A stretch of 64,000 nucleotides of DNA from an uncultured Oscillospiraceae bacterium (GTDB lineage: Bacteria; Bacillota; Clostridia; Oscillospirales; Oscillospiraceae), in the NCBI GenBank assembly GCA_947626785.1, contig CANQTO010000004.1, positions 1 to 64,000 of the forward strand. The letters run 5' to 3'. A program made the translations under genes and the position numbers. This document shows positions 1 to 64,000 of this stretch, in pieces. The notes under the pieces are model-generated. The model was not told the DNA's origin, ran no database searches, and was given only the letters and a program-made list of their open reading frames with translations. Each line of letters starts with the position of its first letter. The stretch's first letter is position 1.

Positions 1-39
1 TTTTTGTCTACTTTTTTCCTCGCTATAAGCTCTTCTTTC

Positions 40-58
40 CCACTAGCATAGCTAGTGG
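40..58. repeat. Short perfect inverted repeat downstream of rplQ
   Basis: Two 8-base arms, CCACTAGC and GCTAGTGG, are separated by ATA and form a small stem-loop. It lies in the AT-rich tail beyond the alpha operon. No uridine tract follows on either strand, so a terminator role is uncertain. Confidence 0.5.
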
Positions 59-80
59 TTGCCTTTGCTACTAGCAATGC

Positions 81-115
81 TTAAGCGGGTGAACATATGC
101 GCTTCACCCGCTTAA
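81..115 (-). terminator. Probable 3' hairpin of the ribosomal operon
   Basis: A perfect 13-bp inverted repeat (TTAAGCGGGTGAA and its complement, 9-nt loop) begins 21 bases beyond the rplQ stop codon on the minus strand. It is the first strong structure after the last operon gene. It lacks a clear U-run, so it may be a terminator or a 3'-end-stabilising or processing hairpin. Confidence 0.5.
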
Positions 116-136
116 ACTTTGTTTATTCAGCTCTGC

Positions 137-478
137 TTATACCAGCTCGATGACCGCCAACTCCGCGGCGTCGCCGCGGCGGGTGCCGATGCGGGTGATG
201 CGGGTATAACCGCCGCTGCGCTCGGCATACTTGGGGGCCAGCTCGTCAAAGACCTTCTTGGCCACGTCTTCACGGGTGATGAAGGCCAGAGCCTGGCGGT
301 AGTTGGCAAGGGACTTGTTCTTGCCAAGGGATATCATCTTCTCGGCCAGAGGGGCGACCTCCTTGGCGCGGGAGACGGTGGTCTCCATACGGCCCTTGTC
401 CAGCAGGTCGGTCACCTGCTGACGGAGCATGGCCATGCGCTGGTCGGTGGGCTTGCCGAGCTTTCTTGTTCCGGGCAT
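137..478 (-). CDS. rplQ: Large ribosomal subunit protein bL17
   Basis: This 113-residue protein is a 50S subunit component near the exit tunnel. It opens with the bL17 signature MPGTRKLGKPTDQR and has the family's usual length. It is the last gene of the alpha operon, directly after rpoA, which is its conserved place in Firmicutes. A run of basic residues in the first half fits rRNA binding. Confidence 0.97.
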   Translation of the reverse strand: MPGTRKLGKPTDQRMAMLRQQVTDLLDKGRMETTVSRAKEVAPLAEKMISLGKNKSLANYRQALAFITREDVAKKVFDELAPKYAERSGGYTRITRIGTRRGDAAELAVIELV

Positions 479-553
479 GATCGTATTTCCTCCTTCTTGA
501 AAGCGTTGCTTGACGGATCGCGGAGCGTCTGCTCCGCGGCCGCGCAGAGAGCG

Positions 554-1504
554 TTACTGGGATTCCTCGCTGGCCAGGGACAGGCCCATCATCGTCAGCT
601 TGTGTTCCACTTCCTCCAGGGACTTGCGGCCAAGGTTGCGCACCTTGATCATCTCGTCCTGGGTCTTGCTGACCAGATCCTCCACAGTGTTGATGTTGGC
701 GCGCTTGAGGCAGTTGAAGCTGCGGACCGACAGATCCAGCTCTTCGATGGTCATCTTGAGCATGGTGTCCGGCTCCTTCTCCACCTTCTCCACCACGGTG
801 GAGTTGTTGCCGATGGTATCGGACAGGTCGGTGAAGAGGGTAAAGTGGTCGCAGAGGATCTTCGCGCCCAGGGAAAGTGCGTCGCGGGCGGTCATGGTCT
901 TGTCGGTCCAGACCTCGATGGTCAGCTTGTCGAAGTCCGTCTGGTTGCCCACACGGGTGTTCTCGACGGTGTAGTTGACCTTCAGGACCGGGGTATAGAT
1001 GGAGTCGACAGGGATGGTGCCGATCGCGGTCTGGGGATTCTTATTCTTCTCCGCGGAGACATAGCCCCGGCCGTGGTCCAGCACCAGCTCCATGTTCAGG
1101 GCGCCGTCGGGCCCCAGAGTGGCGATGGGCTGTTCGGGGTTCAGGATCTCCACCTCCGCGTCCGCCTTGATGTCCCCGGCGGTGACGACGCCCTCGCCGG
1201 CTGCCTCGATATAGACGGTCTTGGGGCCGGTGCTGTGGAGGCGGGCGATGATGCTCTTGACGTTGAGCACGATCTCCGTTACGTCCTCCTTGACGCCGGG
1301 GATGGTGGAAAACTCATGCTGCACACCGGCGATCTTGATGCTGGTGCAGGCGGTGCCGGGCAGAGAGGACAGGAGGACCCTGCGCAGAGAGTTACCAAGC
1401 GTTGTGCCGTAGCCGCGCTCCAAAGGCTCGACGATATACTTGCCGTAAGCGCTGTCCGCCGGGGTCTCGATGCATTCGATGCGCGGCTTTTTGATCTCGA
1501 TCAT
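554..1504 (-). CDS. rpoA: DNA-directed RNA polymerase subunit alpha
   Basis: The 316-residue alpha subunit dimerises to nucleate RNA polymerase assembly. Residues 1 to about 230 form the N-terminal domain with the conserved stretch around [21 protein letters not shown] linker leads to the C-terminal domain (about 250-316), whose helix-hairpin-helix region includes [14 protein letters not shown] and binds UP elements and activators. The gene lies between rpsD and rplQ, its canonical place. A good ribosome binding site (AAGGAGG) precedes the ATG. Confidence 0.98.
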
Positions 1505-1584
1505 ATTTTTGTTCGTACCCTCCTTTTGAATGTTGCGTTTTGACGCAGGCGATGTGTCAGCTTACCAATTTGAGGGTGTCTGGT

Positions 1585-2211
1585 TTACTTGGAGTACAAC
1601 TCGACGATCAGGTGCTCCTCGATGGGCAGATCGATATCGTCCCGGGCGGGAACGGCCACAACTTTAGCCATCATGTTGTTGGCGTCATACTCAAGCCACT
1701 TGGGGGCGGGACGGAAGGCGTTGGCCTCCACGTTGGCCTTGATCTTCTCCAGGCTCCGGCTGCTCTCCTTGACGGCGACCACCATGCCGGGCTTGACCTG
1801 GTAGCTGGGGATGTTGACCTTGCGGCCGTTGACGGTGATGTGCCCGTGGCTGACCATCTGGCGGGCCTCGGCGCGGCTCATGGCCAGGCCCAGCCGGTAG
1901 ACCACGTTGTCCAGGCGGCACTCCAGGATCGCCAGCAGGTTCTCGCCGGTCTGGCCCTGGCGGCGCTCGGCCATCTCAAAGTAGCTGCGGAACTGGCTCT
2001 CCAGCACGCCGTAGAAACGCTTGGCCTTCTGCTTCTCGCGCAGCTGCTGGCCGTAGTCCGAGGTCTTGCTGCGGCCCTGGCCGTGCTGGCCGGGGGCGAA
2101 GCCGCGGGCGTTCATGGCGCATTTATCGGTATAGCAGCGGTCGCCCTTGAGGAAGAGCTTCTGGCCCTCCCTGCGGCACTGGCGGCAGACTGCCTCAGTA
2201 TATCTTGCCAT
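1585..2211 (-). CDS. rpsD: Small ribosomal subunit protein uS4, zinc-finger form
   Basis: This 208-residue 16S rRNA primary binder is also, in many bacteria, a translational autoregulator of the alpha operon. Cys9, Cys12, Cys26 and Cys31 near the N-terminus make the Cys-containing (zinc) form. The S4 RNA-binding domain follows from about residue 98 ([20 protein letters not shown]). The gene lies between rpsK and rpoA. Confidence 0.97.
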
Positions 2212-2231
2212 TATTCGTTACCTCCTTCAAC

Positions 2232-2633
2232 TTAGACGCGGCGACGTTTCGGAGGACGGCAGCCGTTATGGGGGATGGGGGTCACGTCCTTGATCATCGT
2301 CACTTCGAGACCTGCCGTCTGAAGAGCGCGGATGGCGGCTTCACGGCCGGAACCGGGGCCCTTGACGAACACTTCGACTGTCTTCAGGCCATGCTCCATA
2401 GCCGCCCGCGCGGCGGTCTCGGCAGCGGTCTGAGCGGCAAAGGGGGTGGATTTCTTGCTTCCGCGGAAGCCCAGGCCGCCGGCGGAGGCCCAGGACAGAG
2501 CGTTGCCCTGGGTATCGGTGATGGTGACCATGGTGTTGTTGAAGGAAGAGCTGATATGGACCTGGCCCTTTTCAATGTTCTTCCGCTCTCTTCTGCGGGT
2601 GCGGACTTTCTTCTTCGCGTTGTTTGCAGCCAT
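2232..2633 (-). CDS. rpsK: Small ribosomal subunit protein uS11
   Basis: This 133-residue protein shapes the 30S platform and the mRNA exit region. It carries the conserved [16 protein letters not shown] and [13 protein letters not shown] motifs and ends in the typical basic tail [10 protein letters not shown]. It is 15 bases from rpsM and just upstream of rpsD, as expected for the alpha operon. Confidence 0.97.
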
Positions 2634-2648
2634 GTATCAGTTCCCTCC

Positions 2649-3017
2649 TTACTTCTTCTTATTCGCGATGGTGCGTTTCGGGCCCTTGCGGGTGCGGGCA
2701 TTGGTCTTGCTCCGCTGGCCGCGCACGGGCAGGCCGCGGCGGTGACGCATGCCGCGGTAGCAGCCGATCTCGGTCAGGCGCTTGATGTCAAGCGCGGTCT
2801 GGCGGCGCAGGTCGCCCTCCACGATGTAGTGGTGGTCGATGCACTCACGCAGCTTGGCCTCTTCCTCATCGGTGAGGTCCTTCACACGGGTGTCGGGATT
2901 GATCCCGGTCATCTCCAGAATCTTCTTCGCGCTGGTTCTGCCGATTCCGTAGACATAGGTGAGGCCGATCTCGACTCTCTTGTCTTTGGGCAGGTCAACG
3001 CCGGCTATACGTGCCAT
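2649..3017 (-). CDS. rpsM: Small ribosomal subunit protein uS13
   Basis: This 122-residue 30S head protein contacts the 50S subunit and the P-site tRNA. The N-terminus [21 protein letters not shown], the helix-hairpin-helix [11 protein letters not shown] and the basic tail [15 protein letters not shown] identify it. The upstream gap to rpmJ is unusually long for this operon. Confidence 0.97.
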
Positions 3018-3223
3018 ACTTTTCGATCATCCTTTCGATAAATCTTTTTCCCGCTGTCTTTCTGACAGGAACTTATTCCCGCCGGAGGGAGTCCCTGTCC
3101 CCGCGGGATGCTGAATTGGATAAGACAGGCCGCGCCCTACAGAGCCTGGCCGTGCCGCCGGTGGAATGTCGGGGCCGCGCCCCGCGCTCTGCGAGAGCAG
3201 AGGCCCGTTTGCCCGGCCTCCGC
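3018..3223 (-). other. Noncoding 206-base gap inside the alpha operon
   Basis: Between rpmJ and rpsM, genes that are normally nearly adjacent, there are about 200 bases with no supported coding frame. On the minus strand there are small hairpins (for example CTCTGC-TCTC-GCAGAG near 3190) and the rpsM ribosome binding site AAGGATG. An internal leader, for example for S4 feedback, or a relic sequence is possible. Nothing decisive is visible. Confidence 0.45.
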
Positions 3224-3337
3224 TCAACCCTGGCGCTGCTTGTGCTTGGGGTTCTCGCAGATGACCATGACTTTGCCCTTGCGCTTGATGATCTTGCACT
3301 TCTCGCACATGGGCTTGACGGAAGGTCTTACTTTCAT
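3224..3337 (-). CDS. rpmJ: Large ribosomal subunit protein bL36, zinc form
   Basis: This 37-residue protein starts [15 protein letters not shown] and ends NPKHKQRQG. Cys11, Cys14, Cys27 and His32 form the zinc site of the C+ type. It binds 23S rRNA late in 50S assembly. It is located between infA and rpsM, its conserved position, and the length is exactly that of the family. Confidence 0.96.
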
Positions 3338-3352
3338 TTGTTATGCCTCCTG

Positions 3353-3571
3353 TTATTTGCTTCTCCAGGTGATCCGGCCCCGGGTGACGTCGTAGGGGGA
3401 CATCTGCACCGTGACCTTGTCGCCGGGGAGAATCTTGATGAAGTTCATCCGGAGCTTTCCGGAGATATGGGCCAGAATAATGTGCCCGTTGCCGATATCC
3501 ACCTGGAACATGGTGTTGGGCAGGGATTCGACCACCGTGCCCTCGAGTTCGATTACATCGTCTTTAGCCAA
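3353..3571 (-). CDS. infA: Translation initiation factor IF-1
   Basis: This 72-residue protein is a single S1/OB-fold domain that occupies the ribosomal A site during initiation. It begins [19 protein letters not shown] and includes [19 protein letters not shown] and [16 protein letters not shown], all diagnostic. It lies between map and rpmJ as in other Firmicutes. Confidence 0.97.
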
Positions 3572-3603
3572 AGTAAATTTCCTCCAAAGTCGGTCCTTGT
3601 CTT

Positions 3604-4392
3604 TTAAATATCCTCTGCCATTGTGAGTATCTCCGGTTCGCCGTCGGTGATGAGGATGGTGTTCTCGTAGTGGGCAGCCAGGGAGCCGTCCGCCGTCACG
3701 ACCGTCCAGCCGTTGGGGAGGACCCGGATCTCGTAACCGCCCGCGTTCACCATGGGCTCGACCGCGATGGTCATGCCCCTTACCAGCCGGGGGTCGGGCC
3801 TACGGCCTCCGTCCCGCTCCACGCGGGCGAAGCGGTAGTTGGGCACCTCGGGGGCTTCGTGGAGCTGCCGGCCCACGCCGTGGCCCACATAGTCGCGCAC
3901 CACGGAGTAGCCCTTGCCCTCCACGTACTCCTGCACGGCCGCGCCGATGTCGGAGATCCGGCAGCCCTCCCGGGCGAATTTGATGCCCTCGAAGAAGCTC
4001 TGCCGGGTGACCTCCATCAGCCGCTTTGCCTCCGGGCTGACCTCCCCGCAGGGGTAGGTGCCCGCGCAGTCGCCCACAAAGCCCCGGAAGGTGGCCCCCA
4101 CGTCCACGGAGACGATGTCCCCGTCGCGCACCACCCGGCGGCCGGGGATGCCGTGGATGACCTCATCGTTGACCGAGATGCAGGCGCTGCCGGGAAAGCC
4201 GTTGTAGTTGAGGAAGGTGGGCGTGGCTCCGGACTTGACGATGAACTCACGCACCTCGCGGTCGATCTGCCTGGTGGTCATGCCGGCGGCCACCGCCTGG
4301 CGCGCGATGGTGCGCGCCCCGGCGGCCAGCCGTCCGGCCTGACGCATCAGTTCGATCTCTCTGGGGGATTTGATCGTAATGCGCTCGGACAT
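3604..4392 (-). CDS. map: Methionine aminopeptidase, type I
   Basis: This 262-residue cytosolic enzyme removes the initiator methionine from nascent proteins. The five metal ligands of the pita-bread fold can be seen in order: Asp in SVDVGA, Asp in [10 protein letters not shown], His in [10 protein letters not shown], Glu in MTIAVEPMV and Glu in YENTILIT. It follows adk with three bases between the genes, so the two are probably translationally coupled. There is no N-terminal zinc-finger extension. Confidence 0.96.
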
Positions 4393-4395
4393 GGT

Positions 4396-5028
4396 TCAAA
4401 GCCCCAGAGCCTTGTTGATCTCGGCCGTGGTGGCCTCGATGCTGCTCTGATTCTCAACGGACTTGAGCTTGCCCCGCTGGGCATAGAAGGCCTTCAGGGG
4501 CTCGGTGTCCCGGTGATAGGTCTCCAGCCTGGCCTTGACGGTCTCGGGAGCGTCGTCCTTGCGGATGGTCAGCTCGCCGCCGCAGAAGTCGCACACGCCC
4601 TCTTTTTTCGGGGGGTTGGAGACGATGTGGAAGGTCTGGCTGCAATCCTTGCAGGTCCGGCGGCCGGACATCCGCTGGATGATGGTCTCATCCTCGATCT
4701 CGATGGAGAGCGCGCAGTCCACCGCCACGCCCATCTCCTCCATGGCCTGGGCCTGGGGGATGGTGCGGGGGACGCCGTCCAGGATATAGCCCTTGGCGCA
4801 GTCCGGCTGGGCCAGACGCTCCTTGATGATGCCGATGATGACGTCGTCCGGGACCAGCTTGCCCGCGTCCACATAGGCCTTGGCCTGGAGCCCGACGGGC
4901 GTGCCTTCCTTCATAGCGGCGCGCAGGATGTTGCCGGTGGAGATGGTGGGAATACCGAGATTCCGGCTCAGGATCTCCGCCTGGGTGCCTTTGCCCGCGC
5001 CGGGGGCGCCTAACAGAATAAGCCTCAT
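4396..5028 (-). CDS. adk: Adenylate kinase
   Basis: This 210-residue enzyme interconverts AMP, ADP and ATP. It has the P-loop [10 protein letters not shown] (residues 7-16), the NMP-binding segment, and a LID domain with four cysteines (CKDC ... CDFC) that would bind zinc, as is usual in Gram-positive adenylate kinases. It is encoded between secY and map in the spc operon. Confidence 0.97.
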
Positions 5029-5042
5029 ATCTCCTCCTGTCC

Positions 5043-6332
5043 TCAGTTGAGGAAGCCCTTGTAGTTGCGCATGAGCATCTCGGCCTCCAGGGCGCGGACG
5101 GTCTCAAGCGCGACGCCGACAACGATGATGATGGAGGTGCCGCCCAGGGAGATGCCCGTCAGCGCGGCGGTCTGGCTGAAGTGGGACACCAGGATGGGGA
5201 CCACCGCGATGATGCCCAGGTAGATCGCGCCGAAGAGGGTGATCTTGTTCAGGACCCTCTGGATGAACTCGCTGGTGGGCTTGCCGGGACGGAAGCCGGG
5301 GATGTATCCGCCGTTCTTCTTCAGGTTATTGGCCACCTCGATAGGGTTGAACTGGATGGTGGAGTAGAAATACGCGAAGAAGATGATCAGCAGGAAGTAG
5401 ATCAGCGCGTAGAGCAGAGAGTTGCTGCCGAAGACCTTCTGGAACCAGCCGTCGGTGCTGGAGCCCGTCAGCATGGCGATGGTGGCGGGCAGGGAGGCGA
5501 TGGACTGGGCGAAGATGATGGGCATAACGCCGGACATGTTCACCTTCATGGGCAGATGGGTGCTCTGGCCGCCGTACATCCTGCGGCCCACCACGCGCTT
5601 GGCGTACTGGACGGGGATGCGGCGCTCGGCGTCGTTGACGAAGACGATCAGCACGATCAGCAGCAGCGCGCCCAGGATCATCAGCACCAGGACCCACCAC
5701 TGGAGCGTGCCGGCGATGATGTTGCTGACGCTGCTGATGATGCTGGAGGGCATACGGGATACGATGCTGGCAAACAGGATAATGGAAATGCCGTTGCCGA
5801 TGCCGAACTCGGTGATCTGCTCACCCAGCCACATGATCAGGGCGGAGCCGGAGGTGAAGGTCAGGATAATGACGATCGCCGCGGGGATGCTGCCCTGGTA
5901 GGCGCTGTCCAGCAGGCCGTTGTTGGCGATGAGCATGTAGTAGCCAAAGCCCATCAGCAGGCCGATGGCCACGGTGACGTAACGGGTGATGGAGGCGATC
6001 TTCTTGCGGCCCTCCTCGCCCTCCTCCTTCTGCATCCGCTCCAGGGCCGGGATGGCGATGCACAGCAGCTGCATGATAATGGAGGCGTTGATGTAGGGCT
6101 GGATAGACAGGGCGAAGATGGTCGCCTGGGAGAAGGCGCCGCCGGACATCACGTTGTACAGGCCCAGAACGGTGTTCTGGAGCTGGGCAAAGTAACTCTG
6201 CAGGGCCGCCACGTTCACGTGGGGCACGGGAATGGAGTTGCCCAGCCGGTACAGCAGGACAATCACCAGAGTGAAGAGGATCTTCTTGCGGAGCTCCTCT
6301 ATCCTCCAGGCGTTGCGCAGAGTCTGAAGCAC
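5043..6332 (-). CDS. secY: Protein translocase subunit SecY
   Basis: This 429-residue inner-membrane protein is the channel of the Sec translocon. About ten hydrophobic segments are evident, along with signatures such as NSIPVPHVN near residue 32, the plug-region segment [20 protein letters not shown] and the cytosolic C5 loop [10 protein letters not shown] that contacts SecA. It starts one base after the rplO stop codon. Its partner SecA is encoded at 21.4-24.2 kb. Confidence 0.97.
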
Positions 6333-6333
6333 T

Positions 6334-6774
6334 TTATATCACCTCTGCCTTTCCGCCGGCCGCTTCTATCTTCTGTTTCGCGGTTTCGGAGAAAGCGGCA
6401 GCCTTCACTGTCAGCTTCTTGGAGACGTTGCCGTTCCCAAGGACCTTTACACCATACTTGCACTCGGAGAGGATGCCCGCGTCCAGCAGGGCCTTGGCGT
6501 CTACCACCGCGCCGTCCTCAAAGCTCTCCAGGGCGGACACGTTGACGGCCTCCAGGGGCTTGGCGAAGATGTTGTTGAAGCCCCGCTTGGGGATGCGGCG
6601 GGCCAGAGGCATCTGGCCGCCCTCGAAGCCGATGCGGACACCGCCGCCGCTGCGGGCCTTCTGGCCCTTGTGGCCGCGGCCGGCGGTCTTGCCGTTGCCG
6701 GTGGCATGGCCTCTGCCCTTGCGCTTATCCACATGGGTGGAGCCGGGCACAGGAGAAAGTTCGTGGATATACAT
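6334..6774 (-). CDS. rplO: Large ribosomal subunit protein uL15
   Basis: This 146-residue 50S assembly protein starts [20 protein letters not shown] and has the Gly/Arg-rich N-terminal extension ([19 protein letters not shown]) that threads into 23S rRNA. A globular C-terminal half follows. It is located between rpmD and secY. Confidence 0.97.
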
Positions 6775-6787
6775 TCTCTTCCCCTCC

Positions 6788-6967
6788 TTATTCTTCTGTG
6801 ACCTTCAGCAGATAGCCGATCTTGGCGATCTTGCCGCGGGTCTGGGGATTGTCGGGCTGCACGGTCTCGTTGCCGATCTTGTGCAGGCCCAGGGACTGGG
6901 CGGTCGCGATGTGGCTGTCCAGTCTGCCGTTGAGGCTCTTGACCAGCTTAATTCTAAGATTAGCCAT
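6788..6967 (-). CDS. rpmD: Large ribosomal subunit protein uL30
   Basis: This 59-residue protein begins [19 protein letters not shown] and carries [19 protein letters not shown], the typical uL30 core. Its length is normal. It sits between rpsE and rplO, with an AGGAGGGCG ribosome binding site just upstream. Confidence 0.95.
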
Positions 6968-6979
6968 GATTCGCCCTCC

Positions 6980-7504
6980 TTAACCCTGGATCTCTTCAGG
7001 AGTCTTGCCCCGGACGGCGGCGACCTGCTTGGCGTCGCGCAGGGACTTGAGGCCGGCCATGGTGGCGGCCACAACGTTGGCGGGGTTGTTGGTGCGCAGG
7101 CACTTGGTACGGATGTTCCGGATGCCGGCGGCCTCTACCACCGCGCGGACAGCGCCGCCGGCGATAACGCCGGTGCCTTCGGGCGCGGGCTTGAGCAGCA
7201 CGCGGCCGGCGCCGAACTCGCCGATGACCTCGTGGGGGATGGTGGTCCCGCTGAGGGTGATGGTGCAGATGTTCTTCTTGGCGTCTTCCAGGCCCTTGCG
7301 GATGGCCTCGGACACCTCGTTGGCCTTGCCCATGCCGTAGCCCACGCGGCCCTTGCCGTCGCCCACTACGCACAGGGCGGAGAACTTGGCCACGCGGCCG
7401 CCCTTGACGGTCTTGCTGACGCGGTTGAGGGAAACGACCTTCTCGATGAACTCGGAGGGGGCCTCATCTCTGCGGCGGTCTCTCCTGTCGTTGTTATAAG
7501 CCAT
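6980..7504 (-). CDS. rpsE: Small ribosomal subunit protein uS5
   Basis: This 174-residue protein acts in 30S decoding fidelity and mRNA entry. Motifs include [33 protein letters not shown] and [12 protein letters not shown]. An N-terminal basic/acidic stretch ([13 protein letters not shown]) precedes the S5 domain. It lies between rplR and rpmD. Confidence 0.97.
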
Positions 7505-7523
7505 GTTTTGTTTTCCCCCTTCC

Positions 7524-7883
7524 TCAGAACTTCAGGCCGCCCTCGCGGGCGCCCTCTGCCAGTGCCTTCACGCGGCCGTGATAGATATAGCCGCCGCGGT
7601 CAAAAACGACCTCTTCGATGCCCTTCTTCAGAGCACGCTCGGCAACGGCGGCGCCGACCTTCTTGGCGGCCTCGCAGTTGCTGCCCTTGCCCTCGAAATC
7701 CTTCTCCACGCTGGAGGCGGAGACCAGGGTGTTGCCGGCCACGTCGTCGATGACCTGAGCATAGATGTGGTTCTCGCTGCGGAACACGCAGAGGCGGGGC
7801 CGCTCGGCGGTGCCGGAGATCTTGCCGCGCACTCTGTTGTGGCGCTTGATGCGCTGTCCTCTGGTATCGGGTCTTTTAATCAT
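7524..7883 (-). CDS. rplR: Large ribosomal subunit protein uL18
   Basis: This 119-residue 5S rRNA-binding protein shows the [20 protein letters not shown] motif and ends [20 protein letters not shown]. Length and position between rplF and rpsE are canonical. Confidence 0.97.
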
Positions 7884-7899
7884 TCAGGCACACCTCCGT

Positions 7900-8442
7900 T
7901 TACTTAGCGCCGGTCTTGCCTTCTTTGCGGCGGATGACCTCGTAGTCGTACTTGATGCCCTTGCCCTTATAGGGTTCCGGGGGCCTCTTGCCACGAACTT
8001 CTGCCGCGAACTGGCCGACCTTCTGCTTGTCGATACCCTTGATGACCACGTGGTTGGCGTCGGGCACGTCGATCTGGATGTCCTCGGTCTCGGGGACGAT
8101 GACCTGGTGGGAATAGCCCAGGTTCATGACCAGATTTTTGCCCTCTTTGGCCGCCCTGTAGCCGACGCCGTTAATCTCCAGCTTCTTCTCGAAGCCGTGG
8201 GTCACGCCGACGACCATGTTGTCGATCAGGGTACGGGTGAGCCCGTGCAGGGAACGGTTCTCTTTGGTGTCGTCGGGCCGGGTCACATGGATGACGCCCG
8301 CCTCGATGTTGACCTTCATCTGGGGGACCAAGGTGCGCTCCAGGCTGCCCTTGGGGCCCTTGACAGTGATGTGGTTGTGCTCATCCACCTGGACTTCCAC
8401 GCCGGCGGGGATGGTGATGGGTGCTCTTCCTATTCTCGACAT
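7900..8442 (-). CDS. rplF: Large ribosomal subunit protein uL6
   Basis: This 180-residue protein has two homologous domains and binds near the GTPase centre of the 50S subunit. The ATG that starts MSRIGRAPITIPAGV is preferred because it matches the family and is preceded by GGTAAGGAGGGTG. The frame stays open for 16 more codons upstream, but that stretch overlaps the rpsH end and has no family counterpart. The C-terminal signature GKRPPEPYKGKGIKY is present. Confidence 0.96.
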   Translation of the reverse strand: MSRIGRAPITIPAGVEVQVDEHNHITVKGPKGSLERTLVPQMKVNIEAGVIHVTRPDDTKENRSLHGLTRTLIDNMVVGVTHGFEKKLEINGVGYRAAKEGKNLVMNLGYSHQVIVPETEDIQIDVPDANHVVIKGIDKQKVGQFAAEVRGKRPPEPYKGKGIKYDYEVIRRKEGKTGAK

Positions 8443-8455
8443 CTCAACACCCTCC

Positions 8456-8854
8456 TTACCAGATGAACGCAAGGACTTCGCCGCCGACATGCTCTTTGCG
8501 AGCCTGCTTGTCGGTCATGACGCCCTTGGAGGTGGAAATGATGGCGATGCCCAGGCCCTTGAGGACGCGGGGCAGCTCGTCAGCCCCGGCGTAGACGCGC
8601 AGGCCGGGCTTGCTGACCCGGCGCAGGCCCTGGATGGCCTTCTCTTTGCCGGGCAGATACTTCAGGGTGATGCGGATGACGCCCTGGGTGCCGTCGTCGA
8701 TGACCTGGTAATTCTTGATGTAGCCCTCGTTGAGCAGGATCTCGGCGATGGACTTCTTCATCTTGGACGCGGGGACGTCAACAGTCTCATGCTTAGCGCT
8801 GCCGGCGTTGCGGATGCGGGTAAGCATATCTGCAATGGGGTCGGTGATCTGCAT
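8456..8854 (-). CDS. rpsH: Small ribosomal subunit protein uS8
   Basis: This 132-residue 16S rRNA-binding protein, which regulates the spc operon in E. coli, begins [17 protein letters not shown]. It ends with the family signature [20 protein letters not shown]. Downstream lies rplF. Upstream is an unusually large noncoding gap before rpsN. Confidence 0.97.
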
Positions 8855-9211
8855 GGATCTTTATCCTCCTAATTTAGAGTTACTGCCTTTCGGCAGTTCC
8901 GGCGGCGAGGTCCCATGCCAATGCTTGATTGGCCATGGCCTTTCGCCGTCCGTTTATTGTAAGGCGGGAGCGGTCACCCCCGCCGAACAAACTTGCGCTC
9001 TCCGTTCTCGCTGCGTTCCGGGGGAGTCCAGAGGGGTCCTCCCCTCTGGTTTTGCCGCCGCAGCGGCAAAACGATTCAAATCGTTTTTTCCGGCAGCATG
9101 TATGTCGGAAAAAACTCTTCTCGCGGAGCGAACGTGCGGCCCTTGGGCCGTGCGCTGAGCGGAGTGCATCCCCTCAAATGAAAGGAAGCGCAGCTTCCTT
9201 TCATTTGAAGC
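8855..9211 (-). other. Noncoding 357-base spacer between rpsN and rpsH
   Basis: rpsN and rpsH are normally a few bases apart, but here they are separated by a stretch with no supported coding frame. Its rpsN-proximal half (about 9028-9208) is a chain of palindromes, annotated separately. The rpsH-proximal part holds the rpsH ribosome binding site and small GC-rich hairpins. Confidence 0.75.
9028..9208. repeat. Cluster of tandem palindromes (element C)
   Basis: Successive hairpins occur here: 9028-9049 (CCAGAGGGG / CCCCTCTGG), 9050-9071 (TTTTGCCGC / GCGGCAAAA), about 9069-9086 (AAACGATT / AATCGTTT), one with TTCCG / CGGAA arms around 9090-9115, and a perfect 16-bp stem at 9174-9208 with a 3-nt loop. 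The design resembles repeat families A and B elsewhere in this window, but the sequence differs. It would be transcribed within the ribosomal mRNA. Confidence 0.75.
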
Positions 9212-9397
9212 TTAAAAGCTCGCCTTGCGGACGCCGGGGATCTGGCCCTTATAAGCCAGTTCGCGGAAGCAGATACGGCAGATGCCGTAGTTGCGCAGAT
9301 AGGCGTGGGGGCGGCCGCAAATCTTGCAGCGGTTGTACTTGCGGGTGGAGAACTTGGCGGGGGCCTGTTGCTTCAAGATCATGGATTTCTTAGCCAT
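9212..9397 (-). CDS. rpsN: Small ribosomal subunit protein uS14, zinc-binding type
   Basis: This 61-residue, short (type Z) S14 carries CKICGRPH and [10 protein letters not shown], giving the Cys4 zinc site. It starts [16 protein letters not shown], and the length is the normal value for the zinc form. It is encoded directly after rplE. Confidence 0.97.
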
Positions 9398-9410
9398 AAT
9401 TTCCTCCTCC

Positions 9411-9950
9411 TTAGCTCACGAAGGGCGCGCCCATGAGCTTCAGCAGCTCCCGGGCCTCTTCGTCGGTCTGCGCGGTGGTGGTGATGGCGATGTTCATGCC
9501 GCGCAGCTTCTCGATCTTGTCATACTCGATCTCGGGGAAGATGATCTGCTCCTTCAGGCCCAGGCTGTAGTTGCCGCGGCCGTCAAAAGCGTCGGCGGAG
9601 ATCCCGCGGAAGTCACGGACACGGGGCAGGGCCACGTTGAACAGGCGGTCCAGGAACTCCCACATCCGGTCCTGGCGCAGCGTGACCTTCACGCCCACCT
9701 TCATGCCCTCGCGGAGCTTGAAGTTTGCCACGGACTTCTTGGCTACGGTGGCCACGGCGTGCTGGCCGGTGATGGCGGAGATGTCCTTGATCACGGCGTC
9801 CAGAGCCTTGGCGTTGTCCTTGCAGTCGCCGCAGCCGACGGAGACCACGATCTTATCCAGCTTGGGGATCTGCATGACGGATTTGTACTGGAACTTGGCC
9901 ATCAGAGCAGGAGCAACTTCCTCAAGATACTTTTTCTTCATTCTTGTCAT
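9411..9950 (-). CDS. rplE: Large ribosomal subunit protein uL5
   Basis: This 179-residue 5S rRNA-binding protein of the central protuberance has the diagnostic stretches [50 protein letters not shown] and [13 protein letters not shown]. The first ATG ([11 protein letters not shown]) has GGAAGGAGA about ten bases upstream. A second ATG three codons later is also possible. Confidence 0.96.
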
Positions 9951-9968
9951 CAGTCAGTCTCTCCTTCC

Positions 9969-10310
9969 TCAAATCTCGGCGCCGCACTTCTTGCAGACGC
10001 GGGTCTTCTTGCCGTCGGCGATCTTGTAACCCACGCGGACGCCCTTCTTGCAGCTGGGGCAGTAGAGCTGCACCTTGCTGACATAGATGGGGGTCTCCAC
10101 CTTGATGATGCCGCCGTCCTTGTTCTGGCCCTGGGGCTTCTGGTGCTTGGTGGCCACGCTGACGCCTTCCACGATCACCTTGCCGTTCTTGGGATCGGCT
10201 ACCAGGACCTTGTGGGGGACGACCTTCTTGTCGTTCTGCCACTCCCGGGAGTTCTTGTAGTTGTCCTTACCGGTCAGGACTACGACCATGTCGTCTTTTT
10301 TGATCTTCAT
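9969..10310 (-). CDS. rplX: Large ribosomal subunit protein uL24 with zinc-ribbon tail
   Basis: This 113-residue protein initiates 50S assembly. The KOW motif is in the first 40 residues ([16 protein letters not shown]). The C-terminal part has CPSCKKG and CKKCGAEI, two CxxC pairs that could bind zinc; this form is common in Clostridia and absent from E. coli L24. It is located between rplN and rplE. Confidence 0.96.
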
Positions 10311-10325
10311 TCTCTGTGTCCCTCC

Positions 10326-10697
10326 TCAAATCACTTCGGGAGCCAGGGACAGGATCTTCATATACTCCTTGTCGCGCAGCTCGCGGGCAACGGGCCCAAA
10401 GATACGGGTGCCGCGGGGGTTCTTATCGCCGGAGTTGATCAGAACGGCGGCGTTCTCGTCGAAGCGGACATAGGTCCCGTCGGCCCGGCGCACGGGCTTG
10501 ACGGTGCGGACCACAACGGCCTTCACCACGTCGCCCTTCTTCACGGCGCCGCCGGGAGCGGCCTTGCGGACGGAGCAGATGACCACGTCGCCGATGCTGG
10601 CGTAGCGGCGTTTGGAACCGCCCAGGACGCGGATGCACTTAAGCTCCTTGGCGCCGGTGTTGTCGGCGACCTTCAGATAAGATTCCTGCTGTATCAT
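10326..10697 (-). CDS. rplN: Large ribosomal subunit protein uL14
   Basis: This 123-residue 23S rRNA-binding protein forms part of a subunit bridge. It starts [19 protein letters not shown] and contains [19 protein letters not shown]; both are invariant-like uL14 segments. It lies between rpsQ and rplX. Confidence 0.97.
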
Positions 10698-10710
10698 TTA
10701 TGCCGCCTCC

Positions 10711-10974
10711 TTACTTAGCTTTCTCGACGATCTCGACCACGCGCCAGCGCTTGTCCTTGGACAGGGGGCGGGTCTCCATCACGCGGACGATATCGCCTAC
10801 GCCGCACTCGTTGTTCTCGTCGTGGGCCTTCAGGCGGTAGGTCCGGCCGATGATCTTCTTATAGGTCTTATGGGCGACCCGGTCCTCAACGATGACGACC
10901 ACGGTCTTATCCATCTTGTCGGAGACCACCTTGCCTACGCGGGTCTTACGGGAAGTAGTTCTCAGTTCACTCAT
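10711..10974 (-). CDS. rpsQ: Small ribosomal subunit protein uS17
   Basis: This 87-residue OB-fold protein is a primary 16S rRNA binder. It contains [19 protein letters not shown] and [18 protein letters not shown], both typical of the family. It lies between rpmC and rplN. Confidence 0.97.
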
Positions 10975-10988
10975 TCTACCTTACCTCC

Positions 10989-11177
10989 TCAGTTCTGCTT
11001 CTCGCGCAGGACGGTCTTGACGCGAGCGATGTCACGGCGCACAGCGGAGATCCGGACGGGGTTGTCAAGATGATTGGTGGCATGCTGCATACGGAGCATG
11101 AAGAGGTCTTTCTTCAGATCCACCAGCTTGCTCTCCAGCTCGCCGACGGACATGGAACGTATTTCATTTGCCTTCAT
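10989..11177 (-). CDS. rpmC: Large ribosomal subunit protein uL29
   Basis: This 62-residue, two-helix protein sits at the tunnel exit, near where trigger factor and SRP dock. It starts MKANEIRSMSVGELESKL and ends RDIARVKTVLREKQN. The start is placed at this ATG because it fits the family length. The open frame extends upstream only through the rplP coding region, and the gene nearly abuts rplP. Confidence 0.95.
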   Translation of the reverse strand: MKANEIRSMSVGELESKLVDLKKDLFMLRMQHATNHLDNPVRISAVRRDIARVKTVLREKQN

Positions 11178-11178
11178 C

Positions 11179-11610
11179 TTATTCACCACCGTTCTCAGTC
11201 TCTGCGCCCTTGGCGACGATCTTGGTCTTGATGGGCAGCTTGTGGCTGGCAAGGCGGAGAGCCTCGCGGGCGATCTCTTCAGGGACGCCGGCGATCTCAA
11301 ACATCACCCGGCCGGGCTTCACGACAGCGACCCAGTACTCGGGGGAGCCTTTACCGGAACCCATACGGGTCTCGGCGGGCTTGGCGGTAACGGGCTTGTC
11401 GGGGAAGATCTTGATCCAGACCTGGCCGCCGCGCTTGGTGTAACGGGTCATGGCGATACGGGCCGCCTCGATCTGATTGGAGGTGATCCAGCCGGGCTCC
11501 TGGGCCTGGAGGCCGAATTCACCGTAGCTGACGAAGTTGCCGCGGGTGGCTTTGCCTTTCATGCGGCCGCGCTGTACCCGGCGGTACTTGACTCTCTTAG
11601 GCATTAACAT
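11179..11610 (-). CDS. rplP: Large ribosomal subunit protein uL16
   Basis: This 143-residue protein organises the A-site and peptidyl transferase region. It begins [19 protein letters not shown] and carries [20 protein letters not shown], diagnostic of uL16. The start codon overlaps the rpsC stop region by one base, so translation is probably coupled. Confidence 0.97.
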
Positions 11611-12470
11611 CAGTTGTTGCCTCCTTCCTTAGCGGGGGCCGAGGGCCGGGGGGCGTAACCGCCGGGACGGCGGTCACCCTGGCCGGCGGGACGGTTGCCG
11701 TAACCGCCGGGACGGCGGTCGTTGTTGTAACCGCCTCTGCGGTCGTCACGGCGGCGGTCACCGCCTCTGCGGTCGTCGCGGCGGCGGCGCTCGCCGGCGG
11801 GCTTGCTGAGGTCCATGGTGCGCGGGGTGGTGCGCAGGGTCTGGGAGAGGACCTCGCCCTTGTAGATCCACACCTTCACGCCGATGCGGCCGTAGGTGGT
11901 ATTCGCCTCGGCAAAGCCGTAGTCGATGTCGGCGCGGATGGTCTGCAGGGGGATGGTGCCCTCGTGATAGCACTCGGAGCGGGCGATCTCGGCGCCGCCC
12001 AGGCGGCCGCCGCACTTGACCTTGATGCCCCGGGCGCCCATGCGCATGGCGCGGCCCATGGCGTTCTTCATGGCCCGGCGGAAGCCGATGCGCTTCTCCA
12101 GCTGCTGGGCGATGTTCTCAGCCACCAGCTGAGCGTTGGTATCGGGGGTGCGGACCTCTACGATGGAGAGGGCCACAGGCTTACCGATGAGCTTTTCCAC
12201 TTCCTGGCGCAGACGCTCGATCTCCGCGCCGCCCTTGCCGATGACCACACCGGGGCGGGAGCAGTGGATATAGATGCGGACCTTGGCGGAATCCCGCTCG
12301 ATCTCGATGGTGGGGACGCCGGCGGAATAGAGGGTCTTCTTGAGGAACTGACGGATCTTGTAGTCCTCGACGATCAGGTCGCCGACCTTGTCCTCTCTGG
12401 CGTACCATCTGGAGTCCCAGTCCTTGATAACGCCTACGCGCAGTCCGTGAGGATTAACTTTCTGTCCCAT
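11610..12470 (-). CDS. rpsC: Small ribosomal subunit protein uS3 with long Arg/Gly-rich tail
   Basis: This 286-residue protein lines the mRNA entry tunnel. The N-terminal domain, the KH domain ([20 protein letters not shown]) and the C-terminal S3 domain (GCRGI-type core seen as [20 protein letters not shown]) span about residues 1-218. The remaining 65 or so residues are a low-complexity tail with repeated [18 protein letters not shown] and [11 protein letters not shown] units. Typical S3 is about 220 residues, so the tail is an addition. No frameshift is evident. Confidence 0.96.
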
Positions 12471-12487
12471 AATTCTGCCTCCTTCCC

Positions 12488-12835
12488 TCAGTCTCTCTCA
12501 GCCACGGCGATGGTGATGTGGCTGGTGCGCTTGTTGATGCGGTACATACGGCCCCGGGCCCGGGGCATGCCCCTCTTGAGGATGGGGCCGGCTCCGGCGT
12601 AGCTCTGGCAGACGTAGAGCTTCTCGGGGTCCATCTCGAAATTGTTCTCGGCGTTGGCCATGGCGCTCTTGAGCACCTTGATCATCAGCTCGCAGCCGGC
12701 CTTGGGGGTGTTCTCCATCAGGGCCAGAGCCACCTTGGCGTCCTTGCCGCGGATCATGTCGCAGATGATCTCCACCTTGCGGGGAGAGATGCGGGCGTAT
12801 TTGTGCTCCGCACGGGCTATTTTCTTCTCGTCCAT
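12488..12835 (-). CDS. rplV: Large ribosomal subunit protein uL22
   Basis: This 115-residue protein extends a beta-hairpin into the exit tunnel, where macrolides bind. It contains [20 protein letters not shown] and the hairpin region [20 protein letters not shown]. It lies between rpsS and rpsC. Confidence 0.97.
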
Positions 12836-12847
12836 CTCTGCTCCTCC

Positions 12848-13120
12848 TTACTTGCCGGTCTTGCTGCCGGTGTGGCCGCGGAAGGTCCGCGTCGGCGCGA
12901 ATTCGCCCAGCTTGTGGCCGACCATATCCTCGGTCACGTACACGGGGACATGCCGGCGGCCGTCATGGACGGCGATGGTGTGGCCGACGAAGGACGGGAA
13001 TATGGTAGAGGCGCGGGACCAGGTCTTGATGACCTGCTTGTTGCCGCTCTTGTTCATAGCGTCGATCCTCTTGAGCAGCTCGGGAGCCGCGAAAGGACCT
13101 TTCTTGATGCTTCTGCTCAT
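12848..13120 (-). CDS. rpsS: Small ribosomal subunit protein uS19
   Basis: This 90-residue 30S head protein forms a complex with S13. It begins [19 protein letters not shown] and contains [20 protein letters not shown] and the C-terminal [15 protein letters not shown]. It lies between rplB and rplV. Confidence 0.97.
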
Positions 13121-13134
13121 TGTCGATTCCCTCC

Positions 13135-13971
13135 TTACTTAGCGTTGCGGCGCTTGACGATGAACTTGTCGCTGGCGTTCTTCGTCTTGCGGGTCTTGTA
13201 GCCCAGCGCGGGCTTGCCCCAGGGGGTAACAGGGCCGGGACGGCCCACCGGGGACTTGCCTTCGCCGCCGCCGTGGGGGTGATCCACCGGGTTCATAACA
13301 GAGCCGCGGACCGTGGGGCGGATGCCCATGTGGCGTTTGCGGCCGGCCTTGCCGATGTGGATGTTGGCGTGGTCGATATTGCCCACCTGGCCGATGGTGG
13401 CCTTGCAGGCGATGGGCACCTTGCGGAACTCGCCGCTGGGCAGGCGGACGGTCGCCATGCCGCCCTCCTTGGCCATCAGCTGAGCGGCGACGCCGGCGCT
13501 GCGCACCAGCTGGGCGCCCTTGCCGGGGTGCATCTCGATGTTGTGGATCACGGTGCCCACGGGGATGTTGGCCAGGGGCAGGGCGTTGCCGGGCTTGATG
13601 TCGGCCGCGGCGGAGGAGAGCACGCTGTCGCCGGCGTTCAGGCCCACAGGGGCCAGAATGTAGCGGCGCTCGCCATCCTCATACTCGCACAGGGCGATAA
13701 AGGCGCTGCGGTTGGGGTCGTACTCCAGGCGGAGCACCTTGGCGCTCATCTCGGTCTTGTCGCGCTTGAAGTCGATGACGCGGTACTTCTGCCGGTTGCC
13801 GCCGCCCTGGTGGCGGACGGTGATGCGGCCGTAGCTGTTGCGGCCGGCGTTCTTCTTGAGGACCTGGACCAGGCTCTTCTCGGGCTTGACGTGCTTTTCC
13901 ACACCGTCGAAGCCGGAGACGGTCATGCCTCTCCTGGCAGGGGTAATGGGCCTGTAAGTTTTAATAGACAT
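13135..13971 (-). CDS. rplB: Large ribosomal subunit protein uL2
   Basis: This 278-residue protein is needed for subunit association and peptidyl transfer. It contains [20 protein letters not shown], the SH3-like core, and the invariant [19 protein letters not shown] loop that reaches the peptidyl transferase centre. Its length is typical. Confidence 0.98.
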
Positions 13972-13986
13972 TCTTTCCTACCTCCC

Positions 13987-14283
13987 TTAAGCCATGCCTT
14001 CGAAGAGCTCGATGTTCTTGGAATCGGCGCTGAGCTTCACAACGGCCTTTTTCCAGGAGGCGGTCTTGCCCATGGGGTAGGCGCCGGTGCGCTTGGCCTT
14101 GCCGCCCACATTCATCGTGGTGACTTTGATGACGGTGACGCCGAAGATCTCCTCGACGGCTTTCTTGATCTCGATCTTATTGGCGTCCTTGGCGACCGCA
14201 AAGGTGTACTTCTTGATGTCCAGGTCTTCCATGGACTGCTCGGTGATGATGGGGCGGATGATGACGTCGTACGCGGTTCTCAT
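13987..14283 (-). CDS. rplW: Large ribosomal subunit protein uL23
   Basis: This 98-residue protein at the tunnel exit docks trigger factor and SRP. It includes DVIIRPIITEQSMEDLDIKK and VTTMNVGGKAKRTGAYPMGK. The start codon overlaps the rplD stop by four bases. Confidence 0.96.
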   Translation of the reverse strand: MRTAYDVIIRPIITEQSMEDLDIKKYTFAVAKDANKIEIKKAVEEIFGVTVIKVTTMNVGGKAKRTGAYPMGKTASWKKAVVKLSADSKNIELFEGMA

Positions 14284-14906
14284 CGAGAAAACACCTCCTC
14301 TATCTTGCTCAGGGCGGCCTTGTCCACGATCATTTTGCCGCCGGTCAGGATCATATAGGGGCTGAGGATGGTGGCGATGGTGGTGGAGACGCCCTCGATG
14401 TTGCGGGCGGACTTGACGACCTTCTCGTCCACAGTCTCGGTGACCACCAGGGCTTTGCCGCCGACGCCCAGCTTGTTCAGGAAGGTCTGGAAGGTCTTGG
14501 TCTTGATCTCGTCCATTTTCAGGCCGTCGATGACCAGGATCTCACCCTCGGCCGCCTTGGCGGACAGGGCGGACTTGAGCGCCAGGCGCTTGACCTTCTT
14601 GTTGAGGCGGTAGCTGTAATCCCTCGGCTTGGGGGCGAAGGCTACGCCGCCGTGGGTCCACACGGGGGAGCCGGCATAGCCGGCGCGGGCGCGGCCGGTG
14701 TCCTTCTGGCGCCAGGGCTTGCGGGTGGTATAGGAAACCTCGCCCTTGGTGAGGGCGCTCTGGGTGCCCTGACGGCAGTTGGCCAGATGGTTCTTGACGG
14801 AGTCGTGCAGGACGCTCTTGTTCGGCTCGATGCCGAAGATGGCCTCGGAGAGCTCGATCTCGCCGATCTTCTCGCCTGCCATGTTGAAAACATTCGCTTT
14901 AGGCAT
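14280..14906 (-). CDS. rplD: Large ribosomal subunit protein uL4
   Basis: This 208-residue tunnel-lining protein, in many bacteria, also regulates the S10 operon through the mRNA leader. It shows the loop PWRQKDTGRARAGYAGSPVW and FAPKPRDYSYRLNKKVKRLA. The long leader upstream of rpsJ makes similar control plausible here, but this is not shown by the sequence. Confidence 0.96.
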   Translation of the reverse strand: MPKANVFNMAGEKIGEIELSEAIFGIEPNKSVLHDSVKNHLANCRQGTQSALTKGEVSYTTRKPWRQKDTGRARAGYAGSPVWTHGGVAFAPKPRDYSYRLNKKVKRLALKSALSAKAAEGEILVIDGLKMDEIKTKTFQTFLNKLGVGGKALVVTETVDEKVVKSARNIEGVSTTIATILSPYMILTGGKMIVDKAALSKIEEVFSR

Positions 14907-14925
14907 TTATGCTGCTCTCCTTTCT

Positions 14926-15654
14926 TTACTTGGTACGGGCCGAAGCCTTCTGGGGATTGACACGGGCGGAAGCCTTCTGCGGGTTGACGCTGACGCCAGC
15001 GGCGGCACCCTTCTTGACAGGCTGGGTCCGGACGGCGTCATGGATATACACGATGCTGCCCTTGGGGCCGGGGACGGCGCCGCGGATGGCGATCATGTTC
15101 AGCTCCGCATCGACGCGGACCACGTCCAGGTTCTGGACGGTGACCTGCTCCACGCCCATGTGGCCGGCCTGCTTCTTGCCCGGGAATATGCGGGAGGGGT
15201 CCGTGCTGGAGCCCATGGAGCCCGCGTGACGGTGGACGGGGCCGCCGCCGTGGCTGGTGGGGGTCCGGCCCTGGCCGAAGCGCTTGACAACGCCGGCGTA
15301 GCCCTTGCCCTTGCTGGTGCCGGTCACGTCGATCTTGTCGCCCTCGGCGAACACGTCGGCCTTCACCACATCTCCCACTTCATACTTGCTGCTGTCCTCA
15401 AGGCGGAACTCCTTGAGATGCTTGACCATGCCCACGCCGGCCTTCTTCAGATGGCCCTGCTCAGGCTTGGACAGCTTCTTTTCGGACACTTCCTCGTATC
15501 CGAACTGAACGGCGCTGTAGCCCTCCTTCTCCTCGGTCATCTTCTGCACGACCACGCAGGGGCCGGCCTCGATGACGGTCACGGGGATGACCTTGCCGCT
15601 CTCGTCGAAGATCTGCGTCATGCCGACCTTCTTGCCGATGATGGCTTTCTTCAT
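14926..15654 (-). CDS. rplC: Large ribosomal subunit protein uL3 with duplicated C-terminal unit
   Basis: This 242-residue protein is an early 50S assembly initiator. It starts [20 protein letters not shown] and has the central [10 protein letters not shown]-type loop, seen as [20 protein letters not shown]. After the usual end of the fold, the C-terminus carries VNPQKASAR twice in tandem, encoded by a 27-bp in-frame duplication. Family members are usually about 205-210 residues, so the C-terminus is extended. Confidence 0.96.
14936..14989. repeat. 27-bp in-frame tandem duplication in rplC
   Basis: Two adjacent 27-base units (14936-14962 and 14963-14989) differ at only a few positions and encode VNPQKASAR twice at the end of L3. 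Retention of the frame and the codon differences suggest the duplication is not brand new. Confidence 0.8.
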
Positions 15655-15787
15655 GGATTATTTCCTCCTAACGGTTATTGGTTGCCTCGCTTAGCCGCCC
15701 GGTTCCGCCGGGCCCCAGAGGCTGGCAACTTAACCCGCCCGCACTCGCAAGCTGCGGGCAATGGGTTATTTGACGGTGGGTTCTTGC
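15655..15787 (-). other. Noncoding spacer between rpsJ and rplC
   Basis: The 133-base spacer has GC-rich inverted sequences (for example CCGCCCGG..CCGGGC and GCCCGCA..TGCGGGC) and the rplC ribosome binding site. Like the rpsN-rpsH spacer, it is long for this operon. No open frame of interest was found. Confidence 0.5.
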
Positions 15788-16105
15788 TCAGAGCTTGATC
15801 TCGATCTCCACGCCGGCGGGGACCTCCAGGTTCATCAGGGCCTCCACGGTCTTCTGGGTGGGGCTCATGATGTCGATCAGGCGCTTGTGGGTGCGGCGCT
15901 CGAACTGCTCGCGGCTGTCCTTATCTTTATGGACGGCGCGCAGGATGGTGACGATCTCGGTCTTGGTGGGCAGAGGGATGGGCCCGGAGACCTTGGCGTC
16001 CGTGCGCTTGGCCGCTTCGACGATGGTCTCGGCCGCCTTGTCGATCAGCTGGTGGTCATAGGCCTTGAGGCGGATGCGGATCATGTTCTTGCTGGTGGCT
16101 GCCAT
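15788..16105 (-). CDS. rpsJ: Small ribosomal subunit protein uS10 (NusE)
   Basis: This 105-residue 30S head protein also partners NusB and NusG in antitermination. The start [19 protein letters not shown] is chosen because AAAAGGAGAAAAACC precedes it and the length fits. An in-frame ATG 12 codons upstream lacks family support. The core contains [20 protein letters not shown]. It is the first gene of the ribosomal operon. Confidence 0.96.
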
Positions 16106-16406
16106 TGGTTTTTCTCCTTTTCGTACTTTTTCCGGCGGCATTGGGGACCGCCTTTTTCATAGTACGGATGAAGCCGGATTTCCTGTACACACAACCGTGC
16201 GTATCAGACCGCGTCCGAAAAACAAACCGGCTTTTCAGCCGGTCGATCCCCCGTACGCGCGATATACGCGTGCACCGGAAAGGCTTCAGCCGCCCGATTG
16301 CGCGCCGGAACGGGTCCGGCGCCGGACATACTCCACGGAAGTTACCTCGTTTCCGAGCAATCTCCCGCTTCATCGCATACTGCGCCCTTTGCTCTACGCG
16401 CAGGCG
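16106..16406 (-). promoter_or_regulatory. Long 5' leader of the S10-spc-alpha operon
   Basis: From the predicted start site to the rpsJ ATG there are about 300 untranslated bases with GC-rich potential stems. Ribosomal operon leaders of this size often carry feedback sites bound by an operon product such as L4. No known leader family was matched by eye. Confidence 0.55.
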
Positions 16407-16413
16407 CTCATAT

Positions 16414-16442
16414 ACTATAACAGCTGGACCTATGAAAGTCAA
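16414..16442 (-). promoter_or_regulatory. SigmaA-type promoter of the ribosomal operon
   Basis: Read on the minus strand, TTGACT (16437-16442) and TATAGT (16414-16419) are separated by exactly 17 bases. This is close to consensus, and no better promoter lies between it and rpsJ. Transcription would start near 16407. Confidence 0.8.
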
Positions 16443-16489
16443 GAAAAATTTCGTGAGTTTCGCAGAAATTTTTCTTGTATTTTTGTGAA

Positions 16490-16520
16490 GAACGCCGGAC
16501 CCAAACCGGATCCGGCGTTC
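16490..16520 (-). terminator. Hairpin terminator after the DUF6056-like gene
   Basis: GAACGCCGGA and TCCGGCGTTC form a 10-bp stem with an 11-nt loop. It lies 15 bases past the stop codon of the membrane protein gene and upstream of the ribosomal promoter. The T-rich stretch is stronger on the plus side, so efficiency on the minus strand is uncertain. Confidence 0.6.
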
Positions 16521-16534
16521 GTTCTTTTAAATTG

Positions 16535-18052
16535 TCAGGAATAATTTACTCCCTCGATCCAGACCTCGTTCACGCCGTAGAGCTGGGCCATGTCGGGGGA
16601 GAACTTCTGGAAATCGTTCTCCCAGAGAGCGCTGTATTTCAGCTCCGGCCGGATGGGCTCCAGGGACACATAGGGCACCGCGTCCGCCCTGCCCTGCTCC
16701 AGCGCCTGGACCCGCGCCCGGCTCTGTTCCCAGGTATCCCCGATCTCCGCGGCCCCCAGGACGAGAGTACCCAGCATCAGCACACAGCTCAAAGCGCAGA
16801 GGACCCGCAGACAGCCGCCCCTCCCCCGCTCCCACAGGCCGGAAAGCAGCAGGCCGTCGGCGGCGGCGATGTACACGGCGGCCACGAAGCCGCCCCGGGC
16901 CGGGAAATAGACTGCCAGGGCAAAAACCAGCACCGAGGCGGCGGCGCTCAGGCCCAGGACCGCGGCGGCGGCCAGCTTGCGCCGGTCCAGTCCGCAGGCC
17001 AGGGATGCCAGCAGAAGCGCCGCATAGCTGCCGAACAGGACCAGCAGGCCCTCCTTCACGTCTGACAGCAGGAGCTTCACAGCCCGCAGGGGGCCGCTCC
17101 CGCCCAGCTCCGGAGCCGCCAGCAGCATCAGCGCCCCGGCGGCCAGCAGGCAGGCGGCCGCGCAGAGGGAGAAGAACAGACCTCTTCTCCGCCGGCAGAG
17201 GAAAAACAGCAGCGCCAGAAGGGCCAGCGCCCCCGCCAGGAGCAGCCAGACTCTGCCGGAGCCGGACAGCCGTTCCAGAACTTTGCCCACGAGGCCGGGC
17301 TCCGCGGAGCCCAAGTCCCGGTTTTTGTTTCCCAGCTCAGAGGGGGCCAGCATCAGCCCGGCGAAGCCGGCGCAGGCCGCCAGAAAGCCGGCCGCCAGCT
17401 TCCAGGGGAGCCGCCGCTCCCGCCAAAAGGCCAGGCAGGCCAGGCAGAAGGCCGCCGTCAGAACAGCCAGGGAGCCGTTCTCCGAATAGCCCCCCGCCAA
17501 AAAAGCCAGCAGGCAGAAGAGCAGACCGCCCGGCAGGCCCCGGGGCCCGGACTCTGTCCCTTCCATATAATATAAGTAGTAGGGATACAAAAAGAGCAGG
17601 GCGAGACTGGCCCCCCAGCTGTAGTTGCAGGAGCCGGTCAGCCACAGGAAGACCTGCCCAAAGGCCGGCGTCAGAAGCCAGAGCAGAGCTGTGAGCGTCA
17701 GAAGCAGCAGCGTGTCCCGCCGCCGCTCGCCGCTTTGGGAAAAGCGGAAGACCAGCCAGACCAGCAGGGCGCTGTTGGCGGCGTTCAGGATGTTGAACAC
17801 CCCTTTGGGCAGCTGGAGAAAGATCTGGACAAAAAAATGGGCCAGGATCCGCCCGTTGGCATAGCGCCAGTTGTATGTCAGGGAGGCGGCCAGGTCCCCG
17901 ATGCCGGAGAGGGGGGTGCCGCCGTCCAGGTTCAGGCTGTACAGATAGTCGTCGGCGGCCAGGGGCGTGAGAAAATTGAAGACCAGCATGACGGCGAAGA
18001 CCGCCGCCAGCAGGACGCGCGTCGTATCAATTTGTCTGATCTCTGTCTTCAA
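16535..18052 (-). CDS. Polytopic membrane protein, DUF6056-like
   Basis: This 505-residue integral membrane protein has many hydrophobic segments. Early in the sequence it has PLAADDYLYSLN and then NWRYANGRILAHFF. The acidic pair in the first loop followed by W..NGR recalls the GT-C-like architecture of DUF6056/GtrII-type glycosyltransferase proteins. The C-terminal 70 residues look extracytoplasmic. The start is a TTG with GGGAGAGAAGAG upstream, lying inside the preceding LysR-like gene. A second protein of the same layout is encoded at 42.4-43.9 kb. A role in cell-surface polysaccharide modification is inferred only; the substrate is unknown. Confidence 0.7.
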   Translation of the reverse strand: MKTEIRQIDTTRVLLAAVFAVMLVFNFLTPLAADDYLYSLNLDGGTPLSGIGDLAASLTYNWRYANGRILAHFFVQIFLQLPKGVFNILNAANSALLVWLVFRFSQSGERRRDTLLLLTLTALLWLLTPAFGQVFLWLTGSCNYSWGASLALLFLYPYYLYYMEGTESGPRGLPGGLLFCLLAFLAGGYSENGSLAVLTAAFCLACLAFWRERRLPWKLAAGFLAACAGFAGLMLAPSELGNKNRDLGSAEPGLVGKVLERLSGSGRVWLLLAGALALLALLFFLCRRRRGLFFSLCAAACLLAAGALMLLAAPELGGSGPLRAVKLLLSDVKEGLLVLFGSYAALLLASLACGLDRRKLAAAAVLGLSAAASVLVFALAVYFPARGGFVAAVYIAAADGLLLSGLWERGRGGCLRVLCALSCVLMLGTLVLGAAEIGDTWEQSRARVQALEQGRADAVPYVSLEPIRPELKYSALWENDFQKFSPDMAQLYGVNEVWIEGVNYS

Positions 18053-18341
18053 GCTCTTCTCTCCCGGTATGTTCTTCCGCCTGCCCGGCCTGCCGGACCC
18101 GCAGGGCGGCCTCGTCCGCCGCCCGGATCAGCTGCCGGGCCTCCTTTAGCAGGACCTCTCCCGCTTTCGTCAGGCCCAGGACCCGGTTGTCCCGGTCCAG
18201 AAGGCGCACGCCCAGCTCCGCCTCCAGGGCGGACACGGTCCGGGAGGCGGTGGAGTGGCTGAAATACAGCCGCTGGGCCCCCCGGCTGAAGCTGCCGCTC
18301 TCCGCCACAGCGATAAAGAGCCTCAGCTGCTCCAGGTCCAT
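18027..18341 (-). CDS. Stand-alone LysR-type HTH domain protein
   Basis: This 104-residue protein is a complete N-terminal LysR winged-helix region: MDLEQLRLFIAVAESGSFSR, then the recognition helix around SHSTASRTVSALEAELGVRL, then LTKAGEVLLKEARQL. It stops after the linker helix with no effector-binding domain (full LysR proteins are about 300 residues). Its start shares one base with the cdd stop (TGATG), and its end overlaps the next gene by 26 bases. It may be a decayed regulator or a functional minimal DNA-binding protein. Confidence 0.75.
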   Translation of the reverse strand: MDLEQLRLFIAVAESGSFSRGAQRLYFSHSTASRTVSALEAELGVRLLDRDNRVLGLTKAGEVLLKEARQLIRAADEAALRVRQAGQAEEHTGREELEDRDQTN

Positions 18342-18721
18342 CAGTAGTTAAAGGTGTGGGGCAAAAGCTCCGAGAGCTTGTAGCTCACGTAGCGCCCGCC
18401 CGCCTTGGCGCAGAGGACCTCCATCTCCGGTGAGAATTCCGCCAAAAACTGCCGGCAGGCCCCGCAGGGGGTGCACCAGTTCTCGCTGTCCGCGTAGACG
18501 GCGATCCGCCGGAAGCTCCTCTTTCCCTCGCTGACCGCCTTGCAGCAGGCCGTGCGCTCAGCGCAGATGGTGCTGCCCAGGGCGGCGTTTTCGATGTTGC
18601 AGCCGGTGTAGACCGTCCCGTCGCTGCATTCCAGCGCCGCGCCCACGGCAAAGCGGGAATAGGGGACATAGGCGTTGAAGGAGGCCTGTCTGGCCATGGA
18701 CATAAGCTCTCTGTCCGTCAT
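18341..18721 (-). CDS. cdd: Cytidine deaminase
   Basis: This 126-residue, homotetrameric-type enzyme deaminates cytidine and deoxycytidine to uridine forms in pyrimidine salvage. Catalytic and zinc residues are present in GCNIENAALGSTICAERTA (Cys and Glu) and in PCGACRQFLAEF (Cys pair). The length is standard. GGGAG lies upstream of the ATG. It is co-oriented with the LysR-like gene downstream. Confidence 0.95.
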   Translation of the reverse strand: MTDRELMSMARQASFNAYVPYSRFAVGAALECSDGTVYTGCNIENAALGSTICAERTACCKAVSEGKRSFRRIAVYADSENWCTPCGACRQFLAEFSPEMEVLCAKAGGRYVSYKLSELLPHTFNY

Positions 18722-18788
18722 TTCTCCGTTCTCCCTTCCTCAGGCCGCCGGCTCTCCGCCCAGCGGCATTATTCATTCCGTTATCTTC

Positions 18789-20570
18789 TCAGGCGGGCGC
18801 TTCCCCGCCGCCGGTCTCCGGCTCAGGCTCCGCCCCGTCCGGGCCCTCGCCTTCGCCCTCTTCTCCCTCTTCGGTCTCCTCTTCCCCGGCCAGCCGGGCC
18901 GCGGCGGCCCGCTCGACCGCCTCCTGCCTGGCCTCGAAGTCCAGCTCCTCGTCCCCCAGCAGGATGGTCCAGTTCTGGAAATTGTACAGGGGGTTGCCGG
19001 CGTTGGCGTCCACGCCGATGACCACGCCCCGGTGGGTGATGATCTGCTGCCGCTCAAAGCCGATGGTGATGAGGCTGCCGGTGGAGCCGGTCAGGTACTC
19101 GCAGAGCTGGTAATAGGCGGTGGCCCGGGAGGCCTTGTCCGGCGCGGACAGATAGCTCTTCACATACTGCTCCGCGGTGGCGTCGGTGGAGCCGGTGTAG
19201 TTGATGTCCGGCCGGCGGTAGCCCTCCTCGTCGTCGTGGGAGTCGTCATGGACCTGGAGAAGCTCCGTCAGGTCGAAGTTGTTGCGCAGCTTCACCTCGC
19301 CGTAGTACATGTCGAATTCGCCCTTCTCCAGGGCGTCCATATAGTCGTCCCAGGTCAGCTCCTTGACCGTCACCGGGATGCCGAGCTTCTCCATATCCTG
19401 GGCGAAGCGGTGGACCACGCCGGACTTGGCGGTGCTGTCGCTGGTGACGATGAAGTTGATGTTGATATCCTGGGGGGAGCCGGACATGTACTCCAGCTGC
19501 CCATCCGCGTCATAGTCCCGGATGCCCGCGTTCTCCAAAATAGCCCGGCAGGTATCCAGATCATAGTGCAGTCTGTCCGCCAGCAGCTCCGGATAGTCCT
19601 CCACGGTGGGGACCATGGGGACCGGCGTCGCCACGCCGTTGCCCTGCAAAAGCTCCACCAGATAATCCCGGTCAAAGGCGTACTGCATGGCCACCCGGAA
19701 ATAGGCGAAGCGGCCCAGGGCGCTCTGCTCGTTGAAGGCCACATAGTGCATATTGGTGGTGGCGAAGGTGTGGGTCTCGTTGGTGCTGGCATAACCCAGG
19801 TTCGTGTAGCTGGAGGGGTCGTTGACCACCACGTCGATGCTGCCGTCCTCAAAGGCGCTGATGATGCTCTCGGCGGAGGAATACTCCTTGATGCCGATCC
19901 TGTCCACCGGCAGCCGGTCGCTGCCGGTATAGCCGTCGTAGGCCAGCAGCTCGGTGTAGTCCTCGTTATAGGTATAGGGCCCGCTGCCTATGGGGCGCAT
20001 ATCCGTCTGGCCGGCGGTGCCCGCCTTGACCACGGGGATGTTCAGCAGTTTGACGAACTGGCTGTCCCCCACCCCCAGGGAGACCTGGAGGGTATCGGCG
20101 GTATAGGAGGCGCCCTTGAAGCTGGAGAAGCGGCCGGCGTAGCGGTCGGAATAGATGGCCCGGCCGATGGAATAGCTCAGATCCTTGGGCGTGACCTCGG
20201 AGCCGTCGTGGAAGGTGTGGCCTGTGGCGACCTTAAAGGTCCAGAGGGTGCAGTCCTCGTTGGGCTCCCAGCTGGTGATCAGGTTCTTGATGACATTGAA
20301 GTTGTCGTCGATGTCCACCATGTTCTCGTAGACCAGGCAGCAGATCAGCTGATTGGAGTGGTTGGTGGCCACATAGGGGTCAAAGCTGTAGCGGCTGTTG
20401 CTGTTGAGGGAGAACAGATCGTCCACCGCCGCGGAACGGGCCACGTCCTCGCCGCCGGTGGAGGGGGGCAGGGCGTCGAAAGGGTCCTCCGCCTGCCGGC
20501 CGCAGGCCGCGCATCCCAGCAGCAGCGCCGCCGCCAGCAGGAGAGAGAGCCATTTTTTCTCTGTCTTCAT
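18789..20570 (-). CDS. ABC transporter substrate-binding lipoprotein, family 5 (peptide type)
   Basis: This 593-residue secreted lipoprotein has a signal sequence with lipobox LLGCAAC near residue 20 and the SBP_bac_5 fold signatures: SWEPNEDCTLWTFKVATGHT, then FHDGSEVTPKDLSYSI, then YAFDRDYLVELLQG. It probably binds a peptide or similar ligand at the outer face of the membrane. No permease or ATPase genes adjoin it, so it is an orphan binding protein. The last 40 residues are a highly acidic Glu/Gly/Pro tail, unusual for the family. It follows pgeF after 38 bases that include a perfect hairpin. Confidence 0.88.
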   Translation of the reverse strand: MKTEKKWLSLLLAAALLLGCAACGRQAEDPFDALPPSTGGEDVARSAAVDDLFSLNSNSRYSFDPYVATNHSNQLICCLVYENMVDIDDNFNVIKNLITSWEPNEDCTLWTFKVATGHTFHDGSEVTPKDLSYSIGRAIYSDRYAGRFSSFKGASYTADTLQVSLGVGDSQFVKLLNIPVVKAGTAGQTDMRPIGSGPYTYNEDYTELLAYDGYTGSDRLPVDRIGIKEYSSAESIISAFEDGSIDVVVNDPSSYTNLGYASTNETHTFATTNMHYVAFNEQSALGRFAYFRVAMQYAFDRDYLVELLQGNGVATPVPMVPTVEDYPELLADRLHYDLDTCRAILENAGIRDYDADGQLEYMSGSPQDININFIVTSDSTAKSGVVHRFAQDMEKLGIPVTVKELTWDDYMDALEKGEFDMYYGEVKLRNNFDLTELLQVHDDSHDDEEGYRRPDINYTGSTDATAEQYVKSYLSAPDKASRATAYYQLCEYLTGSTGSLITIGFERQQIITHRGVVIGVDANAGNPLYNFQNWTILLGDEELDFEARQEAVERAAAARLAGEEETEEGEEGEGEGPDGAEPEPETGGGEAPA

Positions 20571-20583
20571 TGTGTCACCTCAG

Positions 20584-20607
20584 GTCGAAACGCTTTTGCG
20601 TTTCGAC
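20584..20607. repeat. Perfect 10-bp hairpin between pgeF and the binding-protein gene
   Basis: GTCGAAACGC and GCGTTTCGAC flank a TTTT loop. The hairpin lies two bases past the pgeF stop and 13 bases before the next start codon on the minus strand. No U-run follows on that strand, so attenuation or mRNA stabilisation is more likely than full termination. Confidence 0.6.
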
Positions 20608-20608
20608 A

Positions 20609-21403
20609 TTATATCATCTTGATCACGGCCGCCTGGCTGCCCCGGCGGCCCTTGGTATAGCGGTGGGACCAGTATTTGTCATGGGAGCAGACGGTGCACT
20701 CCTCGGAGATGTCGATATGCTCCGGCTTCAGCCCCAGCTGCCTGAGCCGCCGGGCGTTGGCCCCCCGCAGGTCCACCAGGAATTTTCCGCCGGGCAGCGG
20801 GTCGAAAAGGCCCTCCGTATCCCCGGCCAGGTACCGCTCCACGGCCTGGGGCACGTCCTCATGGGTCTCAAAACAGCAGCGGCCGATGGCCGGCCCCAGG
20901 GCGGCCCGGATGTTCTCCGGCCTGGCCCCCAGAGCTTCCATCTGCTCCACCGCCCGGCCCAGGATGTCCGCCACGGAGCTGCGCCAGCCGCAGTGGACCG
21001 CGGCAACGGCCCGGTCATCCCCATCCCAGAGGAGCACCGGCACGCAGTCGGCGGTAAAGCACATCAGCGGCAGGTTTTTCTCCCCGGTGACGATGCCGTC
21101 CGCCTCATAGGGGACTGGGGACAGGCAGACATGCCGGTCCGCCCCGGTCACGAGGTGCACCGCGTTCCCGTGGACCTGCTTTGTGACGACACAGCCGTTT
21201 TCGTCCGTGCCCATCAGGGCGCAGACCCGCCGGTAATTCTCCCGGACGGCCGCCGGGTCGTCCCCCCGGTTGGAGCCCAGGTTCAGAGAGGCAAAGTCCC
21301 CCCGGCTCACGCCGCCGAAGCGGGTGGTAAAAGCGTGGGGCGCGGCGATCAGGCTGGAGGCCATGTAGACCAGCTCCCCCTGCCGCTTCTCGATAAACGC
21401 CAT
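20609..21403 (-). CDS. pgeF: Peptidoglycan editing factor / multicopper-oxidase-like purine nucleosidase family (YfiH)
   Basis: This 264-residue protein belongs to the YfiH/DUF152 family; members hydrolyse or phosphorolyse purine nucleosides, and the E. coli homologue edits peptidoglycan composition. Metal-site motifs are visible: NLGSNRGDD, the His in KQVHGN, FTADCVPVLL, AAVHCGWRS and GPAIGRCCFE. It follows secA after ten bases, probably in one transcript. Confidence 0.92.
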   Translation of the reverse strand: MAFIEKRQGELVYMASSLIAAPHAFTTRFGGVSRGDFASLNLGSNRGDDPAAVRENYRRVCALMGTDENGCVVTKQVHGNAVHLVTGADRHVCLSPVPYEADGIVTGEKNLPLMCFTADCVPVLLWDGDDRAVAAVHCGWRSSVADILGRAVEQMEALGARPENIRAALGPAIGRCCFETHEDVPQAVERYLAGDTEGLFDPLPGGKFLVDLRGANARRLRQLGLKPEHIDISEECTVCSHDKYWSHRYTKGRRGSQAAVIKMI

Positions 21404-21413
21404 CGTCCAGCCC

Positions 21414-24188
21414 TCACTTATTGTCCCGGCCGCAGCACTCTTTGTACTTGAGCCGGCGGCTGCCGTCGGCCTTCATCCGGCCGCAGGGGCAGGGGTCGTT
21501 GGGCCGGGGCTTGGGGGCCTTCTTCACCGGCTTTTTCTTCACCGGCTCGCCGCCCACGTTGGCGGCGGCGTTTTTGGCGACCGCCTTGCGCTCCGGCGGC
21601 TGCTCCCGGCGGATAGCCACGGTGTAGAGCCGGCGGACCGTCTCCTCCCGGATGCCGTTGACCATGGCCTCGAATATGTCGAAGCCCTCCTGCTTATAGG
21701 CATCGATGGGCTTGACGGCGCCGTAGCCCCGCAGGCCGATGCCCCGCTTGAGCTCGTCCATGGCGTCGATGTGGTCCATCCAGTACTCGTCCACCACCCG
21801 GAGCATGACCACCCGCTCCAGCTCCCGCATGAGGGGCATGCCGTTGGGGGCCTCGCCGAAGGTCTTCTCCCGGGCCTCATAGGCCCGGACCGCCAGCTCC
21901 AGGGCGGCCTTGCTCAGCTTCTCCGCGCTGACGGAGGAGCCGAAGCTCTCCAGGCGGAGGGTCCCCCGGGGCATAAAGAGCTTTTCAAAGGGCTGCAGGG
22001 CCTGATCGATCTGGGCCTGGCTCTCCGCCGGCACGCCGCCCAGCCCGTCGGCCACGGTGCTCTCCACGAACTGCTGCACCATGCCCATCACCTGCTCGTG
22101 CAGATCCTCCCCGTCCAGCACCTTGCGGCGCTCGCCGTAGATGATCTCGCGCTGCTTGTTCATCACGTCGTCGTACTCCAGCACGCTCTTGCGGGTCTGG
22201 AAGTTCCGGCTCTCCACGGTCTTCTGGGCCTGCTCCACCGCGTTGGAGAGCATCTTGTGGTCCAGAGGTATGTCCTCTTCGATCTTCAGGGTGTCCATCA
22301 TGCCCATGACCCGCTCGGAGCCAAAGAGGCGCATGATGTCGTCAGTCATGGCCAGATAGAAGCGGCTCTCCCCCGGGTCCCCCTGCCGGCCGGCGCGGCC
22401 GCGCAGCTGGTTGTCGATCCGGCGGGACTCGTGCCGCTCGGTGCCCAGGATGAAGAGGCCCCCGGCGGCCCTGACCTGCTCCGCCTCGGCGGAGGTCTGG
22501 GCCTTGTGCTCCTCCATCTTCTCGGCGAAGAGCTTGCGGGCGGCCAGGATGGTCTCGTCCTCGGTGTCGGCGTAGCCGGTGGCCTCGGCGATCACGGCGT
22601 CGTCAAAGCCCGCCTTGCGCAGGTCCTGCCGGGCCAGATACTCCGGGTTGCCGCCCAGCATGATATCCGTGCCGCGGCCGGCCATGTTGGTGGCGATGGT
22701 GACGGAGCCCAGCTTGCCCGCCTGGGCCACGATCTCCGCCTCCTGCTCGTGGTACTTGGCGTTCAGGACCGTGTGGGCGATGCCCCGGCGCTTTAAAAGC
22801 CCGGACAGATACTCGCTCTTCTCGATGGACACGGTGCCCACCAGCACCGGCTGGCCCTTCTCGTGGCAGGCGATGATCTGCTCGACGATGGCCTTGTTCT
22901 TGGCGTTCTCGGTCTTGTAGATCACGTCCGGGTGGTCCTGGCGGATCACCGGCTTGTTGGTGGGGATCTCGATGATGTCCAGCCGGTAGATGGCCGCGAA
23001 CTCCTCCGACTCGGTGACGGCGGTGCCGGTCATGCCGGAGAGCTTGTGGTACAGGCGGAAGTAGTTCTGGAAGGTGATGGTGGCCAGGGTCTTGTTCTCC
23101 TTCTGGACATCCACATGCTCCTTGGCCTCGATGGCCTGGTGCAGGCCCTCGGAATAGCGCCGGCCCAGCATCAGGCGGCCGGTGAACTCGTCGACGATGA
23201 TGATCTCCCCGTCCTTGACGATGTAGTCGATATCCCGCTTCATGATGCCGTGGGCCTTCAGGGCCTGGTTGATATGGTGGCTCAGGGTGGCGTTCTCGAT
23301 GTCGGCCAGGTTCTCCAGGCCGAAGGCCTTCTCGGCCTTGGCGATGCCCCGGGCGGTGAGGGTGGCGGTCCGGGCCTTCTCGTCCACCACATAGTCCGCG
23401 TCCAGGTCCTCGCTCTCCTCCTCCTTCTCGTCGATGGAGGCGTAGACCTGCTTCTTCAGCCGCACCACGAAATCGTCCGCCTGCCGGTACAGGTCCGTGC
23501 TCTCATCCCCCTGGCCGGAGATGATCAGCGGCGTCCGGGCCTCGTCGATGAGGATGGAGTCCACCTCGTCCACGATGGCAAAGGGGTGGCCCCGCTGGAC
23601 CATCTGCTCCCGATACAGAGCCATGTTGTCCCGCAGGTAGTCAAAGCCCATCTCGTTGTTGGTGCCGTAGGTGATGTCGCAGGCGTAGGCGGCCCGGCGC
23701 TCGGCGGAGCTCAGCCCGTGGACGATCAGGCCCACGCTCAGGCCCATGAAGCGGTGGACCTTGCCCATCCACTCGCTGTCGCGGCGGGCCAGATAGTCGT
23801 TCACCGTCACGATATGTACGCCCTCGCCGGTGAGGGCGTTCAGATAAGCCGGCAGCACGGCCACCAGGGTCTTGCCTTCGCCGGTCTTCATCTCGGCGAT
23901 ACGGCCCTGGTGCAGGACGATGCCGCCTATGAGCTGCACCCGGAAGGGCTTCATGCCCAGCACCCGCCAGGCGGCCTCCCGCACGGCGGCGAAGGCCTCG
24001 GGCAGCAGATCGTCCAGGTCCTCGCCCTGGGCCAGCCGCTCCTTGAATTCCCCGGTCTTGGCCCGGAGCTCCTCGTCGCTCAGGGCGGCGAAGGCGGGCT
24101 CCAGCTTTTCGATCTTGTCCGCGACCGGCGTGATCCGCTTCAGCTCCCGGTCCGAGTAACTGCCGAATAATTTTTCAAGAAATCCCAT
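21414..24188 (-). CDS. secA: Preprotein translocase ATPase SecA
   Basis: This 924-residue motor drives secreted proteins through SecYEG. It starts [18 protein letters not shown]. The Walker [17 protein letters not shown], the [20 protein letters not shown] segment, the second helicase domain [16 protein letters not shown] and [16 protein letters not shown] are all present. The C-terminus carries the zinc-binding SEC-C motif [20 protein letters not shown]. An insertion rich in Glu and Asp lies around residue 250. GAAGGAAAGG precedes the start. Confidence 0.98.
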
Positions 24189-24231
24189 GCTCTTTTGCCT
24201 TTCCTTCTGTGGAGATAGTCATACAGTGTGT

Positions 24232-24260
24232 AGTGTACCACAAAATTATGAAGAAAAAAA
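24232..24260 (-). promoter_or_regulatory. Possible secA promoter (extended -10)
   Basis: On the minus strand, TACACT preceded by TGG gives an extended -10 element 43 bases before the secA ATG. The -35 region 17 bases upstream is only a T-tract. A stronger minus-strand promoter exists farther upstream at 24571-24599 and could also serve secA. Confidence 0.35.
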
Positions 24261-24300
24261 GTAGATACGGAGCAAATTCCGCTTTTTCTCCGAAAGATGA

Positions 24301-24325
24301 AGAGGCCGGGAGTTTCCCAGCCTCT
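24301..24325 (-). terminator. Hairpin between the small-ORF locus and secA
   Basis: AGAGGC-c-GGGA and TCCC-a-GCCTCT can pair around a 3-nt loop, interrupted by one mismatch. For leftward transcripts it is followed by a moderately U-rich stretch (TCATCTTTC), so it may stop antisense readthrough before secA. It abuts the rightward -35 element. Confidence 0.4.
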
Positions 24326-24353
24326 TGCAATCTGGCAAAGCGCGTGGTATTCT
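24325..24353 (+). promoter_or_regulatory. Promoter of the small structured mRNA
   Basis: TTGCAA (24325-24330) and TATTCT (24348-24353) are 17 bases apart. Initiation about seven bases downstream falls at 24360, exactly the first base of the panhandle arm GGGCACTGC. That coincidence supports the assignment. Confidence 0.65.
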
Positions 24354-24392
24354 GTCATAGGGCACTGCAACACAACGGCAGGCGGTTAGTCA

Positions 24393-24411
24393 CACCTCTG
24401 TAAAGGAGGTG
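24393..24411 (+). promoter_or_regulatory. Hairpin sequestering the Shine-Dalgarno of the small ORF
   Basis: CACCTC (24393-24398) pairs with GAGGTG (24406-24411) across a 7-nt loop. The second arm contains the core of the very strong AAGGAGGTGA ribosome binding site, so the folded mRNA would hide it. This arrangement is known from type I toxin mRNAs. Confidence 0.65.
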
Positions 24412-24418
24412 AGGCATT

Positions 24419-24502
24419 ATGCCAATCACATTGACGTTACATATCTGTGGATATACCATAACGCTGACTGTGAAAAGGACGACCCGCCACCCTGGCCGGT
24501 GA
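24419..24502 (+). CDS. 27-residue small protein; candidate type I toxin
   Basis: The 27-codon frame starts at an ATG eight bases after the near-perfect ribosome binding site AAGGAGGTGA. The peptide starts MPITLTLHICGYTITLTVK and ends in a basic RTTRHPGR tail. Its core alternates hydrophobic residues with Thr, which suggests an amphipathic beta strand rather than the transmembrane helix of Fst or TxpA. The mRNA has an SD-hiding hairpin and a 5'-3' panhandle, and a convergent promoter faces its 3' end. I do not recognise a named family, and toxicity is inferred from architecture only. It could instead be a leader peptide or another small structural-RNA gene. Confidence 0.6.
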   Translation: MPITLTLHICGYTITLTVKRTTRHPGR

Positions 24503-24564
24503 CGGGTCTGACTATTGTCTGACTTAAATCTCCAGGGCTAACCGCTTGCGCAGTGCCCTTTTAT
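24472..24564 (-). ncRNA. Candidate antisense RNA (type I antitoxin-like)
   Basis: Transcription from the consensus minus promoter would begin near 24564 and run into the hairpin at 24482-24507, followed on this strand by CGTCCTTTT. The product of about 90 nt is fully complementary to the last third of the small ORF and its 3' UTR, including the 3' panhandle arm. It contains two copies of AGTCAGAC (complements of 24506-24513 and 24517-24524). Alternatively, the promoter belongs to secA and reads through. Confidence 0.5.
24482..24507 (-). terminator. Intrinsic terminator of the antisense RNA
   Basis: The arms ACCCGCCACC and GGTGACGGGT (one mismatch, 6-nt loop) form a GC-rich stem. On the minus strand it is followed by CGTCCTTTTC. 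On the plus strand no T-run follows, so the hairpin is oriented to stop leftward transcription. It overlaps the stop codon of the small ORF. Confidence 0.55.
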
Positions 24565-24570
24565 ATTTTC

Positions 24571-24599
24571 ATTATAGACCGTGACAGCTGGTCTGTCAA
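24571..24599 (-). promoter_or_regulatory. Perfect-consensus promoter on the minus strand
   Basis: TTGACA (complement of 24594-24599) and TATAAT (complement of 24571-24576) are separated by 17 bases, a full consensus sigmaA promoter. It points into the 3' end of the small-ORF transcript, with secA lying 375 bases farther on. Confidence 0.85.
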
Positions 24600-24645
24600 C
24601 GGTTTTTCTTATTGTTTCCTCCCGTCCGCTTTTTCTTCTTCCCGG

Positions 24646-24674
24646 TGGACAAGCCGGGGACCTTGTGGTACAAT
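24646..24674 (+). promoter_or_regulatory. Promoter of the DUF1846-gluQ operon
   Basis: TGGACA (24646-24651) and TACAAT (24669-24674) are separated by 17 bases. Initiation would fall near 24681, about 30 bases before the ATG of the DUF1846 gene. Confidence 0.7.
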
Positions 24675-24710
24675 GTGCGGGATAAAGAGAACAGTGGAGG
24701 ATACGTGCCT

Positions 24711-26198
24711 ATGGACCGCCTCGGTTTTGACAACGAACAATATGTGAAGCTCCAATCCCAGAATATCCGCGACCGGATCTCTAAATTCGGCGGCAAGCTG
24801 TACCTGGAGTTCGGCGGCAAGCTCTTTGACGATTTCCACGCCTCCCGGGTGCTCCCCGGCTTCGCGCCGGACAGCAAGGTGAAGATGCTGCTGGAGATGA
24901 AGGACGAGGCGGAGATCGTCATCGCCATCTCGGCCGACGACATCGAGCGCAGCAAGCGCCGGGGCGACCTGGGCATCACCTATGACGAGGACTGCCTGCG
25001 CCTGATCGACGCCTTCCGGGGCATCGGCCTGTTCATCGGCAGCGTGGTCATCACCCATTACCGGGGCCAGGCCGTAGCCGGGCAGTTCCAGAAGTGGCTG
25101 GAGAGCCTGGGCATCCGGGTCTACCGGCACTACATCATCCCCGACTACCCCTCCAACGTGCCCCTCATCGTCTCTGAGGAGGGCTTCGGGAAAAACGACT
25201 ACATAGAGACCCAGCGGAGCCTGGTGGTGGTCACCGCCCCCGGCCCCGGCAGCGGCAAGATGGCCACCTGCCTGAGCCAGCTCTACCACGAGCACAAGCG
25301 GGGCGTCAGCGCGGGTTACGCCAAGTTCGAGACCTTCCCCATCTGGAATCTGCCTTTGAAGCACCCGGTGAACCTGGCCTACGAGGCCGCCACGGCGGAC
25401 CTGGACGACGTGAACATGATCGACCCCTTCCACCTGGAGGCCTACGGCCAGACCACCGTCAACTATAACCGGGACGTGGAGATCTTCCCCGTGCTGGAGG
25501 CCATGTTCCGGCGCATCTACGGCGAGAGCCCCTACAAGAGCCCCACGGACATGGGGGTCAACATGGCGGGCTTCTGCATCGTGGACGACGAGGCCTGCCG
25601 GGCCGCCTCCCGGCAGGAGATCATCCGGCGCTACTACGCCGCCGCGTGCAGCGTCCGGCAGGGCCTGTCCGACGCGGCGGAGCTGAGGCGCATCGAGCTG
25701 CTGATGAACTCCATGGACATCGGGCCCGAGGACCGGCCCGTGGTGGCCGCCGCCCTGAAGAGGGCGGAGGAGACAGAGAACCCGGCCGTGGCCATCGAGC
25801 TGCACGACGGGCGCATCATCACCGGCAAGACCAGCTCCCTGCTGGGGGCCTCCTCGGCCTGCCTGATGAACGCCCTGAAGGCCCTGGCCGGCATCGACAA
25901 GAAGCTGCTGCTCATCACCCCCAACATCATCCAGCCCATCCAGCACCTGAAGGTGGAGCACCTGGGCAACCGGAACCCCCGCCTGCACACCGACGAGCTG
26001 CTGATCGCCCTGTCCATCTGCGCCGTGACCAACCCCATGGCGGGCTACGCCATCGACCAGCTGGACAAGCTCCGGGGCTGCGAGGCCCACTCCTCCGTCA
26101 TCCTCTCCCACGTGGACGCAGAGCTGTTCAAGAAGCTGGGGGTCAACATCTCCTTTGAGCCCCGCTACCAGGCCAAGAAGCTCTTCCACAAGAAATGA
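24711..26198 (+). CDS. DUF1846 family protein
   Basis: This 495-residue cytosolic protein is widespread in Firmicutes, and its biochemical role is not established to my knowledge. It starts MDRLGFDNEQYVKLQSQNI. The N-terminal region includes MLLEMKDEAEIVIAISADDI. A glycine-rich loop VTAPGPGSGKMATCLSQLYH near residues 175-195 resembles a nucleotide-binding P-loop. The ATG is chosen because GGAGG lies upstream; a farther upstream start would run into the promoter. Its stop codon overlaps the gluQ start (ATGA), so the two are translationally coupled. Confidence 0.92.
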   Translation: MDRLGFDNEQYVKLQSQNIRDRISKFGGKLYLEFGGKLFDDFHASRVLPGFAPDSKVKMLLEMKDEAEIVIAISADDIERSKRRGDLGITYDEDCLRLIDAFRGIGLFIGSVVITHYRGQAVAGQFQKWLESLGIRVYRHYIIPDYPSNVPLIVSEEGFGKNDYIETQRSLVVVTAPGPGSGKMATCLSQLYHEHKRGVSAGYAKFETFPIWNLPLKHPVNLAYEAATADLDDVNMIDPFHLEAYGQTTVNYNRDVEIFPVLEAMFRRIYGESPYKSPTDMGVNMAGFCIVDDEACRAASRQEIIRRYYAAACSVRQGLSDAAELRRIELLMNSMDIGPEDRPVVAAALKRAEETENPAVAIELHDGRIITGKTSSLLGASSACLMNALKALAGIDKKLLLITPNIIQPIQHLKVEHLGNRNPRLHTDELLIALSICAVTNPMAGYAIDQLDKLRGCEAHSSVILSHVDAELFKKLGVNISFEPRYQAKKLFHKK

Positions 26199-27133
26199 GC
26201 GCCGTCGTGGGGCGCTTTGCGCCCAGCCCCTCGGGCTATCTGCATCTGGGCAACCTCTTGGCCCTGCTCCTGGCCTGGCTGGACGGCCGCGCCCTGGGCG
26301 GGAAAATGATCCTGCGCATGGAGGATCTGGACCCGGTCCGCACCAGCCCGGCCTACGCCGCCGCCATCGCGGAGGACCTGCGCTGGCTGGGGCTGGACTG
26401 GGACGAGGGCTACCCCGACCCGGCCTTCAGCCAGAGCACCCGGACAGCCCTCTACGCCGCCGCCTTTGCCGAACTGGAGAAGCGGGGCCTGGTCTACCCC
26501 TGCTGGTGCAGCCGGGCCCAGCGCCTGGCGGCGGCCAGCGCGCCCCATCCCGGCGAGGCGGTCCACGACCCCCGCTGCCCCTGCGCCCGGCTCAGCCGGA
26601 AGGAGCGCCTGGCCCGGGAGGCCTCCGGCCGCGCCCCCGCCTGGAAGCTGCGGGTGCCGGACCTGGAAGTCAGCGTGGAGGACGTCCACTACGGGACCTA
26701 TACCCAGGACCTGGCCCGGGAGGGCGGGGACTTCATCATCCGCCGGGCAGACGGGGTCTACGCCTACCAGCTGGCCGTCAGCGTGGACGACATGCTCATG
26801 GGCGTCACCCGGGTGGTCCGGGGCCGGGACCTGCTGAGCTCCGCCCCCAGGCAGCGCTGGCTGATCGAGACCCTGGGCGGGACGGCGCCCGTCTACGCCC
26901 ATCTGCCCCTGCTCATCTCCGACAGCGGCAAGCTCTCCAAGCGCCTGGGCAGTCTGAGCACCCAAGCCCTCCGGCAGGAGCTGAGCCCCCAGGCCCTGAC
27001 GGGCCGCCTGGCGAAGCTCTGCGGCCTGACGGAGACGGAGGAGCCCCTCTCTCCCAAGGAGCTGCTGCCCCTCTTCGGCTGGTCCCGTGTCCGCCTGGAG
27101 GACATCCCGATGGATAAGGATATGGAAATCTAA
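26195..27133 (+). CDS. gluQ: Glutamyl-Q tRNA(Asp) synthetase
   Basis: This 312-residue paralogue of the GluRS catalytic core attaches glutamate to queuosine in tRNA(Asp) and lacks an anticodon-binding domain. The class I signature appears as SGYLHLGN near residue 13 and the KMSKS-like loop as KLSKR. A zinc knuckle with CWCSR and CPC lies near residues 100-130. DDMLMGVTRVVRGRDLL is diagnostic. It overlaps the DUF1846 gene by four bases and ends at a strong terminator. Confidence 0.93.
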   Translation: MSAVVGRFAPSPSGYLHLGNLLALLLAWLDGRALGGKMILRMEDLDPVRTSPAYAAAIAEDLRWLGLDWDEGYPDPAFSQSTRTALYAAAFAELEKRGLVYPCWCSRAQRLAAASAPHPGEAVHDPRCPCARLSRKERLAREASGRAPAWKLRVPDLEVSVEDVHYGTYTQDLAREGGDFIIRRADGVYAYQLAVSVDDMLMGVTRVVRGRDLLSSAPRQRWLIETLGGTAPVYAHLPLLISDSGKLSKRLGSLSTQALRQELSPQALTGRLAKLCGLTETEEPLSPKELLPLFGWSRVRLEDIPMDKDMEI

Positions 27134-27166
27134 AAGCCTCCCGAAATGGGAGGCTTTGGCGTTTTT
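27133..27166. terminator. Bidirectional terminator between gluQ and the convergent membrane gene
   Basis: AAAGCCTCCC and GGGAGGCTTT form a perfect 10-bp stem with a GAAAT loop. On the plus strand it is followed by GGCGTTTTT; on the minus strand the stem ends in GGCTTTT followed by AGATTT. It overlaps the gluQ stop codon and serves both converging genes. Confidence 0.9.
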
Positions 27167-27950
27167 ATTCGGTTTTTGCCGTCTGCTCCGGCCGCAGCTT
27201 GCGGCAATACTGGGTACAGAGCTTGTCGGTACAGGCGGAGCACTTGAGCGCCTCGTTGGAGTGCTCCCAGAAGCGCTCCGGGTAGAGCATCACGCACAGC
27301 TCCCACACCAGCCAGACCGCGATGGCCATCAGCAGCAGCGAGCGGGCGAAAAAGCTGTCGATAAACATCATGGGCGTAAACATCATCAGGTGGTCCCAGT
27401 TGAAGATGCGGCAGGTGGTGCAGCAGCGGTTTTTCAAGATCAGACGGAAGGGGCACCAGATCAGCACACAGATCAGGTCGCAGACATAGAACAGGGCGCT
27501 GATCATAAACAGGGCCTTCTCATCCAGGACCCTTACATGGTACAGCAGGCCGAGAACTGCCAGCAGCAGCGCCCAGAGGATCATCACCCGGTAGGCGGCC
27601 TTGGTGGTGGTGATCACATAGTCCCGCAGGGCCTGGGAGTTGATCTTCTCCCGGATAGGCCGGAAGCGGAGCTGGAAGTGCTTCTGGGAGCCCAGGGGGA
27701 TGTGCTCCTTCACCGGGATCAGCTGGAAGAGCATGTCGATCATCCAGATGAGCCACAGCAGATGCAAAGCGGAGAAGCCCCGGAAGAACTCCCCGGGATA
27801 GATGGGCCGCAGCAGCTCCGGCCTGAGCAGCCAGACCAGGACCAGCAGGACCAGGATCAGGCAACGCCCCACCAGCCGGGCGATATAGGCCCGCCGCAGC
27901 TTGGAAACCGGCGCTTTTTCCACTTTACATGCCTCTCTCTTCGCGGCCAT
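27165..27950 (-). CDS. Cys-rich polytopic membrane protein of unknown function
   Basis: This 261-residue protein has about six hydrophobic segments (near residues 25-45, 60-80, 115-140, 145-165, 190-215). A cytosolic-looking loop carries CCTTCRIFNWDHLMMFTP, and the C-terminus carries CSACTDKLCTQYCRKL, so seven cysteines cluster in two places. Such patterns could bind metal or an Fe-S cluster, which is speculation. I do not recognise the family. It is transcribed alone from a good promoter and converges on gluQ. Confidence 0.75.
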   Translation of the reverse strand: MAAKREACKVEKAPVSKLRRAYIARLVGRCLILVLLVLVWLLRPELLRPIYPGEFFRGFSALHLLWLIWMIDMLFQLIPVKEHIPLGSQKHFQLRFRPIREKINSQALRDYVITTTKAAYRVMILWALLLAVLGLLYHVRVLDEKALFMISALFYVCDLICVLIWCPFRLILKNRCCTTCRIFNWDHLMMFTPMMFIDSFFARSLLLMAIAVWLVWELCVMLYPERFWEHSNEALKCSACTDKLCTQYCRKLRPEQTAKTE

Positions 27951-27987
27951 GGTCTCTCCCCTTCTCTTTTACACTATTAATAGGAAC

Positions 27988-28015
27988 ATTATACTACAAA
28001 GCGGGGCAAAGTCAA
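27988..28015 (-). promoter_or_regulatory. Promoter of the Cys-rich membrane protein gene
   Basis: On the minus strand, TTGACT (28010-28015) and TATAAT (27988-27993) lie 16 bases apart. They are about 40 bases upstream of the ATG, which has GGGGAG before it. Confidence 0.75.
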
Positions 28016-28026
28016 AGAGTATTCCG

Positions 28027-28058
28027 TGAAAAACCACCGCCCTGAAAAACCACCGCCC
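28027..28058. repeat. Two exact tandem copies of a 16-bp unit
   Basis: TGAAAAACCACCGCCC is present twice without a gap, just upstream of the promoter of the membrane protein gene. It could be a regulator site or a replication-slippage product. Confidence 0.85.
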
Positions 28059-28096
28059 GGCCTCTGTACTGTTTAACTTCGGTAAACGAAAGACGA

Positions 28097-28123
28097 GCCT
28101 CCTCCACGATTTGCGGAGGAGGC
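28097..28123 (-). terminator. Terminator of the DegV gene
   Basis: GCCTCCTCC and GGAGGAGGC form a 9-bp stem. On the minus strand it is followed by TCGTCTTTCGTTT and lies about 15 bases past the stop codon. Confidence 0.75.
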
Positions 28124-28137
28124 CGTTTCGATCTCCT

Positions 28138-29025
28138 TTAGTCCTTTCTCTCCGCGCCCCAGAAGAACAGGGCCACGGTGCCGGGACCGGTGTGGGCGCC
28201 GATGGTGGTGCCGATGCTGTTGATCTCCACCGGGCCGTTGAGCTTCTTGAAGCGCTCCTCCACCAGGTCCGCCACCTGCCGGGCGTCCTCATAGCAGGCG
28301 GACTGGGAGATGTAGCACTTGCCGTCGTAGTCCAGACCGTCCCGGGCGCAGGCCTCCATCTTGTCCACGATGGTCCGGATGACCTTCTTCTTGGTGCGGA
28401 TCTTGTACCGGGGGATCAGGCGGCCCAGGTTATCCATGTTCAGCAGCGGGCAGATGTCCAGCAGCCCGCCGAAGACCGCCGCCGTTTTGGAGATGCGGCC
28501 GCCCCGGACGTAGCTGGACAGGTCCGTGGAGAAGAACCAGTGGTGCAGCTTCAGCCGCTCATCCTCGATCCATTTGGCCAGCTCCGGGGCGCTCAGGCCC
28601 TGGTCCCGCATGTCCGCCGCCGTGTCCATCAGCAGGCCGTAGCCCGAGGAGGCCCCCAGGGAGTCCACCACGTAGACCTTCCGGTCCGGGTAGCGCTCCT
28701 GGATGATCAGCGCCGCGTTGCGGGCGGAGTTGACCGTGCCGGAGATGCCGGAGGACAGGCTGACGTGGACGATGTCCTTCCCCTGTTCGGCAAAGGCGGA
28801 AAAGAAGTCCACATACTCGGTGATGTTCACCTGGGAGGTGGCGGTGTCCGCCCCCTGGGCCATCTGGGCGTAGAACTCGTCAAAGGGCACGGTCTGGCCC
28901 AGGTCGTCCGGGTACTCCTTGCCGTTGAGCTGGTAATGGAAGCAGATATAGGGGATGCCTCTCTTTTCAAAATGCTCCTTGCTCAGATCGGCGGTGGAGC
29001 AGCAGCTTAAAACGTAGTCAGCCAT
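28138..29025 (-). CDS. DegV family fatty-acid-binding protein
   Basis: This 295-residue cytosolic protein has the DegV fold. In Gram-positives, DegV/FakB proteins bind fatty acids and present them to the kinase FakA. Typical segments are VHVSLSSGISGTVNSARNAA, YVVDSLGASSGYGLLMDTAA, YVRGGRISKTAAVFGGLLDI and the C-terminal GTTIGAHTGPGTVALFFWG. No FakA gene is adjacent. AGAAAGGA precedes the ATG. Confidence 0.92.
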   Translation of the reverse strand: MADYVLSCCSTADLSKEHFEKRGIPYICFHYQLNGKEYPDDLGQTVPFDEFYAQMAQGADTATSQVNITEYVDFFSAFAEQGKDIVHVSLSSGISGTVNSARNAALIIQERYPDRKVYVVDSLGASSGYGLLMDTAADMRDQGLSAPELAKWIEDERLKLHHWFFSTDLSSYVRGGRISKTAAVFGGLLDICPLLNMDNLGRLIPRYKIRTKKKVIRTIVDKMEACARDGLDYDGKCYISQSACYEDARQVADLVEERFKKLNGPVEINSIGTTIGAHTGPGTVALFFWGAERKD

Positions 29026-29143
29026 GGAAAAGTCCTTTCTCTGTAAAACAGCGCATATAAAATCAATTGTGATAAACCTAAGATAGACGTTCCCTCCTCA
29101 CATTTCAAGCTATTCCGTATTCTACCGCTCTACCGGCAAAAAA

Positions 29144-29172
29144 GGCGGGCTCTACAAATCGTAGAACCCGCC
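29144..29172 (-). terminator. Terminator of the XRE regulator gene
   Basis: GGCGGG-c-TCTAC and GTAGA-a-CCCGCC pair around AAATC with one mismatch. On the minus strand the stem is followed by six Ts. It lies seven bases past the stop codon. Confidence 0.85.
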
Positions 29173-29178
29173 GGATGC

Positions 29179-29796
29179 TCAATTTTTTTCTTTTTTTCGA
29201 AGGAATTTCGGCTTATGCCGGATATTACAGCTCAAAAAGACGATGATCTCCGCCGGGATAGCCATCAGGAAGAGCTGCCAGGGGTTCTCCAGGGGGACCA
29301 TGAAATAGGCGAACACAAAGAGCGACAGCACGAAGACTCCGATCACCAGGGGCAGGTGCTTGGTCCGCTTGAAGGCGCAGATGAGCACCAGGTAGGCAAG
29401 CAAGGAGACCGGCAGGGCGATGATGAAGATCTTCCACCAGAGGATGTCGAACAGCCACAGGGTCACAAAGCCGGTCAGGGCCGCCGTCCAGATGCCGACG
29501 ATCACGATGGCGATGATGATCCCGGCGCTGTAGCTCTTCTCCGGCTCCCGGGCAGCCGCCTCCGGGGCCTCCCACTTGTCATGGGCCCGCAGCAGCTCGT
29601 CCACCGTCACGCCGAACATCCCGGACAGCTGGGTGAGCACATAGGCGTCGGGGATGGCCTCGCCCCGCTCCCATTTGGATATGGATTTGTCCGAATAGTT
29701 GAGCGCCGCGCCCAGCTCTGCCTGGGTGAGCCCTGCGTCGGTGCGCAGCCTGATCAGATTGCTGGCGAAGACCAGCTTGAGTTCTGTAAGATCCAT
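29179..29796 (-). CDS. XRE-family HTH regulator with membrane domain
   Basis: This 205-residue protein has an N-terminal Cro/C1-type helix-turn-helix (residues about 8-62: LIRLRTDAGLTQAELGAALN, YSDKSISKWERGEAIPDAYV). A short linker and about four transmembrane segments follow in the C-terminal half, ending with basic residues RKKEKN. This layout suggests a membrane-associated repressor. The ATG with GGAG upstream is used; an in-frame GTG six codons earlier with AGAAGGG is an alternative. The target genes are unknown; the nearest is the divergent TVP38-like gene. Confidence 0.88.
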   Translation of the reverse strand: MDLTELKLVFASNLIRLRTDAGLTQAELGAALNYSDKSISKWERGEAIPDAYVLTQLSGMFGVTVDELLRAHDKWEAPEAAAREPEKSYSAGIIIAIVIVGIWTAALTGFVTLWLFDILWWKIFIIALPVSLLAYLVLICAFKRTKHLPLVIGVFVLSLFVFAYFMVPLENPWQLFLMAIPAEIIVFLSCNIRHKPKFLRKKEKN

Positions 29797-29983
29797 GGTT
29801 CTACTCCGTTTCACATACCCTTCTTGTTATTTTAGCAGATTTTTCCCGCACTTGCAAGGGCGGAGAAAAACTTGTGGCCAAACTGTAAAAAATCGACAGC
29901 CTCCGATTGCGCGGCAGCGGCCCCCGTGGTAAAGTAAGGGCGTCAACTCTTTTTTGCGGCGCCCCACGCCGCCGAGGCTTGTC

Positions 29984-30712
29984 ATGACTGCTTTTTTTCA
30001 GACCGCCCTCCGCTTTGGCAAGCGCCTTCTGCGCCTGCTGCCGCTGCTGTGCATGGGTGGGATCCTGCTCTGGCTGCTCCTCTCCGGCCAGGAGTTTTCC
30101 CTGGAGGGCCTGCTGGCCCGGGTCCCGGAAAACCGGCTGGCCGCTCTGATCTTCCTCTGGCTGGCCTTCGCCGTCAAGAGCATCTCCGTGATGCTGCCGG
30201 TGATGCTGCTCTTCGCCGTCTCCGGCGTCCTGTTCCCCCTGCCTGTCGCCCTGCTGGTCAACGTGGTGGGCATCTTCATCACCCTGTCCATCCCCTACTT
30301 TATCGGTCTTTTCTCCGGCCCGGACCTGAGCCAGCGGCTGATGGTCAAGCACCCCCGGCTCAAAGAGCTGCGGGCCCAGCGCTCGGAGAACAGCTTTTTC
30401 TTCTCCTTCATCACCCGGGCCATCGGCGTCCTGCCCTGCGACATCGTCAGCCTCTACATGGGCAACACCCGCCTGCCCTACCCGGCCTACATCTCCGGGG
30501 GCGTGCTGGGCTTTTTGCCGGACCTGATCTGCGCTACGATCCTGGGGATGCAGATCACCAATACGGACAGCCCCTGGTTCTGGGTGACAGTGGGCGTCAA
30601 TATCTCCTTCTGCCTGGGCTCGGCCCTGCTCTACCGGGCCTGGCGTCGGCGTCAGAACATCACCGCAAAGCCATGTGAGCGGCCTAGAGGCCGCCACATC
30701 GGCGGGCGGTAA
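29984..30712 (+). CDS. TVP38/TMEM64 family (VTT-domain) membrane protein
   Basis: This 242-residue polytopic protein is related to the DedA/VTT superfamily, whose members are implicated in lipid scrambling or membrane homeostasis. Core features are LLFAVSGVLFPLPVALLVN, VGIFITLSIPYFIGLFSG, FITRAIGVLPCDIVSLYMG and YISGGVLGFLPDLICATILG. The ATG preceded by GAGG is chosen; a TTG ten codons upstream is possible. It is divergent from the XRE gene. Confidence 0.87.
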   Translation: MTAFFQTALRFGKRLLRLLPLLCMGGILLWLLLSGQEFSLEGLLARVPENRLAALIFLWLAFAVKSISVMLPVMLLFAVSGVLFPLPVALLVNVVGIFITLSIPYFIGLFSGPDLSQRLMVKHPRLKELRAQRSENSFFFSFITRAIGVLPCDIVSLYMGNTRLPYPAYISGGVLGFLPDLICATILGMQITNTDSPWFWVTVGVNISFCLGSALLYRAWRRRQNITAKPCERPRGRHIGGR

Positions 30713-30724
30713 TGTTCTTCCTTA

Positions 30725-30752
30725 TCAAATCAAAGCAGACGCTTTGATTTGA
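30725..30752. repeat. Perfect 12-bp hairpin after the TVP38-like gene
   Basis: TCAAATCAAAGC and GCTTTGATTTGA flank AGAC. There is no T-run. It resembles the single hairpins that recur in other gaps of this window. Confidence 0.7.
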
Positions 30753-30787
30753 AGAGTAGGTGCAGCATAGGGTTTTCCTACAGTCTG

Positions 30788-30820
30788 ATCCTTCGCTTTT
30801 GGCGGAGGATTTTTCTTTTT
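30788..30820 (+). terminator. Terminator of the TVP38-like gene
   Basis: ATCCT-t-CGC and GCG-g-AGGAT form an interrupted stem over a TTTTG loop, followed by TTTTCTTTTTC. It lies about 75 bases past the stop codon. Confidence 0.75.
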
Positions 30821-30906
30821 CTGTCCTGTGCCTTGGACGATTTGTATAAAAACGGAAAGAAAAATTGGGCAGGACGCCAAAGTTCGCGTCTTCCACATAT
30901 TGGATA

Positions 30907-30935
30907 TTGACATTTTGACACAAAATGATTAGAAT
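30907..30935 (+). promoter_or_regulatory. Promoter of the LacI-family regulator gene
   Basis: TTGACA (30907-30912) and TAGAAT (30930-30935) are separated by 17 bases. The start site would be near 30942, immediately before two LacI-type operators. Confidence 0.75.
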
Positions 30936-30950
30936 CTTATTAAGAAATCT

Positions 30951-30974
30951 GGAAACGTTACCGGAAACGTTTTC
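30951..30974. promoter_or_regulatory. Two adjacent LacI-type operators
   Basis: GGAAACGTTACC and GGAAACGTTTTC lie side by side. Each is a near-palindrome centred on CG with the AACGTT core typical of LacI/GalR-family sites. They lie just downstream of the predicted start site, so binding would block transcription. Autoregulation by the LacI-type protein encoded 100 bases downstream is the simple reading; CcpA-like binding is an alternative. Confidence 0.7.
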
Positions 30975-31072
30975 TTATCTGTTTTTAGTAGATTTTATCA
31001 CTTTACGGCGGATTTTGCCGCAGGCGGGCTTTCGATCCCTCCAGCGGAAAGAGGAGAGGGGCTGGAAGGACC

Positions 31073-32119
31073 GTGACCATCAAGGACATCGCCAAAGCCT
31101 GCGGCGTCAGCGTGAGTACCGTGTCCAGAGTGCTCAACAACCGGCCCGATGTGAGCGAGCCGGTGCGCCGGAAGGTGCTGGACGTGGTGGAGGCCAACGG
31201 GTACATCCCCAACGACAGCGCCCGGGACCTGGTCCGCAGCCGCTCCGACGCGCTGGGCGTGGTGGTCCGGGGCTCCGGGAACCTGTTCTTCTCCGCCGTG
31301 CTGAAGACCGTGGCCCGGGAGATCGACCGGGCGGGCTATACCATGGTCCTGCGCTATATCGGCGAGGACGATGACGAGGTCAAGACCGGCGCCTTCCTGG
31401 AGCGGGAGAAAAAGCTCCGGGGCCTGCTGTTTCTGGGCGGCCGCTTTGACTACACCCCCGCGGAGCTGGCGACCATCGGCGTGCCCTATGTCTGCTGCTC
31501 CTACACCAACTGCTTCGGCAGCTTAGCGGAGGAGGACTACTGCTCCGTCTCCATCGACGACCAGCTGACGGCCTACCGGGCCGTGGAACGGCTCATCGAG
31601 CTGGGCCACCGGCGCATCGCTATCCTGGCCCCCAGTCTGGACGACCGCTCCATCAGCGAGCTGCGCTACAAGGGCGCCTGCGCCGCCCTGCGGGACCACG
31701 GCATTGAGCCGGACCCGGAGCTGATCGAGGTCACCGGCGGCTGCTTTGACATGCCGGACACCTACGCGGGCATGTGCCGCATCCTGGACCGGGGCGTGGA
31801 GCTCACGGCGGTCTTCGCCTTTTCGGACACCACCGCCATCGCCGCCATGAAGGCTCTGGAGGAGCACGGCCGCCGGGTGCCGGAGGACTGCTCCGTCATC
31901 GCCATCGACGGCATCGCCGTCTCGGAGTACGTAAGCCCCACCCTGACCACCATGGTCCAGCCCACCGAAGAGATGGGCCGGGAGGGGGTGCGCATCCTGG
32001 TGGACTCCATCGAGAAGAGCCTGCGCGGCTGCCATGTGGTCCTGCCCACCCGGCTCCGCCCAGGCGGCTCCGTCCGGCCCATTCGTCAGCAGAAGCTCCA
32101 TTCACTCGCTTCCGACTAA
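31073..32119 (+). CDS. LacI-family transcriptional repressor
   Basis: This 348-residue regulator starts from GTG with GGAAGGA upstream. The HTH is at residues 2-22 (TIKDIAKACGVSVSTVSRVL), followed by the hinge region (SARDLVRSRSDALGVVV) and a periplasmic-binding-like effector domain (VFAFSDTTAIAAMKALEEHG, FPDG-like VIAIDGIAVSEYVSPTLTTM). It precedes the maltodextrin-type uptake genes and probably senses a related sugar. Two operators lie in its own promoter region. Confidence 0.9.
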   Translation: MTIKDIAKACGVSVSTVSRVLNNRPDVSEPVRRKVLDVVEANGYIPNDSARDLVRSRSDALGVVVRGSGNLFFSAVLKTVAREIDRAGYTMVLRYIGEDDDEVKTGAFLEREKKLRGLLFLGGRFDYTPAELATIGVPYVCCSYTNCFGSLAEEDYCSVSIDDQLTAYRAVERLIELGHRRIAILAPSLDDRSISELRYKGACAALRDHGIEPDPELIEVTGGCFDMPDTYAGMCRILDRGVELTAVFAFSDTTAIAAMKALEEHGRRVPEDCSVIAIDGIAVSEYVSPTLTTMVQPTEEMGREGVRILVDSIEKSLRGCHVVLPTRLRPGGSVRPIRQQKLHSLASD

Positions 32120-32154
32120 AGCCGAAAGCTCGTTCACGCCGCTCTGCCTCCTCT

Positions 32155-32182
32155 CAAAACCAAAGCGTCCGCTTTGGTTTTG
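32155..32182. repeat. Perfect 12-bp hairpin after the LacI-family gene
   Basis: CAAAACCAAAGC and GCTTTGGTTTTG flank GTCC. The position 35 bases past the stop codon suits a terminator, although only an A-run follows. Confidence 0.6.
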
Positions 32183-32194
32183 GCAAAAAAGACA

Positions 32195-32217
32195 GCACAG
32201 CGGGTCGCATTTGAATC
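32195..32217. repeat. Fragment of repeat family B
   Basis: The stretch with AGCGGGTCGCATTTGAA matches one end of the family B elements at 37.4, 45.1 and 50.8 kb. The remainder of the element is absent. It lies upstream of the binding-protein gene. Confidence 0.6.
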
Positions 32218-32296
32218 TTAGTTTGGTTTTCCGGTCAATTTGGCCTGAAAATACCACCTCGTTTGAGGAAAAATTAAAAAAGGAGAAAATCAGCAA

Positions 32297-33658
32297 ATGA
32301 AAAAGATCTTAGCGCTTCTTCTGAGCCTCGCCATGGTGTTTGCCCTGGCCGCCTGCGGCGGTTCCTCGGCTCCCGCCGCCGAGGCCCCCGCCGAGGCTCC
32401 TGCCGAGGCTCCCGCCGCCGAGGCACCGGCCGATGAGGCCCCCGCTGCCGCCGGCTCCGTGTACTGGCTGAACTTCAAGCCCGAGGCGGACGACATCCTC
32501 CAGCAGGTCGCCGCTATGTACACCGATGAGACCGGCGTGCCCGTGAAGGTCGTCACCGCCGCCTCCGGTACCTACAACCAGACCCTGACCTCCGAGATGG
32601 ACAAGTCCGCTCCTCCCACGATGTTCGTCATCGGCAACAAGGCCGCCGTGGATGAGTGGGGCGACTACGCGCTCGACCTGACCGGCACCGCCGTTGCCAA
32701 CGAGCTGAACACCGACGCCTATAATCTCTATGACGACAGCGGCAAGCTGGTCTCCATCGGCTACTGCTATGAGTGCTACGGCATCATCGTCAACCCCGAT
32801 CTGGTCACCAAGGCCGGCCACTCCATGGACGAGCTGGTCAACTTTGAGGGCCTGAAGACCGTCGCCGAGGACATCCACGCCCGCGCCGCCGAGCTGGGCT
32901 TCGACGCCTTCACCTCCAACGACATGGACGATTCCTCCTCCTGGCGCTACACCGGCCACATGGTCAACCTGGAGTACTACTATGAGGAGCAGGCTGCCGG
33001 CACTACCTGGACCGAGTGCCCCGCCACCATCACCGGCGCCTACATGGACAACTTCCGCAACCTGTACGATCTGTGCGTCAACAACAGTCTGGTAGCCCGC
33101 TCTGACCTGGCCACCGGCGGCCACGACGCCCAGAACGAGTTCAAGACCGGCCAGGCCGCCTTCTATGTGCAGGGCTCCTGGGAGTACGGCGGCGTAGCCG
33201 AGGGCGTTCCCAACGCCACCATGATTCCCTACTACTGCGGTGTAGAGGGCGAGGAGAAGGCCGGCCTGAACTGCGGCACAGAGAACTACTGGGCCGTCAA
33301 CGCCAAGGCCTCCGAAGAGGACCAGAAGGCCACCCTGGACTTCATGTACTGGTGCGTGACCGACCCCGAGGCCTCTGAGCTGCTGGTCAACGGCGCGGGC
33401 GCCTTCGGCGTCATGCCCTACAAGCAGGCTGTCGCCTCCACCAACGCCTTCCTGGCCGTCGCCAACGACTATGCCGCCAAGGGCTGCTATGTCATGGACT
33501 GGGCCACCAACTATCAGCCCAACGTGGACGAGTACCGCGCTGCTCTGGTGTCTGCTCTGAACCAGTATAACGCCGATCCCTCCGACGCCAACTGGGAGAC
33601 CGTGGTCACCGCTTTCGTGGCCGGCTGGGCTACTCAGTACCAGGCCGTCAACGGCTGA
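32297..33658 (+). CDS. Sugar ABC transporter substrate-binding lipoprotein (family 1)
   Basis: This 453-residue lipoprotein has a signal peptide ending in the lipobox ALAAC (near residue 20). An Ala/Pro/Glu linker then repeats APAE units, and an SBP_bac_1 fold follows. Segments such as YCYECYGIIVNPDLVTKAG, FKTGQAAFYVQGSWEYGG and NYWAVNAKASEEDQKATLDF fit maltodextrin-type binding proteins. Downstream permeases and MalQ support an alpha-glucan oligosaccharide ligand. AAAAAGGAGAAAA lies upstream of the ATG. A strong hairpin follows the gene and probably lets it be expressed above the permeases. Confidence 0.9.
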   Translation: MKKILALLLSLAMVFALAACGGSSAPAAEAPAEAPAEAPAAEAPADEAPAAAGSVYWLNFKPEADDILQQVAAMYTDETGVPVKVVTAASGTYNQTLTSEMDKSAPPTMFVIGNKAAVDEWGDYALDLTGTAVANELNTDAYNLYDDSGKLVSIGYCYECYGIIVNPDLVTKAGHSMDELVNFEGLKTVAEDIHARAAELGFDAFTSNDMDDSSSWRYTGHMVNLEYYYEEQAAGTTWTECPATITGAYMDNFRNLYDLCVNNSLVARSDLATGGHDAQNEFKTGQAAFYVQGSWEYGGVAEGVPNATMIPYYCGVEGEEKAGLNCGTENYWAVNAKASEEDQKATLDFMYWCVTDPEASELLVNGAGAFGVMPYKQAVASTNAFLAVANDYAAKGCYVMDWATNYQPNVDEYRAALVSALNQYNADPSDANWETVVTAFVAGWATQYQAVNG

Positions 33659-33685
33659 TAAACTGCAGCTTTCCGAATCACTGAC

Positions 33686-33715
33686 GGGGCGGGCTTTACG
33701 CCCGCCCCAGCTTTT
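33686..33715 (+). terminator. Attenuator hairpin between binding protein and permeases
   Basis: GGGGCGGGC and GCCCGCCCC form a very stable 9-bp stem followed by AGCTTTTAG. Partial termination here would raise the ratio of binding-protein mRNA to permease mRNA. Confidence 0.65.
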
Positions 33716-33900
33716 AGACAAAGTCCTGCGGACTTTATCTAAAAGCTTTGCGCCACTTTTTTCAGAAGGGCTTGCCCTTCTGAAAAAACTCGCTCCGCTC
33801 GGCAAAAGCCCGGTAAACCGGGCGTTTTGCTGGCGCGATCCAAATGCGAGGCGGGCCTTGCCCCCTCGCGCACCCCCGCTGCTCACTTGTTTAACTGCAC
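33709..33900. repeat. Intergenic palindrome-cluster repeat, family A, copy 1
   Basis: About 190 bases are made of successive hairpins: AGCTTTTAGA..TCTAAAAGCT, TTTTTTCAGAAGGGC..GCCCTTCTGAAAAAA, CAAAAGCCCGGTAAACCGGG with GCGTTTTG, then GCGAGG..CCTCGC. Most of it matches the reverse complement of 40612-40801 (roughly 85% by eye). It lies between the binding-protein and permease genes. Confidence 0.85.
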
Positions 33901-33994
33901 AGTTTGGGTTTGCCTACAGGCTCATCCTTGTTTTCTAATTTCTCTCTCGTGCGCGCTTGTGTGACCGTCATCGAATTGAGGAGATGTGATTTTA

Positions 33995-34903
33995 TTGAAG
34001 AAGAAAAAGAAGATCCGCAACGGCGCCACGCTGCGCCGGCCCATGCGCCGTTGGGCCCTGCTCTTTATGGGGCCCGTGGTGGCAGCCTTCTGTATAGGCT
34101 TTGTATGGCCCTTCCTCCAGGGCATATACCTCTCGTTCTGCAAGTTCAAGCTCATATCCGACGCGAAGTTTATTGGCTTTGGCAACTACGCCAGGGCCTT
34201 TGCCGATAAAAGCTTCCAGCACTCCTTCTGGTACACGGCCCTGTTTGCCGTGGTGAGTCTGGTCCTGATAAACCTGTTCGCCTTCGCCGTGGCCTACGCA
34301 CTGACCCAGGGCATACGGGGCAGCAATCTGTTCCGTACCGTGTTCTTCATGCCCAACCTGATCGGCGGCATCGTGCTGGGCTATATCTGGTCCATGATCT
34401 TCGACGGCGTGCTCTCCCACTACGGCACGTCCATCCTCATGGAGACGAAATACGGCTTCTGGGGACTGATCATCCTCATGTGCTGGCAGCAGATAGGCTA
34501 CATGATGATCATTTACATAGCCGGGCTACAGGCCGTGCCGGGGGACATGCTGGAGTCGGCCAGGATCGACGGGGCGAACTCCTGGCAGACGCTTTTTAAG
34601 GTCACCATCCCCAACGTGATGCCCTCCATCACGATCTGCATGTTCCTGTCGCTCACCAACGGCTTCAAGCTCTTTGACCAGAACCTGGCCCTGACCGGCG
34701 GGCAGCCCTTCCTCATCCAGCCGGACGGCTCCTCGGTAAAGACCACGGAGATGCTGGCGTTGAACATCTTCAACACCTTCTACGGGCAGAACACCTCGTC
34801 CCAGGGCTTTGCCCAGGCTAAAGCCGTCATATTCTTTGTGCTGGTCGCCGGGCTGGGGCTTGCCCAGCTGGCCTACACCAGAAAGCGGGAGGTGCAGCAA
34901 TGA
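33995..34903 (+). CDS. Sugar ABC transporter permease, MalF type
   Basis: This inner-membrane subunit of about 302 residues has six predicted transmembrane segments after a Lys-rich N-terminus. The EAA loop that contacts the ATPase is visible as ESARIDGANSWQTLFKVTIP. The TTG start is preferred because GAGGAG lies 11 bases before it; the GTG nine bases earlier would be only two bases from that site. Its stop overlaps the next permease start by four bases. Confidence 0.9.
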   Translation: MKKKKKIRNGATLRRPMRRWALLFMGPVVAAFCIGFVWPFLQGIYLSFCKFKLISDAKFIGFGNYARAFADKSFQHSFWYTALFAVVSLVLINLFAFAVAYALTQGIRGSNLFRTVFFMPNLIGGIVLGYIWSMIFDGVLSHYGTSILMETKYGFWGLIILMCWQQIGYMMIIYIAGLQAVPGDMLESARIDGANSWQTLFKVTIPNVMPSITICMFLSLTNGFKLFDQNLALTGGQPFLIQPDGSSVKTTEMLALNIFNTFYGQNTSSQGFAQAKAVIFFVLVAGLGLAQLAYTRKREVQQ

Positions 34904-35760
34904 AAAAGGCAAATACGCTCTCCGCCCAGCGGCGGAACAAGACCATCCTGTCCATCGTGCTGGCTGTGATCTGCGTCATCTATGTCCTGCCGGTTCTGAC
35001 GGTGGTCATAAACTCCTTCAAGCTCAACACCTATGTCAAGACCGATACCTTTGCCCTGCCCACGGGCGAGATGTACGCGGGCTTTGACAACTTCATCAAG
35101 GGCATGACCTTCGGCAACTACCCCTTCTGGAAGTCCGTGTCCTACAGCGTGGTGATCACCCTGCTGTCCACGGCGCTCATCCTGTTCGGCACGTCCATGG
35201 CGGCCTGGTACATCGCGAGGGTTGACTCTGTGGTGTGCCGTGGTATATACTATCTCTGCGTTTTTTCCATGGTGGTGCCCTTCCAGATGGTCATGTATAC
35301 CCTGTCCAAAACGGCAGACACACTGAAGCTGAACACGCCCTGGACCATCCCCATCGTTTACCTGGGCTTTGGCGCGGGCCTGGCCGTATTCATGTTCGTG
35401 GGCTTTGTAAAGTCCATCCCCCTCGAGATCGAGGAGGCCGCCGCCATCGACGGCTGCGGGCCTGTGCGGACCTATTTCTCCGTTGTGCTGCCCATGCTCA
35501 AGCCCACCATGATCTCCGTGGGCATCCTGGAGATCATGTGGATCTGGAACGACTACCTGCTGCCGTACCTGGTGCTGGATATCAATAAGTACCGGACGAT
35601 CCCCATCCACATCCAGTATCTCAAGGGCAGCTACGGCACCGTGGACCTGGGCGCGACCATGGCGCTGATCCTGCTGAGCATCATCCCGGTGATCATCTTC
35701 TACCTCACCTGCCAGAAGCACATCATCAAGGGCGTTGCCGCAGGCGCAGTAAAAGGCTAA
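34900..35760 (+). CDS. Sugar ABC transporter permease, MalG type
   Basis: This 286-residue partner permease has six hydrophobic segments. The EAA loop appears as EEAAAIDGCGPVRTYFSVVL, and the typical MalG ending DLGATMALILLSIIPVIIFY is present. It overlaps the upstream permease (ATGA). No ATPase gene of the MsmK/MalK type is in this operon, so a shared ATPase encoded elsewhere is likely. Confidence 0.92.
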   Translation: MKKANTLSAQRRNKTILSIVLAVICVIYVLPVLTVVINSFKLNTYVKTDTFALPTGEMYAGFDNFIKGMTFGNYPFWKSVSYSVVITLLSTALILFGTSMAAWYIARVDSVVCRGIYYLCVFSMVVPFQMVMYTLSKTADTLKLNTPWTIPIVYLGFGAGLAVFMFVGFVKSIPLEIEEAAAIDGCGPVRTYFSVVLPMLKPTMISVGILEIMWIWNDYLLPYLVLDINKYRTIPIHIQYLKGSYGTVDLGATMALILLSIIPVIIFYLTCQKHIIKGVAAGAVKG

Positions 35761-35787
35761 AAGTTAGGAAGATTGGAGTATTCGCTT

Positions 35788-37272
35788 ATGGACCGCAGCA
35801 GCGGTGTGCTCATGGCAATGAGCTCTTTGCCGTCCCCCTACGGGATCGGGACCATGGGCCGGGAGGCCTATGCGTTCGTGGATTTTCTCAAGGCTGCCGG
35901 GCAGACCTACTGGCAGCTCCTGCCCCTAGGCCCCACCGGCTACGGGGACAGCCCCTATTCCCCCTTCTCCACCTTTGCGGGGAACCCCTACTACATAGAC
36001 CTGGACACTCTGGTCCGGGAACGGCTCCTCAAGAAGGAGGAGCTGAGCGGCATCGACTGGGGCAGCGACCCGGAAAAGGTGGACTACGGCGCCATCTTTG
36101 ACAGCCGCTTCAAGGTGCTCCGGCTGGCCTTTTCCCGGGGCCGGGTGCTCCTGAAGGAAGAGCTGGCCGCCTTCCGGAAGGAGAACGCCGCCTGGCTGGA
36201 GAACTATGCCCTGTACATGGCCGTGAAGGCCCACTTCGGCATGAAGAGCTGGCTGGACTGGCCGGAGGCGGACATCCGCCGGCACAAGCCGGAGGCCCTG
36301 AAAGAATACGGGGAGCTGCTTGCCGAGGACGTGGATTTCTACGTCTTCACCCAGTTTCTGTTCTTCCGCCAGTGGGAGAAGCTGCGGGCCTACGCCCACG
36401 GCAAGGGCATCCGCTTCATCGGCGACCTGCCCATCTATGTGGCGCTGGACTCGGCGGACGTGTGGAGCGCGCCGGAGTTCTTCCAGTTGGACAAGGAGGG
36501 CGTCCCCGCGGAGGTGGCGGGCGTCCCGCCGGATGACTTTACCGAGGACGGGCAGCTCTGGGGCAACCCGCTGTATAACTGGGAGGCCATGGCCGCCGAC
36601 GGCTACGGCTGGTGGATCCGCCGGGTGGAGGGCGCCAAGAAGCTCTACGACGTGATCCGCATCGACCACTTCCGGGGCTTTGAGAGCTACTGGGCCGTGC
36701 CCTACGGGGAGACCACCGCCAAAAACGGCCACTGGAAGCCGGGGCCCGGCATGGGCCTGGTGGGCGTCCTGTCCAGCTGGTTCCACGACCTGCGCTTCAT
36801 CGCCGAGGACCTGGGCTACGTGACGCCCCAGGTGAAGAAGCTGCTGGCCGACTCCAGCCTGCCCGGCATGAAGATCCTCCTGTTTGCCTTCGACCCGGCC
36901 ACGGACTCGGACTACGCCCCCCACAACAGCGTCCGCAACAGCGTCTGCTACATCGGCACCCACGACAACGACACCGTGTCCGGCTGGCTGAAGGCCACCG
37001 ACCGGAAGACCCTGAACTATGCCAAGAAGTACATGCACATCACCCCGGACGAGGGCTGGTGCTGGGGCCTGATCCGCACCGGCATGGGCATGAGCGCGGC
37101 CCTGTTCGTCGCCCAGATGCAGGACATCCTGGAACTGGGGCCGGAGAGCCGCATGAACACCCCCGGCTCGGTGGGCGGGAACTGGTGCTGGCGCATGCGC
37201 CCCGGCGCCGCGGACCGGAAGCTGGCCGCCAAGCTCCGCCGCTATACTGAGACCTACCGGCGGCTAAAGTAA
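35788..37272 (+). CDS. malQ: 4-alpha-glucanotransferase (amylomaltase)
   Basis: This 494-residue GH77 enzyme transfers alpha-1,4-glucan segments and releases glucose from maltodextrins. Signatures are LGPTGYGDSPYSPFSTFAGN near the start, the nucleophile segment RIDHFRGFESYW, the acid/base segment IAEDLGYVTP, GTHDNDT, and NTPGSVGGNWCWRM. The ATG with TTGGAG upstream is used; a TTG five codons earlier overlaps that site. It completes the uptake-and-use cassette. Confidence 0.95.
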   Translation: MDRSSGVLMAMSSLPSPYGIGTMGREAYAFVDFLKAAGQTYWQLLPLGPTGYGDSPYSPFSTFAGNPYYIDLDTLVRERLLKKEELSGIDWGSDPEKVDYGAIFDSRFKVLRLAFSRGRVLLKEELAAFRKENAAWLENYALYMAVKAHFGMKSWLDWPEADIRRHKPEALKEYGELLAEDVDFYVFTQFLFFRQWEKLRAYAHGKGIRFIGDLPIYVALDSADVWSAPEFFQLDKEGVPAEVAGVPPDDFTEDGQLWGNPLYNWEAMAADGYGWWIRRVEGAKKLYDVIRIDHFRGFESYWAVPYGETTAKNGHWKPGPGMGLVGVLSSWFHDLRFIAEDLGYVTPQVKKLLADSSLPGMKILLFAFDPATDSDYAPHNSVRNSVCYIGTHDNDTVSGWLKATDRKTLNYAKKYMHITPDEGWCWGLIRTGMGMSAALFVAQMQDILELGPESRMNTPGSVGGNWCWRMRPGAADRKLAAKLRRYTETYRRLK

Positions 37273-37280
37273 AACTTATA

Positions 37281-37317
37281 AAAAATCGCCCTTGCGAGCG
37301 TCGCAAGGGCGATTTTT
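37281..37317 (+). terminator. Terminator of the maltodextrin operon
   Basis: A 17-bp perfect stem (AAAAATCGCCCTTGCGA and complement) with a GCG loop ends in a run of Ts, just after the malQ stop codon. The A/T-flanked design would work in both directions. Confidence 0.93.
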
Positions 37318-37373
37318 TAGACTGTAGACAGAATCCTGTAGAGCTTGATACAAAGCAGAAAAAGAATCAAATT

Positions 37374-37503
37374 TGTTTTTGAGGCAGCTTTGCCGCCTCA
37401 AAAACTCCCTAAGGCGAGCAAAGCGAGCCCTCGCGCCGACCAACCGAAGGGCGATAAGTGCGAGTAACTCAAATGCGAGCCCAGCGCAGCGGGTCGCATT
37501 TGA
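37374..37503. repeat. Intergenic palindrome-cluster repeat, family B, copy 1
   Basis: It begins TTTTTGAGGCAGC..GCCGCCTCAAAAA and ends CAAATGCGAGCCC..GGGTCGCATTTG, with a central GGCGCGAGG-type block. It is the reverse complement of copies at 45.07 and 50.76 kb, with about 85-95% identity by eye. It lies in the convergent gap between malQ and pepF. Confidence 0.85.
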
Positions 37504-37508
37504 AACCT

Positions 37509-39308
37509 TTAGGTCAGCTGCTCCATCTCGTCCAGCAGCTCTCCGAAGAGCTGAAGGGCGGAGTTGACCGGCTCCGGGCCGCTCATATCCACGCCCGCGA
37601 TCTTCAAGAGAGAGATGGGGTCGGTGCTGCATCCGCCGGAGAGGAAGCGCTTGTAGTCGTCCACCGCGCTGGGCTCGCCGCTGAGGATCCGGTTGGCGAT
37701 GGCGATGGCGGCGGAGAAGCCGGTGGCGTACTGGAACACGTAGTAGTTATAGAAGAAATGGGGGATGCGGGACCACTCCAGAGCGATCTGCTCGTCCTGG
37801 ACCATGTCGGGGCCGAAGTACAGCCTGTTGAGCTCCCGGTACTTCTCGCTGAGGGCGTCGGCGGTGAGGGTCTCGCCCGCCTCGGCCATGCGGCCCATCA
37901 TGAGCTCGAATTCGGCGAACATGGTCTGCCGGTAGAGGGTGCCCTTGAACTGCTCCAAAAAGTGGTTGATGAGGTAGGCCCGCCGGGCCTTGTCCTCCGT
38001 CTTACCCAGCAGATAGTGGGTCAGCAGGACCTCGTTGCAGGTGGAGGCCACCTCGGCCACGAAGATCACATAGTTGCTGTTGCAGAAGGGCTGGTTCTTG
38101 CAGCTGTAGGCGCTGTGCAGGGCGTGGCCCATCTCGTGAGCCAGGGTGTACATGCTGTCCAGGGTGTCCTTCTGGTTGAGCAGCACGTAGGGGTGGGGCC
38201 AGGCGCTGCCGGAGGAATAGGCCCCGCTGCGCTTGCCCTCGTTCTCGTACACGTCGATCCAGCGGCCCTCGAAGCCCTCCTTCAGCAGGGCTACGTAGTC
38301 CTCGCCCAGGACCGACAGGGCCTCCAGCACCGTGGCCTTGGCCTCCTCAAAGGGGATCTTCTCCGCCACGTCCGGCACGATGGGGGTGTACACGTCGTAC
38401 ATGTGCAGCTCCTCCACCCCCAGAAGCCGCTTGCGCAGGGCCACATACCTGTACATCTTGTCCATGTTGGCGTGGACGGCCTCGATCAGGCTGGTGTAGA
38501 CCTGCTCGGGCACCTCGTTTTCAAAGAGGGCGGCGGCCAGGGTGTCCGGGTACTTCCGGGCCGTGGCGAAGAAACGGCGCTGCTTGAACTCCGCGTCCAG
38601 CGCCGCGGCCAGGGTGTTTTTGAACTCCCCGTAGCGGCTGTAGATGTTCTCAAAGGCGCTGCGGCGCAGGACCCGGTCCGCGCTCTCCAGCAGGGGGCCG
38701 TAGGAGCCGTTGGTGAGGGGGTGCTCCGCGCCCTGGGCATCCACCGCCGGGGGGAACTTCAGGTCCGCGTCCCGGAAGGTGCTGCTGATGTTGTCCGGCG
38801 CGCCGGTCATCTCCCCGGTGGCGGCCAGCAGGGCCTCCTCGGCGGGGGAGAGGATGTGCGCCGCCAGGCGGCGGACGCGCTCCAGGGGCCGGCGGTAGGT
38901 CTCCAGCTCCGGCTCATCGGCGAAGAAGGCGTTCAGCCGCTCCTCCGGGATGGCCATCAGCTCCGGAGCGGCAAAGGCCGACGCGCCGGAGACAGCCACC
39001 AGGCGGCTGATGGCCTTGCCCTTCAGGTCCTGATAGACCGCATTGCCCGTGTCCTGGTCGGAGGCCAGGAAGGCGTAGTTATAGAGCTTTTCCAGGCGCA
39101 GAGAGGCCTCGTCGTCCAGCCGGAAATAGGCTAAGAGCGTCTCGGCGCTCTCGCCCAGCCGGCCCTGAAAGGCGGCGATCCGCTCCGGCAGAGCGGCCAG
39201 GGCCTCATATTCGGCCGTCCAGGCCCCGTCGTTTTCAAAGATGTCCGACAGCTTCCAGGTGAACTCCTCAGGCACCTGGCTGCGCTTGGGCAGAGTTTTC
39301 TGATCCAT
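37509..39308 (-). CDS. pepF: Oligoendopeptidase F (M3B metallopeptidase)
   Basis: This 599-residue cytosolic zinc peptidase cleaves short peptides. The HExxH zinc motif is in YTLAHEMGHALHSAYS, with the third ligand region downstream near EVASTCNEVLLTHYLL. The start MDQKTLPKRSQVPEEFTWKL has AAAAGGAGA upstream. The frame remains open farther upstream but only on the reverse of the next gene. It is divergent from the LysM/GH18 gene. Confidence 0.95.
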   Translation of the reverse strand: MDQKTLPKRSQVPEEFTWKLSDIFENDGAWTAEYEALAALPERIAAFQGRLGESAETLLAYFRLDDEASLRLEKLYNYAFLASDQDTGNAVYQDLKGKAISRLVAVSGASAFAAPELMAIPEERLNAFFADEPELETYRRPLERVRRLAAHILSPAEEALLAATGEMTGAPDNISSTFRDADLKFPPAVDAQGAEHPLTNGSYGPLLESADRVLRRSAFENIYSRYGEFKNTLAAALDAEFKQRRFFATARKYPDTLAAALFENEVPEQVYTSLIEAVHANMDKMYRYVALRKRLLGVEELHMYDVYTPIVPDVAEKIPFEEAKATVLEALSVLGEDYVALLKEGFEGRWIDVYENEGKRSGAYSSGSAWPHPYVLLNQKDTLDSMYTLAHEMGHALHSAYSCKNQPFCNSNYVIFVAEVASTCNEVLLTHYLLGKTEDKARRAYLINHFLEQFKGTLYRQTMFAEFELMMGRMAEAGETLTADALSEKYRELNRLYFGPDMVQDEQIALEWSRIPHFFYNYYVFQYATGFSAAIAIANRILSGEPSAVDDYKRFLSGGCSTDPISLLKIAGVDMSGPEPVNSALQLFGELLDEMEQLT

Positions 39309-39339
39309 GGGCGTCTCCTTTTCGTTGGTTGATAAGATC

Positions 39340-39368
39340 AGTATACCACATTCTCGCCATTCTGCAAA
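39340..39368 (-). promoter_or_regulatory. Promoter of pepF
   Basis: On the minus strand, TTTGCA (39363-39368), 17 bases, and TATACT (39340-39345) with an upstream TGG extended element lie about 30 bases before the ATG. Confidence 0.75.
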
Positions 39369-39425
39369 GTGGCAGACGGCTCTGAATATATTTTTCTTGA
39401 AAAGAAAACGGAAGGGAAGGTTTCT

Positions 39426-40562
39426 ATGAAGATCTGGATCGCCCGTCCGGGCGATACGCTGCCCGCCGCCGCCCGCCGTCTGGGCCTGCCGGCGGAGGAG
39501 CTGGCGCGGCTCAACCAGCTGGAGGACCCGGTCCGGCTCACCGGGGGCCTGGCCCTGGCGGTGCCGGAGGCGGAGGAGGCGCCCCGCCGGAGCCTGGAGC
39601 TGAGCGCCGTGGAGGAGTTGAGCGCCCCCGTCTCCGCTCTGGAGGAGCTGGCTCCGGCCCTGAGCTATCTCTGCCTCTTCTGCCGCACGGCGGCGGAGGG
39701 TCTGCTGTCCCCGCCCACCCCGGCGGAGCGGCGGCTGCTGGGCCGGGCCCGGGAGCTGGGCCTGCCGGTCATGCTGACGCTGGCCAACCTGGACGGGGAG
39801 GGGAATTACTCCGCCGCCCTGGCCCACCGCCTACTGGGCACGGAGAGCGCCCGGCAGCAGCTTTTGGAGCAGCTGCTAAAGGCCCTGGAGGAGAGCGGCT
39901 GCGCCGGGCTGTACCTGAGCTTTTGCTGCCTGCACCCCTTTGACCGGGACAGCTACAACGCCTTTCTCCGGCTGGCAGCCCCGGCCCTCCACGACCGGGG
40001 CCGCTACCTGATCACCGCTCTGGCCCCCAAGGAGGACGACTCGGAGCGGAGCCTCCAGAGCTCCGCCCACGACTACGCGGTCCACGGGGCCTGCGCCGAC
40101 CGGGTGATCCTGCTGGCCTACGACTGGGGCTATGCCTACAGCGCGCCCCAGGCCGTCTCCCCTGCCGACCGTATCCGGGCCGTGCTGGACTACGCCGCCG
40201 GGAAGCTGCCGCCGGGGAAGCTGAGCCTGGCGGTCTCCGGCCGGGGCTACAGCTGGGGCCTGCCCTGGCGCTTGGGGGACCGGGCCCAAGCCCTGTCCCA
40301 CCGGGCGGCGGCCGGTCTGGCCGTGGCGGCCCAGGCGGAGATCCGGCTGGACCAAGCCTCCCGGTGCAGCAGCTTCCGCTACACGGACCCGGCGGGACGG
40401 CGGCGGGAGGTCTGGTTCGAGGACCTGCGCAGTTTGGAGGCCCGGCTGGAGCTGGTGGAAGACTACGGCCTGGCGGGCCTCTGCCTTTTGGGCGGCAGCC
40501 GCCCGGACCGGGCGGTCCTAGCCTACCTCCGCAGCCGCTATATCCCTGAGCGGCTCCCGTAA
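39426..40562 (+). CDS. LysM plus GH18-like protein, catalytic residues replaced (YaaH/SleL-like)
   Basis: This 378-residue protein has an N-terminal LysM peptidoglycan-binding domain (residues 2-46: ARPGDTLPAAARRLGLPAEE) followed by a GH18 barrel as in spore germination proteins YaaH/SleL. The catalytic strand normally reads like DGINIDFE; here the aligned segment is CAGLYLSFCCLHPFDRDSYN, with Ser and Cys where Asp and Glu are expected. Lytic activity is therefore doubtful. YSWGLPWR near residue 279 and the C-terminal barrel are otherwise recognisable. There is no signal peptide, as for spore-coat-localised relatives. GGAAGG precedes the ATG. Confidence 0.82.
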   Translation: MKIWIARPGDTLPAAARRLGLPAEELARLNQLEDPVRLTGGLALAVPEAEEAPRRSLELSAVEELSAPVSALEELAPALSYLCLFCRTAAEGLLSPPTPAERRLLGRARELGLPVMLTLANLDGEGNYSAALAHRLLGTESARQQLLEQLLKALEESGCAGLYLSFCCLHPFDRDSYNAFLRLAAPALHDRGRYLITALAPKEDDSERSLQSSAHDYAVHGACADRVILLAYDWGYAYSAPQAVSPADRIRAVLDYAAGKLPPGKLSLAVSGRGYSWGLPWRLGDRAQALSHRAAAGLAVAAQAEIRLDQASRCSSFRYTDPAGRRREVWFEDLRSLEARLELVEDYGLAGLCLLGGSRPDRAVLAYLRSRYIPERLP

Positions 40563-40611
40563 AACGGCTTTACCCTCTTGGTCGTTCAGATTGTAGACAA
40601 ACCTCATGCTG

Positions 40612-40801
40612 TACATGAGAAGTGAGTGAGCAGCGGGGGTGCGCGAGGGGGAAAGACCCACTCGCGTTTGGATCGCGCCAGCAAAATGCCCGCTTGCCGG
40701 GCTTTTGCCGAGCGCAGCGAGTTTTTTCAGAAGGGCAAGCCCTTCTGAAAAAAGTGGCGCTGAAGCTTGTAGACAAAGTCCAAAGGACTTTGTCTACAAG
40801 C
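40612..40801. repeat. Intergenic palindrome-cluster repeat, family A, copy 2
   Basis: This is the reverse complement of the element at 33.7-33.9 kb, with the same order of hairpins (AAGCTTGTAGACAAAG..CTTTGTCTACAAGC, TTTTTTCAGAAGGGC.., AAAAGCCCGGC..). The shared blocks GGCGCGATCCAAA and TCGCGCACCCCCGCTGCTCA (reverse complement) continue past the hairpins. It fills the convergent gap between the LysM/GH18 gene and htrA. Confidence 0.85.
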
Positions 40802-40802
40802 T

Positions 40803-40835
40803 GAACAACGCCGGGCGAAACGCCCGGCGTTGTTC
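40803..40835 (-). terminator. Terminator of the HtrA protease gene
   Basis: A perfect 15-bp stem (GAACAACGCCGGGCG and complement) with an AAA loop lies 18 bases past the stop codon on the minus strand. The following stretch is only weakly T-rich. Confidence 0.75.
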
Positions 40836-40852
40836 TGTCAATTTGATTTGAT

Positions 40853-42139
40853 CTACCAGCCGAAGAAGGGGAAGATGCCGGAGGGCAGCTGCTGCTGATC
40901 CATCTGCTGCTGGGGCTGCTCCTCTGTCTCCTCGGGCAGGGCGGACTGGGTCTGCTCGCCGATCTCCACCGTCAGCTCAAGCTTTTCCCCCTGGCGGTAG
41001 ACGGAGAGGGTCAGCGTGTCGCCCGGGGCGGCCTTGCCTACCAGGTCCACCAGATCGGAGCTGCTGGAGATCTCCTGGCCGTCCACGGCATAGATGATGT
41101 CGTTGGTCTGCAATCCGGCCTTCTCGGCGGGGGCGTCCTCGACCACGCTCTGGACAGAGGCCCCGGCGGGCAGCCCGTAGCTGATGGCCTCGGTACTGAC
41201 GGTCATGACGGTGACGCCAATATAGGGCTTGGTGATATAGCCCTTTTCGATGATGCTCTGGACGATGTTCATCACCTGGTTGACCGGGATGGCAAAGCCG
41301 ATGTTGTCGATAGAGGCCTCGCCGGAGGCGCCGCTGCTGGAGTACTTTGCGTTGGTGATGCCCACCACCTCGCCGTAGAGGTTAAAGAGAGCGCCGCCGG
41401 AGTTGCCGGCATTGATGGCGCAGTCGGTCTGGAGCAGGTTCATGGTCGCGCCGCCGGACATGGTGATCTCCCGGTTCAAAGCGCTGACGCGGCCGCCGGT
41501 CAGGGAGAAGGTCAGCTCGCCCAGGGGGTTGCCGATGGCCAGCACCGGGTCGCCCACGTTGATGTTGTCCGAATCTCCGATGACCACGGGCTGCAGGCCC
41601 TCGGCCTCCACCTTCAAGACGGCGATGTCGTTGCTCTCGTCATAGCCGATCACGGTCCCGTCGTAGGTGCTGCCGTCATAGAGACTGACGGTGATGCTGT
41701 CCGAGTCCTCGATCACGTGATAGTTGGTGAGGATGTAGCCGTCCTGGGTGAGGATGAAGCCGGATCCGGAGGCCGGGGACTGGGTCTGGTAGCCCCAGAA
41801 GTTGGTGGTGACCATGGTGGTGATGCCCACGGTGGAGTTGACGTTGGCGGCATAGACCTCCGCCTCGGTCATCAGCTTGCCGGTGTCCACGCTCTTCACG
41901 TCGATCACGGTCTTCTCCCGCTGGCCCACCTGGACGGTGCTGCTGCTCTTGGGCGCCGCCGAGGCGCTGCCTAGGGCGAAGCCGCCCGCGCCGATGGCCC
42001 CGCCCAGCAGGGCGCAGACCAAGGCCAGGGCGATGATCCGCCCGGCGGAGCCCTTCTTTTTCGGCGGCTCCGGCGTCACGGTCTGGGCCGGGATCTCCCC
42101 GTCCTCCGCCTTAAAATGATATTCATAGCTCTCGCTCAT
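40853..42139 (-). CDS. HtrA/DegP-like membrane-anchored serine protease
   Basis: This 428-residue envelope quality-control protease has a cytosolic N-terminus (MSESYEYHFKAEDGEIP) and one transmembrane segment near residues 43-68. The trypsin-like domain has the catalytic triad His in LTNYHVIED, Asp in ESNDIAVLKV and Ser in NAGNSGGALF. A PDZ domain follows (VVEDAPAEKAGLQTNDIIYA), then a Gln-rich tail. The ATG with AAGGAG upstream is used in preference to farther upstream in-frame codons in the divergent promoter region. Confidence 0.94.
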   Translation of the reverse strand: MSESYEYHFKAEDGEIPAQTVTPEPPKKKGSAGRIIALALVCALLGGAIGAGGFALGSASAAPKSSSTVQVGQREKTVIDVKSVDTGKLMTEAEVYAANVNSTVGITTMVTTNFWGYQTQSPASGSGFILTQDGYILTNYHVIEDSDSITVSLYDGSTYDGTVIGYDESNDIAVLKVEAEGLQPVVIGDSDNINVGDPVLAIGNPLGELTFSLTGGRVSALNREITMSGGATMNLLQTDCAINAGNSGGALFNLYGEVVGITNAKYSSSGASGEASIDNIGFAIPVNQVMNIVQSIIEKGYITKPYIGVTVMTVSTEAISYGLPAGASVQSVVEDAPAEKAGLQTNDIIYAVDGQEISSSSDLVDLVGKAAPGDTLTLSVYRQGEKLELTVEIGEQTQSALPEETEEQPQQQMDQQQLPSGIFPFFGW

Positions 42140-42187
42140 GTTACTCGCGCTCCTTCTATACGAAAGCAGTTTTGAATTTTTTCCTCC

Positions 42188-42206
42188 GCCCCTCCGCCGG
42201 AGGGGC
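42188..42206. repeat. GC-rich hairpin in the htrA 5' region
   Basis: GCCCCTCC and GGAGGGGC flank GCC, about 50 bases before the htrA ATG. It may shape the 5' UTR. The function is unknown. Confidence 0.5.
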
Positions 42207-42336
42207 TCCTTTGTCCTTACGCCCTTAGTGTAAGCCGTTTTCCTGAATAGAAACTGAAAATTTGCTGAACAAATTATGAATATCAAAAAAACTTACGGCA
42301 GATCGGAGGCTCTTAAAACGCAGCTCAGGCTTTATC

Positions 42337-42365
42337 TTGCATTTTTCCGGTCCTGATATTATAAT
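42337..42365 (+). promoter_or_regulatory. Promoter of the second DUF6056-like gene
   Basis: TTGCAT (42337-42342) and TATAAT (42360-42365) are separated by 17 bases. They lie about 35 bases before the ATG with GGAGG. Confidence 0.8.
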
Positions 42366-42398
42366 TTTGTCGAACTTTTCTCGTCCGTGGAGGTATAC

Positions 42399-43913
42399 AT
42401 GAATCTGAACAAGAAAAGCCTGGGCGAACGCTGCCTCGGACTGCTCAGTTCCATGCGCTTCTGGGCCTGCCTGATCTGGGCCGTTCTTTTGATCAGTCTT
42501 ATCCCCCTGCTCGACCTCGCCCGGTACAGTCACAGCTGTGCGGATGATTATTCTTACGGTCTGCTCACCCATCAAGCCTGGGTGAACAGCCACGATCTGT
42601 TTGCTGTTCTCCGCGCCGCCTGTCAAAAGGTCGCCCTGAATTATATGGACTGGCAGGGATCTTTCTCGGCTATGTTCATTTTCGCCCTCCAGCCTGCGAT
42701 CTTCGGAGAGCAGTTCTATTGGATCGGCACCTGGGTCCTGCTCGGCTCTCTGATCTTCGGCACCGTCTTTCTCTGCCGCTCCTTTTTCGGTAAGCTTCTG
42801 GGAAAAATGGATCTGGGCATGCTGTTTTCCGGCCTGCTGCTTCTGCTCCAGATCCAGCTGATGCCCTCCCCTGTCAACAGCCTGTACTGGTGGAACGGAG
42901 CCAGCTACTACACGCTGTTTTATTCCCTGATGCTGGTTCAGATGGGGATGTGCATCCGGCTGCTGACGGACCCGGGCCCCGCCAGGGGCCGTGTCGCTCT
43001 GGGCTGTCTGCTGGGGCTGCTGCTGGGCGGCGGGAATTATGTGACGGCTCTGTTGACCTTTGAGATGAGCCTGCTGTTCCTGCTGTTCAGCTTCCTACTG
43101 CGCAAGCGCAGGGGCAGTCTGCTCCTCATCTTTGCCGTTTTCTGCGCAAGCTTTCTTATCAGTGTGGCCGCTCCGGGCAACGCGGTCCGGCAGACCAATT
43201 TCACGCAGAATACCGTTTGGGGCGCCATTCTCAGCTCTTACGTTCGGGCCACTCCGCGTGCAAGAGAATGGACCCGCGCCCCGCTGTTGATGGCCTTGCT
43301 GTTTATGGTGCCTCTCATCTGGCGGCTGTGCAGAGAAAAGCTGCCCAACGGGCTGAAGCTTCTCCCCGCGGCGGGGCTCCTTTTTGTGCTGTATTCGGCC
43401 TATGCCTCCGCCTACACGCCTCCTCAGTTCGCTATGCCCGGTTATCCGATCCCGGGACGGATCGACAACATCTGCTTTTTCCTGTGGTACACCGTCGCCT
43501 TCCTCGCGGAGGCCGTTGTGATCGCCGCGGTGCAGGGTCTTCTTCCCTGCCTTGGATGGGAGCGCGGCCTGCTGCCCAAGGTCACGCCGGTCATACTGGC
43601 GGCTATGGTCTTTTGCGGCGCGCTCTATACCGTGCACCATTGGCGCGCAAGGGAATACGATTATCTGTCCTCCACCCTGGCTATGAGCTGTCTCCGGGAT
43701 GGCTCGGCAGCGCAGTTTGACGCGGAAGCGGATGCCCGGATCGCCCTTTTGCAGTCCGGTCAGAGCCGTGTTATACTCGCACCCTACTCTGTGAAACCGT
43801 CGATGCTGTTTTTTGACGACATCGCGGAGAGTCCCGAAGACTGGCGAAACGGAAGCGTGGCTCAGTTTTACGGGCTGGAGGAGGTATCGAAGCTCCCTGA
43901 GCCCGGCGAATAA
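42399..43913 (+). CDS. Polytopic membrane protein, DUF6056-like (second copy)
   Basis: This 504-residue protein has about ten to twelve hydrophobic segments. As in the protein at 16.5-18.1 kb, a first transmembrane helix is followed by an Asp pair (SCADDYSYGLLTHQAW) and then by MDWQGSFSAMFIF, where the first protein has W..NGR. The conserved SLYWWNGASYYTLFYSL segment fits the same family. Sequence similarity beyond the motifs is modest, so the two are probably old paralogues. A glycosyl-transfer role at the cell surface is inferred. It is transcribed alone. Confidence 0.7.
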   Translation: MNLNKKSLGERCLGLLSSMRFWACLIWAVLLISLIPLLDLARYSHSCADDYSYGLLTHQAWVNSHDLFAVLRAACQKVALNYMDWQGSFSAMFIFALQPAIFGEQFYWIGTWVLLGSLIFGTVFLCRSFFGKLLGKMDLGMLFSGLLLLLQIQLMPSPVNSLYWWNGASYYTLFYSLMLVQMGMCIRLLTDPGPARGRVALGCLLGLLLGGGNYVTALLTFEMSLLFLLFSFLLRKRRGSLLLIFAVFCASFLISVAAPGNAVRQTNFTQNTVWGAILSSYVRATPRAREWTRAPLLMALLFMVPLIWRLCREKLPNGLKLLPAAGLLFVLYSAYASAYTPPQFAMPGYPIPGRIDNICFFLWYTVAFLAEAVVIAAVQGLLPCLGWERGLLPKVTPVILAAMVFCGALYTVHHWRAREYDYLSSTLAMSCLRDGSAAQFDAEADARIALLQSGQSRVILAPYSVKPSMLFFDDIAESPEDWRNGSVAQFYGLEEVSKLPEPGE

Positions 43914-43943
43914 AGGTCAAAAATTTATATCCCCCCGGGGGGC

Positions 43944-43971
43944 TTGCGGGGCGAAAAAAGCGTGCTATACT
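43944..43971 (+). promoter_or_regulatory. Promoter of the cobalt/nickel transporter operon
   Basis: TTGCGG (43944-43949) and TATACT (43966-43971) are 16 bases apart, 40 bases before the cbiM ATG. No cobalamin riboswitch fits in the 97-base gap. Confidence 0.65.
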
Positions 43972-44010
43972 GAAACCAGAGAACGAAAAACGAGAGAAGA
44001 AGGTGTTCGT

Positions 44011-45066
44011 ATGCACATGGCCGACGCCCTGCTGGCCCCCGCCGTAGCGGCGACGATGTACGCCGCCTCCGGCGTCGCCGCCGGCGTTTCCGTCTATCAG
44101 CTGAAAAAGGATGACGACGCCCAGAAGCTGCCCACCATGGCCGTCACGGCGGCCCTGGTCTTCGCCGGGCAGATGATCAACTACACCATTCCCGGCACCG
44201 GCTCCTCCGGCCACATGTGCGGCGGGATGCTGCTCTCCGCCCTCTTAGGGCCCCAGGCGGGCTTCCTGTCCATGATCGTGATTTTGACCATTCAAAGCCT
44301 CTTCTTTGCCGACGGGGGGCTGATGGCCCTGGGGGCCAACATCTGGAACATGGCCTTTTACGGCTGCTTCGTGGGCTATTATCTCCTCTGGCGGCCCATC
44401 ATGCGCAGCCGGCTCTTCGCCGGGCTGGGCCCCAGGGGCGGCCAGCGCGCCCGCATCGCCCTGGCCTCCGTGCTGGGCTGTGTGCTGACCTTGCAGCTGG
44501 GGGCCTTCTCCGTGGTGCTGGAGACCAGCCTCTCCGGCGTCACCGATCTGCCCTTCGGCGCTTTCCTGGCCCTGATGCAGCCCATCCATCTGGCGATCGG
44601 CCTGGTGGAGGGCCTGGTCACCGCCGCCGTGCTGCTGTTCGTCTATGCCTCCCGGCCCGAGTTGCTCCAGGATGTGGACAGCGCCGGCGAGGCCGCCGGG
44701 AAACGCTCTTTGAAGTCCACGCTGGTCATTCTGGCCGTGCTGGTCCTGGCGGTGGGCGGCGGGCTGAGTTTGCTTGCCAGCTCTGACCCGGACGGACTGG
44801 AGTGGTCCCTCTTCGGCAACGCCGAGGCGGGCTACAGCGAGAACATGGGCCTGGACGAGGAGAGCTTCGGCGTCCACAGCGCCGCGGCGGACAAGGCCGG
44901 AGCCATCCAGGAGGCCAGTTCCTTCCTGCCCGACTACGCCTTCCCCGGCAGCGAGAGCCCTGCGGGGACCTCAGTGTCCGGCGTGGTGGGCTCCGCGCTG
45001 GTGGCGGGCGTGGCGCTGCTCATCTGCCTGGCCGGCGGCTTCTTTAGAAAAAAGAAAAGCCATTAA
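44011..45066 (+). CDS. cbiM: ECF cobalt/nickel transporter S component CbiM with fused PDGLE (CbiN-like) domain
   Basis: This 351-residue membrane protein begins MHMADALLAP; His2 and the free N-terminus form the metal site in this family, which fixes the start codon. The GTGSSGHMCGGMLLSALLGP segment and several transmembrane helices form the CbiM/NikM part (about 1-220). A C-terminal pair of helices follows, with an extracytoplasmic segment SSDPDGLEWSLFG (PDGLE domain) that replaces a separate CbiN/NikL. Whether Co or Ni is transported cannot be told from the sequence. Confidence 0.9.
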   Translation: MHMADALLAPAVAATMYAASGVAAGVSVYQLKKDDDAQKLPTMAVTAALVFAGQMINYTIPGTGSSGHMCGGMLLSALLGPQAGFLSMIVILTIQSLFFADGGLMALGANIWNMAFYGCFVGYYLLWRPIMRSRLFAGLGPRGGQRARIALASVLGCVLTLQLGAFSVVLETSLSGVTDLPFGAFLALMQPIHLAIGLVEGLVTAAVLLFVYASRPELLQDVDSAGEAAGKRSLKSTLVILAVLVLAVGGGLSLLASSDPDGLEWSLFGNAEAGYSENMGLDEESFGVHSAAADKAGAIQEASSFLPDYAFPGSESPAGTSVSGVVGSALVAGVALLICLAGGFFRKKKSH

Positions 45067-45072
45067 CAAATT

Positions 45073-45216
45073 CAAATGCGACCCGCTACGCTGGGCTCGC
45101 ATTTGAGGACTCGCGCTTATCGCAGGGGCTTTGCCCCGTTTGGTCGGCGCGAGAGCCCGCCCCAGGGCGGGCTTCAGGGAGTTTTTGAGGCGGCAAAGCT
45201 GTCTCAAAAACAAATT
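45073..45216. repeat. Intergenic palindrome-cluster repeat, family B, copy 2
   Basis: It runs from CAAATGCGACCCGC..GGGCTCGCATTTG through ACTCGCGCTTATCGC and GGTCGGCGCGAG to TTTTTGAGGCGGCAAAGC..CTCAAAAA. It has an extra GCCCGCCCCAGGGCGGGC hairpin not seen in the other copies. It separates cbiM from cbiQ within one operon. Confidence 0.85.
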
Positions 45217-45313
45217 GAATTCTTTTGCTGCCTACAATAGTCTTGCAGTTCTTTGTTTACAGTCAGATTAAGGAGCACGACCCGTGCTCCTTATCTGTCA
45301 TATTGAGGTCATC

Positions 45314-46117
45314 ATGAACAAGATGCAGAAGGCGCTGCTGGAGCTGTCCGACATGGACGATCTGGCGGCGCGCAGCTCGGCCATCCACAGCCTGAACCCC
45401 ACGGCAAAGCTGCTGGCGACAATCGCATATGTGGCCGTGGTGCTGTCCTTCGGCAAATACCGGCTCAGCGGCCTGATCGTCATGCTGCTCTGGCCGGTGC
45501 TGCTGTTCCAGCTCAGCGGCATCCCGGTGCATCTGTGCTTTTACAAGCTGCGCCTGGTGCTGCCGCTGGTGCTGGCCGTGGGTCTCTTCAACCCCTTCTT
45601 CGACCGGGCGCCCCTGCTTGTTCTGGGCCCCCTGGCCGTGTCCGGCGGGGTGGTGAGCATGCTGACGCTGATGCTCAAGGGCACGCTCTGCCTGATGGCC
45701 TCCTTCCTGCTGATGGCCACCACCGGCATCGACAGCCTCTGCGCCTGCCTGCGGAAGCTGCATTTCCCCGGCCTGCTGGTGACGCTGCTGCTGCTGACCT
45801 ACCGCTATGTGGGGGTCATGACGGAGGAGCTGGCCGTGATGACGGAGGCCTATCAGCTCCGGGCGCCGGGGCAGAAGGGCATTCAGCACAGCGCCTGGGG
45901 CTCCTTCCTGGGCCAACTGCTGCTGCGGAGCATGGACCGGTCCCAGGAGCTCTACGCCAGTATGCTCCTGCGGGGTTACCACGACCATTTCCACTACGCC
46001 CCGGAGCGGCCCTTCCGCCCCCAGGACGCCCTGTTTCTGCTGGGCAGCCTGGCCGTCTTTTTCCTGCTGCGCTTTGTGCCCGTGGCGGAGCTGCTGGGCG
46101 CTCTCTTTGTGAGGTGA
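45314..46117 (+). CDS. cbiQ: ECF transporter transmembrane subunit CbiQ
   Basis: This 267-residue T component couples the metal-binding subunit to the ATPase. It has five or so hydrophobic segments and the coupling helices typical of CbiQ: LRAPGQKG and RSMDRSQELYASMLLRGYHD, the latter containing the conserved ER/ASM-LRG type motif. The start follows GAGG. It lies between cbiM and cbiO. Confidence 0.92.
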   Translation: MNKMQKALLELSDMDDLAARSSAIHSLNPTAKLLATIAYVAVVLSFGKYRLSGLIVMLLWPVLLFQLSGIPVHLCFYKLRLVLPLVLAVGLFNPFFDRAPLLVLGPLAVSGGVVSMLTLMLKGTLCLMASFLLMATTGIDSLCACLRKLHFPGLLVTLLLLTYRYVGVMTEELAVMTEAYQLRAPGQKGIQHSAWGSFLGQLLLRSMDRSQELYASMLLRGYHDHFHYAPERPFRPQDALFLLGSLAVFFLLRFVPVAELLGALFVR

Positions 46118-46122
46118 ACACC

Positions 46123-46848
46123 ATGATCGAACTGCAAAACGTCCGCTTCTCCTACGAGCGGGAGCGGCCCCTGATCGAAGACCTGTCCTTCCGGATCGAG
46201 AAGGGCGAGTCCGTAGGGCTCATCGGCGCCAACGGCGCGGGGAAATCCACCCTCTTAAAGCTGCTGCTGGGCCTCATCCAGGGGGAGGGGCGCATCTTGG
46301 TGGACGATATTCCCGTGGAGAAGGCCAATTTGAGTCAGATCCGCCGGAAGCTGGGCTTCGTCCTGCAAAATTCCGACAACCAGATGTTCATGCCCACGGT
46401 GTACGAGGACATGATCTTCGGCCCCCTGAACTACGGGCTCAGCCGGGAGGAGACGGAGCGGCGGGTGGACGCGGTGCTGGAGCGGCTGGGCCTCCAGGAG
46501 CTCAAGCACCGGCACAACCACCGGATCTCCGGCGGCGAAAAGCGCATGGCCGCCATCGCCACGGTGCTGGCCATGGAGCCGGAGGCCCTGCTGATGGACG
46601 AGCCCAGCTCCAACCTGGACCCCTATAACCGGCGGATCGTTATCAACACCATCCGCTCCCTGCCCCAGACCAAGCTCATCGCCTCCCACGATCTGGACAT
46701 GATCCTGGACACCTGCGACCGGGTGCTGCTGCTGTCCAAGGGCCGGCTGGTTGCCGACGGGCCGGCGGCGGAGCTGCTGCGGGACCGGGCGCTGCTGGAG
46801 GCCAACCGCCTGGAGCTGCCTTTCTCCCTGGCGGGGAGAGGATCATAA
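46123..46848 (+). CDS. cbiO: ECF transporter ATPase CbiO
   Basis: This 241-residue ABC ATPase has Walker A GANGAGKST (about 35-43), the Q-loop FVLQNSDNQMFMPTVYED, the signature RISGGEKRMAAIATVLAMEP and Walker B ALLMDEPSSNLDP, with a switch His in ASHD. It starts six bases after the cbiQ stop codon and has GAGGTG upstream. With CbiM and CbiQ it would form a complete group I ECF metal transporter. Confidence 0.94.
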   Translation: MIELQNVRFSYERERPLIEDLSFRIEKGESVGLIGANGAGKSTLLKLLLGLIQGEGRILVDDIPVEKANLSQIRRKLGFVLQNSDNQMFMPTVYEDMIFGPLNYGLSREETERRVDAVLERLGLQELKHRHNHRISGGEKRMAAIATVLAMEPEALLMDEPSSNLDPYNRRIVINTIRSLPQTKLIASHDLDMILDTCDRVLLLSKGRLVADGPAAELLRDRALLEANRLELPFSLAGRGS

Positions 46849-46863
46849 GGAATAAACAAACTG

Positions 46864-46889
46864 CGCCCCCGGCAGATCCGCCGGGGGCG
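46864..46889. terminator. Hairpin between convergent cbiO and yyaL-type gene
   Basis: CGCCCCCGG and CCGGGGGCG form a 9-bp stem with an 8-nt loop. On the minus strand it is followed by CAGTTTGTTTATT. It probably serves both converging units. Confidence 0.75.
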
Positions 46890-46909
46890 TGGTTATATCT
46901 ACACGACAG

Positions 46910-48892
46910 TCATTCCGCTGGGAAGGGCAGGCCGCAGGTCCCGCCGGAGCAGACATAAAAGGTGGGCTTGCCGTCGATCAAGGTCATCTCCCTGGTGAAG
47001 GGGGCCAGGGCGGCCAGGGCCTCGCTCTCGGAGGGGCGTTTCAGGATCACGCTCAGCCCCGGGGCGTAGCGGGCCAGGATGCTCTTTAGGGCGGCGGGGG
47101 GCTCCTCGGAGACGCAGACCAGCTCCCGGGTGGGGTAGACTACGCTCAAAAGGGCGATAAGGCCGAAGGCCAACCCCGCCGGATAGCCGGCCGCGCCGCG
47201 GCAGAGGAAGCCCAGCTGCTCCCAGGCGGCCTGCCTCCAGCGCGCCTCTCCGGTCAGGCGGGAGAGCTGGTCGAAGAGCAGGGCGCAGGCGCAGTTGGAG
47301 GAGGGCATAGCCCCGTCAAAGAGCTCCATGGGCCGCTTGAGCAGGGCCTCGGCCCCCTGGGCGGTCCGGTAATAGCCCCCGCCGGGGGCGGCAAAGCGCT
47401 CCGGGATCTGTCCGGCCAGCTTCAGGGCCAGCTCCAAAGACGCCAGATCGTAGTCCGCCTCGTACAGCTCCAGCAGGCCCAGGGCGTAGAAGGCGTAGTC
47501 CTCCAGCCGGGCGTCGAAGCGGTTTTCCGTCCCGTAGACGCAGGCCCGCAGCTCCGGCCCGTCAAAGGCGTGGGCGCGCAGGAAATCCGCCAGGCGGCGG
47601 GCCCGGTCCAGGTAGCGCCGGTCGTCAAAGCAGCGGGCGGCCTTGGCCAGGGCCATGAGCATCAGGCCGTTCCAGGCGGTGAGGATCTTGGTGTCGGCAG
47701 CCAGGGCAGAGCGCCGCTCCCGGTAGAGCCGGAGCTTTTCCCGGCAGTCGTCATAGCCCTCCGGCAGCAGATTCCAGCGCTCATTCAACAGCAGATTGGG
47801 GACGCTCTTCCCACTGCGGCCTGTGTTGCCGGCCTCGGTGATGTCGTAGCACTCGGCGAAGTGCCGGCCCGGGTCCTCCCCCAGGACCTGGGTCACTTCC
47901 CGGGGTGTGAACAGATAGGCCCCGCCCTCTTCGCCGCCGCTGTCCGCGTCCTGTCCGCACCAGAAGCCCCCCTCCGGGGATTGGAGCTCCCGCAGGCAGT
48001 AGTCCAGCGTGGCCTCCGCCGCCTGCCGGTAGAGGGCCAGATGCCCCTCCTGCCAGGCCTCCGTATAGGCCAGGGCCAGCAGGGCGTTGTCGTAGAGCGT
48101 CTTCTCAAAATGGGGCACCCGCCAGGCCCGGTCGGTGGAATAGCGAGCAAAGCCCCCGCCGAAATGGTCGAAGATCCCGCCCCGGAACATCTGCTGGAGG
48201 CTCCGCTCGGCCATGTGCCGGGCGGCCTTGTCCCCGGAGAGCTTGGCGTAGCGCAGCAGAAAGAGCAGATTGTGGGCGGAGGGGAACTTGGGGGCGCTGC
48301 CGAAGCCGCCGTTCTCCTCGTCGAAGGAGCTCTTGAACTGCTCCACCGCCGTTTTTAGAAAGCCCTCGTCCGGCTCCCCCTGACCGGCGGGGCGGGGCTT
48401 GGAGAGCCAGGAGCTGATCTCGTCCCCCGCCAGCAGCAGCTCCTCCCGGTCCTGCCGCCATTTCCGGGCCAGCACCGTCAGCACCGACAGCAGGCCCAGG
48501 CTGCCGCCCCGGTTGTTCTTGGGCAGATAGGTAGCGGCAAAGAAGGGCTTGCCCTCCGGCGTGGCGACGATGGTCAGGGGCCAGCCGCCGCTGCCGTTCA
48601 GGGCGGTGCAGGCCTCCATGTACACGCTGTCCACATCCGGCCGCTCCTCCCGGTCCACCTTGACGCAGACATAGTCCCGGTTCAGGAGCTGGGCCACCTG
48701 CCCGTCCTCAAAGGACTCGTGGGCCATCACGTGGCACCAGTGGCAGGTGGAGTAGCCGATGCTCAGGAAGATGGGCTTGTCCTCCTCCCGGGCCCGCCGG
48801 AAGGCCTCCGGCCCCCAGGGCATCCAGTCCACCGGGTTCTCCGCGTGCTGGAGCAGGTAAGGGGATCTCTCGCGGGCAAGGCGGTTGCTCAT
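46910..48892 (-). CDS. Thioredoxin-domain protein of the YyaL/DUF255 family
   Basis: This 660-residue cytosolic protein has an N-terminal thioredoxin-like DUF255 domain with STCHWCHVM (Cys50 and Cys53) followed by [20 protein letters not shown] and [21 protein letters not shown] long alpha/alpha toroid-like domain related to N-acylglucosamine epimerases comes next ([19 protein letters not shown]). The precise reaction in bacteria is not established. ACGGAGGGA precedes the start. Confidence 0.93.
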
Positions 48893-49018
48893 GGCAGTCC
48901 CTCCGTTTTTTTCGTTTAGCTTAAGTCAAAACCGCAGATATTATACACCGGATCAACCTCTCGTGGCAAGCCGGGGCCAAACTTTGGAAAAAATAACTGT
49001 TTTGGAAGCAATTTACGG

Positions 49019-49047
49019 TTTACAGAACCGGAAAATTATGGTATAAA
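49019..49047 (+). promoter_or_regulatory. Promoter of the aminotransferase-thioesterase operon
   Basis: TTTACA (49019-49024) and TATAAA (49042-49047) are 17 bases apart, about 65 bases before the ATG. The 220-base divergent gap to the YyaL-type gene shows nothing else I can assign. Confidence 0.75.
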
Positions 49048-49112
49048 GAGTATAGAGGAATCCCGATGGGAAACGGACAAAAAGTACAAAAAATGAAAGG
49101 AAGGAATCGAAA

Positions 49113-50294
49113 ATGGTTAATTTTGCCGACAGAATGAGCAGGATCAAGGCCTCCGACATCCGCGAGCTGCTGAAGCTCACTGCCCAGCCCCACATCATCT
49201 CCTTCGCCGGCGGCCTGCCGGCTCCGGAGCTCTTCCCTGTGGCGGACATCAAGGCCGCCATGGACGCGGTGCTGAACGAGCAGGGCCAGGTGGCCCTCCA
49301 GTACGGCCAGACCGAAGGCTGGGCGCCTCTGAGAAAGCAGATCGCCGAGCGCATGGCCGCCAAGAACGCCATCCACACCGACCCGGACAACATCATCCTC
49401 ACCGCCGGCAGCCAGCAGGGCCTGGACTTCTGCGGGAAGCTGTTCCTGAACCCCGGCGACGTGGTGGTGCTGGAGAGCCCCTCCTACCTGGGCGCCATCA
49501 ACGCCCTCAACGCCTACCAGCCCAACTTCGTGGAAGTGCCCACCGATGACAACGGCATGATCATGGAGGAGCTGGACAAGATCCTGTCCACCACCGAGAA
49601 CGTGAAGCTGATCTACGTGATCCCCGACTTCCAGAACCCCAGCGGACGCACCTGGCCCCTGGAGCGGCGCAAGCAGTTCATGGAGATCATCAAGAAGCAC
49701 GGCATCCCCGCCATTGAGGACAACCCCTACGGCGACCTGCGCTTCAAGGGCGAGTATCAGCCGGCGCTGAAGAGCCTGGACACCGAAGGCCTGATCATCT
49801 ACATGGGCACCTTCTCCAAGATCCTGGCCCCCGGCTTCCGTGTGGGCTGGACCTGCGCCAGCGAGGAGATCGTGGGCAAGCTGAACCTGATCGCTCAGGG
49901 CGCCGTGCTCCAGACCTCCACCATCACCGCCATGGTCATCTCCAAGTACCTGGAGATGTTCGACGTCGACAAACACGTGGAGAAGATCCGCGAGGTGTAC
50001 AAGCACCGCTGCCAGCTGATGATCCAGACCATGAAGGAGACTTTCCCGCCCGAGGCCAAGTTCACCGACCCGGACGGCGGCCTGTTCACCTGGGTGGAGC
50101 TGCCGCCTCACGTGAATACCCGCGACCTGGCGGCCAAGGCCCTGGAGAAGGGCGTGGCCTTCGTCCCCGGCGACGGCTTCTATCCCTCCGGCGAGACCAA
50201 GTGCTGCATGCGTCTGAACTACTCCTGCATGCCCGATGAGCGCATCGTGGAGGGCATCAAGCGCCTGGCCGAGGTCATCAAAGAGGCCCTGTGA
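49113..50294 (+). CDS. PLP-dependent class I/II aminotransferase (LysN/MocR-like group)
   Basis: This 393-residue fold-type I enzyme begins MVNFADRMSRIKASDIRELL. Family marks are HIISFAGGLPAPELFPV, LQYGQTEGWAPLRKQIAERM, ILTAGSQQGLDFCGKLFLNP and the Schiff-base lysine in GTFSKILAPGFRVGWTC. This group includes 2-aminoadipate and branched-chain or aromatic amino acid aminotransferases; the exact substrate is not determinable here. GAAAGGAAGG lies upstream. It overlaps the thioesterase gene. Confidence 0.9.
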   Translation: MVNFADRMSRIKASDIRELLKLTAQPHIISFAGGLPAPELFPVADIKAAMDAVLNEQGQVALQYGQTEGWAPLRKQIAERMAAKNAIHTDPDNIILTAGSQQGLDFCGKLFLNPGDVVVLESPSYLGAINALNAYQPNFVEVPTDDNGMIMEELDKILSTTENVKLIYVIPDFQNPSGRTWPLERRKQFMEIIKKHGIPAIEDNPYGDLRFKGEYQPALKSLDTEGLIIYMGTFSKILAPGFRVGWTCASEEIVGKLNLIAQGAVLQTSTITAMVISKYLEMFDVDKHVEKIREVYKHRCQLMIQTMKETFPPEAKFTDPDGGLFTWVELPPHVNTRDLAAKALEKGVAFVPGDGFYPSGETKCCMRLNYSCMPDERIVEGIKRLAEVIKEAL

Positions 50295-50683
50295 GCGGCC
50301 TGGTCCCCGGCCTGAAGGGCTCGGCGCAGACGGAGGTCGTCTTTGAAAATACCGCCGCCGCCGTGGGCAGCGGGGCGCTGGAGGTCTTTGCCACGCCCAG
50401 CATGATCGCCCTCATGGAGAAGGCGGCGCTGGAGTCGGTCCAGCCCTTCCTGGAGGAGGGGCAGGGCACCGTGGGCACGGAGCTGAACGTGTCCCACCTG
50501 GCGGCGACGCCGGTGGGCATGACGGTCCGGGCTGAGAGCGAGCTGACGGAGATAGACGGCCGGATGCTCCGCTTCAAGGTGGAGGCCTGGGCCGGAGAGG
50601 AGCTCATCGGCCGCGGCACCCATCAGCGCTGCGTCGTCTTCAACGAGCGCTTTCTGGCCAAAGCCCTGGCAAAAAAGGGCTGA
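50291..50683 (+). CDS. FlK-like hotdog thioesterase
   Basis: This 130-residue single-hotdog protein resembles fluoroacetyl-CoA thioesterase and its relatives: GSGALEVFATPSMIALMEKA, GTVGTELNVSHLAATPVGMT, GRGTHQRCVVFNERF. It starts from a GTG whose bases overlap the aminotransferase stop codon, so translation is coupled. A link to acyl-CoA products of amino acid degradation, such as CoA recycling or detoxification, is inferred from the pairing. Confidence 0.88.
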   Translation: MSGLVPGLKGSAQTEVVFENTAAAVGSGALEVFATPSMIALMEKAALESVQPFLEEGQGTVGTELNVSHLAATPVGMTVRAESELTEIDGRMLRFKVEAWAGEELIGRGTHQRCVVFNERFLAKALAKKG

Positions 50684-50707
50684 AAAGAGCATAGTGATAA
50701 CATCGAA

Positions 50708-50734
50708 AAAGCCCCGGCTTCGTGCCGGGGCTTT
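50708..50734 (+). terminator. Terminator of the aminotransferase-thioesterase operon
   Basis: AAAGCCCCGGC and GCCGGGGCTTT form an 11-bp stem with a tight TTCGT loop, 24 bases past the stop codon. The T-run is short. Confidence 0.85.
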
Positions 50735-50735
50735 G

Positions 50736-50760
50736 AGCGTGTCGACAAAGTCGACACGCT
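50736..50760. repeat. Perfect 11-bp hairpin adjoining repeat B copy 3
   Basis: AGCGTGTCGAC and GTCGACACGCT flank AAA. It stands directly between the terminator and the family B element. Confidence 0.75.
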
Positions 50761-50761
50761 T

Positions 50762-50900
50762 CAAATGCGACCCGCTTTGCTGGGCTCGCATTTGAGAAAC
50801 TCGCGCTTATCGCCCTTCGGTTGGTCGGCGCGAGGGCTCACTTTGTTCGCCTTAGGGTGTTTTTGAGGCGGCAAAGCTGCCTCAAAAACAAATTTGATTT
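50762..50900. repeat. Intergenic palindrome-cluster repeat, family B, copy 3
   Basis: It has the same order and orientation as the copy at 45.07 kb (CAAATGCGACCCGC.., ACTCGCGCTTATCGCCCTTC, GGTTGGTCGGCGCGAGGGCT, TTTTTGAGGCGGCAAAGC..). It is nearly identical to the reverse complement of the copy at 37.4 kb. It lies in the convergent gap before uxaC. Confidence 0.85.
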
Positions 50901-50919
50901 CTTTTGCGCCGCGTTATAA

Positions 50920-50962
50920 AAAGAGCAAGGAAAAAGCTGTTTCGGCTTTTTCCTTGCTCTTT
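50920..50962 (-). terminator. Terminator of the hexuronate operon
   Basis: An 18-bp perfect stem (AAAGAGCAAGGAAAAAGC and complement) lies 20 bases after the uxaC stop codon. On the minus strand it runs into TTTTTATAA. It is the strongest terminator in this part of the window. Confidence 0.92.
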
Positions 50963-50981
50963 GTTTATGGGAATATAGTGT

Positions 50982-52379
50982 TTAGAGCCCGAAGTAGCGC
51001 TCCGCGTTCTTGACGCAGATGCCCTCGACGATCTGCTTGAGGGCCTTCTCGTCGTTGGGGTACTCGCCGTTTTCCACCCAGGAGCCCACCAGATCGCAGA
51101 GGATGCGCCGGAAGTACTCGTGCCGGGCATAGGACAGGAAGCTGCGGGAGTCGGTCAGCATGCCCACAAAGCCCGCCAGATAGCCCTCGTTGGCCAGGCT
51201 GGTCATCTGCTCGATCATGCCCTGCTTGTGGTCGTTGAACCACCAGCCGCTGCCGTGCTGGAGCTTGCTGACGGCCTCGCCGGTCTGGAAGCAGCCCATG
51301 ACGGTCTCGATGGCGGCGTTGTCGTTGGGGTTGAGGGAGTAGAGGATGGTCTTGGGCAGCTCGCCGGTCTCGTCCAGGGCGTTGAGGAAGGCGGCCAGCT
51401 CCTTGACGGAGGCGGCGTCGCCGATGGAGTCCACGCCCGCGTCCGGGCCCAGGGCCTGGAAGACCCGCTGGGAGTTGTTGCGGATGACGCCGAAGTGCAG
51501 CTGCATGGCCCAGCCCCGCTGGGCGTACTCCCGGCCCAGGAAGAGCAGCAGCGCGCTGCGGAACTTCCCGGCCTCCTCGGCCGTGGGGAGCTGGCCCTCC
51601 AGGCGGCGCTTGAAGATGCCAAAGATCTCGTCCTTCCCGGCGGGGACATAGCGGACGGCCTCCATGCCGTGGTCCGATAGGCGGCAGCCCAGGTCGCCGA
51701 AGGCGTCCAGGCGCTTTTTCAGCACCTTTTTCAGGCAGTTGAAGCAGTGGATCTCCTCCCCGGCAGCCTCGGCCAGGGTCTTCAGATAGTCCAGATACCC
51801 GGGCTTTTCGATGCTCAGGGCCTGGTCGGGCCGGAAGGTGGGCAGCACCTGGACCTCAAAGCCCTCCTCCTTGAGCTTCTTGTGCCACTCCAGGCTGTCC
51901 GCCGGGTCGTCGGTGGTGCAGAGGGCCTTCACGTTGGAGCCGGTGATCAGCTTGCGGGCGCTCATGTCCGGCTGGGCCAGCTTCGCGTTGCACAGCTGCC
52001 AGACCTCCTCGGCGGTGTCCCCGTTGAGGACGCCCTGATAGCCGAAGTAGTTGCGCAGCTCCAGGTGGCTCCAGTGGTAGAGCGGGTTGCCGATGGCAAG
52101 GCCGATGGTCTCCGCCCATTTCTGGAACTTCTCCCGGTCGGAGGCGTCGCCGGTCACATAGCGCTCCTCCACACCGGCCGAGCGCATCAGGCGCCACTTG
52201 TAGTGGTCGCCCCCCAGCCAGACCTGGGTGATGTTCTCAAACTTCCGGTCCTCGTAGATCTCCTTCGGGGACAGGTGGCAGTGGTAGTCGATGATCGGCA
52301 GGCCCGCGGCGTAGTCGTGGTACAGGTGCCGGGCCGTCTCGCTGGAGAGCAGAAAATCTTTGTCCATAAAGGCCTTCAT
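50982..52379 (-). CDS. uxaC: Glucuronate isomerase
   Basis: This 465-residue enzyme converts D-glucuronate to D-fructuronate (and galacturonate to tagaturonate). Motifs are YHDYAAGLPIIDYHCHLSPKEI with the metal-binding His pair, LCTTDDPADSLEWH, GWAMQLHFGVIRNNS and WWFNDHKQGMIEQM. It overlaps uxuB by four bases and is the last gene of the locus. Confidence 0.96.
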   Translation of the reverse strand: MKAFMDKDFLLSSETARHLYHDYAAGLPIIDYHCHLSPKEIYEDRKFENITQVWLGGDHYKWRLMRSAGVEERYVTGDASDREKFQKWAETIGLAIGNPLYHWSHLELRNYFGYQGVLNGDTAEEVWQLCNAKLAQPDMSARKLITGSNVKALCTTDDPADSLEWHKKLKEEGFEVQVLPTFRPDQALSIEKPGYLDYLKTLAEAAGEEIHCFNCLKKVLKKRLDAFGDLGCRLSDHGMEAVRYVPAGKDEIFGIFKRRLEGQLPTAEEAGKFRSALLLFLGREYAQRGWAMQLHFGVIRNNSQRVFQALGPDAGVDSIGDAASVKELAAFLNALDETGELPKTILYSLNPNDNAAIETVMGCFQTGEAVSKLQHGSGWWFNDHKQGMIEQMTSLANEGYLAGFVGMLTDSRSFLSYARHEYFRRILCDLVGSWVENGEYPNDEKALKQIVEGICVKNAERYFGL

Positions 52380-54001
52380 GCGCAGTGTCCTCCCTCGGTG
52401 ACGTATTTTTTCAAAGTGGCGCGGACCGCGCCGGGACCGGCGATCAGCTGGGCGAAGTAGGCGCAGACCAGATCGGCCATGCCGTTTGCCACCAGATCCA
52501 CACCGAAGATGGCGGCGTTGCTGAGCAGGCCGGAGAGCTGTGCCTTCAGCGCAGCGGGCTCAGGCCGGTCGCCCAGCCGGAAGCCCTGGACCACGGGGCA
52601 GACGGTGTCCAGCAGGGGGTCCGGGCTCAGGGTGAAGCTCTCGCCCTTGTCGTCCACGGCCATCAGGTAGCGCAGCCAGCCGGCAAAGACCAGGGGGATG
52701 AGCTTCAGGTCCTTCACGTCCAGGGTGTCGGAGGCCATATAGGCCTTGATGGTCTCGCCGAAGCGGATGGGCAGCTTCTGGGAGGTGTCGGTGGCGATGC
52801 GCTGGGGCATGTCGGGCATGAAGGGGTTGGGCAGGCGCACGTTCACCACCGCGTCGATAAACTCCTTGGGGTCCAGCACACCGGGGTCGGTGACCACGGG
52901 CAGGCCCTCTTTATAGCCCACAGTCTTGATGAGCCCCACCAGCTCCGGGTCCTTCATCTCCTCGTAGATCCGGTGATAGCCCAGCAGGCAGCCGTAGACG
53001 GCCAGGCTGGTGTGCAGGGGGTTGAGGCAGGTGCAGACCTTCATCCGCTCCACCTTGTCCACGGTCTCCCGCTGGGTGAAGATGATGCCGGCCTTCTCCA
53101 GCGGCGGGCGGCCGTTGGGGAAGCTGTCCTCGATGACCAGGTACTCGCACTCCTCGGCGTTGACGAAGGGGGCCACGTGGGTGCCCCGGGGGGTCACCAC
53201 GGGGGCGAAGCCCTCCAGGCCGTCGGCCTCCAGCAGCTCGCCCACGCTGGTGTCCGGGCTGGGGGTGATCTTGTCGATCATGGTCCAGGGGAAGCTGACC
53301 TTCTTAGGGTCGTTCACATAGGCGGCAAAGCCCTCCGGGACCAGGCCCTTCTCCGCCCAGGCCGCGGCAAAGGCGGTGACGGCGGCCTTCAGCTTGTCCC
53401 CGTTGTGGGAGCAGTTGTCCATGCTGACCATGGCGATGGGCAGCGCCCCGGCCTGATAGCGCTCAAGGAGCAGGGCGGTGAGCTTGCCCATGTAGCTCTT
53501 GGCGGCGGCGGGACCGGCGCTCAGGTCGGCGGCCACGTCGGCCAGGGTCTCGCCCTTGCCGTCCACCAGGCTGTAGCCCTTCTCGGTGATGGTGAAGCTG
53601 ACCATCTGCAAAGAGGGCTTTTTGAAGACCTCCGCCAGCTCTGCCTCCTGGCCGTAGAGGATATAGGTGTGGGCGATGCTGCCGACGACCGTCTTCTCCA
53701 CCTGGCCGCTGGCCTTCAGCGTCACCAGGACGGTGTAGTTGTCGTGGCTGTCCCCGCCCTTGCTGGTGCGCTCGGCGGCCAGGATGCCGGTGCTCATCAG
53801 GCCCTCGTTCAGGAGCTTCTGGGCGGCGTTGGCCTGGAAGGCTTTGAAGATATTGCCCGCGCCGAAGTGGAGCCAGGCGGGCTCTTTTAAGGTGGCCTCT
53901 ACCATGGCCTCCCGGTCGTACTGGGGCAGGGCGTAGCCCGCCGCCTCCCAGGTGGCCCGGTCCTTCAGACCGGCCGTGCTCAGATCCAGTTTCCTGCTCA
54001 T
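52376..54001 (-). CDS. uxuB: Fructuronate reductase (mannitol dehydrogenase family)
   Basis: This 541-residue NAD-dependent enzyme reduces fructuronate to mannonate. An N-terminal Rossmann-like region starts around WLHFGAGNIFKAFQANAAQK. The mannitol dehydrogenase signatures SMDNCSHNGDKLKAAV and FPWTMIDKITPSP, and the C-terminal KIRFGET-like KLPIRFGETIKAYM, follow. Overlaps of four bases with uxuA and with uxaC indicate coupled translation. Confidence 0.94.
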   Translation of the reverse strand: MSRKLDLSTAGLKDRATWEAAGYALPQYDREAMVEATLKEPAWLHFGAGNIFKAFQANAAQKLLNEGLMSTGILAAERTSKGGDSHDNYTVLVTLKASGQVEKTVVGSIAHTYILYGQEAELAEVFKKPSLQMVSFTITEKGYSLVDGKGETLADVAADLSAGPAAAKSYMGKLTALLLERYQAGALPIAMVSMDNCSHNGDKLKAAVTAFAAAWAEKGLVPEGFAAYVNDPKKVSFPWTMIDKITPSPDTSVGELLEADGLEGFAPVVTPRGTHVAPFVNAEECEYLVIEDSFPNGRPPLEKAGIIFTQRETVDKVERMKVCTCLNPLHTSLAVYGCLLGYHRIYEEMKDPELVGLIKTVGYKEGLPVVTDPGVLDPKEFIDAVVNVRLPNPFMPDMPQRIATDTSQKLPIRFGETIKAYMASDTLDVKDLKLIPLVFAGWLRYLMAVDDKGESFTLSPDPLLDTVCPVVQGFRLGDRPEPAALKAQLSGLLSNAAIFGVDLVANGMADLVCAYFAQLIAGPGAVRATLKKYVTEGGHCA

Positions 54002-55086
54002 GCTTTTGCCTCCTTGTCCATCAGATCCCAGGCGCCCAGCATATACATGATGCCCAGGGCCCGGTCATACAGGCCGTAGCCGGGGCGGCAGGTGCCGGGG
54101 CCCTCGCCCCACAGGTGCCGGCCGTGGTCGGGCCGGATATAGCCCTCGTAGCCGCAGTCGTGGTAAGCCCGGAGGATGTCGAGGATGCCGGTCTCGCCGT
54201 CGCAGTCCCGGTGGGAGGCCTCGGAGAAGTCCCCGTTGGGGAAGTGCTTGACGTTGCGGATGTGGGCAAAGGCGATCCGGTCGCAGTGCTTGCGGACGAT
54301 GGCGGCCACGTTGTTCTCGGGGTTGGCGTTCAGGCTGCCGGAGCAGAGGGTCAGGCAGTTATACGGGTCGTCCACCATGGCCAGGAAGCGGTCGATGCTC
54401 TCGCTGTCCACCAGCAGCCGGGGCAGGCCGAAGATGTCCCAGGGGGGATCGTCCATGTGGACGGCCATCTTGATATCGCACTCGTGGCAGACGGGCATGA
54501 GCCGCTCCAGGAAATACTTGAAGTTGGCCCAGAGCTTCTCCTTGGTCACGTCTTTGTACTTGTCAAAGAGCTCGTCCAGCTTGGCCATCCGCTCCGGCTC
54601 CCAGCCGGGGAAGGTCATGTGGTACTTCTCGGTGAAGCTCATCACATAGTCGGCCATCTCCTTAGGGTCGTCCTGGATCATGTCCTTCTGGTAGTACAGG
54701 GCGGTGGAGCCGTCGCCCACCGGATGGAACAGGTCGCTGCGGGTCCAGTCAAAGATGGGCATGAAGTTGTAGCAGATGACCTTCACGCCGAAGGGGGCTA
54801 GGTTCCGGATGGTCTGGATGTAGTTGTCGATGTACCCGTCCCGGCTGGGCAGGCCGATCTTGATGTCGTCGTGGACGTTGACGGACTCCACCACGTCGGC
54901 GTTGAAGCCGTGGGCGCGGATGTCCTCCACCACCGGGGCGATCTCCTCCGGCTGCCACACCTCGCCGGGCATTTTGTCGTGCAGGGCCCAGACGATGGTG
55001 CTCACGCCGGGGATCTGCCGGATGTCCTCCAGGCTGATCCCGTCGTTGCCTTCGCCGTACCAGCGAAAGCCCATTTGCATTGGCAT
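53998..55086 (-). CDS. uxuA: Mannonate dehydratase
   Basis: This 362-residue metal-dependent enzyme turns mannonate into 2-keto-3-deoxygluconate. It starts MPMQMGFRWYGEGNDGISLE, and GGGAGG lies seven bases upstream. Metal-site segments are MAVHMDDPPWDIFGLPR, NCLTLCSGSL, HIRNVKHFPNGDFSEASHRD and YIRPDHGRHLWGE. A perfect TTGCAAAAC-GA-GTTTTGCAA hairpin separates it from the upstream GH31 gene. Confidence 0.96.
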   Translation of the reverse strand: MPMQMGFRWYGEGNDGISLEDIRQIPGVSTIVWALHDKMPGEVWQPEEIAPVVEDIRAHGFNADVVESVNVHDDIKIGLPSRDGYIDNYIQTIRNLAPFGVKVICYNFMPIFDWTRSDLFHPVGDGSTALYYQKDMIQDDPKEMADYVMSFTEKYHMTFPGWEPERMAKLDELFDKYKDVTKEKLWANFKYFLERLMPVCHECDIKMAVHMDDPPWDIFGLPRLLVDSESIDRFLAMVDDPYNCLTLCSGSLNANPENNVAAIVRKHCDRIAFAHIRNVKHFPNGDFSEASHRDCDGETGILDILRAYHDCGYEGYIRPDHGRHLWGEGPGTCRPGYGLYDRALGIMYMLGAWDLMDKEAKA

Positions 55087-55115
55087 GATAATACCTCCCT
55101 CTCAAAATTATCTGC

Positions 55116-55135
55116 TTGCAAAACGAGTTTTGCAA
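55116..55135. repeat. Hairpin between the second GH31 gene and uxuA
   Basis: TTGCAAAAC and GTTTTGCAA pair around GA. It may tune expression of uxuA relative to the upstream genes. Confidence 0.6.
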
Positions 55136-55141
55136 TTTGCC

Positions 55142-57652
55142 TTATTCCTCGTTCATTCCGATCAGGTCGAACTTCTCCGTGGAGACCACGATGTCGAAGT
55201 CGTCCTTGGCCGGTTTCGGGCACTTGACGCGGATCGTCCGGTCGGACAGCTCGTAGTACCAGCCCTCCTCGGCTTCCTCCCAGTTGTCCCGCACGATGTA
55301 GCGGGGGATCTGCCGCCCGTCCACGGTCACCCAGAAGGCGCCCTTCTGCTTGCTGACCAGCGTCAAACTCAGCCGCTCCACGGTTCCGGCCCAGCTCCCC
55401 TCCTTGTGGAAGGAGACGACCGTCCGGTCCCCGGCCTTGACGGAGATGCACGTCCGGGCGCTGACGCCCCGCTTGTAGTCCTCCGTGTGGCCGTCGTCGT
55501 CGTAGAACAGGAAGGAGCTGTCCCCCTCCGCGCCGATGGTCAGATCCAGCTGCCGCATGGTGTCGGAGAGGATGTGCTTTACGTCCTCGCTGGTCAGGAG
55601 GATGCCGCTGCCCCGCAGGAACATGGGGATAGTCCCCAGCTCCACAGGTACGGAGATCACCTGGCCGCCGGCGTACTCGCGCATGTGGTCGTTCATGTCG
55701 TACCACTTGGTCCCGGCGGGCAGATACAGCTCCCGGGTCTTCGCGCCCTTCTCCACCACGTTTGCCACCAGCAGGGCGGGCCCGAACAGAAAGCTCAGGT
55801 GCTCGTCGGTGTAGCAGGCCGGGTCCTCCGGGAACTCCAGGAACAAGGGCCGCATGGCGGGCAGGCCGCTGACGCTGGCCTCGTACATCAGCGAGTACAG
55901 GGCCGGCAGCATCCGGTAGCGCAGGGCGTAGGCCGCCCGGACATAGGGCAGGTTCTCCTCGTACATCCAGGGCTGGGTGACGGTGTTGTCGCTGTTGGCG
56001 GAGTTGAGAGTGAAGCGGGGCTGGAAGATGCCGCTCTGGATCCACCGGAGCAGCAGCTCCCCCTCTGGGGCCGGGCCGGCGAAGCCGCCGATGTCGCAGC
56101 CCATGTTGGCGCAGCCGGACAGGCCCATGCCCAGAATGGTGGCGATGTTGAACTTCAGGGTCTTCCAGCCGGTCAGATTGTCCCCGCCCCAGACCTGGGC
56201 GTAGCGCTGGATGCCGGCAAAGCCCGCCCGGTTGATGACGTAGGGCCGCTCATTGGGGTACACGTCCCGTAGCGCCTGGATGGCGGTGTAGGCCATCATG
56301 TTGGAGTGGATGATCTTCAGCCGGGCCATGTCGCCCTGGCCGCCCTCAAAGTCGCAGCGGGCGTCCCGGTCCTCCACGCCGTCCATCTCGCAGTTGTCGT
56401 TCCAGACGGTCTTGGTGCCCTTGCGGAGGATGTTCTCCTCCAACAGGGCCTTCCAGGCCTCCCGGCCCGCCGGGCCGGTGAAGTCGATGAAGCGGCCCTC
56501 GCCGCCCCACCAGCGGCCGTAGTAGTCGCCCTTGCCGTCGGGGGTCTTGATGAAGGCGTCCCGCTCCTCATAGTACTTGGCGTAGGGGTGCCGCTTCAGG
56601 ACGCCGGGCTTCAGGTTGCAGATCACGTTGATGCCCATGGCGTTCATCTTCTCGAAGAAGCCCTCCGGGTCGGGGAAGCGCTTGTGGTTCCAGTTGAAGG
56701 TGTAGCGCAGGCCGTCGGCCTCTCCGGAGGAGTAGCCGGAGGCCAGCCAGAAGTTGTCGATCCAGATCTGCTCCTTGAAGTGCTTGTCGATGACCTTGTA
56801 GATCTCCTGATCGCAGTCCTTCTCCAGCTCCGCGTAGTACATGGTGGAGGCGCAGTAGCCCAGGGACTGCTTGGTGGGCAGGATGGTCCGGCCGGTGAGC
56901 CAGGTGTAGCGCTCCACCACCTGGGCGGGCGTGGGCCCGTTTATCAGGAACAGGTCGATATCGCCCCCGTCGGTCTGGTAGTAGCAGTAGCGCTCCCAGT
57001 AGCCGCTGATCTCCTGGCCCATGTCGAACACGCAGTCGTAGGAGTTGTGGTAGAACAGGCCCAGGGCGTGGAGGCTGTCCTCACCGGTGCGGATATAGAA
57101 GGGGATGTGCTTGTACATGGGGTCCCCGGTCTCCGGGTCGTGGCCGATGGCGTCCTTGGGGGACATGCGCAGCCGCCGGAACTTCTTGTCCAGGTGGCCG
57201 GTCTTCTCGCCGAAGCCGTAGAAGTGGTCCTTCTCCCGGTCCATGCAGGAGTAGTGGGACAGGCGGCCCAGCTGGTCCTTCTCAAAGGCCCGCTCCGGCA
57301 GATCCCGGTACAGGCAGCGGCCCTCCCGGTCGAAGAGGGAAAAGGAGAAGGGGGCTTTTCTCAGCACCAGCTTCACGCTGCCCGTCTCAAAGCTCAGGCT
57401 TTTCTCTGCCTCTTCGCAGGGGATGTCCAGAGCCGGGACCCGCCGCCGTTCCCCCTCAAAGAGGGGGTCCAGGCGGTCGGGCCAGGCGGTGGTCACCAGG
57501 GTGTAGGACTCCTCGGGAAAGGCGCGGTCAAAGGAGACCCGGATGCGGATCACGTCGTCGCTGAGGAAGACCAGCTTCACGTCCGCGCTGTCGCCGTGGA
57601 CGAGCCAGCCGTTCTCCGTTTTTTCAAGGGACTCAAAGCGTCTTAAAAGCAT
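55142..57652 (-). CDS. Glycoside hydrolase family 31 alpha-glycosidase (copy 2)
   Basis: This 836-residue enzyme has an N-terminal beta-sandwich, a catalytic barrel and C-terminal beta domains. GH31 marks are IWIDNFWLASGYSSGEADGL, the nucleophile-region WNDNCEMDG, the acid/base-region VWGGDNLTGWKTLKFNI and GCDIGGFAGPAPEGELLLRW. No signal peptide is visible, so it probably acts in the cytosol. GH31 covers alpha-glucosidases, alpha-xylosidases and related enzymes; which bond is cut is unknown. It lies 12 bases after its paralogue. Confidence 0.93.
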   Translation of the reverse strand: MLLRRFESLEKTENGWLVHGDSADVKLVFLSDDVIRIRVSFDRAFPEESYTLVTTAWPDRLDPLFEGERRRVPALDIPCEEAEKSLSFETGSVKLVLRKAPFSFSLFDREGRCLYRDLPERAFEKDQLGRLSHYSCMDREKDHFYGFGEKTGHLDKKFRRLRMSPKDAIGHDPETGDPMYKHIPFYIRTGEDSLHALGLFYHNSYDCVFDMGQEISGYWERYCYYQTDGGDIDLFLINGPTPAQVVERYTWLTGRTILPTKQSLGYCASTMYYAELEKDCDQEIYKVIDKHFKEQIWIDNFWLASGYSSGEADGLRYTFNWNHKRFPDPEGFFEKMNAMGINVICNLKPGVLKRHPYAKYYEERDAFIKTPDGKGDYYGRWWGGEGRFIDFTGPAGREAWKALLEENILRKGTKTVWNDNCEMDGVEDRDARCDFEGGQGDMARLKIIHSNMMAYTAIQALRDVYPNERPYVINRAGFAGIQRYAQVWGGDNLTGWKTLKFNIATILGMGLSGCANMGCDIGGFAGPAPEGELLLRWIQSGIFQPRFTLNSANSDNTVTQPWMYEENLPYVRAAYALRYRMLPALYSLMYEASVSGLPAMRPLFLEFPEDPACYTDEHLSFLFGPALLVANVVEKGAKTRELYLPAGTKWYDMNDHMREYAGGQVISVPVELGTIPMFLRGSGILLTSEDVKHILSDTMRQLDLTIGAEGDSSFLFYDDDGHTEDYKRGVSARTCISVKAGDRTVVSFHKEGSWAGTVERLSLTLVSKQKGAFWVTVDGRQIPRYIVRDNWEEAEEGWYYELSDRTIRVKCPKPAKDDFDIVVSTEKFDLIGMNEE

Positions 57653-57664
57653 GGCGCTGCCCTC

Positions 57665-60157
57665 TTACATGCCGATCAGGTCGAAGTCCTCGAAGGAGAC
57701 GGTGAGGGTCACGTCCTTCTTGGGGTTGGGGTACTTGACCAGCACGGCCTTCTTGGTCTGGCTGTAGTACCAGCCCTGCTCCGCCGCTTCGAACTTCCGG
57801 CGGTTGAGGAAGTGCTCCAGCTTCTCCCCGTCCAGGGCCACCCAGAAGGGGCTCCGGTCCTTGCGGATCATCTCCACGGTGACGCTGTCCACGAAGTCGG
57901 CATAGCTGCCTTCGGCCTTGAAGCCCACCTTCACCACGCTCTCGCCGGACATGCTGATCTCCGTCTTGCGGTAGACGCCCTTGGCGTAGTCGTTGCTCAC
58001 GCCGTCGTCGTCATAGAGGGTGTAGCTCCGCTCGCCGCCGGGGGCCATGACCAGGTGCAGCTGGGTCATGTGGTCGTTTGCCATGCTCATCAGCTGGTTG
58101 CCGGCCATGGGGATGATGGCGCCCTCCCGGATGAACAGGGGGATGCTGCTCATGTCCACGGGGATCTCGATGGTCTGGCCGCCCTCGTAGCAGGCGAAGT
58201 TGTCGTTCCAGTCGTACCACTTGCAGCCGGCGGGCAGATAGACCTTCCGGGTCTTGGCGCCCTTCTCGATCACGTTGGCGACTAAGATATCCCGGCCGTA
58301 CATGAACTCGAAATTCTCGTCGTAGACCTTCTCGTCGTTCTGGAACTCATAGACCAGGGCCCGCATGATGGGCGCGCCGGTCTGATGGGCCTCGTACTCG
58401 GCGGAGTACAGATAGGGGGTCAGCCGGTAGCGCAGGAGGATGGCGTCCCGGATGAGGCCGGCGGACTTGCGGTACATCCAGGGCTCGGTGACGGTGTTGT
58501 CGTTGCTGGCGGAGTGGATGGAGAAGCGGGGCTGGAAGACGCCGTTCTGCACCCAGCGGACGAAGAGCTCCTCCTCGGGAGCGGGGCCCGCGAAGCCGCC
58601 GATGTCCGCGCCCTCGTTGGGCTGGCCGGACAGGCCCATTCCGGTGATGATGGGGATGTTGTACTGGAGGCTGGTCCAGCTGGTGTAGTTGTCGCCGCAC
58701 CAGGTCTGGGCGTATTTCTGGATGCCGGAGCTGCCGCTGCGGCACACGGAGTAGGGCCGGGCGTCGGCGTTGTGTTCCTTCACCGCGTCATTGCTCATCT
58801 TGCACATGAGGGTGCACATGATGGGCTTGAGCTGGCCGATAGTGCCGCCCTTGCCGTCAAAGTCGCAGCGGACATCCTTGTCCAGCAGGCTGTCGTACTC
58901 GCAGTTGTCGTTCCAGACGGAGTCGGTGCCCACGTCGATGATGTTCTCGATCAGGTAGTCCTTCCAGATCCGCCGGGCGGAGGGCTTGGTGAAGTCCCAG
59001 AAGGCCCCGTCGCCGCCCCACCATTTGCCGACGCCGTAGGTATCGCTCTTGGAGTCCTTGACGAACACGTCCTTCTCCACGAACTCATTGAACCAGGGGT
59101 GCATCAGCAGGATGCCCGGCTTCACATTGGGCACGTTCTGGGCGCCCTTCTCGTTCATGGCGGCGAAGTAGGCCCGGGGGTCCTTGAAGCGCTCCTTGTT
59201 CCACACAAAGACGCAGCGTTTGTTGTTATAGCTGGTGTAGCCGGAGGACAGGTGGAAGCCGTCGATGGGGAAGCCCTCCTCCTTGATGGTGTCGATGAAC
59301 TCCAGCACCGCGTCGTCGCTGTCCTTCTCCAGCTCCGGGTAGTACATGGAGGAGCCCTGATAGCCCAGGGCCCGCTTGGGCAGCAGGGCCGGGCGGCCGG
59401 TCAGCAGGGTATAGTTGTCCACGATCCGGGCCAGGGTATTGCCCCCCAGCAGGAACAGGTCGATGTCGCCGCCGTCGGCCTGCCAGTAGGTGTAGCGGGG
59501 CCAGTAGTTGCTCTTCTCCCGGCCCATGTTGAACACGGACTCATAGAAGTTGTGGTAGAACAGGCCCACGGCCTTGCCGGTCTTCCGGCTCAGGCGGATA
59601 TAGAAGGGGATGTGCTTGTAGAGGGTGTCCATCTTGGTGGCGTCATAGCCCATGGCGTCGGTGGCCCGCTCCCGCAGAAACTCCTTGTTCTTGTTCAGGT
59701 TGCCGGTCTTCTCGCCGAAGCCGTAGAAGCAGTCGTCCTCCTCCATGCGGCTGTAAGCGGTGACGCGCTTGTTGGAGTCCAGGATGAAGGGGCTCTCGGT
59801 CAGGCTGCTGTAGAGCTCCGTGCCCTCCGCGTCGTAGAGGCGGACGCACAGGGGGTCCTTATCCACTTCCAGGCGGAGCTTGGCGGTGGCGAAGGTCAGG
59901 GTCTTCTCCGTCTCGGTCAGGGCGGGCTCCACGGGGGTCAGCCGGGTGCGCTCTCCCTCAAACAGGGGGTCCAGCCGGTCCTCCCAGGCGGTAGTGGCCA
60001 GGATGTAGGACTCCTCGGCCAGCTCCCGGTCGAAGGCCACGCGGACCCGGGCGATCTCGTCGGTGACGAAGACGACCTTGATGTCGGCACAGTTGGCGTG
60101 GAGGATGAAGGCGCCGTCCCGGCGCTCCATGCCGGTGATTTTCGAGCAAATGTCCAT
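57665..60157 (-). CDS. Glycoside hydrolase family 31 alpha-glycosidase (copy 1)
   Basis: This 830-residue paralogue of the next gene has the same domain order. Signatures are DGFHLSSGYTSYNNKRCVFV, the nucleophile-region VWNDNCEYDSLL, TWCGDNYTSWTSLQYNI and GADIGGFAGPAPEEELFVRW. Both copies share the uncommon WNDNCE motif rather than the frequent WxDMNE. Differences in the segment after DG suggest different substrates. No signal peptide is visible. GAGG precedes the ATG. Confidence 0.93.
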   Translation of the reverse strand: MDICSKITGMERRDGAFILHANCADIKVVFVTDEIARVRVAFDRELAEESYILATTAWEDRLDPLFEGERTRLTPVEPALTETEKTLTFATAKLRLEVDKDPLCVRLYDAEGTELYSSLTESPFILDSNKRVTAYSRMEEDDCFYGFGEKTGNLNKNKEFLRERATDAMGYDATKMDTLYKHIPFYIRLSRKTGKAVGLFYHNFYESVFNMGREKSNYWPRYTYWQADGGDIDLFLLGGNTLARIVDNYTLLTGRPALLPKRALGYQGSSMYYPELEKDSDDAVLEFIDTIKEEGFPIDGFHLSSGYTSYNNKRCVFVWNKERFKDPRAYFAAMNEKGAQNVPNVKPGILLMHPWFNEFVEKDVFVKDSKSDTYGVGKWWGGDGAFWDFTKPSARRIWKDYLIENIIDVGTDSVWNDNCEYDSLLDKDVRCDFDGKGGTIGQLKPIMCTLMCKMSNDAVKEHNADARPYSVCRSGSSGIQKYAQTWCGDNYTSWTSLQYNIPIITGMGLSGQPNEGADIGGFAGPAPEEELFVRWVQNGVFQPRFSIHSASNDNTVTEPWMYRKSAGLIRDAILLRYRLTPYLYSAEYEAHQTGAPIMRALVYEFQNDEKVYDENFEFMYGRDILVANVIEKGAKTRKVYLPAGCKWYDWNDNFACYEGGQTIEIPVDMSSIPLFIREGAIIPMAGNQLMSMANDHMTQLHLVMAPGGERSYTLYDDDGVSNDYAKGVYRKTEISMSGESVVKVGFKAEGSYADFVDSVTVEMIRKDRSPFWVALDGEKLEHFLNRRKFEAAEQGWYYSQTKKAVLVKYPNPKKDVTLTVSFEDFDLIGM

Positions 60158-60211
60158 GTTTTACCTCGCAAAATGTGATTTTTTGGTATAAAAGGGGCGG
60201 CCCCACCCCGG

Positions 60212-60234
60212 CAGACGGCGCACGGCGCCGCCTG
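60212..60234 (-). terminator. GC-rich hairpin between TRAP permease and GH31 genes
   Basis: CAGACGGCGC and GCGCCGCCTG (one mismatch) flank ACG. A second GC palindrome (GGGGCGGCCCC) lies at 60194-60204. Without a U-run these may attenuate or process rather than end the transcript. The 106-base gap is otherwise featureless. Confidence 0.45.
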
Positions 60235-60263
60235 ACGGGAATAGGACCGCCGCATGGTTGAGT

Positions 60264-61583
60264 TTAGTTCCAGCCGAAACTGGGGACCAGGCCGGAGAAG
60301 TAAGGTACGATCAGGCTGATAGCGGGGATGAAGGTGACCAGCAGCAGCGCCACCACCATAGCCACGAAGATGGGCACGATGTACTTGGTCACGCCCTCGA
60401 TCTTCACGTTGGCCACGCCGCAGCCCACGAAGAGGCAGGAGCCCACAGGCGGGGTCACGGAGCCGATGCCCAGGTTCATGATGAGCATCAGGCCGAAGTG
60501 CACGTCGCTCATGCCCACACTGCGGGCGATGGGCAGGAAGATGGGGGTGAAGATCAGCACGGCGGGGGTCAGGTCCAGGAACATACCCATGACCAGCAGG
60601 AACACGTTCATGATGAACAGCAGCACGTAGCGGTTGTTGGAGACGCTCATCAGGGCGTTGCTGATGGCAGCGGGGATGCCGGAGTAGCTCATCACGTAGG
60701 ACATGATGGAGGAGGCCGCGATCAGGAAGAGGATGGTGGCGGAGCTCTTCATGGTGTCCGCCAGCAGATTGTACAGGGTCTTCAGATCCAGCTCCTTATA
60801 GAGCAGGGCCAGGACCAGGCAGTAGAGCACCATCACGACGCCGGCCTCGGTGGCGGTGAAGATACCGCCCAGGATGCCGCCCATGACGATGATGACAGCC
60901 AGCAGGGAGGGGATGGCGTCCACCCAGATCTTCCAGGTGGGGTCGCTCTCCTTGCCCTCGGCGGGCTTGTAGTTGAGCTTCTTGGCCAGGACGATGGCCA
61001 GGATCGCCACCGCGATGCCCAGGGCCAGGCCGGTCAGGTAACCGCCCATGAACAGAGCCGCCACGGAGACGCCGCCAGCGGTGATGGAGTAGAGGATCAA
61101 CGGACCGGAGGGCGGGATCAGGATGCCGGTGGGGGCGGAGCAGATGTTGACAGCGGCGGAGTAGTTGGGGTCATAGCCCTCGTCCTTCTCCAGAGGGCTC
61201 AGGATGGAGCCCATGGCGGAGGTGGCCGCCACGGAGGAGCCGGACACAGCGCCGAAGAACATGTTGGCCAGTACGTTGGTGGCGGCGAGATAGCCGGGGA
61301 TCTTGCCCACCAGCAGCCGGGCCAGACGCACCAGACGGCGGGCGATGCCGCCCTTGTTCATGATATTGCCGCCCAGGGAGAAGAAGGGCAGGGCCAGCAG
61401 GGAGAAGGAGTCCAGACCGGAGAAGCAGCGCTGGGCCGCGGTCAGGGCGAAGATGTCAGCGGGCATACCGCTCATCAGGGCGGTAAACACGGAGGCGATA
61501 CCGATACCGGCGGAGATAGGCACGCCGGCCAGCAGCATCACGAAGAAGGAGCCAAAGAGCATCAGTGTAGCTTGTACGACCAT
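60264..61583 (-). CDS. TRAP transporter large permease subunit (DctM type)
   Basis: This 439-residue protein has about twelve transmembrane segments and forms the ion-coupled channel. Family marks are FSLLALPFFSLGGNIMNKGG, FGAVSGSSVAATSAMGSILS, SAPTGILIPPSGPLILYSI and NLGIGSVTPPVGSCLFVGCG. It is located after DctQ with a one-base overlap. Context (hexuronate catabolism genes downstream) suggests uptake of a sugar acid. Confidence 0.95.
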   Translation of the reverse strand: MVVQATLMLFGSFFVMLLAGVPISAGIGIASVFTALMSGMPADIFALTAAQRCFSGLDSFSLLALPFFSLGGNIMNKGGIARRLVRLARLLVGKIPGYLAATNVLANMFFGAVSGSSVAATSAMGSILSPLEKDEGYDPNYSAAVNICSAPTGILIPPSGPLILYSITAGGVSVAALFMGGYLTGLALGIAVAILAIVLAKKLNYKPAEGKESDPTWKIWVDAIPSLLAVIIVMGGILGGIFTATEAGVVMVLYCLVLALLYKELDLKTLYNLLADTMKSSATILFLIAASSIMSYVMSYSGIPAAISNALMSVSNNRYVLLFIMNVFLLVMGMFLDLTPAVLIFTPIFLPIARSVGMSDVHFGLMLIMNLGIGSVTPPVGSCLFVGCGVANVKIEGVTKYIVPIFVAMVVALLLVTFIPAISLIVPYFSGLVPSFGWN

Positions 61584-62062
61584 TACGCTTTCTCTCCTTT
61601 CTTTTCAGTCAGCAGCTGCACATATTTCAGGATACGGGCCACTACGATGAACACGCCGGCGATGGGCTCGATCATGTACATATACTTCATGGGGATGTGC
61701 ATGACGGAGGAGATGTTGGTGGCGTTGGCCGCCAGCTTCCAGCCGCCGTAGATGAACACGTAGCAGACGAAGAACAGGATCGCCAGCTCGATGAAGACCT
61801 GCAGAATCACAGCCGCAACGCCGTGGACCCGGTCGGTGACCAGCTCCAGAGACAGGTGCTCGTCCCGGTAGAAGCAGTAGGCAGAGCCCAGCATGGAGGC
61901 GATGATCAGCATGTAGCGCAGGAATTCGTCGGTAAAGGTGGAGGGGTTGCCCAGAATCCAGCGGCTGACGATCTGCCAGGTACCGCCGAGCACCAGGGCC
62001 GCCATGGCCACCGCCATCAGGAAACGCATGACGGTGTCCAGAACTTTCTCGACTTTTTTCAA
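61583..62062 (-). CDS. TRAP transporter small permease subunit (DctQ type)
   Basis: This 159-residue protein has four transmembrane segments and the DctQ-typical NPSTFTDEFLRYMLIIASML and FYRDEHLSLELVTDRV motifs. It scaffolds the large subunit. The gene lies between the binding protein and the large permease. Confidence 0.94.
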   Translation of the reverse strand: MKKVEKVLDTVMRFLMAVAMAALVLGGTWQIVSRWILGNPSTFTDEFLRYMLIIASMLGSAYCFYRDEHLSLELVTDRVHGVAAVILQVFIELAILFFVCYVFIYGGWKLAANATNISSVMHIPMKYMYMIEPIAGVFIVVARILKYVQLLTEKKGEKA

Positions 62063-62097
62063 ATTCTATTTCCTCGCTTTCTCTCATAAAACAGCGG

Positions 62098-62129
62098 GCG
62101 GCTCAAAAACCGTCTGGTTTTTGAGCCGC
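62098..62129 (-). promoter_or_regulatory. Stable hairpin between the TRAP binding-protein and permease genes
   Basis: GCGGCTCAAAAACC and GGTTTTTGAGCCGC form a perfect 14-bp stem with a 4-nt loop, extended outward by ACAGCG/CGCTGT. Such structures commonly protect or attenuate mRNA so that the binding protein is made in excess. Confidence 0.7.
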
Positions 62130-62189
62130 GCTGTTCCAGACAAAACAGTCAGGGGTCTTGCTTGTTCAGCTTATGTGTGCCGGGGGAGC

Positions 62190-63239
62190 TCAGGCAGCGG
62201 CCTGGATCTTCTCCACGTAGGCGTACACAGCGGGATCGCTGGTCTTCAGGTTGTCATAGATGCTCTGGCAGGCTTCCTGGAAGGCGGCGGTGTCCACATC
62301 GGTGATGTACTCCACGTCATCATAGGTGCTGCGGACCTCGTCCTCGAACTCGGCCCAGGAGGTCTTGTAGGTCTCGGTCATGGCCTTGGCAGTCTCGGTC
62401 ATGATCTGCTTCTGGTTGTCGCTCATGGAGTCCCAGACCTTGGTGGAGATGACCACGATGTCGGGGATGCGGGTGTGCTCGTCGAAGCAGTAGTAGCCGG
62501 TCACGTCGTGGTGGTCGCGGATGGCGGTGATGTTGTTCTCAGCGCCGTCGATAACGCCCTGCTGCATGCCGGTGTAGATGTCGCTGTAGCCCATGACGGT
62601 GGCGGAGCCGCCCAGAGCGGTCATCATGTCAATGGCCATCTGGGAGTCCATGGTGCGGATCTTCAGACCCTTCAGGTCAGCGGGGGTGCGGACGGGGGTG
62701 TTGGCGGTGTAGAAGGAACGGGAGCCGGAGTCGAGCCAGGTCAGGCCGATGAAGCCGTCAGACTCGGTCAGGCCGTACAGCTCCTGGGCGATCTCGCCGT
62801 CCATGACCTTGTAGAAGTGGTCCTTGTCATTGAACACGTAGGGCACGGAGACCACGTTCCACTCACTCTTGAAGTTGCCGATGGTGGAGGCGGAGACCTT
62901 GGCCATGTCCAGAGCGCCGGCCTGGATCTGGCTCAGGTTGTCGGCCTCGGAGCCCAGGGTGCCGTTGGGGAAGATCTGGATGTTGATGGTGCCGCCGGAC
63001 TTCTCAGCGACCTCAGCGGCCCAGGCGGTCATGGCGATATGGACCGCGTGGTCCTCAGCCAGGCCGTGGGACAGCTTCAGGTTGAAGGTCTGCTCGCTGC
63101 CGTCGCCGGCAGGGGCGGAGGCGGCGTCGCCGCTGGAAGCGGCAGGGGCGCTGGAGCTGGAACCGGAGCCGCCGCAGGCGGCCAGGGCCAGTGCCATGAC
63201 CAGGCACAGGACCAGTGCGATGAATCTCTTGTTCTTCAA
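62190..63239 (-). CDS. TRAP transporter substrate-binding lipoprotein (DctP type)
   Basis: This 349-residue lipoprotein has a signal peptide ending in lipobox ALAAC (Cys near 22) and a Ser/Ala-rich linker. The DctP fold shows FNLKLSHGLAEDHAVHIAMT, INIQIFPNGTLGSEADNLSQ, GLTWLDSGSRSFYTANTPVR with the conserved Arg-containing region LKGLKIRTMDSQMAIDMMTA (the carboxylate-binding Arg), and GVIDGAENNITAIRDH. The ligand is probably a hexuronate or related acid. CAGGAGG lies upstream of the ATG. Confidence 0.94.
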   Translation of the reverse strand: MKNKRFIALVLCLVMALALAACGGSGSSSSAPAASSGDAASAPAGDGSEQTFNLKLSHGLAEDHAVHIAMTAWAAEVAEKSGGTINIQIFPNGTLGSEADNLSQIQAGALDMAKVSASTIGNFKSEWNVVSVPYVFNDKDHFYKVMDGEIAQELYGLTESDGFIGLTWLDSGSRSFYTANTPVRTPADLKGLKIRTMDSQMAIDMMTALGGSATVMGYSDIYTGMQQGVIDGAENNITAIRDHHDVTGYYCFDEHTRIPDIVVISTKVWDSMSDNQKQIMTETAKAMTETYKTSWAEFEDEVRSTYDDVEYITDVDTAAFQEACQSIYDNLKTSDPAVYAYVEKIQAAA

Positions 63240-63273
63240 AGTTTTTTCCTCCTGTTTTTCATTTTGACTCGGG

Positions 63274-63290
63274 TCAGGAATAGTTCCTGA
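63274..63290. promoter_or_regulatory. Inverted repeat in the TRAP operon 5' region (possible operator)
   Basis: TCAGGAA and TTCCTGA are separated by TAG, just downstream of the predicted -10 element and before the dctP start. It could be a repressor site or a small 5' hairpin. Confidence 0.5.
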
Positions 63291-63297
63291 TGCGGGT

Positions 63298-63326
63298 ATT
63301 CTAATATATCAGTGGAAATTTTTCAA
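63298..63326 (-). promoter_or_regulatory. Promoter of the TRAP/hexuronate operon
   Basis: On the minus strand, TTGAAA (63321-63326) and TAGAAT (63298-63303) are separated by 17 bases. They lie about 60 bases upstream of the dctP ATG and downstream of the regulator's terminator. Confidence 0.65.
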
Positions 63327-63359
63327 GTGTGCAAACTAACACTATTTTACTATGTCAAT

Positions 63360-63369
63360 TTGTGCACAA
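63360..63369. promoter_or_regulatory. Palindromic GntR-type operator candidate
   Basis: TTGTGCACAA is a perfect 10-base palindrome upstream of the operon promoter. A related sequence, TGTGCAAA, occurs at 63328-63335. FCD-type GntR regulators bind short palindromes of this kind, and the regulator is encoded next door. Confidence 0.55.
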
Positions 63370-63382
63370 TAACGATAAACCC

Positions 63383-63424
63383 CCGGACGGTGCGTAAAAA
63401 ACCGTCCGGAGGCCATTTTTTTTA
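63383..63424. terminator. Bidirectional terminator after the GntR regulator gene
   Basis: CCGGACGGT and ACCGTCCGG form a 9-bp stem followed by TTTTTTTTAATTTTTT on the plus strand and GGGGTTTATC on the minus strand. It ends the regulator transcript 30 bases past its stop codon. Confidence 0.8.
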
Positions 63425-63453
63425 ATTTTTTGAAGGAATGGGTTTGCGGAATT

Positions 63454-64000
63454 TTATTCAGCGATCTGAAAATATTCGGGATATTTTTCCCGCACCACCT
63501 TCAAATCGTCCAGGTAGCGGTTCAGATGCCGCTCCAGCCAGACCAGGGCCGTGGAGGCGTCGCCCTCCTTCAGGGCGTGGCAGATCTCCAGGTGGTCCTG
63601 ATAGACCGCGTCCAGGCTCATGACCACGCTGAGAAAACGCATGCGCTCGATATGCTGCATGTTGTTGAGCATGTAGAAGAAGCTGTTCTCCTGGCCGGCG
63701 GCGGTGAAGGCCACCCGGTGGAATTCGTTGTCCAGCTCCAGCATCCGCAGCTCCCGGTCCGGCAGCCCGGCCTGGGCATAGTGCCGGTAGGCCTGGATGT
63801 TCTGCTCGTACTGCCAGATCAGCTCCTGGGTCATCAGGGGGGCGGCCCGGCTGATGATCTCCTTCTCCAGCGCATAGCGGGAGAACTGCTCCACGGCCAT
63901 CCGCTCGGTGTCGATGGGGGCCACGAAGGTGCCCCGCTGGGGTTTGAGCAGCACCATCTTGCTGGCGGCCAGGATGATCAGGGCCTCCCGGACGGGGGTC
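63454..64000 (-). CDS. GntR-family (FadR/FCD) regulator, 5' end outside the window
   Basis: The visible 182 codons include the end of the winged HTH (PVREALIILAASKMVLLKPQ, then RGTFVAPID) and the whole FCD effector domain with its metal-type residues (LDNEFHRVAFTAAGQENSFF, QHIERMRFLSVV, DHLEICHALKEGDASTALVW). The gene runs off the right edge, so the start and first half of the DNA-binding domain are missing. Position next to the TRAP/hexuronate genes suggests it senses a hexuronate or intermediate. Confidence 0.9.
   Translation of the reverse strand, partial: TPVREALIILAASKMVLLKPQRGTFVAPIDTERMAVEQFSRYALEKEIISRAAPLMTQELIWQYEQNIQAYRHYAQAGLPDRELRMLELDNEFHRVAFTAAGQENSFFYMLNNMQHIERMRFLSVVMSLDAVYQDHLEICHALKEGDASTALVWLERHLNRYLDDLKVVREKYPEYFQIAE

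Follow-up and report, generated by a model that had tools for sequence, protein, structure and literature searches.

The locus lies in a 64,000-nt stretch of DNA from an uncultured Oscillospiraceae bacterium (the window), where it is flanked by two housekeeping genes of the chromosome, secA and one of the DUF1846 family. Its features are collected in Table 1. The initial annotation of the locus had listed a 27-codon ORF with its Shine-Dalgarno sequence (SD), a CACCTC-containing hairpin that could hide the SD, a panhandle joining the transcript ends, and a promoter on each strand, and every one of these elements held. It had overlooked the intrinsic terminator at which the antisense RNA would end, a sense terminator that overlaps the antisense −35 box, the other copies of the element, and relatives encoding helical peptides. 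The ORF, both promoters and the antisense terminator are present in the sequence; the transcripts themselves are inferred. Since the antisense terminator lies within the last codons of the ORF, the predicted antisense RNA is short (~92 nt) and confined to the 3′ half of the mRNA. Directly upstream of the sense −35 box, with a 2-base overlap, is a near-perfect inverted repeat, AAGAGGCCGGGAGTTTCCCAGCCTCTT (24300–24326), and a separate S10-Clostridia ribosomal protein leader (RF03136) was found on the minus strand of the window at 16298–16381.

Table 1. Features of the locus in window coordinates; R1 and R2 are covariance models described in the text.
Feature	Position	Strand	Basis and remarks
Sense (putative toxin mRNA) promoter, TTGCAA-17-TATTCT	24325–24353	+	Predicted start ~24360; sequence and conservation in relatives
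Sense −35 box, TTGCAA	24325–24330	+	Sequence
Sense −10 box, TATTCT	24348–24353	+	Sequence
Predicted toxin mRNA, ~247 nt	24360–24606	+	Closed panhandle fold, −101.7 kcal/mol; R1 and R2 matches
Outer panhandle, 5′ strand GGGCACTGC	24360–24368	+	Partner GCAGTGCCC, 24550–24558; 8/8 pairs with compensatory changes in relatives
Inner panhandle, 5′ strand GGCAGGCGGTTAG	24377–24389	+	Partner 24538–24549; helix 2, 96.5% of cells paired
SD-sequestering hairpin, CACCTCT-GTAAA-GGAGGTG	24393–24411	+	Helix 3; SD unpaired mean 0.13
SD, AAGGAGGTG	24403–24411	+	Paired with CACCTCT 24393–24399; GGAGG-to-ATG spacing 9 nt
ORF in the toxin slot, 27 aa, MPITLTLHICGYTITLTVKRTTRHPGR	24419–24502	+	Stop codon 24500–24502 included; translation, codon selection in relatives
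Predicted antisense RNA (putative antitoxin), ~92 nt	24474–24565	−	Start ~24565, end in TTTT near 24474; inferred from promoter and terminator
Antisense intrinsic terminator, hairpin GACCCGTCACCGGCCAGGGTGGCGGGTC then GTCCTTTT	24481–24508	−	Helix 4, covaries; also codes for the peptide's C-terminal tail
3′ panhandle strands, CTAACCGCTTGC and GCAGTGCCC	24538–24558	+	Sequence, covariation
Antisense promoter, TTGACA-17-TATAAT	24571–24599	−	Perfect, 12/12; sequence; conserved in relatives
Antisense −35 box, TTGACA	24599–24594	−	Sequence
Antisense −10 box, TATAAT	24576–24571	−	Sequence
Sense terminator, hairpin and T run	24577–24606	+	Overlaps the antisense −35 box, which is contained in the 3′ arm of the hairpin

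The 211-nt strand 24360–24570 folds as a closed panhandle of −87.8 kcal/mol (z = −6.15 relative to 200 dinucleotide-shuffled sequences, 0 of which folded equally well). In a MAFFT alignment of 51 diverged family members the proposed helices were paired in 94.0% of cells, and 153 cells showed compensatory double changes, compared with 43.6 after shuffling and no more than 32 when the partner strands were slid. Relatedness of the members inflates the contrasts with shuffles; the slide control is free of that fault. Changes on both sides were found at 8/8 pairs of the outer panhandle, whose strands vary among copies yet remain complementary, at 5/13 pairs of the inner panhandle and at 6/12 pairs of the antisense terminator stem. 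The SD hairpin was paired in 88% of cells, and its support is weaker because double changes occur at only 1/7 pairs. The panhandle and the antisense terminator hairpin thus covary strongly, and the SD hairpin less so. Most copies also carry an additional hairpin (GGTGCnnnnGCACC type, differing in sequence among copies) at the predicted mRNA start, 5′ of the panhandle; it is missing from the window copy, and a role as a 5′ stabiliser is conceivable.

Nearly every family locus encodes a peptide of 20–34 residues of the form M(P/R)IT..T/HI...TVTI.VK..NRH(S/P). Codons of the core, which precede the antisense terminator, gave a dN/dS of 0.23 among 53 distinct 27-codon members and 0.09 among 43 distinct 25-codon members. 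Variation in the core is concentrated at third positions (entropy 1.3–1.5 bits, versus 0.2–0.35 bits at second positions), a pattern absent in shifted frames. The codons of the peptide are therefore under purifying selection. In the tail that overlaps the antisense terminator stem dN/dS rises to 0.69 (27-aa class), and two Faecalibacterium members end before the tail, right after K/R, so the RNA appears to have shaped the tail, at least in part. Three checks put forward in the initial annotation can be answered here. Covariation supports the panhandle and, more weakly, the SD hairpin; loss of the ORF where the structure is kept, which would have refuted the reading, is not seen, the ORF being conserved where the structure is (dN/dS 0.09–0.23); and a covariance-model search of related Clostridia did recover a family (57/295 genomes of the order).

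A regulatory leader or attenuator, in which the ORF would encode a leader peptide and its translation would govern some downstream function, could account for the short ORF, the SD hairpin and the hairpins downstream of it. This explanation is all but excluded. The sense units of the copies in the same genome terminate at their own terminator, the neighbours of family members vary in identity and orientation, conservation is of the peptide sequence and not of a codon run, and a consensus antisense promoter opposes the ORF in nearly all relatives.

Among 123 members, the best antisense promoter scored 12/12 in 82 and 11/12 in 32 (≥11/12 in 114/123), while mononucleotide shuffles (n = 123) reached a maximum of 10 and gave ≥11/12 in 0/123. 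The sense promoter scored ≥10/12 in 85/123 members versus 2/123 shuffles. The 5′ region of the antisense RNA is nearly identical in sequence to the 5′ panhandle strand of the mRNA, and the two would therefore be rivals in pairing with the 3′ strand. The energy predicted for binding between antisense RNAs and mRNAs of paralogues ranged from −97 to −109 kcal/mol for cognate pairs versus −18 to −65 kcal/mol for non-cognate pairs; such strongly cognate binding, itself a prediction, is compatible with independent modules. We considered whether the antisense RNA could be the principal product, regulating other targets from its several copies, with the peptide unit as its sponge or target. In its favour, no other signal is conserved as well as the antisense promoter (perfect in 82/123). 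We nevertheless regard this as very unlikely, given that the peptide is under selection, that the strongest predicted pairing is with the RNA's own mRNA, and that relatives sharing the scaffold encode toxin-like peptides.

Five copies are detectable in the genome of the window with the covariance model R1 (see below), together with a 3′ half copy; those outside the window lie on contigs C42, C7, C21 and C35. The C21 copy (L019, 1766–2113) has a ~190-bp insertion with internal inverted repeats in place of the SD region, and its remaining module, including the antisense promoter, is seemingly intact. On C35 (L020, ~1700–2050) a full copy and the 3′ half copy lie within 700 bp of each other at a contig end. 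They are situated beside a 42-residue ORF whose match to SpoIIID (PF12116, E = 3e-15) is confined to the first half of that protein, a fragment of a truncated sporulation regulator. In five congeners with readable junctions the gap between secA and the DUF1846 gene is 164–213 bp and free of the element, versus ~520 bp in the window genome; at this site the element is a gain.

A search pattern built from the panhandle and terminator stems returned more than 100 genome loci, a lower bound, and 11 viral contigs. The loci are nearly all from Clostridia, comprising Oscillospiraceae and relatives, Faecalibacterium, Gemmiger, Evtepia and some Lachnospiraceae. Seven pattern matches in unrelated high-GC genomes (L156, L161, L173, L188, L192, L224, L257) were discarded as chance because they have neither a family peptide nor an antisense promoter, and a first viral pattern proved too loose (120 rows, chiefly chance matches). 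One member lies within a conjugation operon or ICE, adjoining PrgI and a CD1110-type VirB4, and members on viral or phage contigs are close to an SU10-type adaptor gene and a tape-measure gene. These settings suit a maintenance role on mobile elements, in contrast to the chromosomal surroundings of the window copy. Some copies are broken, the C21 copy lacking an SD and four others (L062, L210, L360, L364) a clean ORF; this is compatible with decaying addiction modules, and equally with neutral repeats. Linkage to a Cro/C1-type HTH gene was also considered. Such a gene is convergent with the module and just downstream of it in the C7 and C21 copies and in Vescimonas (L263, 4230–4433), which looked promising, but it neighbours only 7/127 elements and the idea was dropped.

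The dispersed copies in one genome, the tandem and partial copies, and the secA-DUF1846 gap that is element-free in five congeners (164–213 bp versus ~520 bp) could also be explained by a MITE-like small mobile or repeat element, with the panhandle strands as terminal inverted repeats, spread by transposition and an incidental peptide. Several points speak against this. Codons are under purifying selection; the outer panhandle strands, changing while staying complementary, are unlike fixed ends recognised by a transposase; promoters on both strands and the antisense terminator are conserved; inspection by eye showed no transposase and no target duplication; and unrelated TM peptides occur on the same scaffold. 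We therefore hold a MITE-like origin to be very improbable.

The peptide itself is unusual. By hydropathy, and by AlphaFold of a family member, the window peptide has no hydrophobic alpha-helical transmembrane segment: its maximum 15-residue hydropathy (KD15) is 1.27, versus 2.6–2.75 in helical peptides of Hol_Tox type. For the family as a whole, the 15-residue maximum is 0.8–1.8 in cores of this type (beta-type) versus 2.5–4.0 in the helical relatives that share the scaffold, and the hydrophobic moment of beta-type cores at 170 degrees is high. AlphaFold, run on a 34-residue natural family member with 28 relatives and not on the window peptide, gave a beta-hairpin with strands at residues 2–9 and 12–19 (pLDDT ~88 there) and a loose tail; pTM was low (0.32), as expected because the chain is so short. 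Hydropathy, moment analysis and this model thus predict a non-helical fold for the beta-type peptide. The C-terminus of the window peptide is cationic (KRTTRHPGR), a trait shared with membrane type I toxins in general, and a cationic amphipathic beta-hairpin, if the predicted fold is correct, could be compatible with membrane insertion or assembly. Hairpin peptides had no match in Pfam, NCBIfam or PHROGs, the window peptide did not match Hol_Tox (PF16935), and tblastn with the short peptides in phages and plasmids found Vescimonas only. Family peptides are unannotated in the sole annotated record examined, that of Vescimonas fastidiosa. No description of these peptides or of the family was found in the open literature searched; an entry in an earlier small-protein catalogue cannot be excluded.

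The strongest additional support for a type I toxin-antitoxin reading came from reciprocal retrieval by two covariance models. R1, trained on beta-type loci only, matches the window at 24355–24563 with 166.7 bits, and matches were found in 57/295 genomes of the order (1e-3), 25/391 of the class (1e-5) and 8/299 of the phylum (1e-5); these samples overlap, and the window's own genome is counted once in each. In many weaker R1 matches the slot holds a peptide of another kind, consisting of one hydrophobic helix that ends in lysine; MEYVYIMIFIIALIALIVSIKK, MDYIVIVLVLLLLLIIAIKK and MVTYEALFQFTLVIIGVIGLCVSIFNNKKK are examples. Among 97 full R1 matches the slot ORF was TM-like in 62 and beta-like in 26, compared with 3 and 0, respectively, of 334 control windows from the same loci, and an antisense promoter of ≥11/12 was present in 70/97 versus 4/334. 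The rules for TM-like and beta-like were drawn up after inspection of the data, and the 97 matches are those returned as loci, which is not a random sample. Conversely R2, built from 20 helical matches only on an alignment fitted to the R1 structure, retrieves the window at 24355–24563 (109.6 bits, E = 7.6e-24) and 17/17 other beta-type sources tried, and matches 71/291 genomes of the class. The helical matches on their own show 239 double-change cells versus 61, with the caveat that the alignment leans towards the structure. The shared scaffold is thus established at the level of sequence.

An independent protein search and sub-threshold RNA-family matches point to the same places. The helical slot peptide of locus L317 passes Hol_Tox PF16935 (32.5 bits, cut-off 23.3), and a separate PF16935 protein search, positive for B. 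subtilis and L. lactis among the control genomes, landed on the R1 places G137:C96, G137:C38 and G115:C4. At 8 places a sub-threshold match of the BsrG family (RF01412) shares position and strand with an R1 match, and at 3 with a Hol_Tox match. These scaffold relatives score 16–36 bits. The gathering threshold is 55 bits, and it was exceeded by B. subtilis alone among the controls and by 0/98 genomes of the order. Searched against Rfam, the window RNA gave nothing related at gathering threshold or up to E = 1, including RF01412. Having been tested against both RF01412 and PF16935 and having failed each, the locus is filed as a variant and not as a member of either family. A tandem array (L269, 1204–2337, minus strand) contains four modules, two encoding beta-hairpin peptides and two encoding Hol_Tox-like helical peptides. 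Three modules each were also seen in L363 and L244, and two in L183.

It remains possible in principle that the peptide of a type I scaffold has been turned to a harmless task in the cell, such as that of a microprotein acting in the membrane or modulating assembly. The unusually low hydrophobicity of the hairpin peptide and the strong conservation of the 25-aa class (dN/dS 0.09) speak for such repurposing. Against it are the patchy presence of the family, its mobile-element locations, its degenerate copies, and tandem arrays in which it is mixed with Hol_Tox-type modules, and we consider it unlikely.

Comparison with known systems places the locus nearest to those of Bacillus subtilis. There, the ribosome sites of txpA, bsrE and bsrG are concealed by four or five GC pairs, and the antitoxins pair with the 3′ ends of the toxin mRNAs over 100–140 bp, forming duplexes cleaved by RNase III (PMC6562991). 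The window locus resembles bsrG/SR4, txpA/RatA and bsrE/SR5 in its convergent toxin and antisense genes with 3′ overlap, its ribosome-binding site in a short stem and its long complementarity, and sub-threshold RF01412 matches fall on scaffold relatives at R1 places. It differs in the length of the antisense overlap (~92 nt versus 100–140; PMC6562991), in an end-to-end panhandle defined by covariation, in a predicted beta-hairpin in place of a TM helix, and, relative to BsrG, in that the window RNA itself is unmatched by RF01412. Hol_Tox (PF16935; NCBIfam PepG1 weakly) modules occupy the same ORF slot on the same RNA scaffold and are neighbours of beta modules in L269, but the window peptide has neither a PF16935 match nor a TM segment. 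Clostridioides difficile modules such as CD2517.1-RCd8 are likewise described as convergent, overlapping toxin and antitoxin genes in mobile-element settings, and their toxins differ in being 34–59 aa with a TM domain and a charged end (PMC6563280, PMC7699646); this comparison rests on the papers, with no direct comparison of sequences. Fst/Ldr and AapA1 are known for mRNA self-structure and antisense control, as is proposed here. Their toxins are alpha-helical TM peptides (PMC8309996), our analysis found no sequence or RNA-family link between them and the window family, and Fst and AapA1 are less close to the locus than BsrG is.

Taken together, the locus is likely to be a type I toxin-antitoxin module in which a BsrG-like scaffold carries a new class of toxin. 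It has a small ORF with an SD and under coding selection, and an antisense gene with its own promoter and end, the transcript of which is predicted. The initial annotation had proposed a type I module with a non-helical peptide, likened to Fst, AapA1 and BsrG. The type I reading and the non-helical peptide are both supported, the latter by hydropathy, moment analysis and AlphaFold of a family member; the likeness held in part, with BsrG the closest of the three. Transcription, repression and toxicity are still inferred. In the mechanism we propose, the sense promoter would give a ~247-nt mRNA, the translation of which would be restrained because its ends are paired as a panhandle and its SD is held in a local hairpin. 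The consensus promoter at the 3′ end would give the ~92-nt antisense RNA, whose own terminator falls within the final codons of the ORF. Complementary throughout to the mRNA's 3′ half, this RNA could displace the 5′ strand from the 3′ panhandle strand, and the duplex may then be cut by RNase III, a step inferred by analogy to the B. subtilis antitoxins RatA, SR4 and SR5 (PMC6562991). Should the antisense RNA fall behind, the 27-residue cationic amphipathic peptide would be synthesised, and the putative beta-hairpin would most likely insert in or assemble on the membrane and arrest the cell. Membrane action is inferred from sequence alone and the mode of killing is a guess. Points against the type I reading as a whole are that the beta peptide matches no family and falls below the helical type I toxins in hydrophobicity, that the window RNA has no Rfam match, that some copies are broken, and that double changes give the SD hairpin little support of its own.

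In a 2021 review, type I toxins are described as alpha-helical transmembrane peptides, with the exception of the cytosolic RalR and SymE (PMC8309996). We lean, by a small margin, towards a bolder reading in which the conserved scaffold of panhandle mRNA and 3′ antisense RNA is a general carrier, spread through Clostridia, on which toxin peptides with unrelated folds (membrane helices as well as beta-hairpins) are exchanged, the beta-hairpins being the first non-helical class of membrane-acting type I toxin. If true, type I systems would gain a new structural class of toxin, and a large set of unannotated genes would come within reach in common human gut bacteria (Faecalibacterium, Gemmiger, Oscillibacter, Vescimonas and some Lachnospiraceae). 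It would also raise the testable question of whether type I systems evolve by swapping the peptide while retaining the RNA control part. Covariance models locate such loci where the peptides are too short for protein searches.

A few loci carry odd slot peptides that look intermediate or differently built: MRISFFDVWCFHIIINIKLKKHRKTRHSA (L351, 1501–1720), MKFELIIWIKQFKIRIILTSGNRHPGR (L358, 1501–1675), MKITLVIEFLEYVLRIAFRKK (L276, 70–292) and MKRLTLTIQFDKFTVTIVIKKR (L275, 57–265).
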